Below are positions 1-64,000 of a stretch of 64,000 nucleotides of DNA, piece after piece. Origin of the DNA: Amphiura filiformis (Eukaryota > Echinodermata > Ophiuroidea > Amphilepidida > Amphiuridae); contig NC_092642.1 of the NCBI RefSeq assembly GCF_039555335.1, positions 14,394,243 through 14,458,242 of the forward strand, read 5' to 3'. The notes beneath the pieces were generated by a model. That model was not told the origin of the DNA, searched no databases, and saw nothing but the letters and a program-made list of their open reading frames with translations. The number at the start of each line of letters is the position of its first letter. Within the stretch, counting starts at the first letter, position 1. Position numbers and translations under genes: made by a program.

Positions 1-1210
1 TTCTACTAAGAAGGTAACAATATTCAGCGTGTTTATAGTGGGAGCAAATGTATGGTACATTGGCGTCTCTTTCTCACCCCAAGAGTCATCAAAATAGAAG
101 CTATTCGCCGCCATGATCACACTGTTGAACGTGCTGTTTATAGCTCGCGCCATAATATTTAGACATTCCCCGTGTGACCTCGGGGTCATTGCAAATGTAC
201 GGTAATGTTATTTAATTTAAATTTTAAATTTATTTGGCTAATACCTAATATGAACAGAATAGATTACCATTGGAACCAAATTATGGTCATACTGAGTACC
301 TTCAACAGTAAGAAGCCTAATGTAATGTCAATGTTCAATGCTGTATATTGAAGTCCAAAGTCATTGGAGGTCAACCTGTATAATAAGTACTTGTACTGAG
401 ATGTTGATGCGTCCAATGCACTCCCCCTTCGGGGCTCATGCATTTAGACGCATCAATATCTCAGTACGCGCGCATTATTTTGTACAATTTCACTCACAAC
501 AAGTGATACGCATTTATTAACCTATAAACATGATAAATAGTAAGACTCTAAAGCCTTTTCTGGCACGGGGGTTGCAATAAGCTGCCCGGGTTTTTTTTAA
601 ACTTCTGCAAAAATTCAGGTAGCCTTAAGGCGAGCATGACATAGCGGTGTTTGCTCTCAAATATATTTCAAATGCAATAGCCCATTGCAATTATGTCCAT
701 CAAGTCGATACACATGCAGCACTCTAGTTTATCACCTTAGCGTGGATGGATATGGGTTCGCTTCTCCCCATTCCAGAAAAATACAGCACAAATAAACGCA
801 TGTTTTGGCCCTTATTTCCAAAAATTGGCCACATATTAAAATTTGACCTTTATTGCCAGTTAGGATTAAATAGAGGATTAGAATTTAGCTATGTTTCATT
901 TGGCAAAACATAGGATAACATTTTTTCAATCCAGAAAAATTAGTTCTGTATTTTTCTGGAATAGGGAATAGGACATTTTGCCGACTCAATCATAGAGATA
1001 GAGATGTACAATGATCACTGAATTGAAAAGACTCAGCTATGTGCTATTCATTGATGACAGGGGTAAAACATGCTCGCAGTGAATATGTGACATGTCACAT
1101 TTAGTATTATACTGTCAGCACAAAAAAGTTACAGATTTTATTATATTAAAATAGAGTATGCTGCATACACAATCAGCACAACAAATAAGGTAGCAGTTTC
1201 TGAATTGTAC
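1..1210. other. Non-coding stretch, one hairpin
   Basis: No gene is recognised. The only clear structure is a hairpin with 21-nt arms at 393-413 and 447-467 (20 of 21 positions pair). The loop holds a smaller GC-rich stem-loop, CCCCCTTCGGGG. Part of the right arm with its flank (about 460-505) recurs in diverged form near 55,865-55,915, so it is a dispersed repeat and probably not a local gene signal. Confidence 0.5.
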
Positions 1211-1506
1211 CTTACAGCAAAAGTGAGCCGGGTGAGGGTAGATTTTATAAATTAACTTGACCTTAATGTGCGCAAGGATGTTTCTTTTATGTGATGGCAA
1301 ATGATGCAGAAATCAGCGGGTTATGAAAAGCAATGGAAGGTACAGATTCAAAAGTTGAATTGATTTCTAGAAAATTATTGCGCACATCGGGCATACAACT
1401 CCATTCTCCATCATTTGCCGTGACGGATATTTCAAATTAAGGAAAAACATCCTCGCGCACATTGTGGTCACCTTGACTTTTTAATCTACTTACTTTTGCT
1501 GTAAGA
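1211..1506. repeat. Inverted-repeat element (foldback/MITE-like)
   Basis: Arms of about 100 bp at 1211-1310 and 1405-1506 are reverse complements. Shared landmarks are TTACAGCAAAAGT, AATGTGCGC, AGGATGTTT and GGCAAATGATG. I could not define a target-site duplication, so the ends are approximate and the transposon class is open. Confidence 0.55.
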
Positions 1507-2082
1507 TATTATTCTTATACTGCTACAGTTAAATTGCAGCAGGTCTTATGCAAAAAATCATATCACTATCTATGCACTATGCTCCCGGACTATGCTGAAA
1601 ACTTACTCAATGCAGATTATTTCGTGGCATGTTTATTAAAAGCGGGTGAGCCACTTTTTAAAAGATGAAACAAAAATAAGGCAGGCTTGAAAAAAGAAAG
1701 TAGGCGGGGACGAGAAACTAATGTATTTTTTCACTTGACCTTACAGCAGGGCTCATAAAAACAAGGCGAACGACAAGTCTTGAATGCTATCGCGATTACT
1801 TTGAGTAATAAGTAAAATAAGAGCGGTTCTCAAAACAACAAATCTAGACCCTGAGGCTTTCGGTTTGTAAATAAATATGAAAACAAATTTGAGAACAAAA
1901 CAACAAGAAAAACACATTTTCTACCACTGCACCACTAACATTACCCTACCTCACCACTATCCCATCTCACCATATACCTCAGCCATCCCCAATCCCACCC
2001 CTACTATTACCGAGCGATGTACAAATTACCAACTTGATAATATCATATTTTGGGTTGAAAACTCTAATCAGGTGTACAGCTG
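1507..2082. other. Non-coding stretch
   Basis: No gene is seen. The segment 2008-2083 is repeated in diverged form at 2530-2606 (shared text around ATCATATTTTGGG and CTAATCAGGT), flanking the longer dispersed repeat at 2083-2343. Confidence 0.35.
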
Positions 2083-2343
2083 AAAATCAAAACCCACAAT
2101 CTTTCTCAATCTTGGCAGATGCATAGATCAGAGCCTGCATTTTATACCTGGCACAAAATGTTAAAAAAATTTGCCCAATATTTTAGGTTTTTAAAATGTA
2201 GACTGTACAATTTCTTCAAGACCTTAAAAACATTATTTGGTGATGTGAAATCACAATTACCAGTGTACAGCGTTAAAGCGTAGTTTTGGGGCAACTCTAA
2301 TGAGTGTAGCTAATTTGGACCATTGCGTCCACGACTGATAAAC
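2083..2343 (+). repeat. Dispersed repeat, copy 1 of 2
   Basis: About 260 bp that recur in the same orientation at 5316-5579 with scattered substitutions. Both copies run from AATCAAAACC..CACAATC to CATTGCGTCCACGACTGAT. No terminal inverted repeats or coding remnants were seen, so the class is unknown. Confidence 0.7.
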
Positions 2344-2374
2344 AAAAATGATCAAAAACAATATTGTTCAAGGT

Positions 2375-2490
2375 TGCTCTGCAGGGTTACAGAGAAACAT
2401 TATCGCTCCCAAAACAATAGCGATCAAGCTTAAACCATAAATTTGCCCCAGATAGAGGGCAGGGTCTGAAGAATGAGGGAATTTAAGGCC
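2375..2490 (+). repeat. Fragment of the CTTAAACTATAAATTAGCC family
   Basis: This fragment has a GC-rich lead (CTGCAGGGTTACAGAGAAAC), a centre containing CTTAAACCATAAATTTGCCCC and the tail GATAGAGGGCAGGGTCTGAAG. The same order of blocks occurs at 29,050-29,155, inside the array at 24,236-25,500, and at 55,030-55,135. It is a short member of that dispersed family. Confidence 0.5.
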
Positions 2491-2718
2491 ATTATAATCA
2501 ATTTAATGAGGTTGGCCATATTATACGAGAATTAGAGAACGATGCACAAAATACCAACTACTAAATGATATCATATTTTGGGCTGAAAAATCTAATCAGG
2601 TATACAGCTGGATATCTTTCCTCCCACCAATTGACACCCGGATGGACACACAGACAGTCAGCATGGTCAGAAAGATGGGCAGACAGAAAAGTTGTTATTA
2701 GGTTTCATCCTGAACATA

Positions 2719-3089
2719 GACCCAGTTTACACAAAGCCTGATGTCGACTTTAGTCGACTTTGAACTCGACTTCATTTGTGTGCAAACAAGGTCGCCGCAT
2801 TTTGAACTCGATTTCAGAAGTCGACTTCAAATGATAACCCGGAGCAACATTTGTCGAATTGAAAGTCGACTTCTCGACTTCAGTGTAAACGAACACGTAA
2901 TATGAAGTCGACTTCATATTGGTAATTTGAAGCATGAGCAAATGATGGCATAAACGTCGAGTTCACAATTTGTTTTGAACTCGACTATTGTGTAAACACC
3001 CCGTCAAGAAATAATTTATGCTAGTCCGTAGTCGCAATCTGAATTTGATGTCGCAATTGAAGTCGACTTCTCTCTGTGTAAACGGGGTC
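2719..3089. mobile_element. MITE with GACCC-GTTTACACA ends, TSD ATA
   Basis: A 371-bp non-autonomous DNA transposon. The left end reads GACCCAGTTTACACAAAG and the reverse complement of the right end reads GACCCCGTTTACACAGAG. The 3-bp duplication ATA lies immediately outside (2716-2718 and 3090-3092). The interior is built from repeated AGTCGACTT and related palindromes. A 3-bp TSD fits a PIF/Harbinger-type source, which is inference; there is no transposase. Confidence 0.8.
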
Positions 3090-3092
3090 ATA

Positions 3093-3971
3093 GTTTAGCC
3101 TCACTGCTTACAACTCTGTCTGATGCACTGTTTAGCTGTAGTGCTCAATTCATGTACCCTTATTGGTCGAAAGTTTTATATCACCACCACTCAAATCTGT
3201 TATCAACATAGCTGCAGTCCCCAGAGTGGTGAAATTTGTACCAAAGTCATCTCATAAATAGATGAGATGACAGGAAAAGCCCTTTTTTAAACATGTAATG
3301 CTGGATAATTAGATATTACAAAAATATTTGGTACTTGATTGTCGGACAAAATGATCCTCAATATCTTTCCAAGAATAAGAGGCTGCCAGTTTAAATGTAA
3401 TTCTAGTCTTCACAGTGAGGTATTGTGCTGCTTTATTCATGCATTTATTAATATCTTAGTGAAAACTACAACTTTTATTAATAACACACGAAAGTAGCAT
3501 CAACAATTGTTGTATTCCGTGACATTGTGAATAAAAATTCTTATGTACGACCAGGTCAGGTTCTTTGATTAGAAACCTTATCTATTATGCACAATCTGAC
3601 GCAAAAAGTTAAATCAAAAAGCCCATCCTTCAATAAAACTATCCTGGACAAGTATACGGTATGCTACTTAATTGCTGGTGCGCCAAGGTATTTACCCTCC
3701 ATCGGCGTGAAAATTGATTTGGCTCGAACCTTTTTTGATGAAAGGCACTTGAGCACCCTCACACTGAGTGACAATGAAGAAATAAATAGCCAAAAATCCA
3801 AATTTCCCGTTTTTGCCTGCTTTAGAAATGTTGAAAGTTGCCACATTTGGATTAGCTTCCATTTTAACATTTCAAAGAGTACACCCAATTTTGTTTTGGG
3901 TACATAAACTTCGATCTACCTTTATAAAAACACATAATAATAATGTCACCTATTTTAGACGTGTCAATGTA
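3093..3971. other. Non-coding stretch
   Basis: Short open frames on both strands around 3587-3907 lack any recognisable domain and look like chance. No repeat structure was recognised before the MITE that begins at 3972. Confidence 0.35.
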
Positions 3972-4189
3972 TAGTCTGTCCACATAGAAGTACAAACCAA
4001 ATCTGTGGCATCGGGGGTCGATGCTATGCGTCACACGTGAACGCGACGCGACGCGAAAAGAGCGTGGTGCGCTGGGCAAGTACAAATCGCGCAACAGTTT
4101 GCGCGCCAAAGAAGCATTGCACTGAAATATTATTCTCATAACCCAGTTTCCGAAGTCTATTTACTTTGTACTTCTAGGTGGACAGACTG
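3972..4189. mobile_element. Tc1/mariner-type MITE, TSD TA
   Basis: A 218-bp element with about 24-bp terminal inverted repeats (AGTCTGTCCAC-TAGAAGTACA), one mismatch near the middle. TA flanks both ends (3970-3971 and 4190-4191). The interior carries a GC-rich CGCGACGCGACGCG stretch. TA duplication is typical of the Tc1/mariner superfamily; there is no transposase. Confidence 0.8.
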
Positions 4190-4268
4190 TATGGTTGACC
4201 TGGACAAAATTGGAACGTTAATGTTTGAGTAATTTTTTAGGCAGACTGGGAATTCAACCTATTAAGTG

Positions 4269-4676
4269 CAGGGGCGTAGCCAGCTTTCTTGGTCAGAGGG
4301 GGGGGGCAAAATAAAATTTTGGGGGCACAGACGAAAAAAATTGCAGTTGCATCATACAATACATAGAGACTGTATGTCTTCGAGCTTCCCGAAAAGGGCC
4401 TTATTGGGATGATGTGCGCGCGTTGCGTGAAAAAATGGTATTTTACACTATTTTCGCCCATTATCCGGCTAAAAAGGGCTTTATTGTTACAATGTGCGCG
4501 GAAAAAATTTGGTATTTTACACCATTTTGGCCCTGAATTTTGCTAGAAAAGGGGCTCCTTGCCCTTTTCTTTTCCTTTGCCCTCCTGATTTTCTCTTTCA
4601 TTTTTTGTCAGAGGGGCACTTTTTCTTTCATTTTTTTGTCAGGGGGGCCCCCCCCCCCCCGCTGGCTACGCTACTG
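4269..4676. mobile_element. hAT-type MITE with perfect 8-bp TSD
   Basis: The left end is CAGGGGCGTAGCCAGC and the reverse complement of the right end is CAGTAGCGTAGCCAGC. The perfect 8-bp duplication ATTAAGTG sits at 4261-4268 and 4677-4684. CAG ends with 8-bp TSDs are the hAT signature. The interior is G/C-homopolymer-rich and non-coding. A close relative lies at 51841-52068. Confidence 0.88.
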
Positions 4677-4747
4677 ATTAAGTGGTCACTTAACCCTACC
4701 TCCTTCGTGCAAATCATCCAAATGTGGTTCGGACTTGACAAGCGTAA

Positions 4748-5001
4748 GGGACGCACCATTTGATACTCAGGGGGGGGAGTAGGAAGAAAAAAAAAAAAAA
4801 CTTCCCCCACTACATGAGCAAAAAAAAAAACTTTCCCCACCAACACTAAAAAAAATATAAAAAAACCTTCCCCCACCTAACTTTGTATAAATGCATGAAA
4901 TAAAAAATAAAAAAAACTTGCCGTTCGGCGGCAAAAAAACAAACTTCGCCGAAAAAAATTCTTCCCCCACCCCAACTTCCTACCCCCGAGTGCTGCGTCC
5001 C
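4748..5001. mobile_element. MITE with GGGACGCA ends, TSD TAA
   Basis: A 254-bp element whose ends are GGGACGC/GCGTCCC, with a second inverted block (GGGG-GTAGGAAG / CTTCCTACCCCC) just inside. TAA is duplicated at 4745-4747 and 5002-5004. The core is A-rich with CTTCCCCCAC repeated. A 3-bp TWA duplication suggests PIF/Harbinger (inference). Confidence 0.75.
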
Positions 5002-5117
5002 TAAATAGAGCCGTCCTCAATGTAGAGGAACATAACATGAAAAACGGTGACTTGCACGAAGGAGGTAGGGTTAAGTGACCACTTAAAGGTTAAATTCCCA
5101 TTCTGCCTAATCATGAA

Positions 5118-5190
5118 GCACACGTGGCCAAGTGGTTAAGGCGCTGGTCTCGTAAACCAGAGGTCCTGGGTTCAATTACCGGGCGGGATC
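5118..5190 (+). pseudogene. tRNA-Thr(CGT)-like sequence, acceptor stem decayed
   Basis: The A box TGGCCAAGTGG and B box GGTTCAATTAC are spaced as in a tRNA. The anticodon arm CTGGT-CTCGTAA-ACCAG is perfect and would carry anticodon CGT (Thr). The T stem has one mismatch and the acceptor strands (GCACACG and GCGGGAT) barely pair. I read this as a tRNA pseudogene or the head of a tRNA-derived SINE, not a working tRNA gene. Confidence 0.6.
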
Positions 5191-5315
5191 GCTTTTCCTA
5201 TTTCCTCTTTTAATCATTGTTCGACAGCGTAACTGATAAAATTGCATCATAGCTTGCTTATTCCCATCGAAAAAAAGCCACTGTTTTCAAAGAAACAGGT
5301 TCATGAGAAATAATT

Positions 5316-5579
5316 TAAAAATCAAAACCACAATCTTTCTCTATCTTGGCAGATGCATAGATCACAGCCTGCATTTTATACCTGGCACAAAATGTTTATA
5401 AAATTTCCCCAATATTTTAGGTTTTTGAAATGTAGACGGTATAATTTCTTCAATGCTTTAAAACATTATTTGGTGATGTGAAATCACAATGACCAGTATA
5501 CAAAGTAGAAGCGTAGTTTTAGGGCAACACTAATGGATTGTAGCCAATTTGGACCATTGCGTCCACGACTGATAAACAG
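5316..5579 (+). repeat. Dispersed repeat, copy 2 of 2
   Basis: Direct copy of 2083-2343, 3.2 kb away, with substitutions and small indels. It lies between the tRNA-like sequence and unassigned AT-rich DNA. Class unknown. Confidence 0.7.
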
Positions 5580-7431
5580 CGAAAATTAGTTGATAACATG
5601 TCGTTGCTAGTTATCAAACACACACGTCATACACGGTAAAAATTATTATTTCATAAACCGTCTTTATGGATCAAATCAACCGGAAATATAATAACAGATG
5701 GAAGACAGTTTAAAAGCGTCTGCGTATATTAAAGCAAATCACTATAGATGATTTATATTCAGATCGGTATAGATTAAGTTGAGTGAGTGGGATGACAGGA
5801 GCCATTTTTCAAGTTTTAACCACTTACTACAATTTACTTCTCTATATTTAGATTTTAATACATTGATCTTATATAGGAAATGAGTCATTAATAAGCCAAT
5901 ACTGTCATTAAAATTTCCGCGACTCTTGAGTTCAGGCTAATAATATGTAAAAACGGAAGTTTTGGACGTTTTACCCACCCTTATACCAAGCCTTGGGATC
6001 TTCTTTATAGAACTCAAACCATTTATCTTATGTGTCAGTTTTATTTACCATAATATTTGCAAACTTGAACACCCGTACGTCACGCTCCTCTTTCTCTTGC
6101 TTCCAAGCTTTGTCCTGTGGCGCAACTGGTAGCGCATCGGTTGTTTGATAGTATGTAGAACTGTATTCATTTTAAACAAAGTTGAACACTGATGAGGATA
6201 TTCATCTTAAATCTTGTTTGCATAAAATGGATATGCAGTTGTATAATGACATTAAAATATCAGACAAAATGAGTAACAAATAGCAAGGACATTTTCTGAA
6301 AAGGAAATAAAAGGAATAACTCATATTATTGGGCTAATGTAAACTTAAAATATATATAAATAGCGCCCTCAATTTTCACACAAATATGCAATTCATAGAA
6401 TAAAAATTACCGCAAAAAAGTAGAAAAAGATGAAACATTTGATAATGAAAGGACAATTTATGTTAGAAATAGCGAAACATATGTGTATATAACTTTGATA
6501 ACTGTTGGTAATTCCTGGTCTAGAAGTGAAAATTATATGTTCTGTTTCCAAAATTGATAAATGATCACATCGAGTCATCAAAAGCCGCATTTTCCGTTGT
6601 TCGCTTCCTTTTGCTTCCTGTAATTGATTAAGTCCTTCCTACTGATTCCACACGCACATACCCCACACCCACACAATATTTAAAAACCAAAAACCAAAAC
6701 AAAACCCAAACACGAAAAAATATTTCACTATTATACTCGCAACGCTGAACCATGTTTTTAAATTACCGATTAAGCATCGAATTATCGATTAACATTGCCA
6801 ACTACGAATATTATGTCAAATTTCCTCATTAATATGTTATGTTAGTTAGCCACACCCGCCTCATTAATATTCATATTTAGTTTATATGAGTTCATTCGCA
6901 GAGAGACGTCGATGTTAGCAACGAATAAAAGTTGGTGTAGTTTAACTTCTTCCTCGAGCATCGATTAAACGTTGACGGAACTCAAACAGTTTGTTCGCAT
7001 ATCTATTAAACGTTAGTGGAGGAGCATACCTTTACACCCCTTCTCATGAATATGTTAATTTACTACGCCCAACTCATTAATATTCATGAGCTCATGAATA
7101 TTCAAAACGCGTTTACTATACTGAATATTAAGCTAGCAATGGACGAGCAATGAAGGCTTTGTTAATGAAATGGGTTATTTTGTCATCCAATCGCCCAACG
7201 GCAGAATAAAAAATCAGTGGTGTAGAAATTATCATGATTGTTCGTAATATCTACATCTATATACGTTATGCAAAGCATTTACGTAATAATTTGAATGGGG
7301 ATTCAAAAATGGTCAATTTAATTTATTCGACCAAAACGAATGCACAACTCGTAGATGATATGATTTTAAAGCCGAAATAACTTGCACAGCGGGGCACAAC
7401 ATCTTCTTGTTTGACGTCATACCCAGCAAAC
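5580..7431. other. Non-coding stretch with a tRNA 5'-half-like fragment
   Basis: At about 6113-6146 the sequence TGGCGCAACTGGTAGCGC matches a tRNA D-arm/A box and resembles tRNA-Trp, but there is no matching anticodon arm or B box. Around 7020-7110 ATTAATATTCATGAG-like palindromes are frequent. No gene was recognised. Confidence 0.4.
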
Positions 7432-8082
7432 ACAAAACATTTTCGACATCATTCGCAAAAGGTTATAAAAGGTTGTCAGAAAACGTTTAAATGTCGGGTT
7501 ATATAAAGGGTATATTAAGAGTATAAAACGGTTTCATAACCTTAGAAATTATTTTTTGATAATCTACTGCTCAGGAAACAAAAATGTTTTACAGAAAACG
7601 TTTAAATGTCGGGTTATATAAAGGGTATAAAAACGTTTTGATAACATTCCAAAAACATTCTTGAAAACTTGGTACAAAACATTCTACACACAATGTTATT
7701 TTGGGGTTGATAAAATATTTTGCGAAAAATGTTTGCCCAAAATATTTGCAATAACGTTTTAAAAACGTTTTCATAACCCGACATTTAAATGTTATTAAAT
7801 GTTTTGAAAACTTTTCTGTGTTTGCTGGGTTCAAATATTCTAACATAATGTTATTTAAGTATTGAGAAAATATTTGGCAAAAATGTTTGCAAAAATAGTT
7901 TACAATAACATTTTTGAAAACATTTGAAAATATTGTTGTAGTGTGTTTTCATACAAAACGTTTTAAAACGTTATCCTGACCTTTATATAACCATTTTAAT
8001 GTTATTAAAATGTTTTACCTAAACCAAAAGCCAAAATATAACTTATTTAAAACGTTTTTAGAACGTTTTTGTGTTTGCTAGG
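7432..8082. mobile_element. MITE of the CCCAGCAAACACAAAAC family, probably composite, TSD TA
   Basis: The left end is CCCAGCAAACACAAAAC and the right end GTTTTTGTGTTTGCTAGG, flanked by TA at 7430-7431 and 8083-8084. The interior is full of AAAACGTTTT variants. A second internal end, GTGTTTGCTGGGT, at about 7818-7830 suggests two family members side by side or nested. One end of the same family lies in gene A intron 3 (38880-39013). Confidence 0.7.
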
Positions 8083-8421
8083 TATACACCTGTAACGTCA
8101 TCGGAGATGTCTCAACAATATCACTAGCAACAAAATTCTTCAGAGCAATAACAACCGCTGAAGACGCTGGTTGACCAGGTGAAAGCGTTCCGGTGAGTGT
8201 ATTGAATCAAAAGTTGAATTTAGCTTTCTATTTACATTCACATTACATTATAGGCTATTACATACATTCAATTAAATTATATAAAGTTACTACACCACTT
8301 GGCATAAAATTAAAATAATGCATATCAAACTAGTGACCTTAATTTATTTGTAATTTGGTATCAGCAACACTTTCAACCCCATACCATAAACAGAGAACAA
8401 AATGCAGATAAGTACCTTTAA

Positions 8422-9081
8422 GGGATCTGGAATGAGCGTTTTGAGCGTTTCGACAGTATTTTTGTGGGACATGAGAGCACATCAGACATATCGAATTGCA
8501 TTCTGAATACGAAGAATGTCTTGCTGATATCAATTAATTTACATTTTTTGAAATTTACGATATAATACAAATTTTATGACAAATTATTAAAATTTGATAT
8601 TTTTCACATTTCTGATATATAAAAGTCCTCAAAGTAATTTTTTAAAAAATCTAATGATATATTCTTAAAGTGTATGTAGCTGGGAGGAAAAGCCGACGAT
8701 CAATTGAACATTTGACCTTTCATATTGAAGATATGGATTTTTTCCCACAAACACCTAATTATTTTTGGTGTTTTGGGGAAAAATCCGTATCTTCAATAAG
8801 AAATGTCAAAATTGTCAATTGATCACCGGCTTTTTATCCCACCTACATACACTTTAAGTACATATCATCATATTTATAAAGTTTACTTCGAGTACTGTTA
8901 AATATCAAAAATATCAATTTTTAATCATTTGCCATAAAATGTGTATTACATTGCGAATTTCAAAAAATCAAAATTATTTGATATCAGAAGGACATTCTTC
9001 TTATTCAGAATGCAATTCGATATGTCTGATGTGCTCTAATGTCCCACAATAAATACTGTCCAAAGGTTCATACCCCACCCC
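8422..9081. mobile_element. Long palindromic element with TTAA duplication
   Basis: A 660-bp foldback with arms of about 320 bp. Landmarks present in both arms are GACAGTATT, GGGACAT.AGAGCACATC, GAATTGCATTCTGAATA and, near the centre, AAGATATGGATTTTT/AAAAATCCGTATCTT. TTAA lies directly outside both ends (8418-8421 and 9082-9085). TTAA targets are typical of piggyBac-like transposases. A broken copy is at 13503-14150. Confidence 0.75.
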
Positions 9082-9247
9082 TTAAGACCACAATGACATC
9101 AAATAAAATGGATATCACGTATACTGCACACCTTATTTACTAGACTGCAGCTGTATCTGGAAAACCAAGACATAGTCTGATGTTGATTGCCTTTAATAAT
9201 TAATGGTATATGAAATGAATAGGGATGCAAGATGATCATCTGCATCA

Positions 9248-9627
9248 TACGGAAGTAACTAAGGGCCATGTGGTTCGTTTTGTAACGCAAGAAGTCAGGA
9301 TCTGTGTTCCTGACTTTAAGTCAGGAAGTCAGGAACTCAAGCGCGGCATGATTTCACGAGTTCCTGACTTTATGTCAGGAAGTCGTGATCACAAGATAAC
9401 ACTAGTGGATGGGCTTACAATTAAAATACTGACGCCGTGAAAATTGAACAGATTTCATGAGTTCTTGAGATCCTGAGTTGTCTTACTATTTCTTTATTTT
9501 TATATCTTTACTATCTCTTTATTTCAAACTGGCAAAGTCAGGAACACAAGAAGTCGGGATTTGTGCTCACAAGATCCTGACTTCTTGATTTAAAAAGCGA
9601 ACTATATGGCCCTTAGTTACTTCCGTA
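9248..9627. mobile_element. Inverted-repeat element with TACGGAAGTAACT ends
   Basis: TIRs of about 35 bp begin TACGGAAGTAACTAAGGGCC. GCATCA occurs directly outside both ends (9242-9247 and 9628-9633) and is the likely target duplication. The interior contains repeated palindromes of the form CCTGACTT-AAGTCAGG. The superfamily cannot be assigned from a 6-bp duplication alone. Confidence 0.7.
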
Positions 9628-9633
9628 GCATCA

Positions 9634-10069
9634 GTTGTCTTAAGTTTGCACCAGTGTTACCATTCTGTTAGTTTATCACTACTCCGAAAAGTAGACCCAT
9701 CATAGGGGTGACATGTCTAGTCTATTTTGCGTGGGAAATATTAGACTTGAATTAACATAACAGTTCGTGACGCTTCGGACGAGATGTCACAAGACACTTT
9801 TCAAGTTCTCAAAATAAAATATATAGATATTAATCCGCGATGTAACAAGGCCCGCTTATTAAAAGCTGATCAAACTACAGGTGGTTTTTTGTTTATTTGA
9901 CTACCAGTGCGGCATACTAGATCCTTGCTAACACGAGACTTCGTCAGAAATGAAGACGAACTACACGGTCATAGGAAGTTATATCAAATTGTGATGTTTA
10001 GAATATGGTTTGCAAATTCACTAAAATGTTAATGTTATTGCTTGTAGGTATTATAGCACACAATTGCAT
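9634..10069. other. Non-coding stretch
   Basis: No gene, inverted repeat or tandem repeat was recognised in this stretch, which runs up to the Penelope-like remnant. Confidence 0.3.
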
Positions 10070-10510
10070 GGCATTGTCCCATGTCAAGCCCACAATACTA
10101 TACGTTCCCTTCTGGTAGCTCCCAAGTACAAGACTGACAAGCTGGACAAGGGGGGGGGGGAGGGGGGAGGGGGGGGGGCATATTTGGCCTCATATGGAGG
10201 GAAAGTGCCAGACCGTATTAGCGAACATGAACGCCCCAATTCCCCAGTTGGTGAGCATATCACCAAGGAGCACCATTGTATCGACTGGGATGGTGTGCGA
10301 ATTTTGGACCGTGAAGAAAATTGGTTCAGGAGAGGGGTCAGAGAAGCGATCCAAATATGGGGCGCCATGATCTTCCAGTTGTTTACAACAATATCTGGTA
10401 GTCAAGTGCCAAGTCAAGTGGAGTAATCTCTTCAGTGGCTAAAGAAGACCTGTAGATGCAGGTCGCAAGCTACTACAGCTCTGCAAATTGTTTTGTGATT
10501 GTTGTTTCAA
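10070..10510 (+). pseudogene. Penelope-like element remnant: GIY-YIG endonuclease end
   Basis: The frame open from 10064 to 10424 encodes a segment resembling the C-terminal GIY-YIG endonuclease region of Penelope-like retroelements: RSLLVAPK near the start, then SPVGEHITKEHH, CIDWDGVRILDREENWF and RRGVREAIQIW. The catalytic GIY..YIG half is missing; a run of G residues (10149-10178) sits where it should be, so the gene is internally deleted. The following segment (GAAGACCTGTAGATGCAGGTCGCAAG.., in two parts) looks like the usual 3' end of such elements. Assignment rests on recognised family motifs, not on a search. No reverse transcriptase domain is present here. Confidence 0.6.
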
Positions 10511-11011
10511 ACTGTGCTGTACTAAGCATAAAATTTGATTTACATCACTCGATAATCGGAATGCGAATAGAGTCTACATCATGAAATTATGTAGTACTGC
10601 ATGGTTGCGAATGTGACTACATGACTTGATGATCGGCATGTAGACGCCAGATAGAACATGTCTCTCTTTGTCTTGATTCAGGTCTGGGTGAAGGCGGCAA
10701 TGTGATACGCTTCCTATATACCCCTTTGAAGCCATCTAGGAGCCAAGCACTTTGACATCGTCCGTATTTCTTGTCGTTAAGAATTTTTGTTTCCAGATCC
10801 ATTCACCTTCTACATTTGTAACCACAGGGATTTTCCAATAACTTGATGCAAAAAATGGTCACGTTGACTTGAGCCATTAAGTCAGATTTGACTAAATTTA
10901 TTTTGATGCTCAAAGGGATTTCACTAGAAATGTCATTACAAACAAAATCATGCATGATTACTTGAAAGGAGGTACCCATCTCTCACGAAATAGTTGAAAT
11001 GAAAACATCTC
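10511..11011. other. Non-coding stretch
   Basis: No coding potential or repeat was recognised. Confidence 0.3.
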
Positions 11012-11451
11012 AAAAAAGTAACTACCCCCCCCCCTTTAATAATGATCATAATTCAAATACGGGCGATTGTATTACAAATCTGTAAAAAATAATGAGGTGG
11101 AAGAAAATTTTATTTCTGCACATTTTGACACCTCATTTGTAGCAATTGAATAAATATTGACGTCACAGCGTACATTTAAATCAATGTAACCCAAGATTTG
11201 AAAGTTACAGTAAATTGTATTGATTGTTTATTCAGTATAATGGAAGGAAATCTGTGTAATGACATCTGAGTGTTTTTGTATTGTATGTAAGTGCAACTTT
11301 CAAATCTGGACCTCACTACATGGGCTATCGTATCAAATGGGGTGTCAAAATGCGCAGAAATAAATTCTGCTTCCAACGCATTTTACAGATTTGAAATACA
11401 ATAGCCCCCTTTTGAATAATGGCCATTATTTAAAGGGGGTTAGTTACTTTT
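11012..11451. mobile_element. Long-TIR MITE with AAAAAAGTAACTA ends
   Basis: The two arms (about 11012-11140 and 11325-11451) are reverse complements over at least 110 bp. Shared blocks are AAAAAAGTAACTA, CCCCCTTTAA, TATTGTATT.CAAATCTGTAAA and TTTCTGC.CATTTTGACACC. The target duplication is not resolved because the ends run into A/T tracts. Confidence 0.6.
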
Positions 11452-13502
11452 TTTATATGTTTATAAGGTGAGTCAGTCATCATTGAAGCAAATTTCGCTG
11501 AAGCCCTATTGATTTGTTATTTTTATTAACATTCTAGGTGAGATATAGCATTAATCATGGATATCAAGTTTTTAAAATACAAAAGATCTTTGTAAATGCC
11601 TGTAAAGTAGCAAATTTTCCCAATATATAATTCAATATACTTATCATGCTTATCATGTATGCCTATAAAACCCATTTTTTTCGAAGCACAAGAAGATGTA
11701 GTTTTCTGCATGGATGTGACATAATAACCTTATTATGAGAAATGCCTATTGGCTAAACTAATTGCAGCTTGTATCGCCATAGTAACCTTTATCTTGTGAA
11801 TGTAGAATGTGAAAAGCTTAAGAGCTCTTAACCTAAATCGTTTCCTGAAATGTAAAAAAATCACAAATGTAAGAATTGAACTAGCACTTGACATTATGCA
11901 TTCACGCATTGTATTATGTAGTTCTTAATGGAACAAATATTTGATCGTTTTATATTTTTTCTAAGAGTTTGATTTATTAATTTTATGTTTTTGCTACAAC
12001 TGTAGCACAGCATTAAAAGACGGAATGGGCCCAACACTTGTATTGGCGTGCGTGTCGGAATCGCTTGGCAAGTCACGTCAGTGTCGCTAACCTATTCGTA
12101 ATCGATTTAACCTGTCCACAAACCTGTACATTCAAGCGGCAATATTTATAATGGTTATTTTAGAAAGTTTTAGCTATCTCAAGAACCGCGGAACTTATGC
12201 CAAGGATGTTGGTTATAAAATTCATTATAAATCTAATACAGTTTCATTTTTATTGCAATTTGTCCTTAATATTTTATTTCAGAAGTTGGACTATTACGTG
12301 GTGATTGTATTAGCTAACGGCAGGGCAAGGTAATTACGATTTAATGTATTTCAAATTACCCAATTCTTGCAACACTTTTCTCTGTCAAAACATCTTGTAA
12401 ATATAGGACGTGAAATAGGTCACTTGTCCCTGTAAGATACAAAGAAGTGTTTAAATCATTGACTGCAACATGTCAGGAAGCCACAAACAATTTTATAGAG
12501 TTTCAACACATTTAAGTTTGTAGGATATTATAAATGAATATCATCCGACACCGACAAGTGACTGATTTTATTTTCCATTGCAAGCGCGGATCCAGATTTT
12601 TTTTAAACCTGTATTTTGTTATAGGCGACCATTCTATGAGACCCCGAGGGGGTGGATTGACCCCTAGCTCGGAAAATTGTGAGAGCACATCTAGACTTCT
12701 CCGTAGTCCACTTGCCCATTTGGCATACTCTGGCTATTACATTTAAGCATAAAACTCTGATTTATATTGATTTGTATGCAACTGATATATTTTCACATCT
12801 GTATCTGATCTTTTCAGTCACTGCACTCCCTCTGTTTGTTAGCTTCCCAAGTGGACTACTGACTTTGCCTTGCGGTTAAGATTTTTAACACGGGACTCTA
12901 TGGAGAGTTAGGCCAATTTCTGGCCTAACTAAAATTGGCCATGATGTAATGCATCTTTAAATGGATCTGCCTTGTGATTGGTCGCCCATATCTCGCTATG
13001 GTTTAAATCTTCCGGGCCCGCGCCATTACCATTAACTACACCGTACACAACTGTGGTATTTGCGGCGCTTTTGTGATGACGCGAAAGTTAATCTCTCATC
13101 AAACATCTAGCGCGTCTTGTACTATACCATGCTTAGTACTTGTGGTTAATGGACTGATAAACAAGTGTGCTTGACAGTGTGTTTTAGAGAGCAAAGTCCC
13201 GGGGTAAAGTTCTGCTTAAAATTCAAAGTCCATAGTCGGATTTTCGGGGTTCGCTATCAATAAACTGGTAGATTCCAAAATCAGAATTGTTCAGTATTAA
13301 AGTGAGCCATTATATGCAAGATAATGTTGCATTCAATTACTTTTATTGTCACTAATCATCTGATATTTTTAACTCTTTATGACCATTTTACTATTGAATA
13401 CTTTAATTTTAATAAACATCCGTATAATTTTGAGTTCAACAAAATGGGTTCATCATGACTAATAATAACATATTTTTAATAAAATTCGACTATGGCATAG
13501 TC
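11452..13502. other. Non-coding stretch
   Basis: Only short, domain-less open frames occur on both strands. A GC-richer patch at about 12,990-13,130 (CCGGGCCCGCGCC) is the only compositional change. No gene was supported. Confidence 0.3.
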
Positions 13503-13737
13503 TAGAGCACATCAGACACATCAAATTACATTCTGAATACGAGCACTGTCGATCTTGTTAATTATGTGTTTTAAGTTTGCTTTAAAAATTGTATACATTT
13601 CTGTATTTAAATTTTGTATCTAATAGTTGTATATTTTATATAAATTGCATGTTGAACATTGTTGCCTTTTTAATGTTATGAAAATGTATCACAGGGTCCC
13701 ATGTTAGACCAGCTGCCCTGGATACATATGAATAAAA

Positions 13738-13832
<95 letters not shown>

Positions 13833-14150
13833 GTAAGTAAAGTCCCCTTTTTTTTCCGCCAAATTCTTTGTAATTAATAACTACTATAACATTCACAATA
13901 GATCTATTACGTGTCACACCCCATACCCCCCTCTAGCGTCGCCCCTGCTGTCGATCAGGTCACCCATCTTTAACAGTCCTCGAAGTAAATGTTATATGTA
14001 CCTAAGCTGGGAGGAAAAAAAAAGCTGACCATCATATAAAAATTGTGACTTTTCGTATTAAAGATATACATTGTTTCCCCATCATATCTTCAATACGAAA
14101 GGTCAGAATTTTCTCAAATGAACAACTTTTCTGCCAGGCATAACACCTCA
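13503..14150. mobile_element. Broken copy of the TTAA palindromic family split by a LINE tail
   Basis: The left piece (about 13503-13560, AGAGCACATCAGACA..ATTACATTCTGAATACGA) and the right piece (about 13972-14150, CCTCGAAGTAA.., GCTGGGAGGAAA.., ATCTTCAATACGAAAGGTCA) match consecutive parts of the 8422-9081 element. The segment between them, which has a LINE-like 3' end and an AAAT tract, is therefore best read as a later insertion. Confidence 0.5.
13640..13838 (+). repeat. LINE-like 3' tail ending in an (AAAT)n microsatellite
   Basis: The sequence GGGTCCCATGTTAGACCAGC..GGATACATATGAATAAAATAAAT resembles the 3' end of invertebrate LINEs of the L2/CR1 kind, which end in short tandem repeats instead of poly(A). 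It runs into about 100 bp of uninterrupted AAAT units (about 13731-13832). No ORF is left. Confidence 0.6.
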
Positions 14151-14410
14151 TACCCCTGGGCCTCATACACTTTTTACTTCGAGCCCCATGAATGAATGAA
14201 AGTTTAACCAATTTCTCACGACTTACTGTTTAGCTGTGATGGCCTGCGGCCGACATCCATTGACCTTCGGTGCCAGCTGATGGTACTGGGATGTTGGAGG
14301 GGTCACGTGACCTGGCTCGTTAGGGCTAGAATCACTTGACGCGATGAGCCGGTTGTACGATCTTTGAAGGTGGTGGCGTCCTCTGGTCTTGTTTAGGTAG
14401 GTTACTGTTG

Positions 14411-14480
14411 GACTACAGGTCGGCGATCTTCTGTGTGGCATGCGAGGGGTCCCAGGTTCGAATCCCGGGGGTACTAAGTA
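14411..14480 (+). pseudogene. tRNA-like sequence with perfect B box
   Basis: CCCAGGTTCGAATCCCGGGGG is split here as CCCAG-GTTCGAATC-CCGGG, a good T arm with a canonical B box. No convincing A box or anticodon arm is found at the right distance, so it is probably a SINE relic. Confidence 0.3.
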
Positions 14481-16036
14481 ATTTAATCTTTCTTCACCTT
14501 CTCTCCTTTTTCTCTTCTTTCCCTACTGATAGCAAACAAACCACGGGTAGCGTTGAGGTTAATCTCAGCAGGGTGAGCGAGCCAAAGTGATATGTGCACC
14601 TGGGGGAGGGGATGCCATAAATTGTTGCTGGCTACCGGTAAAAGGGGTCATTTGGAGCTGTGATCAAGTAAAAATGAGTTTCCTGGAGCTGCGAATGGTC
14701 AATATCAATGTCTTAAGAGGCCTTCTGGTTGGAAGTTGCCTGAAAAAATGTGAGGAATGAGCAATTTCAGGGCCCTTTAGAGCTGAAATGATCAAAATCA
14801 AGGATCTTTCGGAGCTCTGTGCTGGTCAAATTTTATATGGGGTCTTTCGGAACTGCGTGTTAAGTGTTCCCCGGGATGTAGCCAACTTAACAAAAATCCC
14901 ATGATCCTAAATATACTTGGCAATGTGCAAATGTGTTAAAATTGCAGGCTAATAGTAACGCAGACTGGTATGCTGTATATATATGGGAATGTTTAAATGT
15001 TTTCTCTTTTGTACGGTAGGTTCGTACTTTTGTCGCACCCTGAGACAAATGTGCTAATTCCCGTTACAATCGCAATCAATCAAATTACCGTGATACCAAC
15101 CTTATCATTTTAAAATTACTGATATCAATCTCATTTATTTACGTTTCATCATATTTATTGATAATAATCTCATGATTATCTTCATTCGACTATGTTTACA
15201 TACTGAAGCTTTTGTTTTGCTTGAAACCAGTATAGATCTCAGGTGGCAAGAAAGTGGCGCTCTATTTTGATTGTTTATACCCTTACAGTACAATAACATA
15301 TTATTGCTACACCCATTCATTAGGCACCAAGCTAACATATGAGGACGAGAAAACGCCGCTGGGAATAATGAATGCCATACATTTACAGATGGAAGATACA
15401 GGAGAACTCATGTGTTAAAGCTACTCTGGTGTTCAAAATCTAATGCGGATGCGCTTTATTTATTTTTTTTTTTTTTTTTTTACATTTTCATTTTAGATAT
15501 GATGTATGTAGGATATGACCCCGGTTTGTTTTCTTGTACTAATATTGCACATAATCCTCCACAACCTCATAGATACAAAATGTAAAATTAAGAGTCTCTC
15601 TTGAGTTCTTTATTGTAAGCTGTTGGGACATATAAATCATGTATTTGGGCACATTCTGACCTTAATTTAGTGGGTTTTTTTTAACAATTCAGGCATGACA
15701 TTATGGGAAAGAATTTTTGTATACCGCCGAATCTTGAGACAAAGTTTTGAATGAATGGGGTCTAATTAAAGGACCGTTTTCTGACCTTGATTCTTCGTCT
15801 TCTGACTGTCAGCAAATGAGCCATCGTGACATATTTTTGGTCGATTTTTTTTGGTCGATTTTGACCAAAGTAAGCTACTATAGAATCATTGTCTGGTACC
15901 CCAAATTGGGCCAAATGTCACTAGAGGTCTCACGTTGTACGAAGGTCATTGTGGCCAAAAACGTAAATTTCGCTTTTAAATTGCAAATCATAGCAACATG
16001 ACAGTCATATGAGAGTGTACAATAACAATACCATAT
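14481..16036. other. Non-coding stretch
   Basis: No gene was recognised. A run of T residues at about 15461-15481 is the only simple repeat. Confidence 0.3.
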
Positions 16037-16412
16037 ACAGGGTGTCCCAAAAAAAGAGGCCCCTCATTGCGCCCTCTTTTTCTCCTATTTCTGAAAAGTT
16101 GATTAAATATATTTTGGTATGTAAATAAACCTTTAAACGTAAGCTTTAATAAACCAAAACAAGTATATCAATCGGCTCACAACTTCTGAAGATATGCCCT
16201 TTTGAATAAAAGTACCATTTTTCACTCTGTCCACGGATAGCAAACAGAGTGGTTGGGATGGCTCATGCTCTGGAGTGGCCTGCACGATCACAAGACCTCA
16301 CACCACTTGTTTTGTTTTTCCTTTGTGGCAAAATCCAAGATATTCGCAAACTTATTACTGAATGCATTCGCAACGCAATTGATGCAATGAGGACCAGGGC
16401 TGAAACCTGAAT
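16037..16412 (+). pseudogene. DNA transposon relic with DDE-transposase C-terminal scrap
   Basis: The relic begins with CAGGGTGTCCCAAAAAAAG, a terminus recognised from mariner/IS630-like elements. From about 16,250 one frame reads ..ALEWPARSQDLTPL.. and continues to a TGA near 16,410. This matches the WP.RSPDLTPLDFFLWG signature around the last catalytic acidic residue of IS630/mariner-type transposases, with substitutions in the conserved block. Most of the transposase gene and the right terminus are missing. Confidence 0.55.
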
Positions 16413-16507
16413 TCGCCATGGAGGCAACCAGGTAGAGGGCAGAGCAGCACAGAAAACTCACTTCAGAATAACCAAAGACAAACCAAACAGCCTTTTATGC
16501 TTTTTTA

Positions 16508-16735
16508 AGAACCAGAAAGAACCTATTTTTGGTTATTTAAAAATAACCGAAAATATGTTCGTTCTGGTCTTTCAGAACCTTTCAAGTCCAAAATGGTTCT
16601 TTCTGACCTTTTCAGAACCCTTTACAGGTCTGAAATGGTTCGTTCTCTTCTTTGTAGAACCATTTAAGTTTCCACATACAGGACAGCTGAAGAAACATTT
16701 TAGGTTCTGTTTAGAACCGTTATTTTCTAAGAGAT
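16508..16735. repeat. AGAACC/GGTTCT-rich inverted repeat
   Basis: The ends resemble each other in inverted orientation (AGAACC.GAAAGAACCTA.. and ..TAGGTTCTGTTTAGAACCG), and GGTTCT or AGAACC recurs about every 20-40 bp. It is probably a small MITE. No TSD was established. Confidence 0.35.
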
Positions 16736-18538
16736 AAAATCTCGACTCCTATAAAAGCCATAAGTGTTTCCTTTTGTATCATACATTGTACAGAATTCTC
16801 TCAAAATTTAGCATCTGTACGATGGTTAACAACAGAGTTGAATAACACATAACACTCTGTATTCAGTTTCAAGTACCAGTACTTGAAAGAGATACGATCA
16901 GAGGAGATATAATATTACTGCATTCAAAAGACATTACGCTATCACACCATTAATGACATTAGAAGATGCGAGAACATTGTGATAACTATATCCGAAATGT
17001 GAGGGTAAGTGGAAAAAAGATGGTGAGTGGGCGAGTAAGATTAATGGTTTCATGTTTTTTGTCTAGCCAATTTTTCAATTTAAAAATACGATATAAGGTT
17101 ATCAGAAAGTAGCGCCAACAATGCTAATAGTAAATAAAAATAGTTTGATAAACGATATCAATCAATAGAGAAACCTAGAAATAAATACGTTTCTTAACTT
17201 GATCTTCAATCTGTCTGTTTTGGCCCTATTGAATGTGTATTTGTAATGTGTAATATTGAGTAGACGGTTGTTACTTGCCCGTAAATAACTATATTGTGAT
17301 AAATGAATGCAAACAAAACTGTGCTTTGGGAGACATTGGTACATTACCGGGTTATTTTCCACATTAAAATACGTTTCCATTTGTTTAAAACAAAAAAAAT
17401 CAAGTTATTCAACCAGGAAAGTTTCCTGATTCAACATTATAAGAAACAAACGAACAAAGTTAAGATGCGTGGGTGTTTCACTATATTTAGTTATATTGTA
17501 AGTATCATCGATTGTATCGTGCCTGGTACTTTACTATATTCAGTGCATATATGTATTCTTAGAATCATCGATTGTATCGTGCCTCTTATACACGGCGCTT
17601 TAATTCACCTCAACCTCTTTCAAGTATATACAAAATGGATAGTGTCACAAAGTTGGGTCTATATCAAACTAATTATTTGGGACGAGCTCAGAGAGAGAGG
17701 GAGAGAGAACGAGAGAGGTGGAAGAGGGCAAAGGTGGATAAAGAGAGTGTGTGTAAAAATCTTCTCCACTTAGTGCCAATTCGCCAGATAATAACAATAT
17801 ATTAAAATGGTTACATATGTATTGAAAGAAACCAAACAGGCTAATTGTAAATAACCTTGTATTCCACCCCAATGGACGTACAATTGAAATCTTTTAAATT
17901 ATAATCCAGTTGTTCGAAAACGGTTTCAAAAGTGCCTGACTTTTTGCCGTACCCAGGCCGAAGGCACATTTGTCGTACATTATTAAATGTTTTATTCGTG
18001 ACGCAAACGTATCCGTTTGATTAAATATTTTACCAAAAAGGAAAATAAAACCTTTGCAATCGGTCCTTGTTTGCTATCTACATGTAATAACTCATAGCAT
18101 TGTTGATCATGGCGAGTGGCATACCAATATACCTTGAGCTAAGGAGACGATATTCATGTTCACAACGTAAGAAGGCATGCAGTCAGACACCGGCGTTTCT
18201 ACTGGTTACTGGGAGAAATGTGTGTGTCTTTTGTTATATAATGAAGCATGTACTTTAGGGATTACAATTCTAAAATTATGTGAGATATGGGAGATAAATA
18301 GTTTCTTTACTCAGGTATTTAATTATTTATACCCGAGTACAAAAATCAATGAGTTAAGGTTACGCAGTGATAACCTTGAGTTTTTTTTTTTTTCATTGGT
18401 GATTTCACGAGTTTCACGACAATCTGGCAATCATTACTCAGTTGGCCTCGGATAACGTTGACATAACCTTGAATATTTTCGCCATAAAGATCAAATCCAC
18501 CAAGTGCAACGACAATCCAACTTACCATCAATAGTAAT
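16736..18538. other. Non-coding stretch
   Basis: An open frame at 17303-17773 (156 codons) has no recognisable domain, a biased composition, and contains a local duplication (ATCATCGATTGTATCGTGCCT near 17505 and 17563). A GAGA-rich tract lies at about 17688-17722. I do not call a gene. Confidence 0.35.
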
Positions 18539-20683
18539 CCCTTACCAAAAGCAGGCTAATTTAGCATGTAATTAACCTGCATCTAGCCTGTGTTTGAAAA
18601 GCAGGTTTATTTTAACCTGCGCAGGTTAATAAATAATTAGACAGGTTAAATTTTAGCCTGCTTTGTAACAAAAACTGACCAACATGTTTTTGCAGGTTAA
18701 CTTTTAGACTGTTATCTACAAACATGCAGGTTAATTTTGTGCAGGTTAAATCATAACCTGGTTTTAGCAAAAAAGCAGGTTAATGTTTTTGCAGGTTAAA
18801 TTGTTGTGACCAGCTGTTATAATGATTAGCAGGTTAATAATTTTACAGGTTAAATTTTAGACTGCTTTAGATGCATGATGGGAAATATTTCCAACTGCCA
18901 TTTTGAATTCTGTAAAATGCAGAGCTGATGTGGGCTCCTCGTTTTTGATGTTTTCAGCTTTATTTATGCCTTGTGTTTTCACTGTTGGACTGTTACTTAA
19001 CAACTAACAATGTATGTAATCCATGTAGCTAATTTTAATCCTGTGCAAGGCCTGGTTACAAAATGTTAACGCTACATGGATATACACATGTATAAGATAT
19101 AGGTAAGCTTAAAAATATAAATATGATCACAGTGAGGTAAATGCATGAGTATACTTTTTAAGGTTTTAATGTTGGCAGTTTAACTTGAATTAGGGTAATA
19201 GTTTAGTGTATGGTGAGGAAGCTATTGGGGGCATACTATATATTGTCGGTCGTATCACATACACATATAGTGACATTTTTAAAATTTTTTGTTATGTTCT
19301 ACTCTAGGCTAGCCTCTCATTCGCGCGCGGATGGGAAATACATAGTGTTCACAAGTTTGATACGGTTTGTAGACTGAAATTTTGCGTAGAACACGCTACC
19401 GTAGTCCCCTTTATTTAAAAATGTGTCCAAAGTGCTTTTTCTGGGGGGGGGGTGCCCCTACAATGGGGGTCACAATTACTAAAAATGTATTCCAAGGCCA
19501 ATGGTGGTGATTTTGGTGTCTAAATATATGTTTATGGACATGAGAAAGTCATTTAGACAGTTTACGAAATTCAAAATGGCTTCCTTATGTTCCAAAATTC
19601 CAAATTTTTCAGGCCGATTGTGGTGATTTGAGTGTCTATGATTATGTCTGTGGAGATGAAAAAGTCATTTACATAGCTTATTAAAATCCAAAATGTCTGC
19701 CAGCTGCCTTATACAAAAAAAAACACAAAATGGCCGCCAAAATGCCGAAAATTATTCGAACTTATTTGAACGGCGCTCTCGGGCAGATGGTCGCAATTTG
19801 GGTGTAGGTATATGTTTGCGAACATGAAACAGTCATTTATATAGTTTATAACAATCCAAAATGGCTGCCCTATCCCCAAAAATTCAAAATGACAGTCAAA
19901 ATGTCGAATATTAGTCTATATCATTTGAAGGGCATTCTCAGGCCGATGGTGGTGATTTTGGGGTCCAGTTATATGTTTATTCAGCTAATACAAAATCCAA
20001 AATAGTTGCCCTATGGTCCAAAATTCAAAATGGCGGCTAAAATAGTGAATTTTAGTAAAAAATTACTTGAAAGATGCGCACGGCTTAACAGCGAAACTTA
20101 CTTAATAATTAAATTAAATCATTGGTGTACATTTGAAAGTTGTTACTTGCAGTGTCCTCCTTACGCCACTATATGAAGCAAGGGACAAATTTTCCAGCCA
20201 AATGTTGGTCTATATTTTGTGTACTATAGCTCTCACATTATGGTGGATCACCATGCAGTGAGCAAATACTGTTAATTAACCTGCTTTTTAGACTGCTATG
20301 TGCAGTAAAAACAGGTTAATTTAGATCCCAAATTAGCCTGTTAAATTTATGCTAATTAGACAGGCTAAAACCTAATTTAAATATTCCGGCTATATTGCAG
20401 GCCTAGCGCAGGTTAATATTGATTTGCAGGCTAATTTAGCAGCAGGCTAAAAGTATACAGGCTAAAAATTGCAGGCTAATTTTGCAGGATAAAATATGCA
20501 GGCTAAATATATGCAGTCTAATTTTAACCTGTATATGCAAATTTTGCAGCCTAACTTAGCGTGCCTAATTTACATATTTCGGCTCTATTGCAGGCTTAAG
20601 GCAGGTTAAAAATTTACCCTGCATTTTTGCAGTCCATGCAGGCTAGGCGCAGGCTAAGTACAGGCCTGCATTTCTGGTAAGGG
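18539..20683. mobile_element. 2.1-kb element with arrayed 9-bp subterminal motifs
   Basis: The ends are inverted: CCCTTACCAAAAGCAGGC on the left, and CCCTTACCAGAAATGCAGGC as the reverse complement of the right end. Only AT is repeated immediately outside (18537-18538 and 20684-20685); the TA inside the palindrome could equally be the duplication. About 17 copies of GCAGGTTAA-type 9-mers (also GCAGGCTAA, or reversed) fill 18550-18875, and about 20 more fill 20275-20680. The core (19480-20060) is a diverged tandem repeat. There is no coding region. Confidence 0.65.
19480..20060 (+). repeat. Diverged tandem repeat inside the 2.1-kb element
   Basis: Four to five units of roughly 130-165 bp. Each carries GGCCGATGGTGGTGATTTTGG-like, ATATGTTTATGGACATGA.A-like and AGTCATTTA..TAG..TA plus CCAAAATGGC.GCC-like blocks in that order. 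It may represent a degraded minisatellite core between the two motif arrays. Confidence 0.5.
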
Positions 20684-21411
20684 ATGGGAACGCACACCCT
20701 TAAAAGCCCGGTTTAAACAACAAACACAAACAGAAACAAACAACAAACATTAACTCCTACAACTTCCTTCAACTCTCTATATGATATATCCGTCTTTCTG
20801 TCATTCATGTTTTTTGTCTTTTACAGTTACCGTGTGGCTTTAAATGCATTACACATTAATGCATGAGACGGTAATTTGACAGATGTTATCAATCGTAACT
20901 CGCATGAACGTTTGCAATCCCCTGAATGTTACATGAGAGGTAATTGCGATATTTCAAGTATATTCACAAGTCACGTATATCAGCCTTTACTCATTATGTG
21001 GTTCTTTATGGTTTATTGGTTTTTGGTAAAGATGATTTTAAGTATGCTGAGAAAAATAGGCATGACGAGATAAAGCGTATTTTAAAAGGCTTTTACTGCT
21101 CTTAGAATGTGTTGACCTCGATCTAGATGTCATTATAGCTTTTATCAAATAACTAAATGTCAAAATTGAACATGTTGAATGAAAGATTGACAAAACCCTA
21201 GAAACACGAAGAAGCGTGCTTGATAACTGAAACACTAAACTCGACTCGTATGCTTTTATAATGCTCACATGCATACACCTCCCTCGGGGGCATAACCAAG
21301 GGTGAGGATCTTCGGAATAACAATTCACACGGCAAACCAGCCTATATTTATGATTAGCAGATCAAAACAAAATTCCATTCTGCTAACATTAGACCCAGTT
21401 TTAACCATAGT
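20684..21411. other. Non-coding stretch
   Basis: No gene or repeat was recognised between the 2.1-kb element and the tRNA-like sequence. Confidence 0.3.
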
Positions 21412-21487
21412 TTATCAGTGGGAGCTGGTTGGAAGGCGTCCGACTAGAGATCGGAAAGTCATGGGTTCGATTCCTATACCGACACAT
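21412..21487 (+). pseudogene. tRNA-like sequence, Ser(AGA)-type anticodon loop
   Basis: The anticodon arm TCCGA-CTAGAGA-TCGGA and T arm ATGGG-TTCGATT-CCTAT both pair perfectly, and the B box is canonical. The D arm is weak, the acceptor stem does not close, and the long variable arm expected of tRNA-Ser is absent. It is probably a tRNA-derived SINE head or a tRNA pseudogene. Confidence 0.5.
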
Positions 21488-21930
21488 TCTCTTGCTTTTT
21501 TTTTCAAGTTGGGTTGTGTGCCGGTCGGGATTTGTGTTTATTTGTTGTCATGTTAAATTGTAACACTTTGGGTTGTTAAACTGGCATTCTTTCTTATCAA
21601 ATATATTCAGTTTCCTCTTGTAGTAAGCAATCGTTCCCCGTTGTGTTTATTTGTTCTTGTGCAGGATGCGTATCCCCATTACCTACTTTACCCATTCTTG
21701 TTTCTCGACTGCCCAATTTTATCATGTTTACACATCAAAGTCGTGAAGCGATATTCTGTCGAGTTTTGTAAATAAACATGAAAGAGGTCAACCAAAACCA
21801 TTATAAACCCCTCCTCCCGCCCTGATAACACCTCATACATGCATCCCACACACCCTTCACCCTTACACATAATTCACAGCATCCCTTGCACGCAGGCATT
21901 GTCCTATCCTATACCCAAACTGTATAGTGT
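21488..21930. other. Non-coding stretch
   Basis: Nothing was recognised other than the T-rich flank of the tRNA-like unit. Confidence 0.3.
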
Positions 21931-22395
21931 TATTCGCACATTGAATATTAGTGAGCTTATTTGAATATTTTTTCCATTAATTTTCCTTAATCCACTCTGC
22001 AGCTTATACGCAATAGTCGATTAACTTTAAACTTGGTAGGGCGATAGGGCGTGGTAACCACATGTGCTGTATGTTTTCGTGTCATGCTGCATATGAATAT
22101 TAATGAGCATTTTGCATATTTTTCTGATACAGCTTAAACGCAATAACCTATCAACTTCAAACTTGGTATGGAGATACTCTGTGGTGACGTAATGTAATGT
22201 ACTTTTGTGTCATGTTATTTGCATATTTAGGAATACTAATGGGTTAAAAGCTTACACGCAATTACCAATGAACGTCTAATATCTTGGTAGGGTAAAATAG
22301 TATTATCAGTCACCTCTTGCGTTTCATGGGTTGTGTCATGTTATTTGCACATTTATGAATATACATGACTTCATTTGCATATTTTTTGTATTTTC
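21931..22395 (+). repeat. Diverged tandem repeat, about three units
   Basis: Each unit contains GCATAT/GCACAT..GAATAT.A.TGA, a CAGCTTA.ACGCAAT-like block, an AACTT.AAACTTGGTA.GG-like block and ends near TGTGTCATG.T. Units are roughly 120-165 bp and strongly diverged. Confidence 0.45.
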
Positions 22396-22972
22396 AAACC
22401 ATTCTTATGGGCCTCCTAATAACGAACTGCGTAATCATAGCTGGTTAGCTAAGTGTAACCATTTTAAATCATATTTGTTAATAATATAAAAGAAACCGCT
22501 TTGAAAAAGCTATCTGTGCGCTGTAATGAATGGTTCGTTCAAAAAGTGACGAAAAGTCACGGAATCCTCATCGAATATCTTAGCATTAGCAAAGACTGTT
22601 ACTTAACATATAGGCTAACTTATAACATACTATTAAGAGCAATTTAGACGGTAGCGGTTTCACGTGAAGTCCAATAAACCCGCTAGCTACAATGACTATC
22701 TTCAGCCATCTCAATGCAAAAGGGTAATGCAGGCACAAAAATGGGTGTTATTAGTGCTGTCAATGATAGCGCCTCTACATTTAAAGAAGCACGCACGCTG
22801 AGATGATATCAGTTTCACTTGTTGACAACTACATTCAGTTTTCAACTACCGTACCGTATATAGTATAGTGTTTATTGTCAGCAATGAAATAAATGGCTTT
22901 TGTGCAAGCTGTTCATTGCATTTCGCCGAAAATGGTATTGCTCGAGAATAGATATGCTATAAAAGTTGATTT
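22396..22972. other. Non-coding stretch
   Basis: No gene or repeat was recognised. Confidence 0.3.
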
Positions 22973-23285
22973 TGACACTGCTTATCCACCCGATACACAT
23001 ATATGTGATGCGATCAAGCAAAATCAGTCGGAACTCGGCAATAATAAATTTTCAGTTTCTTATAGGATAGCAAAAAGGATTTACAAAGCTGGATTTTGCA
23101 GAACCCCCCATTGAAATTGAACAACCAGTTCCAAAGATATGAGCAATTAAAGCGCTTCCAAAACAGTAGGAAACAAAAGGAAATATTGGCTTTGTTTGGC
23201 TATATCTCAAAATCAATATTTCCGAGTTCCGACTGATTTTGCTTGATCGCATCACATATGTACATGTAATACATTGTGTCAATAC
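22973..23285. repeat. Inverted-repeat element
   Basis: Arms at about 23000-23042 and 23212-23262 are reverse complements (TATGTGATGCGATCAAGCAA, AATCAGTCGGAACTCGG). A weaker outer similarity around TTGACAC suggests the true ends lie a little further out. MITE-like; no TSD was read. Confidence 0.5.
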
Positions 23286-23884
23286 GGCCGTACTGGCACG
23301 GTAGATGCCATGCTGGGATGGATATTAGAGTCACGCGGTAGCATGACCAGCAAGTTTTAAAAAAAACGACTGATAAAGAAGAATAAACAGATGCGCCGCG
23401 AGACTATATTTACACGGAACAAAACGCTATTGTTCTATGCGATATTTTTCGCTGGGTACAAAATATATCTAAAACCATGCTAAATCGTATTTACTGTCCA
23501 AAGTGTCATATTTTAACAACTCTTTATTTCAAAAAGTTACACCAATCTTACAGTCAATCCGATTGTTTGATAATAAACAAACATTCTTGCTTTATTTCAC
23601 GCGGTATTTCATAGCCAAAATTAGTGGCAAATCATAGCTAATCATACTGATATCCACAATCTTTCGTCACTGCTACAGCCATACATGGCTGTCACTGTCG
23701 CACTAATTTTTCAGATTCACTTTCAAATATACCCAGGCATTTTCCTGGATACCCTACATACAAATTCTGGACCCCATTCGCCAAAAAATCAAGTTTTTCA
23801 CAATTCTTTTATTCTTTCCGGACCACAGCATATATTCATATTAATAAATACTCCACTTTCACACAGCGGAATAACGGGACGTCC
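23286..23884. other. Non-coding stretch
   Basis: No coding or repeat structure was recognised. Confidence 0.3.
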
Positions 23885-23970
23885 CCGTGGCGTGGCGAAG
23901 TGGTTAAGGCCATGGACTTCTTATCCATTCATGAATTTTTGCTCAAGTTCGAAACTTCCCACCACTTTTT
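23885..23970 (+). pseudogene. tRNA-like sequence, class II shape
   Basis: The A box TGGCGAAGTGGTTAAGGC, anticodon arm ATGGA-CTTCTTA-TCCAT and a B-box-like GTTCGAAAC are present, with an extended variable region as in Leu/Ser tRNAs. The T stem is degraded. It is followed by a T tract, which would terminate pol III. Probably a tRNA-derived SINE or pseudogene. Confidence 0.4.
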
Positions 23971-24235
23971 TTTAATGTTTTATTAATCAATTTATTGTCG
24001 TAAATCAAGAATAACACCATTTCGAACATCCATTGCTATTGTGATATCATATTTTTTTTCATCAAACAAACATGTTTGATTTTTTATTTACATTTAGTCC
24101 TAGGCCTAGGGCCTACTTTCACCATCCAGATGCTATCACCATGCCTGACTATCATGGCATGCATGGCATCTTCGTCATTTAAAACACATTTATCAGTGTT
24201 TCTGTTCACCAGCTCTGACTGAAATTTTATTTGAT
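23971..24235. other. Short non-coding stretch
   Basis: AT-rich with CCTAGGCCTAGG-like palindromic bits; nothing was assigned. Confidence 0.3.
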
Positions 24236-25500
24236 ATAAATATTATAAATTAAAATCACAAACCGCGAAAGATCGCCAACAACTGCCGCTGAAGATTGAT
24301 ATCCAACTAGATTTCCCCACTGGGCTATAAAGAACCACAAACCTTGAAATTTGGATATCCAACTACATTGCCTCGCAGGGCTACAAAGAATCACACTCCA
24401 CGAAATATGGATATCCAACAAGCTTAAACTATAAATTAAGCTCCCGATACAGGGCAGGACTTAATAAGGGGAATTAAAATCACAAACCGCGAAAGATCGC
24501 CGACAACCGCCGCTTAATAGGGGTATCCAACTAGATTGCCCCGCAGGGCTACAAAGAACTACAAACCGCGAAATTTGGATATCCAACCAGATTGCCCGCA
24601 GGCCTATTGATTATAAAGAACCACAAACCGCGAAATATGGATATCCAACAAATTAAGACCACAAACCACGAAAGACCGCCAACTGCCGCTCAATATTGAT
24701 AACCAAGTAGATCGCCCGCAGGGCTATAAAGAACCACAAACCGCGAAATTTGGATATGGAACTATTGCCCCCACAGGGCTTCAAAGAACCACAAACCACG
24801 AAATATGGATATCCAACAAGCTTAAACTACAAATTAGCTCCCGATAGAGAGCAGGACTTGATGTGGGAAATTAAAACCACAAAACACGAAAGATTACAAA
24901 GAACCACAAACCGCGAAAGACTAGATTGCCAGTAGGCCTATCGATTTTAAAGAATCACAAACCACGAAATACGGATATCCAACAAGCTTAGACTATAAAT
25001 TAGCTCCCGATAGAGGGAAATTAAAACCACAGACCACGATATTCAACTAAGCAAATCCCCGCTGGGCTACAAAGAGCCACAAACCGCGAAATTTGGATAT
25101 CCAATTCGATTGCCCGCAGGCCTATCGATTATAAAGAACCACAAATCGCGAAAGATCAACAACAACTGCCGCTCAATATTGATACCAACTAGATAGCCCG
25201 CAGGGCTATAAAGAGCCACAAACCGCGAAATTTGGATATGCAACTAGATTGCCCCACAGGGCTACAAAGAACCACAAACCACGAAATATGGATATTCAAC
25301 AAGCTTAAACTACAAATTAGCCCCCGGTAGAGTGCAGGGCTTGATGAAAACCACAAACCACGAAAGATCGCCGACAACCGCCGCTTAATAGGAATATTCA
25401 ACTGGGTTGCCCCGAAGGGCTACAAAGAACCACAAACCGCGAAATTCGGATAGCCAAGTAGATTGCCCGCAGGGCTACAAAGAACCACAAACATTAAAAC
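24236..25500 (+). repeat. Minisatellite-like array of about 20 units
   Basis: The core phrase AACCACAAACCGCGAAAT, then TTGGATATCCAACTAGATTG, then CCCGCAGGGCTACAAAGAA, recurs about 20 times with variation (CGCGAAA/CACGAAA; GGATATCC/GATCGCC). A longer block, GCTTAAACTATAAATTAGC..CCGATAGAGGGCAGG, is interleaved four times (near 24421, 24829, 24988 and 25301), giving a higher-order pattern. The same core occurs three times in the element at 54892-55350. Confidence 0.75.
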
Positions 25501-25920
25501 ACGATTATCTGGGGCATTTAGACGCTTCCGTAGTATAGGCTTAAATATATGGTCGAATCCAACGAAAAGTGTACACGGCATGTTCAGGGCCATAACTTAA
25601 AAGTATTAATCAATTGGCATTCGTTTTTGTATTGTGTTTATTCGCCTTGATCATACGCTTCGCGCCATATATAATAAGACCCCCTTCAATGAAAAACATA
25701 GACACAGAGACCCCAAAACATGCTATTTTTACCCATTTTTTCAAAATATTTCTTAAAGTATTTTTAAAAACATCTAAATCAGTTATGAAAAGAAGTCATT
25801 GGATTGAATCTAAATTGATTTCCTGAAAGGTGTGTATTCAACGATTGCCTGTTCAATTTTTCACATATTTGTACATAATTATGAATTTTTGTGATAATTT
25901 TTTGAGTGGTATTTTTTACA
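25501..25920. other. Non-coding stretch
   Basis: A 70-codon open frame at 25614-25823 has no recognisable domain. Nothing else was assigned before the motif zone. Confidence 0.3.
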
Positions 25921-27786
25921 TTACCTACGAATACAATTTTTCATAGCACTAGATAGATATATCTTTAAAAATGGAAATCACTAATAAATGCGCAATTGAT
26001 ACAAGCTTTGATATGTCCAATACTGAAATGCATTGCATTCGGACATCTTTATTATTGTGTTTAGCTGCCAGAAATTCTAAATGGCACAAAGGTTGGTTTG
26101 GTAAAAAATATGCATTACCTCCGAATACATGTTAAAAGCTGTGCCATTTCCACAAAGTGAGAGAATAGTAAACAATAGTTAAGCAATAGGTGCAGGGTAA
26201 TACACTCTTTATTTCTACCAAGTTTCAATAACCTGCGTTTAAATATTTCTGAGATGTCAACAATAAAAGCAAGTATTCGTAGGTAAATTTCGGTAACCGA
26301 ATGTTACCTACGAATACACTTTGACATCATGACAGTATTGTGAAACACCGCCATTCATGCCAATGCCCATATTGGTACATAACGAAGGCCTGTATGTTTG
26401 CTATCAAATCTTATGTCAATGAAAGTTGCGAATTCACATACATGCCCACCATGCAAAACTGAATACGGCTTAATTGGTGAAAAATATGTACTGAAATAGA
26501 CGACGGTCTGCTCATTTGAAAGAAAAATCAGATTCAAAGAAGATTAGAAGGGGATTAATACTTGGATTTGTCAACTGTCATGTGTGCTTCATTTTAAATG
26601 TTTACCGACCTTCTGGTTTCTGAGTAATTTGTGTCCAAATTGATTTATTCGAAGGTAACTTTTGACGTTTTCGCTAAGGTTACCTACGAATACCATGGAA
26701 AAACGACTGTTCTCATTGTCTCATGATCTAGACAACACATTGATGGACCCTGGTATAAAGCTAATTGTCAAACGAAAGGCCACAAGACGTAACTGACTCC
26801 AAGATGGACTTCACAAGTCTGCAATAACGGTTTTAAGCGATTTGTGTGCAATTAAGCAAATTAAAGTCACTTTAGTGCCTTTGTTTCTTACTTAAATCCT
26901 CTTTCAACCGCTGTGAACCGGCATTATTAATACATGATAGGGTCTAAAGTATCAATAAACGCACATAAAGAAAATAATACATTCAAAGTGCTTTATAAAA
27001 TGAAGTTTTGATTGTGATATCCACCAAAAGTCTAATTCTTACCTACAAATACTGAAATGTTACTTACGAATACAGCATAATACATGACATGTGTAATGAA
27101 GTGTCCCTACCAATGGAAATTAATTGTCAAAAACTTTAGGCGGTACCCCAGGACACTATTATTACCCATATACGGATTCATTCAACAATTATTTATTATA
27201 TAAAATTGCTGATTAACTACTTGTATATCAAAATGAAGTGGTCAAAATCTTGCTAAAAGCATCAAAAATTTTTGATCTAAGGTAATAGCATTTATTCATT
27301 TGGACGTACCATCTGAAAGAGATCTAAAAACTACCATTTTATTAATTCATTACCATAATAGCAAAATTTAAACCTATAAACTCAATATAGATATTGTTAA
27401 ATAGCTCATGTTACCTACGAATACCCGGGTTTCTTCACCTTTTCATTGAATAAAGCGTTAGGTGTATGCGTATAATTCCTAATATTCTTGAAAACATATA
27501 TCATACTCGTTCTTATACAATGTGTAAATTGATTCATACTCATTTGATAAATAAAATACAGAAACTGACCTAAACTTCATTTTCAAAAATAAACTAGCAT
27601 AAATTGACTAAGATCATATTGATCGCGTTATAAAAATAAAAACAAATATTTTCTGGTTGAGTTAGCATTTTCCTGACACCCTGTGGTCTACATTACACGA
27701 AAAAGGCGTTAATGGGAATATTCCATTTGTTTTAGGTTGATTAGTATTGCGATAGTGAAAGCATCCTAGTGGTATTCGTAGGTAAC
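25921..27786. repeat. Zone with ten dispersed copies of TTACCTACGAATAC
   Basis: Forward copies (exact or 1-2 mismatches) lie near 25921, 26115, 26304, 26679, 27039, 27060 and 27411. Reverse copies (GTATTCGTAGGTAA) lie near 26273, 26645 and 27772. The DNA between copies is non-repetitive and AT-rich. The spacing is irregular, so it is not a conventional tandem array. No ORF spans the zone. Confidence 0.7.
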
Positions 27787-28353
27787 ATTGGGTTTTGATA
27801 TCACATTTACTATCACACGTCCTGGATTTATTTTTAAGATTAGTAATGGCACTTTTGGTTCCTATAAGGCCAATATGTCATCAATCAATGGGCAAAAGGA
27901 AAAAATTGTGGAGACATTTTTATTTCGGACTTTTATTTTGGGCCCGTGGACACTTTTGGTTGGATTCGACCATATGCGCATTTACCAGTTCCGACATGAA
28001 GTAGGCCTAAATCGGACTTACTCTACGTGTGTCTCTCTGGCATTGTCAACATTGGGTGTGTGTTGTTCATATTTACATTTTCTTTACATATTTACGTAGC
28101 CTTGAATAATTAAAGTATATTAAAATGTTTATTGATCATTGTGTACGCCTCTGAACATTACAGTCACGCGTGACGAGCAAGTTTTAAAAATAAACGACTG
28201 ATAAAGTTTTGTTTAATTATTTATTGTCATGAATCAAGAATAGCAACTTCAAACATCAATTTTTCGTTTTATTCGTTTTATGGTGCACTTCGTAACCTGA
28301 TGACTTTCCAAGCTTGGAGCTGCTTGGCTACATTCATAAAAAGAAAAGAAATC
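27787..28353. other. Non-coding stretch
   Basis: An open frame at 27788-28096 (103 codons) overlaps the last motif copy and has no recognisable domain; I treat it as chance. Confidence 0.3.
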
Positions 28354-28355
28354 TA

Positions 28356-28818
28356 CCAAAACAACGTTGACAACGTAAAGACATCAGCAAGTTTAAAAAA
28401 CCCACCTAGGCTCACTTTTTGAAACTTGGTCCCATTTGTAAAAGTTACTGATTTAAACTTTATCATATTTATATAAATTTAAAACATTTCCAGAATTGTT
28501 AGTTATCTTTAATGTGTAGATGCGATATTAATTTGAGCTTTCTGGAACGACCTGAAAGGTTATTATCTTGTTCTTGCATCGTAAGCCAATATCCTATTGT
28601 GTTTTGTTTTATAATAGTCATGATTAACATGATTAATGATTGAATTATACGAATAACAAGTAGGCTTGTAATCTTGTTGGAAACGCTGTATTTTGTTGAA
28701 ATAAAATAAAAACACTGATTTGCTGTTGGTGTTCAAAATGGGACCAAGTTTCAAAAAGTGAGCCGAGGTGGGTTTTTTTAAACTTGCTGATTTCTTTACG
28801 TTGTCAGCGTTTTTTTGG
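28356..28818. mobile_element. MITE with CCAAAA ends and about 80-bp TIRs, TSD TA
   Basis: Arms of about 80 bp share ACGTAAAGA.ATCAGCAAG, TTTAAAAAACCCACCT.GGC and TCACTTTTTGAAACTTGG in inverted orientation. TA flanks both ends (28354-28355 and 28819-28820). A diverged relative may lie at about 55365-55840 (TTTATAAAGTTGGTCCCATTT, TAAATGGGATCAAGTTTAAA). Confidence 0.7.
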
Positions 28819-28905
28819 TATTCTGTATTACAGCATACGTATGGTCACGGTTTATCCCGTGGTCAAAATACCACGTACTTTAGTACAGTAATAGCGCCCT
28901 AGAAA

Positions 28906-29455
28906 TATTTGAGGTAATATGCGACCTCATTGAATATAAAAGAAGAATATTGGTATGTTAAAAATCAAAATGAGGTATGGGGCTGGCTGGGGGTGGCTAC
29001 GGAGCGTTATCTCAAAAGACAATATTGCTCAAAGATAATATTGTTCAAGGTTGCGCCGCAGGCTTATAAAGAAACAATGTTGCTCCGAAAACAATAGCAA
29101 ACAAGCTTAAACTATAAATTAGCCCCCCGCTAGAGGGCAGGGCCTGAAGAAAAATATGTAAAAGTAGGCCTATGAAATGGGTGACGAGCTGTCCGTAAAT
29201 ATCCTTAAGGTTACTCTTGCTTTCTTGATTTGCGGGGCCCTTATATTGGGGTCCCACTTGGAGTGTTTAGTCGTCGTATGGGGAGTCGCCGGCCTCAGGC
29301 CTGCATCAACAAACAACAATGAGTAACCTTAAGGGTTAATTTTAAATTAACCTTAATGTTAAAACCTTGAGTAACCTTAATGTAATGAGCTTGAAATGTA
29401 ACTTCTAAAAATACTAGTTTTTATATTCTATAGTGTTATATTACCTCAAATATTT
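28906..29455. mobile_element. Element with AGAAATATTTGAGGTAATAT ends carrying the CTTAAACTATAAATTAGCC block
   Basis: The 20-bp ends are exact inverted copies. Inside, from 28970, ATGAGGTATGGGGCTGG.TGGGG.TGG leads into GCCGCAGG.. and the CTTAAACTATAAATTAGCC..GAGGGCAGGGCCTGAAG block, then a GC-rich segment with GGGGTCCCACTTGGAGTG. The same internal order starts at 54892 in a second copy, where the array phrase is expanded to three units. Confidence 0.55.
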
Positions 29456-29840
29456 CTTCACTACGTCGAAAATACGTTTCAATTCACCCCTATAGCTCTG
29501 CGTGCTCCTTTTCTAATTTGAAACTTTTAAAAATGCACAAAATTTCAGAAAAAATTATACTGGTATCAATCTTTGTCATCTTCGAGGTTTTGGTAGCAAA
29601 TATGGTATCAAATTTATAGAACTAGTTTCCTGCACAACACACGACCGTGTCAATCAAATCGTCACAACACATGCAGATTTAGATTTATGACGGGTTACAT
29701 TAGCGAGGACTTTCTTTTTGTGTTGTCTTTATAATACTACACGGGGCGTGACAGTGGAACCGTTTGATATTATGATGCACGCCTCGGTATGCCATTGCTT
29801 GAAAATACTGCACTCTTCATGTCTAGAAATACCACTGTCC
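29456..29840. other. Non-coding stretch
   Basis: Nothing was recognised. Confidence 0.25.
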
Positions 29841-30235
29841 ATAATTTATTTCATCTTGTTTTAACCAGGGTAGCCCCTTCAGTATCTGGTACTGATCTCC
29901 AAGGGATCCTGAGTAACAATTAACAACGTACAATTTAAGAAAACAGAAGTTTACATAATTTTAAGCAATGCATGAAGGCGAAAGTTACATAAATACAGTA
30001 TTTAATTGTACATCAGGTTCAGGTCAGTAATGATTTCAATATACAGTAATGATATTGTGCATGTTAGACAATCAAACTGAAAGATAAAGTACACAAAGAT
30101 GGAACAATAAATTTGCGGAAATTGGGGGTTCTACACTCATCTAAGAGATCATGAAAAGAACTTATTATTAACTATATATCATCACAATTCTAAAATGCAG
30201 TTTTTAAAAGTATGAAGACTCATTGAAAGAAAGTT
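29841..30235 (-). mobile_element. Possible LINE 3' fragment (minus strand)
   Basis: TTTATTTCATCTTG..AACCAGGGTAGCC..CTGATCTCCAAGGGATCC resembles, in reverse, the 3' untranslated end of invertebrate non-LTR elements. No reverse-transcriptase motif survives, so this rests on general resemblance only. Confidence 0.3.
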
Positions 30236-31503
30236 TACGCGAATATCTTGACGGAGTCCATTCCAAACATAGCATGATTTGTAGAGAAAAAAGTTCTTTT
30301 ACCATGACGTATATTCCATTTTGGAATGACAAGATAATTGAAAGTATCTAGTACTAGACTAATTCCAATCAGCCGTCTACACTTCGCATGTACTGTGTAT
30401 GCTTCGTAGTGACGACTGATTATCTTACAGGCCATATCATGACGGATGAAAAATATTCAATGCGACTTTGGTTGTGCGCCGTAGCGCGACTGACTAGCGG
30501 CGCCCGTGTACCGCGTCGCTGTACCGCGTCGCTGAGACAAGATCGCGCTCTGAGCTTCTAAAACAACAAACTCGGTCAAAAGGTCAATTTGGACACAACT
30601 GCGCATGCTCTATGCCACAGGAATCCTGTTGCAAAATCCGTCACTTTTTTCCACGTAGTTTTCTCAGTCGTCAATCCAGACGGTTGACGACTGAGGGCAG
30701 CAGTCTAATCTAGTACCATGAGTATGAACAGATTGCAAATAAGATTATCGAGAATATGATGGTGCATTATGGGTAAAACACTTGTGTTATGGCGCTATTT
30801 TCTTTTATTTAATCAATTATTAAAATATATCGCTCTACGGTCTTTCTCTCATCGATCCTGGATGACGTCGAATCTTCGTATTTGGCGACCAGGTATCGAA
30901 GGGAAAACGTCGCACTAGCGTACTCAATCCATTATCTATGTTGTGATACTTTGTTGATATTTGATGACGCGGAATTAAAGATTATTGTGAAGTTATATTA
31001 TGTTATCCGGCTATTTTTCTTCGTGTATTCAGCGAGTCTTTCCCAGTGAAACTTTGCGATCCATCGGTCATCTATTATGGTGTGAAATCTATCTTTCACC
31101 AGAATAACTAATTGATGGATCTCGTGTAAATTTCCAATCATAATATTTAAAACTTGTTTCTCCCATCTTGTATAAAATTTATCCCAGTTAAGAGCATCCA
31201 TCATAACATTAATAGGAGTTCTAGCCTCTGATAAAAGAATACGAACAAGTCTATTATGATGCACTTAAAATGAATTTGAAAGAGTGATTATACAATTTGT
31301 CGTCCAAACAAGACTATAATAATATATAGTACAAAAGTGGCACCACAAGGGCATTTCAATTTAGAAGATAAGTTTACGAATAATGCCAATCGTTTCGAGA
31401 TATTAGAAGAGGTGAGGTTTTTATGTTCATGCCTACTCCCTATTCTTATTCATGACTCTACAGGAACATAATGGATAATGGTGAGTCATTGGCTGCATTT
31501 GCT
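30236..31503. other. Intergenic stretch downstream of gene A
   Basis: No gene was recognised. GC-richer tandem bits (GTACCGCGTCGCT twice near 30510-30535) occur. At 31370-31425 a short LINE-derived segment (ACGAATAATGCCAATCGTTTCGAGATATTAGAA) matches 56449 onward, so the same LINE fragment lies 3' of both arrestin paralogues. The phrase is given here in shortened landmarks: ATGCCAATCGTTTCGAGA. Confidence 0.4.
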
Positions 31504-32324
31504 TTACTTTGGCACATTTGGAGGGCTAACATCATCCTTACAGGGATAATCAATTCCCTCAGAGGAACTAAGGACCGTTTCCTCACTATGATGGAAACCT
31601 GCATCGTCAGCAGGATATGGCGTAGACTCTTGATCTATTATAGGATAAGACTGATCCCCTTGACTTTGTAAGGTCACACCCTCTGAATCAGGAGGAAGAT
31701 TTGTTACTTTCACAGAATGAAGCTCGATTCCCTTATTTGTTGGGTAGGCGGTTTCGTATGACGGATTTAGGTATCGTGATGCCGAAGGGACTGGCTCTCC
31801 AGGTGCTCGTTGAATGTTTGCTACTGGCTCTGCTGCCGCTGGTTGTGGGTTTGTTTCACCTGTTTGAGGAGCTGTGCCTTCAGCGGATGGCATTACACTC
31901 TTAACAGATTGAGGAAATGTTCCCTTGTAGTTTGGAGGGCAAGCTGCATCAATAACTGGAGGATACAGCTCCGTAGTAGAGGGAGGAACATTTGCATCAG
32001 TTGGACGATATACCCCAATGATATTTGGAGGATACAAACCTCCAGCAGAGGGAGTAACAATTGCATCAGTTGGAGGATATGCTCCGTACGATCCTACTGC
32101 ATTGGGCGGATACACCTCTTTGGGTTGAGTGAGATTAGGAGCATCCTGTTGTATTGGATACGCTGCATCCTTATTGGTAGTAAACGTGTAGTATGCATAG
32201 CGTGGTGCAAAAAATAAGGCTCCATATCTGTAATTTTTGCAATGTTTTCCATAAATCACGTTCCTTGAACCAATGTCACCGAAAGGGAATTCATATCCTG
32301 GTACTGGCAGACTGGGCTGAGATG
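31504..32324 (-). CDS. Gene A exon 7 (proline/tyrosine-rich tail and stop)
   Basis: 821 bp to a TAA at 31504-31506; acceptor CATCTTACAG. It encodes about 272 residues: PGYEFPFGDIG, then repeated YPP-containing segments (VYPPNAVGS, AYPPTDAIV, LYPPNIIG), then PPNY, then Ser/Thr/Glu-rich sequence. A strong antisense open frame is only a shadow. Compared with gene B it lacks 12 residues near the C-terminus. Confidence 0.88.
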
Positions 32325-35300
32325 CTGTAAGATGAAGAGTAAATGATACTGTTATCTCGAAAACTAGATTTTGCATATATGCGGGCATTATGGTGTATGT
32401 GAGAGTGGTGGGTATATGAAATGGTCTTACTTACGATGACTTGCGCATGACAACACGATCTCGTACACCGATTTTAAATAGTATTCCCGGTATTATCACA
32501 ATGACAAATTCAACCAAGTCCTTGTGACCGTCACGTGCATGGAGCTATTAAAGATGGAGAGGCAATAGATTATGTAACGCATTGTTCACTTGTGCCGATT
32601 TGAAATCTGACAAGCTATTCATCGAAAGGTACCTTTTGTTTGGGACAAAGGGCTTCCGCCATTAAATCGGTAAGCTGACCCGACAGTGTAGTAACGCTTT
32701 ACCTAGCAGGCTACTGTCAATAAGTGATCAAACGAAAGTCGCGTGAAAGCGCTTACTGGAACGAAAAGTACCTATTGTTACCATAAAACCCAAGGGTGTG
32801 ATTGAGTAGCCGTAAGCACAAAAGGCACACATTAGCCGCTGATGTACAGTTCGTTGTCACCCCACTGACTTTAGGTGCTTAATTTAAATAAATTGAATGC
32901 GCTTGTTGAATGATTACACATCAAGGCTGCCATGTCTGCATGTCTATAGTACTAGAGATAATGGTAATAGCTAAGTATACATGGAACATATAATAAGTAT
33001 ACCGGTATAGGCCTATATAAAAGTTGTTTTGCAAATTGACATTTTATTTTATTTTAAGAAGGAGAATGTCATAAACAGTGGCGTACTGAAGGGGGCAGCT
33101 CTTCTGTGAGAGGTCTTGGGAGGGGACGAGGGAGGAAGAGGTGGAGGAGGGGATATGAAGAATGGGAGGGGGACTGGAGGAAGAGGGAAAGAGGAAGAAA
33201 TGAAGAGAAATAAATATATAGAAGTAAATAAATAGAAAGGTAAGGAAAATAATAGGAATGAGAGGGGACAAAAAGTAAGAGGGGATGGGGAATGGAAGGG
33301 AGATAAGAAGAGGAAGTGATACTTTAGCAAGGAAAGAATAAGTACAGAGAAAGGAAAAGAAAGCAATGACAAGCAAATGTAGGCCTTATAATAATTATTA
33401 TAGAAAATAAACACAGCCCCCCACATAGGCCTAACACTAACAGCACTATAGGCAGCCATTCGATGATGTCAATGCCTTTATGCGTTACGTATTTTAAACG
33501 CCTAGTCAGATGTATTTTACACCTGCCAAGCACAAGTCACCCAATTTCGAAAATTGGACGTTGAATGTACACTCTCATGAATATTGATTGGCAACATTTT
33601 CCAATATGTCAGCGTTCAAATCGGACACAATAGAGCAATAGACCATTCAGTGCGTTGGTCTCGTGTGACTGCTCATCCCGAGAAAAACCTTGAGGATCTA
33701 TTGCCTTTGGATTTGACATTGCGATCTCCCCATAGCGCTTTAAATGTATTCATCCCCCAAACGGAATAATCGTGGGGTCCAATTCTAGCCAATAACGACC
33801 GATAATATGAATGGGAGTGATGACTGACACTTGTGTAACGTCTGATCCCTGCCGAAATACGCATACGATACTCTGTTGCGGCGTACATTAGCATATTAAT
33901 GAGATAATTTCATTGTCATTTTAAAACTGTACAGGTCGCTATCTACACTCTTCAAAAGAATTAAAGGATCAGATGAATATATCAGCATTTTTGAAAACAT
34001 GGGATTTGATGGTAATGTTATCGATAATTGTGCTTCATCTTTTATTACATCACTTGTTCCCTAAGTTGTAGACAAAATTCACTCATTACAAATATCCGCT
34101 ATCACCCACATCTTGAGGGGAGGGGGAAAAATTGAAGCTAAAATTTCGATTTTGAAGCCATTTTTCAAACGTCGCACACCGACACCGCCTGGCTAATAAT
34201 TATTTGGTGGAGCAGAGACACTAAAATGAATACACGGGATCGATACACGTGAATTGCTATGCACGATTTTGATATCAGACGAAAATCTTCCGATACTGGG
34301 TTAGAAATTGATGAATATCTCCCGCAAATGAATTTTTCTCAAGAAACCATACACTTGAAAATACGTGTTGAACAGATATGATAGTCGCTAGAATGCGCTT
34401 TGAAAATTGGCCGTGCGCTTTGAACTCAAAATTTGACCATTTTATATTGCGTTGGTCCTGTTCTGGACTACAGCGTGCAGCGTGTAGTACAGCTGCACTC
34501 ACTGTAGGCAGTATAAAAGTCGATGACCATTGACCTCAATGGGGTATACAAGCTTATTCACGCACAACCAAGATCGATTACCCGGCTATTGTGAGTAGCC
34601 TTAGTTATGTCCCTCGACTAATTATTAGTTTTAAAGAGCTTTAAAGGTTTGAACCAAATGGCTAATCGTGGCTGTGGATTCAGCCTACCATGGCTATTCC
34701 TGCCATGAAGATATAGGGTCGATGACACTGTGCGTCGCCACGGTTAAGGTCAAGTCACATATTGAGATGGGTTTGTGTACATGATGTATGACGTCACATT
34801 AGTGGGTATAAGATGCCCTCAATGTATCCCAGGGGTGGGGAAAGTCATTAATGTAACCGCACAAAAGATGATCTCCCGGGCCCCCTTCTCACATATCTGA
34901 GGGTAGGGGACATAATTGAGCTCCCTTAATAGTGCAACGTAATGCATAAATGAATACTCTATATGTTCTGTACCTTTCCCCACCCCGGGGATACATTGAG
35001 GGAATCTTATACCCACTAATGTGACGTATAGACACTATGAAAGTTTGACGCTGATAATCACACTGAAAACCATTTTCAGCGTTACTCCAGCCATTTCCAT
35101 TTTTACTCTGGGTATTTTCAGCGTGCATGGCTATAATTGTCTAGGGATTATTTTTTTAACAAAAACCTGGCCCAATACATTTCAGTGTGATTTGGACCAT
35201 TTCAGTGGGATTAATGAATGGCCTCTCATTGTGAGAAGTGTTGCGGTCAATTTTCAATCTGATAACAAAAGAACTCTTTTCAGTGCTATTTCAGTGGTAT

Positions 35301-38300
35301 TATCTAATGATAAGTATTTTTCTAACATTATAAGGCATAAAGTTGTGATTGCCGGAGACTTCCTTTAACTTTCTTTGGCACTAAGTAGTCGGTCAGGTAG
35401 CCAATGAAAGTCGCATGCCCAAGATACTGGGTCAGTTGAGCAATTTATCGCTACCACCTAGACGGGTTGGTATTTGTCAATCCTGCCAGCTAACCAGCAA
35501 AGTAACGAGCCATAATAATATGAAATGAACTAATGCGACCATACTCCCTCACAAGCCCTCTTGATATTACGTGTATCACATACATGGCATATGTGAAATA
35601 AAATGTGGGCGCTTTTACTCAATTGTAAGAAGATATCAAAGATAGAGTCTTTTTCATCAATTTATCCTTGCTGAGAACAGATCGCGAAATATCGTTTAAT
35701 GATATTGTTGACCTTTCATATTTTTCACATCAGTATCATCATTCGTGTCCCATGTGGGTGGGTGGGGGGTGTGGGGGTGTGTGGGGGTGTGTGTGGAAGG
35801 GGGTGTGGGGTGGCGTCGGGTGTGTGTGGTACAAAGCTGAACGAAATATTTATGCATAATAAAATAAGTTATATTGTAACTCCAAAACATACTAGTTGGT
35901 TGTTGGGAAATAACTTCTCCTGGAGGAAAGGCAGTAGAGTAGTATGCACTGTAGAGAGGAACCGTCCCAATAGTAATGGGTAACTTGAGCTCTAAATCAA
36001 AAGGTGTCCCACTCACATCAGCTTCAACCTGTGGAAACAAAATGTATGGTAATGTCTTGGGTGATCACCACTGCTGATACTTATTTTGATGAAGATTAAT
36101 CGGGTTGTTTTTTTTGGGGGGGGTTGGCCGGAAGGCGAGTGGGATTGCAGAAGCCATTTTAGTCATTTAACTAGAAAAACTACAGTGTGCTTAAAGCTTA
36201 ATATTAATACATTTATTAATGATTCAAGGAAGCCAATATCCAGTGCCGCCGAGAGCTATTACGGGCCCGGGGTAAAATGAACGCATGCCCCCACCTTTGT
36301 GTGTAGGGGGTGTGTGTCGGGGGTGCATGTTGACCGCATGTTAACATCAGTGGAGTAAATTTCTTTGTTACATTTGGGGATGGAGGTTGGTGTAAAATCC
36401 TTGAACATGAACACATGTTGAAGCGGAGCCAAAGTAGAGTGTTTAACTGCCACACATGATATTAAGTTTCTCGAACAAGTTCCGTGATTTGACCATTTCA
36501 AGCTGAAATAATCAAAATATGGACATTGAAGGGGACAAATGCACGTGAAGCGTGCAAAAATTTGAAAGTGACGTCTTTTGCTCCCGCAATTTTTACTTCC
36601 GCGCGAAAATTTGAATCCTGAATAGAATTGAGCGTCTTCAGAACAGGGCTGGGAGGGCCATTCTTAAAGTTCAAGTCAGGACACCATCTTCTTTTTTCAG
36701 GGAAAAACTTAAATGGAAGCCTCTTAGCAACCTTAGACAAGACCATCTGTGTATTTTAACTTATCAATGTATTGCTGGTTTTGTTCCAAAGTATATGCAA
36801 ATAATTTTTACCTCTGTGAAAACAAGTCATCTTCACAATACACGTGGTAGTGCTCATGACAATATTGCACTTAATTTCAAACCCAGATTTGAAGCTGGGA
36901 GACGCTCATTCTTATTCAGAGGGGCTAAGGCCTGGAATTCACTTGATCATAAACTGAAATCTCCTCTCCCGATTAGCACAGCAACTTTCAAAACAATATA
37001 CAACTCTCAATTTTATGATTCTTAAATTGTAGTCTTTAATTTGTTTCATGTTTTGACTTCATTCATTTATTTTGCAAAACAAAATTGGTTTGAGTTGTAT
37101 TTATGTGCTATCATGCTAGGCCTTATTACTATTTTGTGCAATCAGTTTCCATATTGAATTATTTGTATTTGACATTAAATGAATTTAGTTTGTATTTGGT
37201 GCAATCAAAACTTTTGAATTAATATCAATGTTTTATAGCTATGCTGGTTCATAGGTTGATTTTTGTAGTGTTTTATCTGTTTAATGGTTTATGGAATGAT
37301 GTGAGGCCGTAGTGGTCAGCGACAACCTATAAAGTGTGCTGAGGCTTGTGGATCAACGTCTAGGCGTTGTGCCTGTGCGTAGCGCACTATAAATCACTGC
37401 GCTTTTTTTTTTTTTTTTTTTTTTTCTTTTAAGTAGTTTTAATGCTTATTGTGTCCCCCATATTTGATCCTTTATTCTATATGTTTTAGCCTATGTATGT
37501 AGTATTAATAGTATTTTTTGTAAGCATTGTATTTATCTAAGTTTGCAATTTTAATATTGTGTATTTGAATGTATGTAGTATTTTTAAAACCTTGATTCTC
37601 TATTGGAAATACGTAGGACACCACCAACGTCAAGATTGGGTAGAGGATCAACTAGTCAACATTCAGCTACCACCCGCTGATGACGGAGAAGGGGTTGTCC
37701 GAAATATAAACAGATCAAAAAAGTGAGTGCTGTCACACATGCTTTGTGGCGTTTTCCCCTCCCCCAGACAAATCATGCACATGGACCGGAAATTACACCC
37801 CTTATATATCAAACCTGTGTAGTCTCCTTTAGAGAACTTATAACATTCCACTTGTGTTTTAACTTTGTCTCAATACTTATAAATAGTGATAATCTACTGT
37901 GACCCCCCACGAGGACATAGATTCACAGCAATGCGGACTTCGACTCAAGGTTGCGGGTGCAAACCTCGGCGGGGCATACAGCGCTGAAAGATAAAACAGA
38001 ATCGCCGTGCCAGAAGAATCAGGAGTGACAAACACCAACAACAATGACCCCACTTGACCCATGACGCTACGCTACCTATATTTACCTCTACATAGTATTC
38101 CAAATCAATAAATTTGCAGCCTTTCAAAAGTGGTGGACAGCACGGTACAAGAAGTAACCCCTCAAATGACGCTCTACTGTTTTCTTCACATCCATCTTTG
38201 ATCTGTTCAGACATTACTTTCTTTTCAGTTTTATTACTGATGTGATGATAGTCTGACTCTGAATACATGTAATAATGTACCACCTATAGGTAAAACGATA

Positions 38301-41300
38301 GAGAAGTGCAAGGTTACATACTTGAGATAACTATGTTTTTATTCTTTATAATTCAGAGTGAAAATAAAATTTGATATCGGAGGTTTGATTTCACATATTA
38401 AACGCACCCAGGCGTTTCCTACCAGCCCAGCGACGACAGCCCAACACATTTCTTATAGCCTGACGAGTTAGGGCCTACTCCGATTGCAGAACGATAGACC
38501 TAAAGCAAATGACGGGTGACGGCAATCATGATGTCAACTCACACACCTGTGTTAATTTACAGACATCTTTTCAATTATTGTGCATGGCCACGCCGCCTAT
38601 AATTTTACCTGTACCAATTTCATAGTGATTTTAAGTATTTCACGACTGCTGTTATTTTCTACCATTCCATTCACCAAAATTGTCTCCCCTGGTACATATC
38701 CACTCTTGTCTGTCTGCGCAGAAGCTTTAATTGGTCCTGTTGCGCAACATAGACAACAAACGGTCTTCTCGTCTTCAGACTTTGAAGGCGCGACCTGTAT
38801 TATAGAAGACAAACAGTTGTATGCTGTGAGGTATGCGCAAATAATATGTATATATATTATTTTATGGTTATACTTATAGTTAATGTTTTTAAAACGTTTT
38901 CATGACCTTAATATAACCCAACATTTAATGTTATTAAAACGTTTTTATCACAACCAAAAACCCAAAATATAACCTGTTTAAAACGTTTTAAAAACATTTT
39001 GTGTTTGCTTGGTATGGTGTTAATTAATCATGTTACATCGCTACTTCTACAGGAAATATCGAGCATAAAATTAAAGTTCATACCATGTCTGGTTCGGTGT
39101 TTAGATTTAACCCAGGCTCTAGAATGAAACATCTTCGTGTCGTCTGATCAAATACATATCCTGGCTTGTCAATTTTAACTCGCACTTGATATCGTACATG
39201 TCCGTACTTTGATTCATATGAAGGTGGTAGTATTTTGTCTATTGGAATGTCAAAGGTGAATGGAAATCTGTGTTCTCCTTCTTCCAAATGGGACTTTCCC
39301 TCGATATCTTGTGAGAAAAGTTACAATGAATATATATCAGTGTCATTGTAGGCAGTGCCGACAGGTGGTGTTGTTGAAGAAAGTCCCCACCCCCTAGGGG
39401 TGGCAACGAAGCGATCTATGTCAAGAAAGAAGAACCTTCACCCGCGGTCCTTCACTTTACATGGGATGCGGCCTTCGCTATAATTTGGTAGGGGCCTACA
39501 ATTCTGTAATCAAAAACATTCCTAAGAACCTTTGGCAACTACATCTTATCACAAGTCAATGACCAATTGGGGGCAGATCAAATAGTGGGTCTGAATATGC
39601 ACCAAGGTGCGTGCGATACCGTCCCGGGGGATACCGTAGCTAATCTAATAAAAGGGAGTCCAGTTGACTAGTCATGATTCTATTTTGATACTGACTTTAA
39701 AAAAAATCACCACTGTATCGGGCAGTGTCACTTACGTATGGTTCCACCTGTTCTAGATTTGAGAGGTAGGCCCTATATTAAAGTTCCCCTCCGGGCTCTG
39801 TAATGAGAGCTTACAACTCTCATGGATTAATACGTTGAGTAAAATGAGTATAATTATTTGAAAACATACCTGTTCCCATTACGACCAATTTTTCTTCGAA
39901 ATACTTTTCTGCATTTCCATACCACACCGTTCGTTGATCTTCTCCGCTTCCTTCTTGTTCCTTCCATTCTGTTCTGCACTTGCCTCTGCATTTTATCTGC
40001 AATTCTGTGTGCAAAAATTAGTAATTTGATGTTAAAATGGAAGAGCTGGTACATATATAAAAACATTTCTACATAGGCCTATTATTTATTATTAATATTA
40101 TTACCAGAGTTCTCATATCAAATTTAGGTACTTATTAGTAGTGAAGTTTCGCAACTATAACTGGCTGGTTGTTATACTTGTTGACTGATCGAGCTGTATA
40201 CCAGTACTAGCACTTGCTGTTAGATAAGCTGATTCTGATTGTATGACTGCTGAATGCATGACTGAGAAAATAAGCTGTGCCCCCCTCATTGTTCATAGCG
40301 TGTTCGTTGTCCTATCTAATTTACTTGCTGAGGTATTGTTGATTTCGCATGTAATGACTCTTAATGTACAACTCTATGGACCCGGGGGGGGGGGGGCCCT
40401 ATAATGTCAAGAGGGGTATCAGGCGCGTCCGAGGACTCTCAAAAAGCACCCTAAACAAGTATTTCCGAGACTGAAATTTCCCCCCTAAACAAGTATAAGT
40501 TGCACGTGCTACCCTAAACAAGTAGTTGTCTTTTCCCCAACCCTAAACAAGTAATTGATGCAATTATTACCCCTAAACAAGTAAACGCACAGAACCCAGG
40601 CGGCGAGTGGCATGATAGGGCTAGCAATTTGTGACAAGCCGTCTGAATTTTGAGCCATACAAGTTTACGTGGTGCTAAAGCTTACCTCAAAGTTCATGCA
40701 GTATGTCCAATATTTTCAATATTTTTGTGCCAATAATTTCCCTTTTTGGATCACAGGTCCAACCTTTTATTGAAATATTGTATAATTTATTCTTTGGGAT
40801 TGGCATGATTGGGATGTACCCATTTCTCCACATATCCAAGAGAATTTTGAACTGCAAGTCCAACGCAAATTACGACCATGGCGATTGCAAACCACACATG
40901 AAGTTGGAAGAAGACGGCAAACACGGCCAGTTTCGTCTCGATTTAAAACATCCTAGAGCATTAATTATCATACTGGATTTAGTGGTAAACCCAACCAAAA
41001 TCCTGAAACTCATTGATTTATATTTTAAGAAAGCCAAAATAGTTCCAAATTATTCAATCGTTGTGGTTGTGTTTGTAAATACCCCGGTAAAATTTCACAC
41101 ATGTCAAAAGTTCATTGACACAGCTTGTTTACAAACCTAGAAGTTCGTGGTTGCTTTGTTGCTCCTTTAGACCATATTCCGATCAACCAAATTTTCTGGG
41201 CTGGAAGCCACCAAGACTATGAATATTAATGAGTTTAAAGAGGTTCGGCCAATCGGAAATCCTCGTATATTTTTCCTCATAATTTATCGACTCCACAGTT

Positions 41301-44300
41301 AAGAAAAAGCATGCTGATTGGTTGTATATTCTGAACAAGTTGTGACCTCGTCCGGGGACCTCGTGTTTAGTAGAACTTTTAGTATGCTAGCTGGGCCAGT
41401 ATAGGGATCTGTCATCTCTGACAGCTAAAAGATGGCTTTTAACTGCTTTTGGGGTGTAGGAAGAAGACACTTTCCTTTCACTTTTCATGAATGAAGGAGA
41501 AAGCACAAAATCCCAAACTTGGCAAAACTACCCTAAGTACGTAAGAGCTCCAAAAACATACCCTTTTACACCAATTTTACATGAATTTGATACCCTATTC
41601 ACGTTACGCACGTAACGTACTGTGGCGGAAACTATCTGGTAGCGAGCGTCTAAGGCAACCTGTGATATAACGTGGGCGTGCGGCCAATCCGCACAGTCTA
41701 TGAATACTACTAGTCACACTAATGAGTCAGACGAAGGAGTCGGATATATCATTGGTCTCATCATTTATTAGGGTTCTGGGCTGATCCAAGTGATCGGCTG
41801 GGAGCGGCAGTAGTGGTTATTGATGCAGAGAGAGAGTTATGTCTTGACCAACCTGCCTCGACGGTCGCAGGATACGGAAGAGCCAAGAATGATCGGCGCA
41901 CCGGCTTATATACCCAAGGTATATCACGTAACCTGAAATAACTGAAGGGCGCCATCTCTCTTCTGAATCCATTTCCGCTACACACCTCCCTCCTCACACC
42001 GATCCGTCCCGGATCGTACAGAGTCGGGCCCGGGCGGGAAAGTGTGCGGTGATTGTTTTTCAGAGCTGATCAAATCACACGCAACTGAATCGTTCTGACT
42101 CAGGAAGGATCGATCACTTACGCCTACTCGGAGCGGGGATCACCAAAAGAGCCAGACAACGACATGCAAGAGCATGCGGGAGGATACGAACATGGAACGA
42201 GTCAGCCATGATCGTGCATTACCCTCACCGGTGCTCATACACATTGCTCTCAGATTCAATCAGTGCTCCGCCGGGTTCAAAATCCAGAGTAAATTATGTT
42301 TCCTTATAAACTATCATCTTTATATTAAAAGATATTCTTCAACACTTTATAACATATAAAATAAATGGGGAGAATTAACTGAATTTTCCAAAATATCTCC
42401 AACAAGTAATTTGGCATATCCAAAACATATTATCATCAATTTTAAAATTACTTGTTGCTATGCTTTGTGATATTGAATTTTTTAAACAAAGCAGTTCTAG
42501 ATAACTTCACAGCATGTATTTTATATGCTGGTAACCTTTATGACATTATTTAGAAATCCGGAGTCACCTTATAAGAACTGTATCATTGCTCCGGTACAAA
42601 GCATTATCGCTGGTTATTAATACCAATGATCATGATCATAAAAATTGTTTTACTGCCACGATTACATGTGTATTTACGCAATAATAGAAGTAACCATTTA
42701 CTCCTTCACGGAGCCATCACATCAAAGAAAGAGCCGGCCAGTGATGAGCAAGAACACAGGAGGATTCATCATAGATCGTACATCTATGACGGCTAACGAT
42801 CCTCGCTAGTGTACATACCACTCACCGGTAGACTCCCCCTCCGATCCGACGAATACCCATCCGGAGCAAACAATGTATCCTATTATCATTTAAAAGCAAT
42901 CATAAAAATTATACAAAATTAACCTGATTAGTTGTTCAAACAAAATGCATGGCCATGCTCCTATAAGTAATTTCCAAAATAGCACAACATAAAAAACACT
43001 GTACATTGTAACTTCTATACAATCATAATAAGCCATTCAGTATAAGGTTATCATAACATGCTATATACATCTTTGCCCTGTTTTAAACATGCTAAAATAT
43101 TTCTCGTACGCATACATTATAACGATGCTATGTAACTGACTGACTCCGAAATTCCGGAGTTTGTTTTTGTACCAATTATTTCAATGATCACGGATTATTA
43201 GAACATTGTAAAATTACATAATGTTATTGATAAGGAAGGTGGAGATGGGGATGAAAAAATGTATGTAGTGATATGTGGACGGATGATAAATGAGATGAAT
43301 GGAATGGACAAATGGAAATGAACAATTTATATATATCAGCGGCACTAAATTATGACATGAATTACTGTAATACATAATTTTGGGAGCTCTAGATGCATGG
43401 TTTCAGTTCAAAGTTTTACTCAAAAGTATACTCTCTGGTGATGGTCTCCGTAATTCGCACCAGTTTTCCACGGCGCCCTCCAACATCTGCAAGATGACTC
43501 ATTGGGAGAAGTCCTGAGGCTCCGGGGGCTCCCGGTACCTCCCTTGGCTGCTCCGTAGTAGTAGTAGTAGTAGCTGTATTACTAGTAGAAGTGGCGGATG
43601 CCGGAGTCTTGGACTTACGCGCTCTCTTCTTTGGTGACGTCCCCATTTCACTCATACCGTCAGATTGTGCTGACTGTGCTTGGCTGGCGGCCTGATTCTG
43701 CAGAGATTCTGAAGAAATAGTTACTGCGGGAGTTACTGGTATTTCCGCCATCTCAATCTCTTCCACTTCTTCTATATCCGCCTCCGGATGCTTTGCTGTG
43801 TAATGTACTCTCAGATCCGAGCGTCTCGAGAACAACCGTGCCGGGCTTAACGGGCAAGCATATCTGTACGTTACCGGCCCATGGAGGTTGCGCTGATGCC
43901 GTGAGAGGTTGCGTCTATGGGCGAACCTCCGGTCACATTGTGGGCATTGTATTTGGTTAGGTGCCATCGCCTCTCGCCGGGGTGAATACGTCGCCAGCGT
44001 TCCATGTGGCCTGTAGTCAGGATTTACTCGAGCTGTATGCTTTGTGCGGACCATCTGTGTTTTACTTGTGGACTGGAAATATCGTACGGCACGTCTGACA
44101 CCCAAGAAGCAACTGAGTTCAAAACATCGTGGCGTCTCAATATATTTACTTACAGAGTGACGTCACACTCTTGATGCACGCCCTCTATCAGAATAGGGAT
44201 TCACAGCATATCTCGGAGCCACTGAGTTATGCGCCGGATTTCCGGAGCGTAAAATAATTTGAGCGCCGGAGCATATGAGTCATTAATATCTTGGAGTAAC

Positions 44301-47300
44301 TGTGCGCCGGATTTCCGGAGCTGAATACATTTGAGCGTCGGAGCCTGAAATTCACATTTTGTTTAATTTTTCAACCAGTTTCTTAATTGTTCACCTTCGT
44401 ATGGTTTGAGTCTGTCAAAGTGAACAACTTTGGGCTTCGACTGTGGCGATTTCTGTATTCTGTACACAACATCAGATAACTTAGTTGTAACTAAGTAGGG
44501 TCCATCCCACTTGAATTGGAGCTTTGGACATCGTCCTTTCTTCCTGACTTCCTGATGTAGCCATACAAAAGACTCTACTTGAATAGGTTGTGTTATGATA
44601 CCTCTGTCATAGTTCCTTTTCTGTCTCTTCGCTGCTTGTTGTAGGTTTTCTCTAGCTCTGTTGTGTACAGCTCTTAAGTTGTTTCGCATTTCTTGAGCAT
44701 AGTCCGTTTTCAACACTCTATCTGTTTCTGCCTCGACCGGAGTTGATGATAAATCAATCGGGAGTTCCATCTCCATTCTATACAACATAGCATGTGGTGT
44801 TTCAGAGGTTGATTCCTGCACGGAGCTTCTGTATGCCATAAGAGCGAAAGGTAAAACTTCTTCCCAATCCTGTTGATGCTTATGTGGATCCAGCAGGACT
44901 GCAATCGTATTCAGCATAGTTCTGTTGAATCGCTCTATGAAACCATCTGACTTGGGGTTCAGTGGAGTAGTCCGTGTTTTATCTATTCCAAGCAATGAAC
45001 ATACCTCTGCCATGACTTTGCTTTCAAAGTTTCTCCCTTGGTCACTGTGAAGAATTCTCGGACATCCGTGCCGATATATCCACTCATGTGTTAACTTATT
45101 GGCACAGGTGACTGCTTCCTGATCCGGTATAGGATATGCGTCCACCCACTTGGAAAAGTAGTCTCCGACAACAAGAATGTAACGATTACCTGTCGGAGTT
45201 ATGTGAAGGGGACCAAGGATATCCATGGCTATTCTCTGTCCCGGATGTCCTGCTATGTCTTGTTGTAGCTTGGCTTTTCTTCTTGTAGAAGGTGATTTCC
45301 GTTTGGCACAAATATCACATTTTCGGATCCAAGAACGAATGTCACTGCTAACTCCAAACCAGTAGAATCTCTCGTTCAGCTTGTTCCTGGTTTTATTTAC
45401 TCCCAAATGCGCTGCTGTTTTGGAGTTGTGCAATTCTTCAAGCACAGTCTCTTTGTACTTCTCTGGCATAATTAACTGCCACTTTATGACTTTACCATCA
45501 TTAGACTCCCATCGTCGATACAGTTGACCTTCTTTCAGCTCTTTTCGGTCCCATTTTAGATAATAGACCTTAGCAGCTTTTGACAATGGTGATACTACTG
45601 TATACTCCGGTTTCTTGTTTAATTCCTTGGCCGTCCAAAGCCATGACAAATCGGAATCATTGATCTGCGCATTTTTCATTTCTTCATTCGTCCATTTTGG
45701 TGCAGGACATATGGCTCTTACTTTTCTTGTTTGGTTTACCCGACTGTCTGTTAATTCTACTGTTCCGGAGCTGTTTTTACAAACGGATGCTGTTCCATGC
45801 TTCTGCGTATTTGGAACTGCTGAGCTTTCTACTTGATCTGAGTCATTACAGCTGGCTGAAACAGATCGCTCGGTAGCACTAAAGTGATCCGTTTGTTCAC
45901 TTATATTCGTCGGAGCAGCTTTACTGGATGTCTGTTCCTTTGGTACTATCCTCGGACTTGCTCCGGAATGGCTCCCATTGCTTGTGTTAGTCGAGTCATG
46001 ATCACCGTATTGCTGCGGGTGATGGTTGTCCTCTTGTCGTCCTTCTCCGGAGTTCGGAGCGCTATTTTGCTCCGGGGGAAATTGGCAAGATTTATCCGAC
46101 ATTATAATGTCTCTCTTTGGCTCCGGCTCCTCCTCTATTGGAGGAGTGGTTTTGCTCTCCGAGTCGCTCCTATTACATTGAGAGCAAGGTTTTCTGGATA
46201 GAGAATCGGCGTTTTGGTGGCTCTTGTATGTCGATGTATGATTTCATAGTCGTATTCTCCAAGTATCTGTAGCCACCTAGCCACTTGACCCTCCGGATTT
46301 CGAAAGTTGATAAGCCAACGGAGTGATCCGTGGTCAGTGCGGATCGTAAAGTGTCTGCCATATAAGTACGGTCTGAAGTACCGAACAAAGAAGACTACTG
46401 CCAGTAGCTCTCTTCGTGTGACACAGTAATTCCTTTGAGCTCTCGTAAGCGTTCTGCTGGCATAAGCAATAACTTTCTCCTGACCGTCCTGTTCTTGGGA
46501 GAGCACAGCTCCTATCCCGTATGCACTAGCGTCCGTGTCAAGAGTGAATTGTCCGGAGTATGTAGGATATGCTAAAACAGGGCTTGTTGTTAAGCACTGC
46601 TTCAATGCAAGGAAAGCCTCTTCGCAACTTTGTGTCCAATTGAATGCGATGTTCTTCTGTGTCAAGCGGTTTAGTGGTCTGGCAATATCACAGAAGCTCT
46701 TCACATACCTTCTGTAATAAGATGCTAAGCCGAGGAAGGCACGCACATCTTTGAGGCATTTTGGAGTTTCCCATTCCTGGATAACTCGGATCTTCTCCGG
46801 ATCTGTAGCAATACCATCTCTTGACACGACGTGTCCAAGGTACAGCACACTCTTCTGGAATAACACACATTTCTTAGGCTTTAGTTTCAGATTGGCTTGT
46901 TTGAGTTTTTGGAACACTAATCTGTTTAACTCTTCTTCTATTGTCTTGCCGAAAACTATCACATCGTCTAAGTAGATCAGAAGACTTTCCCATTGAAGTC
47001 CTGCCATTATATTTTCCATGAGCCTTTCAAAAGTCGATGGAGCATTACATAACCCGAAGAGCATAACTGTCCATTGGTATAGTCCTCCCCGCACTACAAA
47101 GGCTGACTTTTCCTTAGCTTCTTGATCTAACTCCACTTGCCAATATCCGGAGGCCAGGTCTAGTGTTGAAAACCACTGTGCTCCGGATAATGATTCTAAT
47201 GTTTCTTCAATCCGGGGAATCGGATAAGAGTCTGTAACAGTTACCTCATTCAACAATCTATAATCGGAGCAGAATCTCCGGGAGCCATCTTTCTTTGTGA

Positions 47301-50300
47301 CTAAGACAATCGGAGAGGCCCAGGGGCTCTCGGATGGCTCAATTATCCCTCTCTTCAACATGTCTTTAACTTGCTTGTCAGCTTCTGCTTGCATAGCGGG
47401 TGCGAGTCGTCTCGGTTTTTGTCGGATTGGCGGAGCATTACCAGTGTTTATCCGATGTTTGACAATGCCGGTTCTCCCAAGATCACCATCTCCGGTTGAA
47501 AATACATCTTGATATTCCGTCAGCAAATCCGCAACTCCTGCGTGGTACTCTTTTGGTAATTCCTGTACGCTCGCTTCATACAACGTCTGCAGGTGCTCTG
47601 GTACATTCTTCTCCGACTTTTGTTTATTTATTTCTTGGTCTATCTTGTTCACAGTCTCCCAACCTACTACAGGGCTTACTGTTCCAATTGCTGTATTCTT
47701 CTTTACTGTTAGGTTTGACAGGGTTGGATTGAATACTCTGACGGGTATGTAATCAGGTTTTGTTGTATCCAAGTCTACAACCACTCTCGCCACCACAGCT
47801 CCGGCTTCTTTAAGTTTACTGCTCCCTGGTTCTAGGATTCCGAGTCCTTCAATTCCCGGAGTCTTATTAATTTTTCCAGGTATGAGCATCTCATGCCCCG
47901 GAGGAATTGTTATATTCTGACGGAGGGTGACTTTGGCACAAAATGTACGTGTACTCGATGTCTTAACGTTGCATTGCACAACCTTGTCTCCGAATCTCAA
48001 CTGCTCCTTATATGGATCAATGGTGCATTTTGACATATACATGAAATCCATACCCAACATAGCGTCGTTTGTTATTTCGGCCACTACTACTGGCGTGAAC
48101 ATAGAAGCGGGTCCAATGTTGACGTTCATTGATGCCCATCTTATAGACTTTAGAGGACTTCCATCTGCTTGTTCTGCTGCATCTTTCATGTGAAAAAGAG
48201 CAGGCCTTGAGTCAACTGGAATACTGTTATACATCTGGACGGAAATAATAGTGTCTGTAGTCCCCGTGTCCACCAAGTATTCTACTGAGCAATAGGCTAT
48301 GTGTCCTTCTACAACTAGAGAGCGACCACGTTCTACATTTTCAGATGTTGGGTTTATTGACGGTTTTTGCTGATTCGTAGTCGCATTTCTGTTTACTTTT
48401 GGTTTTCCTGAGCCCACGCTACCGATTTCGACCCTTCCGGGGCTCCTAGGTTGGGCCGAAAATCGTTTCCCGGATGATTCCATCCTCCTCTCGAGCTGCG
48501 AAACATTTGAGGACAGCTTGCCTTATAATGATCCAATGCTCCACACCTGTAGCAACCTCTTCCTCTGCCTGGGTCTTGTCTACCACTTCCTCGTCGCCAT
48601 CCTCTCCCTCTGCCGTAGTTAGGAGCTTGTGGGGCTTCTGCCGCTTGTTCTTTCTCAGTAGACTCCGACTGCTTGCTCGACTCCGTTTTTGACGCCTTCT
48701 CTGCCACGGTCTTCAACAAACCAATGACTTCCCTCAACTGATCCTCCAATACTCTATCAGTTGGCTCTACACTTTTCACAAACTTTGCAGGTTGTTTTTG
48801 CTTTTCGGTTGTCAAAAACGCTTCTGTCTCCAATGCAGTCTGTAATGCTGCTTCCATAGATGTAGGGCGGGAGAGGTGCACCGCTGATCGTATCTCCCTA
48901 TCTCGCATGTTACCCATGAAATGGTCTCGTGCTATCCGGTTCCTGGCTTCTTCCGCCATGCCGACGTAAGCATTATCTGTTAGTTTTCTAACAGCTTGTG
49001 CAAAATCTTGCAGACTTTCTTGTTGCTGTTGTTGGCGACCACGAAGCTGTGCCAAGTATAGTTCTGCTTGGCCGGAGAACGTGATTTCTAAGCGCTTAAC
49101 CAACTCCTGATAAGTAATTGTTCTCCACTCATCCTGCTGTCGAATTACACCTCTGGCTCGACCACGAAGGCTCATAAATAATTGCTGTGCCTTTTGGCTG
49201 TCTGTCCATCCGTTCCAAGTGGCGACAGACTCAAATTGGCTAAGGTATTCCTGTAGAGGCACGTCTCCTTTGAATGCTTCGGGCGTAATTTGTTTCTGCT
49301 TAGGCCGCTCCATTCGGCTCCGGAATTTATCCATTCCTTTTACACAATCTTCTCGCCTTAACCTCCATGGTCCGCTGCTGTGATGTGGCTCCTCTTCTTC
49401 GGAGTCGACAGATTCTGTATCCGACATTTCTTCTTTGACTCTTCTGATGTTGCCTTTATGTCGTTCTATGCTGACATTACCCGGGGTCATATCACCTCCA
49501 TCCTTCCTTCGGACCTCTGAGCTGACTACTTGATGTGATGTCGGAGCCCGTTTCTTATATTTCTTATGACTGTCGGATGGTACCTGACCCGTTAGCATTT
49601 GACGGAGCTCACTACTTTCTTGTTTCAAATTCTCCAACTCCAACTTCATTTGTTCTACCTCCGCGTCCTGATGGTCTCCGACTTGGGATCTTTGTCCATA
49701 ATGAACACTTGCCGATGCATATGGAACCGCTGGAGTTTCATAACTTCGCGTCAGCTGCTCTTCCTGCATAGATTTGTTGATCTGCATCGGCTCCCGGATA
49801 AACACATCTGGGTCGGATGCCGTTGCTCTTCCGTACCCCGGTGGCGTTTCAAATTCATGAACAATTCTTGATTCCATCATAACGCTCACATCTTCCATAG
49901 GGCTGCACGACGCATCTTTTTGTGGCCTTTCATGCCTTTTGTGGCACGATTTGTCCAACTGTCCTTGGTTGCGTTTGTTTGGCATATTGTTCAGGAGAAT
50001 CGTTTGCATCTCCTGAAATTAGCGTTGCTCCTGCTCTTCTCCCGGAGTTGATGCTCTTGTATACTCCACGTGGTCAGCCTCATCTGAGCCACGAGCTGCA
50101 ACATGCCTCTCCCCTCCGGAGACATTGACCGTCTCCCCGTACTGCTGCTGGGGATTCCTTTCAGCAGAAGACACTGTTTCTGAGCAGAACTCTGGCGGTG
50201 GCTCAATCATTGGTTGGCTTAAATCACTTGCTTTTTGTTTCTCAGTTAATTTTGTCCGTAAGCGCTTAATTTCATCAATGAATATCTGCCTCTCGTCTTC

Positions 50301-53218
50301 ACCATTCACTCTCAGTAAGTTGATCTCCTCTTGTAAATCCAAACTCCTTTTCGCTGCTTCCTTTGCTTCCAACTCCAACTGCTTATCACGCTCCACCTGG
50401 CTGTGGAAATCCTCCATCCAATCTTGATCATCGTCGAAGTTGGACGCCATTCTCTCTGCTCCTCCTACAATCCCTGAGATGTTAAAACTAGTCCAGTGTC
50501 ACAGAAATCCCACCGCTGGCACCAATGTGGCGGAAACTATCTGGTAGCGAGCGTCTAAGGCAACCTGTGATATAACGTGGGCGTGCGGCCAATCCGCACA
50601 GTCTATGAATACTACTAGTCACACTAATGAGTCAGACGAAGGAGTCGGATATATCATTGGTCTCATCATTTATTAGGGTTCTGGGCTGATCCAAGTGATC
50701 GGCTGGGAGCGGCAGTAGTGTTTATTGATGCATAGAGTTAGAGTTATGTCTTGACCAACCTGCCTCGACGGTCGCAGGATATGGAAGAGCCAAGAATGAT
50801 CGGCGCACCGGCGTATTATATGCCCAAGGTATATCACGTGACCTGAAATAACTGAAGGGCGCCATCTCTCTTCTGAATCCATTTCCGCTACAGTACCCTA
50901 GTCTGAAAAAATACCCTTTTTACGTGAATTTACGGACGCGCCTGATACCCCCCTTCACCATTACAGTGCCCCCCCCCGGGTCTATGGCGTAGGCAAACCT
51001 AACTGGTGTGTTGAAGTCATGGAGACCCCAAGCCAATATCTCTCAGAAATGTTGTCCAAGGACATATTTTCAACATACCTGAAGTTGATAGTGGGGCATA
51101 ATGTCTGACATTGGTTTTCAGGCGGGTCAAAATGTACAAAAAAGTACAATTGGGGTTTTGCATGGGTAGTATCTCAGCTAATAGTATTCTAATAGGCTCA
51201 ATATGGGATAAGAGTAATGTCCCACCAAAGGGCTTTGACTGACCAAAAAATGGACACTAAAATTATTTTTACTTTTAGAGTTCTGACCCCCCGAAGTTGG
51301 TCCTGGATGGATGAAGTTGCATTTTGAGGGCCCTATATCTTTTTAAGTAAAGGACTTGGACGTTTGCTGATGGCAGATATGAATTCTACACAAATAAGTA
51401 CCCCAGGATACACATTTTTAAAAGTTGTATGGGTTCCCTTTATACATTCATGGCCTTCCAAACATCGTCTTTCGCTTTGCGACACATTTTTTACGCTGAC
51501 CCCCCTAAATTTCAACTTGCTACCACGGGAAAACGAAATAGAGTATGAAGCTCAAAGTTTCAGGATTTTAATTTCTCACCAATATCTAGCACCACACAGA
51601 AAAAGAAAAAAATTGAAGAGGTGCTGCGGTGCACATCCCTGGAGTTGACATGGATTGGCTCTGTATATAGTACTGGATACGGCTCAAGAAGAAGCAATCA
51701 GCCAGTAAGGTCATGAAACGTTACTACTAATTGTGAGTACCTGGATTTGATATGAGAACTCTAGTGATATTTATATCGACAATCCTGATGATCTCTTCAA
51801 TGATTTCTACATATGTTTTGTGTACATCACGATCCATCATCAGTGGCGTAGCCAGCCTTGTCAGAGGGTGTGTAAAAGGGTAGGGGTAGTGCAAGGGGCA
51901 GGGCAACTTTCAAGGGAGGCAAAATTTTCAAGAATGGACTAAAAGTACAAAAAAGGCAAAAGAATCTTAAATATCAGGGCGACCAGCATCCGGGGTTAGG
52001 GAGAGGGGGGCAAGACTTCTCACAGGAGCAGCTGCCCCTTGCCCCTCAACTTGACTACACCACCACTGTCCATCATGTCGCGGCGGAGTCATAGTTACAT
52101 TTGATTGATTTTATGCTTACATCATGCTAAGTATAGATGTATAAGAGGCCCACACAATTTTTAAAATATTGTAGGATTGGCCGATCGACGCTTATATAAA
52201 CGCGTTTTGAAGTCCATCGGGGCTGTGTGTTTGGCCCCGCGATCTTCACCATGCATTCGAGCCATGCACACTACTCAACTTGGAGACATCATCAGTACTC
52301 ACACAGTGGTAGACTATGCCATAGTTGATTTTTTATAAATAAAAATATATTATTAATCATAATGAACGCATTCAGTTGAACTCGAAATTATACTGATATT
52401 TATTACATCAAAATACTAGTATAAAATGGTTATGAAAAAGTTTATATAATTATATTTGTGACAGTAAAAGTAAAGTATACGTAGGCTTATATTATTGAAT
52501 GCAACATATCATAATGGCATAACTATAATGGCACTTCAATACTGAACAATTCTAATTGTTTTAGAATCTGCCGGTTTATTATCCGAGTTAAAAATCAAGC
52601 TAACAAACAGAGGGAGTAGGGTGACTGAAAAGATCAGATGTGAAAATCTATCAATTGTGCATAATTAAATCAGAGTTTTAAGCTTAAATACAATATCCAG
52701 AGTATGCACAATGGGCAAGTGGACTACGGGGTAGTCTAACACAGTGGCGGTACTACGGGAGGGGGGGCAAGGGGGATTTTGTTTCTTTTTCTTCCCCCAA
52801 TTCCCCCCCACACTTTAGAGGCCAAACACCCAAAATTACGTAAATGTCTACTTTTTGCGGCAATTTTGCCCAAAATTGGTCGATTTTGCCCCCGCACCTG
52901 AAATTCACTTTGACCCTCCCCATGCCCCTGGTGCAGCCACTGTACTCACAGTGTAAATCAAATGACGTATGCAGGTGACAAACATCTTTATCTAATTCTG
53001 AGTAAATCTGATAAAGCCTCTACGGCTGTGTCTAAATTGAACTTACTGCGGATATGTTCAATTGGATCTGAGTTTGGTCGAATCACTACTTTCACATATC
53101 CTTGCACGGAATCTCCTGGTCTATACACCGTGTCATTAGGCTTATCGAATTCCACATTGAAACTTTGAATCTTGTCGTCCTCTCTTTCGGCATGAGATTT
53201 TTCGATGGTAGCTGCCAT
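31504..53218 (-). CDS. Gene A: alpha-arrestin (arrestin domain-containing, ARRDC-type), complete, 7 exons
   Basis: Predicted 623-aa alpha-arrestin, an adaptor that couples membrane cargo to NEDD4-family ubiquitin ligases in endocytic sorting (family knowledge). Coding exons, 5' to 3': 53218-53047, 40004-39870, 39307-39084, 38794-38609, 38283-38086, 36028-35893, 32324-31504. All introns are GT-AG, phases match at every join, and total coding length is 1872 nt with the stop. The arrestin N domain spans about residues 17-165 and the arrestin C domain about 187-335 (SGYVPGE, MVENNSSREI, LPITIGTVPL). A cysteine cluster, CCLCC, links them. The tail (about 351-623) is Pro/Tyr-rich with repeated YPP units and one PPNY (about 480-483), a WW-domain ligand. 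It is much longer than usual ARRDC tails. The start is the first ATG after an in-frame TAG at 53228-53230. Intron 1 (13 kb) carries nested transposons. No search was run to choose among ARRDC2/3/4-like orthologues. Confidence 0.88.
33060..33320 (+). repeat. Purine-rich (GGA/GAA) low-complexity tract in gene A intron 6
   Basis: About 260 bp that are almost all purine on the plus strand. It creates long pyrimidine-rich shadow frames on the minus strand that are not genes. Confidence 0.6.
33590..33930 (-). repeat. Intron 6 block shared by genes A and B
   Basis: This block (landmarks GTGTGACTGCTCA, TTTGACATTGCGA, AATAACGACCGATAATATGA, GTACATTAGCATATTAATGAG) matches 58,815-59,390 in gene B intron 6. 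Gene B carries an extra 316 bp at 58941-59256. It shows that the duplication included introns. Confidence 0.75.
34791..35027. mobile_element. MITE with ACGTCACATTAGTGGG ends (gene A intron 6)
   Basis: 237 bp; TIRs of about 52 bp (ACGTCACATTAGTGGGTATA, AGAT.CCCTCAATGTATCCC, GGGGTGGGGAAAG) with very few mismatches. The TSD is not clear. Nearly identical arms suggest a recent insertion. Confidence 0.65.
35759..35830 (+). repeat. GT/GGGTGT low-complexity tract (gene A intron 6)
   Basis: GTGGGGGTGTGT-type repeat next to exon 6. The corresponding intron position of gene B lacks it, so it expanded after duplication or contracted in gene B. Confidence 0.6.
35893..36028 (-). CDS. Gene A exon 6
   Basis: 136 bp; acceptor GTTTCCACAG, donor ACTA/GTATGT. 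End of arrestin C: DVSGTPFDLELKLPITIG then TVPL, followed by the start of the tail. Confidence 0.88.
36610..37430 (+). pseudogene. 5'-truncated LINE: reverse-transcriptase C-terminus and 3' UTR (gene A intron 5)
   Basis: From about 36615 to the TAA at 37023-37025 one open frame shows the C-terminal signature of non-LTR reverse transcriptases: IERLQNRAGRAI, WKPL, YQCIAGFVPKYM, HNTRGSAHDN, then FLFRGAKAWNSLDHKLK. The 3' untranslated part ends in GTGCGTAGCGCACTATAAATC and a T tract at about 37408-37427. It is inserted in the orientation opposite to gene A and is absent from gene B intron 5. I place it in the Jockey/CR1/L2 group broadly. Confidence 0.72.
38086..38283 (-). CDS. Gene A exon 5
   Basis: 198 bp (66 codons, phase 0); acceptor TTTACCTATAG, donor GTAGAG/GTAAAT. 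Mid arrestin C: KKVMSEQIKDGCEENSR, then a hydrophobic strand with PCCPPLLKGC and LEYYVEV across the junction. Confidence 0.87.
38609..38794 (-). CDS. Gene A exon 4
   Basis: 186 bp (62 codons, phase 0); acceptor TATAATACAG, donor GTACAG/GTAAAA. It encodes the inter-domain cysteine cluster and the first arrestin C strands (GPIKASAQTDKSGYVPGE, then ILVNGMVENNSSREI). An apparent ATG just upstream lies in the intron. Confidence 0.88.
38880..39013 (+). mobile_element. Fragment of the AAAACGTTTT / GTGTTTGCT MITE family (gene A intron 3)
   Basis: AACGTTTTAAAAACATTTTGTGTTTGCTTGG ends like the right terminus of the 7432-8082 element (landmark GTGTTTGCTTGG). The left terminus is missing or degraded. 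Confidence 0.55.
39084..39307 (-). CDS. Gene A exon 3
   Basis: 224 bp; acceptor TTTTCTCACAAG, donor ACATG/GTATGA. It holds the conserved arrestin N core: GEHRFPFTFDIP, PPSYESKYGHVRYQV and the FDQTTRRCFILEP strand. The matching exon of gene B is beyond the window. Confidence 0.88.
39870..40004 (-). CDS. Gene A exon 2
   Basis: 135 bp; acceptor TTTTGCACACAG, donor ACAG/GTATGT. It encodes the arrestin N strand IKCRGKCRTEWKE, with the Trp typical of ARRDC proteins, followed by an acidic loop. It joins exon 1 across the 13-kb intron with phase 1 on both sides. Confidence 0.85.
41621..41982 (-). repeat. 3' LTR of the gypsy element
   Basis: 362 bp, same ends as the 5' LTR and roughly 98% alike by eye. 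Here the CACGTG is changed to CACGTA, one AATAAA is changed to AATAAC, and the TATA-like motif reads TATATAAG. Similar LTRs imply a recent insertion. Confidence 0.92.
41983..41997 (-). promoter_or_regulatory. Polypurine tract
   Basis: GTGAGGAGGGAGGTG on the minus strand directly abuts the 3' LTR, as required for plus-strand DNA priming in LTR elements. Confidence 0.8.
41998..43415 (-). other. Gypsy 3' untranslated region
   Basis: About 1.4 kb between the accessory gene and the polypurine tract with no open frame of note. It is GC-richer near the LTR (GATCCGTCCCGGATCG, inverted CCGGA/TCCGG words) and AT-rich elsewhere. It may carry packaging or transport signals, but none was recognised. Confidence 0.6.
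43416..44054 (-). CDS. Accessory ORF: histone H3-tail-like N-terminus plus C2H2 zinc finger
   Basis: 212 aa from the only ATG near the front of the frame (44054-44052); the frame is open further upstream but has no ATG there. It begins MVRTKHTAR, matching histone H3 at R2, T3, K4, T6, A7 and R8 once Met is removed, with a later LATYSPR resembling H3 LATKAAR at nearly the same distance. Then comes a canonical C2H2 finger, CPQCDRRFAHRRNLSRHQRNLH (C-X2-C-X12-H-X4-H, shown in two parts: CPQCDRRF and HRRNLSRHQRNLH). A second finger-like block keeps H..H but lacks one Cys. An acidic patch, a basic KKRARKSKT stretch (possible nuclear signal), a Thr run and a conserved-looking C-terminus follow. It occupies the env position. 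The function is inferred: a nuclear, chromatin-directed accessory factor. Confidence 0.75.
   Translation of the reverse strand: MVRTKHTARVNPDYRPHGTLATYSPRREAMAPNQIQCPQCDRRFAHRRNLSRHQRNLHGPVTYRYACPLSPARLFSRRSDLRVHYTAKHPEADIEEVEEIEMAEIPVTPAVTISSESLQNQAASQAQSAQSDGMSEMGTSPKKRARKSKTPASATSTSNTATTTTTTEQPREVPGAPGASGLLPMSHLADVGGRRGKLVRITETITREYTFE
44055..44362 (-). promoter_or_regulatory. Leader between integrase and the accessory gene
   Basis: About 300 bp between pol and the zinc-finger ATG. The phrase GCGCCGGATTTCCGGAGC occurs twice on the plus strand (near 44230 and 44302), each followed by GAGCG.CGGAGC. Paired palindromes here could be a subgenomic promoter, splice-control site or zinc-finger binding site (inference). 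A GTAAGT on the minus strand at about 44148-44153 is a possible splice donor. Confidence 0.35.
44363..46102 (-). CDS. pol: pol part 2: integrase
   Basis: 579 codons from the first ATG, although the frame is open upstream to the frameshift at about 46,225. Residues 1-170 are a Ser/Asn/Gln-rich linker. The HHCC zinc module has H225, H232, C262 and C265. The catalytic core has D294 (AMDILGPL), D354 (HSDQGRNFES) and E390 (GFIERFNR) with the D35E spacing. A GPY/F-type C-terminus follows (WDGPYLVTTKLSDVVYRI, then HFDRLKPY). All catalytic residues are intact. No chromodomain is seen after it. Confidence 0.9.
   Translation of the reverse strand: MSDKSCQFPPEQNSAPNSGEGRQEDNHHPQQYGDHDSTNTSNGSHSGASPRIVPKEQTSSKAAPTNISEQTDHFSATERSVSASCNDSDQVESSAVPNTQKHGTASVCKNSSGTVELTDSRVNQTRKVRAICPAPKWTNEEMKNAQINDSDLSWLWTAKELNKKPEYTVVSPLSKAAKVYYLKWDRKELKEGQLYRRWESNDGKVIKWQLIMPEKYKETVLEELHNSKTAAHLGVNKTRNKLNERFYWFGVSSDIRSWIRKCDICAKRKSPSTRRKAKLQQDIAGHPGQRIAMDILGPLHITPTGNRYILVVGDYFSKWVDAYPIPDQEAVTCANKLTHEWIYRHGCPRILHSDQGRNFESKVMAEVCSLLGIDKTRTTPLNPKSDGFIERFNRTMLNTIAVLLDPHKHQQDWEEVLPFALMAYRSSVQESTSETPHAMLYRMEMELPIDLSSTPVEAETDRVLKTDYAQEMRNNLRAVHNRARENLQQAAKRQKRNYDRGIITQPIQVESFVWLHQEVRKKGRCPKLQFKWDGPYLVTTKLSDVVYRIQKSPQSKPKVVHFDRLKPYEGEQLRNWLKN
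46135..48483 (-). CDS. pol: pol part 1: protease, reverse transcriptase, RNase H
   Basis: 782 codons. The aspartic protease shows VDTGTTDTI (DTG at 72-74) and AMLGMDF. The reverse transcriptase runs from about residue 345 (IEPSESPWASPIVLVTKKDG, FSTLDLASGYWQ) to YLDD at 504-507 (catalytic Asp pair) and FLGLASYYRRYV near 583. RNase H has TLDTDASAYGIGAVL (649-651) and IRTDHGSLRWL (717). The final 30 or so codons are out of frame with the conserved RNase H end; the expected motif continues in the frame of pol part 2, so a one-base frameshift lies near 46,220-46,235. I do not reconstruct it. Confidence 0.9.
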   Translation of the reverse strand: MESSGKRFSAQPRSPGRVEIGSVGSGKPKVNRNATTNQQKPSINPTSENVERGRSLVVEGHIAYCSVEYLVDTGTTDTIISVQMYNSIPVDSRPALFHMKDAAEQADGSPLKSIRWASMNVNIGPASMFTPVVVAEITNDAMLGMDFMYMSKCTIDPYKEQLRFGDKVVQCNVKTSSTRTFCAKVTLRQNITIPPGHEMLIPGKINKTPGIEGLGILEPGSSKLKEAGAVVARVVVDLDTTKPDYIPVRVFNPTLSNLTVKKNTAIGTVSPVVGWETVNKIDQEINKQKSEKNVPEHLQTLYEASVQELPKEYHAGVADLLTEYQDVFSTGDGDLGRTGIVKHRINTGNAPPIRQKPRRLAPAMQAEADKQVKDMLKRGIIEPSESPWASPIVLVTKKDGSRRFCSDYRLLNEVTVTDSYPIPRIEETLESLSGAQWFSTLDLASGYWQVELDQEAKEKSAFVVRGGLYQWTVMLFGLCNAPSTFERLMENIMAGLQWESLLIYLDDVIVFGKTIEEELNRLVFQKLKQANLKLKPKKCVLFQKSVLYLGHVVSRDGIATDPEKIRVIQEWETPKCLKDVRAFLGLASYYRRYVKSFCDIARPLNRLTQKNIAFNWTQSCEEAFLALKQCLTTSPVLAYPTYSGQFTLDTDASAYGIGAVLSQEQDGQEKVIAYASRTLTRAQRNYCVTRRELLAVVFFVRYFRPYLYGRHFTIRTDHGSLRWLINFRNPEGQVARWLQILGEYDYEIIHRHTRATKTPILYPENLALNVIGATRRAKPLLQ
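48393..50009 (-). CDS. gag: gag, main segment with CCHC zinc knuckle
   Basis: 538 codons. A basic N-terminal third and an acidic patch (SEEEEPH-like) are followed by a retrotransposon-gag (capsid) region around residues 240-390, with YLSQFESVATWNGW, QLFMSLRGRARGV and FAQAVRKLTDNAY. Then come a Lys/Glu linker, an RG-rich stretch and the knuckle CYRCGALDHYKASC (about 486-499; C-X2-C-X4-H-X4-C). It forms the particle and binds RNA (family knowledge). The 3' end overlaps pol by 91 nt in the -1 relation typical of programmed frameshifting. Confidence 0.85.
   Translation of the reverse strand: MQTILLNNMPNKRNQGQLDKSCHKRHERPQKDASCSPMEDVSVMMESRIVHEFETPPGYGRATASDPDVFIREPMQINKSMQEEQLTRSYETPAVPYASASVHYGQRSQVGDHQDAEVEQMKLELENLKQESSELRQMLTGQVPSDSHKKYKKRAPTSHQVVSSEVRRKDGGDMTPGNVSIERHKGNIRRVKEEMSDTESVDSEEEEPHHSSGPWRLRREDCVKGMDKFRSRMERPKQKQITPEAFKGDVPLQEYLSQFESVATWNGWTDSQKAQQLFMSLRGRARGVIRQQDEWRTITYQELVKRLEITFSGQAELYLAQLRGRQQQQQESLQDFAQAVRKLTDNAYVGMAEEARNRIARDHFMGNMRDREIRSAVHLSRPTSMEAALQTALETEAFLTTEKQKQPAKFVKSVEPTDRVLEDQLREVIGLLKTVAEKASKTESSKQSESTEKEQAAEAPQAPNYGRGRGWRRGSGRQDPGRGRGCYRCGALDHYKASCPQMFRSSRGGWNHPGNDFRPNLGAPEGSKSVAWAQENQK
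50019..50450 (-). CDS. gag: gag, N-terminal segment (ends at an in-frame stop)
   Basis: 143 codons starting about 75 nt after the 5' LTR. It is highly charged and helical: residues about 14-75 (QVERDKQLELEAKEAAKRSL and onward) look like a coiled coil, then a Pro/Glu-rich linker. It ends in TAA at 50019-50021. The next open frame, at 50009, is in the same reading frame, so the two are probably one gag gene separated by a single stop codon. Whether the stop is decay or a read-through device cannot be told from one copy. Confidence 0.7.
   Translation of the reverse strand: MASNFDDDQDWMEDFHSQVERDKQLELEAKEAAKRSLDLQEEINLLRVNGEDERQIFIDEIKRLRTKLTEKQKASDLSQPMIEPPPEFCSETVSSAERNPQQQYGETVNVSGGERHVAARGSDEADHVEYTRASTPGEEQEQR
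50507..50524 (-). promoter_or_regulatory. Primer-binding site
   Basis: It starts one base after the 5' LTR and reads TGGTGCCAGCGGTGGGAT on the minus strand, complementary to a tRNA 3' end finishing in CCA. It resembles tRNA-Leu 3' ends (CCCACCGCTG), but I could not verify the primer tRNA. Confidence 0.7.
50526..50892 (-). repeat. 5' LTR of the gypsy element
   Basis: 367 bp bounded by TG..CA (TGTAGCGGAAAT..TTCCGCCACA on the minus strand). On that strand it has a palindromic E-box-like TCACGTGA, a TATA-like GCATATAATACG, and two AATAAA signals. About eight differences and small indels separate it from the other LTR. Confidence 0.92.
50983..51840. other. Gene A intron 1, unassigned part
   Basis: A domain-less open frame of 94 codons at 51364-51645 is treated as chance. 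No repeat was recognised. Confidence 0.3.
51841..52068. mobile_element. hAT-type MITE with perfect 8-bp TSD (gene A intron 1)
   Basis: The left end is CAGTGGCGTAGCCAGCC and the right end GACTACACCACCACTG. TCCATCAT is duplicated exactly at 51833-51840 and 52069-52076. 228 bp, G-rich, non-coding. Same family as 4269-4676. Confidence 0.88.
52742..52942. mobile_element. hAT-type MITE, imperfect TSD (gene A intron 1)
   Basis: The ends are CAGTGGCGGTAC and GTGCAGCCACTG (inverted with one or two mismatches). The outside octamers GTCTAACA and TACTCACA agree at five positions. 201 bp with G and C runs. It is 105 bp from exon 1 of gene A. Confidence 0.6.
53047..53218 (-). CDS. Gene A exon 1
   Basis: 57 codons plus one base. 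It opens with a short hydrophilic leader, then the first arrestin N strands (IQSFNVEFDKPN, VYRPGDSVQGYVKV). The donor is CGCA/GTAAGT. A possible 3' splice site just upstream (CACCTTAG at about 53229-53236) would put a 5' untranslated exon further right; this was not resolved. Confidence 0.85.
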
Positions 53219-54891
53219 TAAATCTTCTAAGGTGGATTGGAACGTCTTTAGTTTCTAGTTTACCTTGATATCAGCAAAGTACATTGCATTGTGTAACGGG
53301 TTTCTCAGGATTTCTGTAAGGATGAAATTGTAGACAACTGATACGTCAGTGATTTTATTGATAGAAGTTATGACATAATCAGTAGCTGGTAGAAAAATGA
53401 CTGGACTAGTCCAAAAAATGAAGGAGGGTGTACAATTTGCATTTTGATGGCATTTTGGTTTGTCTTTCCATATCGTCGGTCGCAAAACATAGTGGCGTTC
53501 AATTTAATCAATTTAAAATTTTCAGCAACCTTATTTAACCTAACAAGTCAGTGCAAAATGCAAAGGTTTCCAAAAAAGCTTTTTCAATTAAGATCACATT
53601 TTTTTTTCTGAAAATACATATTGTCTGTGAATTTTAGCTTACAAATAATTGATACTTTAATATCTTTTGAAATGTTACATCAGCATTATCAAGCTCTGAT
53701 GCGAATCGAATGTAATAATGTTATTTTAAGCACCAATACAACAATAAAACGTTTACTTACCCACGAGTTTCGAATGCAGGAATAGTATTATACATGTACA
53801 AGACCGACTGACTAATTCAAGCATCCGTTAGGCGGAAATAATAACTGAAATGAGCACGTCCCACTCTACGAAGTTTTCAACTTTGATATAGAAAATAGTC
53901 CAAAGTTCATGTTACTTCAATATCTTTCTACATGTACATTCAACATTACATTTATAATCGGACGCTATGCTTAAAAGCCACATAAGAAAATCTTGTTTAC
54001 TAATCACACATCATGGCATCACACTTTAACAAATAGCCATTGTAACATTTCTATGAGAAATAGAATTGTATTAAAAAACTCTGTCGAATTTTACCAAAAA
54101 ATTATAACGGTTATGGTAGTTAATGAAAGAAAAAGAATAAGTGAAATTTAGCAACGCGACGAGGTTTATTTACCCGAAATATACTTCCACTTCAAATCTA
54201 TTGAAATCCGCTATTGTATTCTAATTCATAAATCGTAATGCAGGAATTACGTAAATCGATGAAATACACATTTATAAATTGTCTCTACCGCCGGCGTTTC
54301 GCAATTATTAACATTAAAAATGATCCAATACTCTTTCAATTATAGACTTATACGTGCTTTTATTGCAAATAATATTCACAAATCCTACTTCACTTGTTGT
54401 AATTTGCAGAATATCTTAACTGTATACTAATCAGAAGTGCATGTTCTAAATTGTTGTGATCGCGCCCAAACATATCATACACGATTTTGTTTATTCCTTT
54501 TGGGCTCATTACCGAAAGACAGAAGTCGTCAACAATGGCAACATTAATCAACATGATCAAACCTGATCAAACTGAACAGTGGTAAGAAATACAAGTGATT
54601 TGGACATCAAAATTATATAACTAGAGCCAAGGTAAGAAAATATTTCATAACTTTGCTTTCATAAGCCACCAAACCCAGGGCCTGGGGGCACAATAAATTG
54701 GGTTTTACCTCGATTTTACGTCCCCTTTTTAAATAATAATACCAAAAACCATTCAGGCGTCTGGTCCGCAATGCCCTGTTGATGAAATCTTTCAAAGCCT
54801 ATGCTGAACTATGGGGTTCAGCTATTAAACGCTAATAAATATTTTATCCCATAGAATATAGAAACTAGTATTTTGATAAGTAAAATAGCTG
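53219..54891. other. Region upstream of gene A
   Basis: This should contain the gene A promoter and any 5' untranslated exon, but I see no clear TATA box or CpG-rich stretch. AT-rich with no recognised repeat. An open frame at 53255-53485 (minus) is domain-less. Confidence 0.35.
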
Positions 54892-55350
54892 GATGAGGTA
54901 TGGGGCTGGTTGGGGTGGTTACGGGGCGTTAACACTACTAACCGCGAAATGTGGATATCCAACTAGTTTGCCCCACTTGGCTACAAAGAACCACTAACCG
55001 CAAAATATGGATATCCAACTAGTTTGCCCCGCAGGGCTACAAAGAACCACTAACCGCGAAAAATAGATATCCAACAAGTTTAAACTATATATTATTACCC
55101 GATAGAGGTAGGGCCAGGAGAATGAGGGAAGTTGTGCGGAAAAAAAGTAAAAAGTATGAAATGAGTGACGGGCTGTCGCTAAGTATGAAATGTGTGACGG
55201 ATAACGAAATGTCGTCACCTTTAACTGGGGCCCAGTATCAACAAAAAACACCAAGGCCGCAGGGCCGGCGACTCCCATACGACGACTAAACACTCCAAGT
55301 GGGACCCCAATATAAGAGCCCCGCAGGGCAAGAAAAAAAAGCGCAACCTT
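54892..55350 (+). mobile_element. Second copy of the 28970-type element with three array units
   Basis: Starts ATGAGGTATGGGGCTGGTTGG as at 28970 (shown to 20 bases: ATGAGGTATGGGGCTGGTTG). It then has three units of ACTAACCGCGAAAT..GGATATCCAACTAGTTTGCC, the TTTAAACTATA..CCCGATAGAGG block, and a GC-rich end with GGCGACTCCCATACGACGAC, the reverse orientation of a segment at about 29268-29290. It links the large array at 24236-25500 to a discrete transposable unit. Confidence 0.55.
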
Positions 55351-56429
55351 CATTTAAAAAAAGCATCCATATCTACCAAAAACGTTTCAAAACGTAAAAA
55401 GGGGCCAAAGTTTAACAAATCTTTAATGTGTGACTTTTCACCCATTTATAAAGTTGGTCCCATTTATGAAAGTTTCTTAAGACATAGCCCATACAAAAAC
55501 GTCATCTATACGTGTTGGTTTTCTTAGTTGGCAGTGTTTATTTCGTAGAGTGAATGAATTCGAGCGTGAAGTTTTTCCGTATAGACGTTATAATGTATTT
55601 TGATTTAAGAAAAAGTAGCAAAGACTCACTTTGTTAAAATCCTCATCGTCATGTGGGATTATGTACAGATGTAGGGCCTATATGCAGTAGGTTGACAGAC
55701 AGTCGATTTGCTAAGTATAATACTCTACTACTCTTTATGAACACGCAGTATAATAAAACATAAACCTTCAAATGTTTTTGATAATATATTATTCTTCATG
55801 TTCTTACGACTTTACTAAATGGGATCAAGTTTAAAAAAGGTGAAAAGCAACACATGGACACATCTCAGTACACGTGCATTATTTTGTACAATTCACTCTC
55901 AACAAGTAAGACACATCTTCTGGAACATTGTGTCTATCACTCTCTGTGAGAAGAAACACTTCTGGTCTTTTTATCTTTTCGGTTTTATTTTCGTTTACGC
56001 TTTCGGATGACATTGATATTTTGAAGTGTTAGTCTCCTAGGTGTGACCATTAGCCTTTTGACACTCACTAACAAGTTGAAGGAATGAATTTTCGTTTTCT
56101 GACTTCAAAACTCGAGATAAGAGGGTACCACCTTCACTTATGCATGTGAGGGAGTGAAAACTCAAATACATTAACTTTAACTAGTTTGCACCAAATTTGT
56201 TGCATACATATGAATATATACAAGAATGATATTATTTTTAAGAAAAAATATTGTGTAATTTTGTTTTTTTCATTATCACAAATTGCTCAATGCTGACTGA
56301 GAGCCAGTAAAACTATTTTGCCAATCTTTAGTCAAAAGAAGTAAAATCCATTAAAAGCCAGACTTAAGACGCCAAAACAAGATCAACATGGCCGGTGGTC
56401 GGACTACAAGCATTTTAAGGGTATAATTT
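55351..56429. other. Intergenic stretch
   Basis: Contains a diverged relative of the 28356-28818 MITE (about 55365-55840) and a match to 460-505 (about 55865-55915). No gene. Confidence 0.35.
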
Positions 56430-56858
56430 GGAAGATAATACATAAGTCTACGAATAATGCCAATCGTTTCGAGATATTAGAAAAGGTGTGGTTTTCATGT
56501 CACGCCAAGATAATAATTGATCGAATAAAACACCAAGATACTTAAATTTATCAATTCGTTCAATATATAGTATTACCATTGTATAAAACACCAATATCAT
56601 CAAGGTAATCAGCATATATCTTGTACCAAAAATCATGAGTTTTGTTTTCTTGATAGTCAGATTATTTTCATTCAACCAGGAGGCAACATTAGACAACCTT
56701 TCATTTAATTCTGATTGAAGAATCGCTGCATCATTAGATCTACATATGAGTTGTGTCATCTGCATACATAATAGTTTTACAGTTACCAGAGTTTGAAAGT
56801 GAATTTACAAAAATGATAAATAATAAGGGCTCTAAGATTTTGCCTTGCGGAATACCAA
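56430..56858 (-). pseudogene. LINE reverse-transcriptase fragment
   Basis: Minus-strand reading shows GIPQGKILEPLLFIIFVN (about 56,856-56,803), then YADDT (catalytic core, about 56,770), and after a one-base frameshift TQLICRSNDAAI, ASWLNENNLTIKKTKLM and FKYLGVLFD. These are palm-domain motifs of non-LTR reverse transcriptases (CR1/Jockey-like). The 3'-most part (56449-56500) also occurs alone at 31370-31425 downstream of gene A. Confidence 0.75.
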
Positions 56859-57819
56859 TATATACAATCTTAAGATGGATGCCACTCCTATATATTTCAT
56901 CAATTTATCATGAATATACTTTCCATGGTGTCAGAGTATTCATCTTAAATGTTTATCTAATATTCTATTCATGGCCAGAATGTTAAACAATTCATATCTT
57001 TTTAATATATTCAAAATAAACTCCCAAACCAATAGGAATAATGGAGCTTTAGGCGTACTACATCATTTTTTGTTGATCAAATTCGGAACACTTAACTTTC
57101 AATAGCCAAAAATAATGGGTAAAATACGTAAAAATACGTAAAAGATCACCTTTTCCTACTTCAGCATACCATTAGGGCAACGGCCACTTTAATAATGTCT
57201 ATTATTCCGATAAAATAATTTATTAAATTCTTTGATAAATTTTCCAATAAATTAATTTCTTAAAAGTGAAAATCACAGTTTTACAAATAATAAAAGCCAT
57301 ATACGGGGATAATCATTGTACGGGATAATCATTGTATCATTATAATACGTCTTACACCAATTTAAACATTTTTTGTGATGTCCCAAGTTCATAGCCATTT
57401 GACTCACTCTCTTTCTCGTATTACATATTCAGTTTTGAGCGATTGCCGGGAAAAGCTGATGAATTTCTGAAAAACGTTTCCTATTGTGGATCTTACTCTC
57501 TGTGATTTTATATTATGACCTCTTTTATCTGACAATTTGCAGCATTTTATATACACCATAAAGGTCGCTTGTGTAACACCCGATAACTTTAACATTATCG
57601 GTTATTGTAAGCAACAAAACCCTAAAACCAAAGATACCATTACAAACGCTAGGTGATTAATACGACTCTATCACAAATTTGGTCAATTTAACTACTTTTA
57701 AGATCAGTAGACAGAGCTTTTAAGATCAGTAGACAGAGATTTCTCCCCGGAAAATATTTCTGGTGCCGCGACTCTACAGGGACATAATGGATACTGGTGA
57801 GTCATTGGCTGCATTTGGT
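56859..57819. other. Intergenic stretch downstream of gene B
   Basis: AT-rich. A 22-bp unit (TTTTAAGATCAGTAGACAGAG) is tandemly duplicated at about 57694-57738. From about 57768 the sequence again matches the 3' flank of gene A (GACTCTACAGG.ACATAATGGAT). No other feature. Confidence 0.4.
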
Positions 57820-58676
57820 TTACTTTGGCATATTTGGAGGACAAACATTATCCTTACAGAGATAATCAATTCCATCAGAGGAACTCAGGACCGTTTCCTC
57901 AGTATGATGGAAAACTGCATCGTCAGCAGGAGATGGCGTGGACTCTTGGTCATGTGATGGTGATGGACGGTATGTAGGATGTTCATCTGTAATAGGATAA
58001 GACTGATCCCCTTCACTTTGTACGGTCACACCCTCTACAGCAGGAGGAAGATTGGTTACTTTTACAGGATGAAGCTCAATTCCCTTATTTGTTGGGTATT
58101 CGGTTTCTTGTGACGGATTTATGAATCGTGATGCCGAAGGGACTGGTCCTCCAGGTGCTCGTTGAAGGTTTGCTACTGGCTCTGCTGCCGCTGGTTGTGG
58201 GTTTGTTTCACCTGTTTGAGGAGCTGCACCTTCAGCGGATGGCATTACACTCTCAACAGATTGAGGAAAGGTTCCTTTGTAGTTTGGAGGGAAAGCTGCC
58301 CCAATGACTGGAGGATACAGCTCCCCAGTTGAGGGAGGAACAATTGCATCAGTTGGAGGATATACCCCGATGATATCTGGAGGATACAAACCTCCAGCAG
58401 AGAGAGTAACAATTGCATCAGTTGGAGGATTTGCTCCGTACGATCCTACTGCATTAGGAGGATATACCCCTTCGGGTGGAGGGAGATAAGGAGCATCCTG
58501 TTGAATTGGATATGTGGCATTCTTGTTGGCAGTAAACGTGTAGTATACATAGCGTGGTGCAAAAAATAAGGCTCCATATCTGTAATATTTGCCATGTTTT
58601 CCATGAATAAGGTTCTTTGGACCAATGTCACCGAAAGGGAATTCATATCCTGGTACTGGCAGACTGGGCTGAGATG
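57820..58676 (-). CDS. Gene B exon (equivalent of exon 7, tail and stop)
   Basis: 857 bp ending in TAA at 57820-57822; acceptor ATCTTACAG. About 284 residues with YPP repeats (GVYPPNAVGS, LYPPDIIGVYPPTDAIV), PPNY, and a Ser/Thr/Glu-rich end. It contains the 12-residue insertion relative to gene A. Confidence 0.88.
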
Positions 58677-61600
58677 CTGTAAGATAAAAAGTAATTAAAT
58701 GATACTGTTATCTCGAAAACTAGATTTTTCATATATCAGATATGCGCGCATTAGTGTGTGTGTGTGTGTGGGAGTGGTGGGTATATGCAATGGTCTTACT
58801 TAATGTGACCGTCCCGTGTGACTGCTCACCCTGAGAAAAACCGAGGGTATGTTGACTTTGAATTTGACATTGCGACCTCCCCATAGGGCTTTAAATGTAT
58901 TCATCCCCAAAACAGGATAATCGTGGGTTCCAATCTAGCCAATTCAATTCAAGAAACATTTATTTCAGAACTTCAATAATACATGATATAATGACAAATG
59001 CCAGAATTAGCAAACCAATTACATACAAAACTAAGTAGTGTATCCGATCCACAAGCTCACTGATCACAGTCAAATGCGATCACGTTAAAACAAACAACTT
59101 ATTGATAGGCAAGAGACAGGACAAAAGAGGGCCTGACACAAGATTAAGACGGGCATCAATGAAAAATCTGAAAAAAGTTGTGGTGAAACACGCGCGAGCA
59201 AGCTCGTGGGTGCGAGTTGCCGGTAAACAGTAAAAACAAAAATACAAATACAACCCAATAACGACCGATAATATGAATGGGATTGATGACTGACACTTAT
59301 CTTCGTGTAACGTCTGATCCCTGCCCAAATACGTATCTGATACTTTGTTGCGGCGTACATTAGCATATTAATGAGTTAATATCATTGTCATTTTTAAATT
59401 TTACAGGTCGCTATCTATTTCAAAATTAGTAGACCCTTTTTTTCCTTGGGCATTGTGGTTCTCGGTAGCAGTTTTGGCTGGAAGTTTTAATAGATTATTA
59501 GTAACTTTAAATGAAGTCTCCGGCAACACAACATTATGCCTTATACATGTTATATGTTAGTAAAATAATTATCATGCACGAATCACATTGATTTATTTAA
59601 AACAAACTCACAGTGACATAAAAACGAATAAAAACATCTGTCTCTCAACACGCGATATTCTTGTGTTAAAATTGTCTTGTGCAATGACGTCGCAGTATAC
59701 AATGGAGGCTGACGACAATTGAGCACAAATAACCATGACGTCATTGCACCAGACTGTCGGCGCCCGGGATTTTTGAATATATCGCGTGTTGAAATACGGC
59801 TGTTTTTATTATTTTTATCTTAGTTAGTTTTCAATTAAACCATGTAATTCGTGCTTGATAATTATTTTTCTAACATATAACGCATAATGTTGTGATCAGC
59901 GTTCGAAATAAGGCGCGTCCTTGCGTCAAATATCCGTGAAAGTTGGCGCGGACCCGCAAATTTCCTATGGTACGGGTCCACGTGACCCGTAAAGTTGACC
60001 AAGCAAAGAGCAGAAAATCTAGTTCACATAATACGTCCAGCTCCCTTGGGTACACTTTCATTTTAGTTTCCCATCAAGTTTTCAACCCGGGTTTTCAATT
60101 TTCTACAATCTAAATACTGTGATCACCGTAGCGAATTTTCTCTATTGAAATTTTAAAAGCAAGGGTGCGAGGGTTGGAACCTTGAAAATTGGTGAAGACC
60201 CTTGAAATTTCAAAGGCAAGGGGAGGACCCCTGGATTTTTTTTTTTTTTCGAGGCCTGCTGTGATTGCCGGAGACTTCCTTTAACTTTGTTGGCACTAGG
60301 TAGTTGGTCATGTAGCCAATGAAAGTTGCATGCCCAAGATGCTGGGTCGATCAGTTAGCAATATATTGCTACTAGCTAGAAGGGTTGGTATTTTTCAATC
60401 CTGTCAGCCCAACAGCAAAATTCGAGCCATAATAATATGAAATTAACTAATACGACCATACTATTTGGTAAGCTATCTTCATAATTATTTCGTGTATCGC
60501 ATACATGGCATATGTGAAATATAATGTGGGCGCTTTTACCAAATTGTAATATCAAAGATAATATAATATGGATGTTACTTTTTCATCAATTTATCCTTGC
60601 TGAGAATAGGTTCGTGAAATGTCGATTAATGATATTGATGACTTTTTAATCTTTTTCACACCAGTATCATCATTCATGTCCCATGGTTGTGTTTGTGGTA
60701 CAAAGCTGAATGTATTTATGCATAATATAATAAGCTATATTGTAACTCCAAAACATACCAGTTGGTTGTTGGGAGATAACTTCTCCTGGAGGAAAGGCAA
60801 CAGAGTAGTATAAACTTTCAAGAGGAACCGTGCCAATAGTGATGGGTAACTTGAGCTCTAAATCAAACGGTGTCCCACTTACATCAGCTTCAACCTGTGG
60901 AAACAAAATGTATGGTAATGTCTTTGGTGATCACGGGAGGGGAGCACTCCAGTTGAAATCAAGGATTTTTGTGTGGAAATAACAATATTGACCTATATTT
61001 TGTATAATTTTCTGCGATTTCCCAATTTTGCAACAGCACTCTCACAAAATTCCGCCATAGCAATATCGTGAGGGAATGTTTGTACTTATTTTGATATCAA
61101 CGAATAGAAGATACCTATATATAGCTAGCTACCCATTGGTATCAAAATAATATAACAGTATATAGCACATGTAATATTGAAAATACTGAGTTTCCAGCTG
61201 TACTATACAATAGATCAACCTAATTTGTATACGATTTGTCTTTTTGTCAAATTCATTAATCGCACTTACGCGCGATTCGTCCAAATCACAAATGCAATAT
61301 ATACGTCGGGGAGTAAGATTTATCATTATTTTTTGGTGGAAATGAAAGATCACCTGATGAACAAAGTCACAATCATACAATAACTCAATTTGCTCAAAAT
61401 GCTCGATTCATCACTCTGCCGAATTCATAACGATATCAAGCATGTGTGATCTCATTTAAAGAACCTGTACTGTTCCACTTGCGTTTTAGCTTTGTCTCAA
61501 TATTTATAAATAGTGATAATCTACTTTGACTCCTCACGAGGTCATGGGTTCACAGCGATGTGGACTCAAGGTTGGGGGTGCCGAAAGATAAAACAGATTT

Positions 61601-62970
61601 GTTATGCCAGAAGAATCAACAGTGGAGAACCCCAACAACAAGACATTGAGTCCAAACGTCGAGACAAAAGAGACGGGCTCTTTATCACGACAGTGACCTA
61701 CATTTTCGACCCCCATTTGACACATATATATGCCCATGACGCTCCGCTACCTATATTTACCTCTACATAGTATTCCAATTCAATAAGATTGCAGCCTTTC
61801 AAAAGTGGTGGACAGCACGGTATAAAAAGGAACCCCTCAAAGGACGCTGTACTGTTTTCTTCACATCCATCTTTGATCTGTTCAGACATTACTTTCTTTT
61901 CAGTTTGAGGTGTACCAATGTCATGATAGTCTCCATACGCGAGGCAATGCACCACCTATAGGTAAAACGATAAGAGATATGCAATGGTACATACGTGAAA
62001 TAACTAGGTTTTTATTCTTGTAAATTTTTCTGCAAATTTGGCCCAGTTTCTAAACTTGCTGTCTGCACTATAAATCTTTTGCATTGTAATCTTTCTCATT
62101 TTCTTCGGCAGGGGGGGGGGTCGTGAATATGTCGGTGACCTGAGTCAATTTTTATGACCCCCCTATCGCGAGCAAGAATTTTTTATGACCCATCCCCCCC
62201 CCTATCTTGGGTCGAAAATTTTATGACCCCTACCCCCCTCCGCCTACACAGACTCAAGACACAGATTCATTGCCGGAACAAAGGCGAGGAGTGCACCAAA
62301 ACTTTAGAGCGAAGAAAGTGTGCGGACTGAGTGTGTTAAAATTTTGATTGTGTGTGTAAATAAGGCATTTTTTGCATTATATAACGAAAGATTGTGTGCA
62401 CATTTTGATCGATAAATCAAATTTTGAGTCACCAGCCCTTAATAATTCTATAAAAGCCCCCTATTTTAGGTGTTAAGAAATTATAACCCCCCTATATGTG
62501 GTCTAAAAATTCTATGACCCTCCCATTATATTCATGACCCCCTTCCGAAGAAAATGACAGCCCCTCTTTACTTTTTTAATATCGGAGGTCTGATTTCACA
62601 TATTAACGCACATAATCACACAGGGGTTTGCTACCGGCCCAGCGACGATAATTACATTACAGTCTGACGAATTTATCAATAGTGTCTACTCTAATCGAGG
62701 GACAGGCCTAAAGCAAAGGATGTCAACTCACAAACCTTACAGACACCTCATTATTGTGCATGGTCACACCACCTATAATCTTACCTGTACCAATTTCACA
62801 GTGATTTTAAGTATTTCACGATTGCTGTTATTTTCTACCATTCCATTCACCAAAATGTTCTCCCCTGGTACATAACCACTCTTGTCTGTCTGTGCAGATG
62901 CTTTAATTGGTCCTATTGCGCAGCATAGACAACCAACGGTCTTCTCGTCTTCAGACTTTGAAGGCTCGAC
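57820..62970 (-). CDS. Gene B: tandem alpha-arrestin paralogue, last four exons (5' part outside window)
   Basis: Paralogue of gene A in the same orientation, lying upstream of it. Exons in the window: 62970-62785, 61955-61761, 60894-60759, 58676-57820. They correspond to gene A exons 4-7, with the same phases and splice contexts. Exons 1-3 (arrestin N) must lie beyond 64,000; I found no match to them in 62,971-64,000. Encoded features are the arrestin C domain (SGYVPGENILV, LPITIGTVPL) and a Pro/Tyr-rich tail with PPNY. All frames are open and differences are mostly single residues, so the copy looks functional. Gene B has 12 extra residues (DEHPTYRPSPSH) near the C-terminus and GCLCC where gene A has CCLCC. 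Role as for gene A (family knowledge). Confidence 0.87.
58735..58775 (+). repeat. GT dinucleotide run
   Basis: Short GTGTGTGTGTGTG run in gene B intron 6. The matching place in gene A (about 32395-32410) has no run. Confidence 0.6.
58941..59256 (-). mobile_element. LINE 3'-end insertion in gene B intron 6
   Basis: Present in gene B and absent from gene A, where the flanks join directly (CTAGCC/AATAACGACC near 33787-33798). In reverse it ends ..AAATAAATGTTTCTTGAATT plus repeats of GAATT, the repeat-tail style of CR1/L2-like LINEs. No ORF. Confidence 0.65.
59897..60259. mobile_element. Insertion in gene B intron 6 with TGTGAT duplication
   Basis: A 363-bp insertion beginning CAGCGTTCGAAATAAGG and ending CGAGGCCTGC. 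TGTGAT occurs on both sides (59891-59896 and 60260-60265) and only once in the gene A equivalent (35345-35350), an empty site. The termini resemble hAT MITEs, though the duplication reads as 6 bp and not 8. Confidence 0.7.
60759..60894 (-). CDS. Gene B exon (equivalent of exon 6)
   Basis: 136 bp; acceptor GTTTCCACAG, donor ACTG/GTATGT. The protein is the same as gene A through the arrestin C end, apart from YSAYYSTAF/ESLYYSVAF. Confidence 0.88.
61761..61955 (-). CDS. Gene B exon (equivalent of exon 5)
   Basis: 195 bp, one codon shorter than in gene A; acceptor TTTACCTATAG, donor GTAGAG/GTAAAT. The N-terminal third (HCLAYGDYHDIGTPQTE) is the most diverged coding stretch between the paralogues. 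The rest is nearly the same. Confidence 0.87.
62097..62557. mobile_element. MITE with CATTTTCTTCGG ends in gene B intron 4
   Basis: The left CATTTTCTTCGGCAGGGGGG.. and the right ..CCCCTTCCGAAGAAAATG are inverted copies, followed inward by TC.TGAATAT. The interior has repeated TATGACCCCCC-like phrases. It is absent from gene A intron 4. Confidence 0.7.
62785..62970 (-). CDS. Gene B exon (equivalent of exon 4)
   Basis: 186 bp, phase 0; acceptor TATAATACAG, donor GTACAG/GTAAGA. Start of arrestin C, with Gly replacing the first Cys of the cluster found in gene A. Confidence 0.88.
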
Positions 62971-63098
62971 CTGTATTATAGAAAACAAACAGTTGTATGA
63001 TATGAGGCATGCGCAAATAAAATGTATTGTTAAATGGGCGATAGCATGGCTTTACTTCCCTCCAATGAATGCTGCATTTACTGCATATTAACGTTTAT

Positions 63099-63412
63099 TC
63101 CCACTTGGTCAAATCCCACTTAGTCCAATCCCATTTGGTCCATTCCCACTTGGTCCATTCCCACTTGGTCCAGTTCCCACTTGGTCCAATCCCATTTGGT
63201 CCAAACCCACTAGGGCCATGTCCACTAGGTCCATGCCCCACTAGGGCCATGTCCCACTACGGCCATGTCCCTCTAGGTCCATGTCCCACTAGGGCCATAT
63301 CCCACTAGGTCCATATCCCACTAAGGCCATGTCCCACTAAGGCCATATCCCACTAGGGCCATGTCCCACTAGGTCCATGTCTCATTAGGGCCATGTCCCA
63401 CTTAGGCCATGT
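63099..63412 (+). repeat. Minisatellite of 15-17-bp units in two successive variants
   Basis: The first third repeats CCCACTTGGTCCAAT-type units. The rest repeats CCCACTAGGGCCATGT-type units with GGTCCA/GGGCCA/AGGCCA alternation. About 20 units in total. It gives Pro/Gly-rich open frames that are not genes. Probably in intron 3 of gene B, whose exon 3 is outside the window. Confidence 0.8.
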
Positions 63413-64000
63413 TCGGACCAATGCATAGGCCTACGTGTACATAAAAAGATGACACGATTTAGAAGAACAGAAAGGAAAAAAGAGATAAGGAAGAAAGAAG
63501 GAAGAGGATAAGGCCGGTGAAGAGGGAGAAGAATAGACAGAAAGGAAAAGAGAAAGAGAGCAGTAGGACAATGTTAGGAGATAGAGATTGAAGGAGGTAC
63601 TTTGCCAACATAATGATGGAGAATGAAAATGGTCCATAAATGATGATCTTGTCCGTAATTATGGCTCGTATGTGTATGCATGTGAAAAGCTGTGAAAGTG
63701 ACAAAATGACGAGAAGGCCTGAACGGAAATTAATAATAATATTACCTATACCACTTAACAGGCGGTTTGCAAATTGTGTTGGCAGACATTTGTGCAAGAG
63801 GGGGCGAAAAATTTGGCCCCACATAATGTGTTGCTTATGTTATCATCTAAATAGTTGTTTGTTTCTTTGTTTCTTTGTGTGTTGCAGGGTTCGGTTTTTG
63901 CTGGCAGAAACATGTTTTTGCTCGCAAAGTGGCAAAAAATGGCAAAAGCTCACTATAGTCACTCAAATGTTAAAACGTAACGCAGAAAGCTCATAAACAG
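63413..64000. other. Right edge, probably gene B intron
   Basis: A purine-rich tract (about 63455-63600), then AT-rich DNA. No match to gene A exons 1-3 was found here. Confidence 0.4.

Follow-up and report, generated by a model that had tools for sequence, protein, structure and literature searches.

The window, a stretch of 64,000 nucleotides from the ophiuroid Amphiura filiformis (NC_092642.1), contains a Ty3/gypsy-type LTR retrotransposon with an additional open reading frame (ORF) behind pol (Table 1). The two LTRs of this element differ by five substitutions and two short indels. Its putative primer-binding site is presumably complementary to the 3' end of tRNA-Leu, and such a Leu-type primer site hints that the element may be Mag/SURL-like. 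The pol domains recognised by Pfam follow the order protease, reverse transcriptase (RT), RNase H and integrase, which is that of Ty3/gypsy elements. No Pfam model matches the gag region, the translation of which contains the zinc-knuckle motif CYRCGALDHYKASC. The window copy is degraded: gag is interrupted by a stop codon, and pol is broken where the frame of the integrase differs from that of RT and RNase H. This copy was analysed as found, with the stop and the frame break left unrepaired. Searches for the DNA of relatives found none in viral contigs (queries P0001, A1, A2, an RT part and an integrase part), and none in genome contigs (query A4) or plasmids (tblastn).

Table 1. Features of the retrotransposon and its accessory ORF, with positions in the window.
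Feature	Position	Strand	Basis or remark
Ty3/gypsy-type LTR element, 9,272 bp	41621..50892	-	LTR pair; Pfam RT, RNase H and integrase
GTAC target-site repeat, 4 bp	41617-41620 and 50893-50896		borders the element on both sides
5' LTR (TGTAG...CCACA), 367 bp	50526..50892	-	
Putative primer-binding site	50507..50524	-	adjoins the 5' LTR
gag region, two open stretches	48393..50498	-	an in-frame stop near 50019 separates them
Protease, RT, RNase H	46135..48522	-	Pfam gag-asp_proteas, RVT_1, RT_RNaseH_2
Integrase	44363..46243	-	Pfam Integrase_H2C2, rve, Integrase_p58_C
Two-unit tandem duplication, period 72-73 bp	44230..44344		dense in predicted binding sites; lies between pol and accessory ORF
Accessory ORF, intact, 212 aa	43416..44054	-	between pol and 3' LTR
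H3-tail-like N-terminus (M)VRTKHTAR	44028..44054	-	
Finger 1 (C37, C40, H53, H58; Met = 1)	43881..43946	-	Pfam zf-C2H2, E 1.1e-5
Finger 2, degenerate (C67, H84, H89; one Cys)	43788..43862	-	
Basic patch PKKRARKSK, nuclear-localisation-like	43608..43634	-	sequence; site rate of K142 0.18
Conserved C-terminal motif LxxIxETITREYxFE	43419..43463	-	
3' LTR, 362 bp	41621..41982	-	
Predicted YCGGAK binding-site array, 80 matches grouped in 63 clusters	41983..50525	both	whole internal region

The N-terminus of the accessory ORF resembles the tail of histone H3. Numbered as in H3, it reads (M)V1 R2 T3 K4 H5 T6 A7 R8 V9, which is precisely the correspondence given in the first-pass annotation of this DNA. 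The frame remains open back to position 44162, and no methionine occurs in it upstream of MVRTKHTAR. Thus, no in-frame upstream ATG buries the motif, a possibility that the annotation had raised. An AG dinucleotide sits immediately 5' of the ATG. Alanine and valine both permit the removal of a preceding initiator methionine.

A single-sequence search with the accessory ORF yielded two relatives. A profile made from these two gave 20 matches in a second search, of which 12 were accepted as family members; the remaining eight were left out as multi-finger proteins, judged by the Pfam models they match, by low scores and by limited coverage, two of the eight having been inspected. For a third search, the profile was stripped of its first 12 residues, and it retrieved 14 family matches together with two unrelated ones. 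The N-terminus is present in 11 of these 14 (three new, eight already in the profile), and each of the 11 starts with M[AV]RTK. In total there are 17 relatives, 32-51% identical to the window protein, which form with the window copy an alignment of 18 sequences. Fourteen relatives include the N-terminus, whereas an internal methionine is the first residue of P0013, P0023 and P0026, which are uninformative in this respect. When the 30-residue N-terminus was compared with PDB sequences by phmmer, no match was obtained at E values up to 10, which is unsurprising for a query of this length. With the whole accessory ORF as the query, the best 60 of 72 PDB matches are C2H2-finger proteins.

All 15 available N-termini, those of the window copy and 14 relatives, start with M[AV]RTK, with only A or V at position 1. 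Identity with H3 varies strongly along the tail: among the 15 sequences, it is found in 4 at A1, in all 15 at R2, T3 and K4, in 6 at Q5, in 13 at T6, in 7 at A7, in 8 at R8, and in none at K9. The loss of K9, noted in the window copy, holds for all 15. The full RTKxTAR start, the lack of which in other copies would by the first-pass annotation have counted against it, is exact in only 3 of these 15 family members (P0001, P0009 and P0024), whereas its RTK part is kept in 15 of 15. The commonest residue at each of positions 2-8 is nevertheless that of H3 (RTKQTAR), with small margins at position 5 (Q in 6 of 15), position 7 (A in 7, T in 6) and position 8 (R in 8). P0024, which sits on a long branch, begins with VRTKQTAR. 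A later LAT-xxx-R in the window protein, previously read as a further H3 feature, proved coincidental, as the relatives show another conserved block, QGExAxFEPR.

Site rates, computed on a tree made without the N-terminal columns, give a similar picture. The rates of R2, T3 and K4 are 0.18, 0.16 and 0.17, and that of T6 is 0.18; position 1 has a rate of 0.30 and position 5 of 0.75. Positions 7 and 8 (0.94 and 1.17) evolve at the speed of the linker. The mean rate of residues 3, 4, 5 and 7 (Met counted) is 0.17, against 1.12 for residues 8-34, meaning that the linker evolves about six times faster than the constrained tail residues. RTK is the slowest among 210 three-residue windows. The suggestion that the first eight residues are under stronger constraint than the linker is thus borne out for V1-K4 and T6, but not for A7 and R8. 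Judged from the alignment, the constrained motif is [AV]RTKxT, which is narrower than RTKxTAR. In 8 of the 15 members, including the window copy, the stretch from K4 to the first cysteine of finger 1 contains no further lysine; the other seven have one to three.

The tail is followed by two zinc fingers. Finger 1 fits the pattern C-x2-C-x12-H-x3-5-H and lies above the Pfam cut-off; the canonical finger that the first-pass annotation had placed at about residues 35-56 is real, and extends from C37 to H58. C2H2 models are the only Pfam models that match the accessory ORF. Of the 17 members whose sequence includes finger 2, 15 lack its second cysteine, while CPTC is kept in P0013 and P0024. With one cysteine lost, this finger may not bind zinc normally.

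According to the usual zinc-finger recognition code, the helix of finger 1 (N49 at +3 and R52 at +6) is predicted to read GAN, and the helix of finger 2 (R77 at -1 and D80 at +3) to read NCG. When the code is applied to both helices (NCG-GAN), the two fingers together are predicted to read NCGGAN, with CGGA as the core. The rates of N49, R52, R77 and D80 are 0.19-0.22, near those of the zinc ligands (0.17-0.19). There are exceptions: the finger 1 helix of P0013 and P0024 is different and lacks N at +3; finger 2 has Q at -1 in P0006 and N at +3 in P0012; and P0026 is without finger 1. The modules of a design tool, in the accessible part of PMC5260015, include N(+3)/R(+6) helices for GAG, GAA, GAT and GAC, and an R(-1)/D(+3) helix for GCG. 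A helix row in PMC9705829 was not relied on, as in the accessible part of that paper it agrees with the code only in reversed order. Overall, the earlier idea of a retrotransposon protein that joins an H3 mimic to a finger stands in the form of a constrained H3-like N-terminus linked to a predicted DNA-binding protein, though with a narrower motif, [AV]RTKxT, than was first described.

The predicted core is the most over-represented word of the element itself. As CCGGAG had been seen near the ORF before the prediction was made, enrichment was tested over all words; the CCGGAG-rich gap was already known, and the prediction and the word excess are thus not mutually blind. In the single element copy on which the array statistics rest, CGGA ranks first of 136 tetramers in the internal region, with 128 occurrences versus 47.6 in dinucleotide shuffles (z 12.6). 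The top three of 2,080 hexamers in the same region are CCGGAG (34 versus 2.5), CGGAGC and TCCGGA. Neither CGGA nor any of these hexamers is among the six top words of two 8.5-kb control stretches in the window. Inside the element there are 58 copies of CCGGA, compared with 21 in the 54.7 kb outside it; among words of identical composition that also contain one CpG, the runner-up has 15 copies inside. Markov models of orders 1 and 2 predict 2.3 and 10.1 copies of CCGGAG, and 34 is reached in none of 300 trials with either. An order-3 model trained on the element predicts 22.7, and 34 is reached in 3 of 300; this model already contains CCGG and CGGA, which makes CCGGAG less extreme.

The excess extends into the coding sequence. 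CCGGA is found 38 times in the coding stretches versus 12.4 expected (sd 3.6), and none of 500 synonymous codon shuffles reaches 38. Under such shuffles, CCGGAG ranks first of 2,080 hexamers in gag/pol (23 versus 3.8). For individual ORFs, CCGGA is in excess in RT (18 versus 5.3) and integrase (12 versus 4.3; none of 500 shuffles in each case), and the excess is weak in gag alone (5 versus 2.1; reached by 30 of 500), in the N-terminal part of gag alone (3 versus 1.0; 37 of 500) and in the accessory ORF alone (5 versus 2.8; 70 of 500). CGGAA (11 versus 15.0) and CGGAC (9 versus 10.2) show no excess in the coding parts under synonymous shuffles. The excess therefore does not apply to every NCGGAN, and the preference goes beyond what the finger code predicts.

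CCGGA is split evenly between the strands, with 29 sites on each, and all three codon phases are used by the 35 of them that fall in the main stretches of gag, RT and integrase. This strand symmetry and use of all phases suggest that it is double-stranded DNA that has been selected, rather than RNA or protein. The preferred form, YCGGAK, occurs 80 times in the 8.5-kb internal region and 26 times in the 54.7 kb outside, a 20-fold excess that makes action on the DNA of the element itself more likely than a general targeting of host chromatin. It is densest between pol and the accessory ORF, with seven sites in the 308 bp from 44055 to 44362. The LTRs, the expected location of the promoter, have five and four copies of plain CGGA, no CCGGA, and one YCGGAK each. 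A nucleosome-like regular spacing of the sites was considered and rejected, since the 63 YCGGAK clusters are randomly placed (CV 0.92 versus 0.88, with 1350 of 2000 minimum-gap nulls at or below); an earlier count on 40 CCGGA sites had given slight regularity (69 of 2000).

The element thus carries a conserved tail, zinc fingers and a word array. Given a constrained tail joined to a predicted DNA reader that matches the most over-represented word, it is simplest to suppose that the protein lines its own element with H3-type tails. The product of the accessory ORF would be small and nuclear and would recognise the element that encodes it, the two fingers reading NCGGAN along the coding and noncoding body, in the DNA of which YCGGAK is the preferred form. 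Once the methionine is removed, the mature N-terminus would copy the first six residues of H3 as [A/V]RTKxT, with the K4 position kept and K9 never present. The bound protein would display many H3K4-type tails unable to carry H3K9 methylation, and these would engage, or occupy as decoys, the readers and modifiers of the H3 N-terminus. As a result, the element would stay active or evade the maintenance of silencing. The greatest benefit to the element would probably come from anti-silencing, as with VANC proteins. We give this proposal an even chance of being correct.

Several of the same features might be expected of a protein that acts in integration or nuclear tethering. Such a protein would coat new element DNA, and its tail would attach the resulting complex to PHD-type or similar readers of the host, for the choice of insertion site or for chromatin entry. 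The CGGA array, which runs throughout the internal DNA on both strands, the H3-like tail and the basic patch would all suit this role. However, a tail that resembles H3 would probably be bound by readers instead of binding chromatin, and would then compete with chromatin for them; moreover, few copies of the preferred word lie in the LTRs, the ends of which serve integrase. Tethering is regarded as rather unlikely. The opposite outcome, self-restraint, would have the tail recruit LSD1/CoREST-like H3-tail enzymes that lower the element's own expression and limit damage to the host. It would accord with the predicted self-binding sites and with the order of an H3-like N-terminus before C2H2 fingers, as in SNAG proteins. 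Yet the SNAG consensus has a proline after the methionine, which is absent from all 15 N-termini, and selection on a single element would usually favour escape. Self-restraint therefore seems decidedly improbable.

The remaining alternatives separate the two halves of the evidence. The array might be real but read by a host factor, or it might arise from mutation or codon bias, with the CGGA match being due to luck and the accessory ORF binding elsewhere. The array is known from one copy, finger 2 is degenerate, the order-3 model leaves 3 of 300, and CGGAA and CGGAC show no excess, all of which would fit a chance match. It is hard to reconcile with the first rank of the predicted core among 136 tetramers, while the synonymous codon shuffles and the strand symmetry speak against codon or RNA causes, and we consider it improbable. 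As for the tail, M[AV]RTK could be kept as a short basic motif, or for the sake of translation start, splicing or a signal at the nucleotide level that overlaps the ATG, with no mimicry of H3 at all. Apart from the AG immediately before the ATG, which would be in keeping with this explanation, the pattern of conservation argues against it: three unlike residues are fixed while position 5 varies, T6 is present in 13 of 15, the commonest residues reach as far as RTKQTAR, and position 1 is restricted to A or V. Conservation for such a reason is thus very improbable.

If the self-lining protein exists, the PHD finger of UHRF1 is a candidate reader of its tail, since binding of a peptide with V1 has been published (PMC7060239, accessible part). 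In that part of the paper, the UHRF1 PHD finger binds the VRTK of PAF15 at 2.2 uM, versus 1.5 uM for H3, with the valine among hydrophobic residues; R3A or T4D abolishes binding, and K5A has a small effect. The valine pocket and the effects of R3A and T4D, as given there, fit the A-or-V rule and the fixed R2 and T3 seen here. Since K5A has a mild effect in the same part of PMC7060239, UHRF1 alone does not, on the analogy with PAF15, explain the invariant K4, which suggests a K4-dependent reader, writer or eraser acting alone or in addition. The lack of K9 and the lysine-free linker in 8 of 15 members suggest display or decoy, rather than a substrate for UHRF1 ubiquitylation of the PAF15 kind.

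It is tempting to take the proposal further, to a form of pseudo-histone self-marking. A family of gypsy-type elements would encode a protein that lines its own DNA with many surrogate H3 tails that have K4 and no K9, using sites placed at synonymous positions of gag-pol, and the element would thereby build an 'active, not silenceable' chromatin signature. This would jam or recruit H3K4 readers and writers, including the UHRF1 route of maintenance methylation. Such an extension is possible, if on balance doubtful.

To our knowledge, little is known about active resistance of animal retrotransposons to chromatin silencing. Among the matches listed in the open-licence literature, none described a retrotransposon zinc-finger ORF with an H3-like tail, and the word 'zinc' does not occur in the accessible part of PMC8220671. 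In the accessible parts of the papers found, sequence-specific anti-silencing is described in plant systems only. New here are the second, degenerate finger, the predicted reading of CGGA and the element-wide excess of CGGA. The degenerate finger and the array of predicted sites were absent from the first-pass annotation. If the proposal is true, a compact protein that combines an H3K4-type tail with self-recognition would make a directly testable counter-silencing device, of which the binding word spread through the element's own coding sequence would be a part. The relatives would then be a natural set of H3-tail mimics, the partner of which demands R2, T3, K4 and mostly T6, and not Q5, A7, R8 or K9.

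VANDALs, in which the closest parallel for the DNA-binding side is encountered, are plant DNA transposons. Their VANC proteins in Arabidopsis are encoded by the element, as is the accessory protein, and in both cases a short word shows strong enrichment in the encoding element and also in tandem repeats (PMC5735166 and PMC10398659, accessible parts). In these parts of the two papers, VANC proteins bind DNA sequence-specifically and cause loss of DNA methylation. The VANC21 word, as described there, is mainly noncoding and has a single orientation, whereas here the word is present in both orientations and also inside coding sequence. An H3-like tail is not mentioned for VANC in the accessible text of PMC5735166 and PMC10398659, in contrast to the accessory ORF.

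Parallels for the tail come from host proteins. The mature VRTK of PAF15 (PCLAF) imitates the ARTK of H3 and binds the UHRF1 PHD finger (PMC7060239, accessible part), and the accessory ORF shares [A/V]RTK in 15 of 15. PAF15 is described as a PCNA-binding protein of the host that is ubiquitylated at K15 and K24, whereas the accessory protein is encoded by the element and has zinc fingers. Lysines of the PAF15 type after the tail are lacking in 8 of 15 linkers, including that of the window copy. DPPA3 (Stella) is another host protein, without zinc fingers. Its VRT motif occupies the UHRF1 PHD finger, as proposed here for the tail, and in the mouse the binding of DPPA3 to this finger regulates the dissociation of UHRF1 from chromatin (PMC11187062, accessible part). 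The motif in DPPA3 is internal (residues 85-87), whereas that of the accessory ORF is N-terminal and encoded by the element.

The overall arrangement of the accessory protein recalls that of the SNAG proteins. Membership of this group was rejected for the family, as A or V, never Pro, follows the methionine in 15 of 15. SNAG proteins, such as GFI1 and SNAI1, are host transcription factors in which an N-terminal imitation of the H3 tail precedes C2H2 fingers; they start with Pro after Met and not literally with RTKxT. Among Ty3/gypsy elements, the chromoviruses have an integrase chromodomain that reads a histone tail. The accessory ORF differs from this in that it imitates the tail instead of reading it, and does so in a separate ORF.

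Between the H3-like tail and the zinc finger of the accessory ORF lies a linker carrying the block QGExAxFEPR, in which the positions A21 and Y/F23 evolve slowly (site rates of 0.17 and 0.23, respectively); A29 and N33 are additional slow positions further downstream along the same linker. This block is possibly a second short binding motif of the protein. The C-terminus has a conserved, alternating pattern, LxxIxETITREYxFE, for which no known counterpart was recognised. Among the 18 aligned sequences it is kept in most family members and is absent from two relatives, P0011 and P0025.

The gag of the retrotransposon contains an in-frame stop at 50019, and its pol changes frame between RNase H and integrase (46135-46243); thus, the copy in the window is non-autonomous.

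Features of the accessory ORF and of the surrounding window
Feature	Position	Strand	Basis or note
LxxIxETITREYxFE, C-terminal motif of accessory ORF	43419-43463	(-)	family alignment
QGExAxFEPR, conserved block of accessory ORF	43977-44006	(-)	family alignment, site rates
Proline-rich ORF, about 300 aa	31504-32430	(-)	ORF reading, Pfam
Proline-rich ORF, about 300 aa	57820-58707	(-)	ORF reading, Pfam
Arrestin C-domain stretch	38597-38899	(-)	
Minisatellite, 56-bp units	24298-25300		tandem repeat
Minisatellite, 56-bp units	54934-55101		tandem repeat
16-bp / 48-bp tandem array, unit TCCCACTAGGTCCATA	63099-63412		about 19 units

The 56-bp units of the two minisatellites, which lie at far-apart loci, are similar (GATATCCAACTA...GGGCTACAAAGAACC). 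The two proline-rich ORFs are closely similar to each other, and neither has a match in Pfam; that they form one group with the arrestin C-domain stretch would be a guess.
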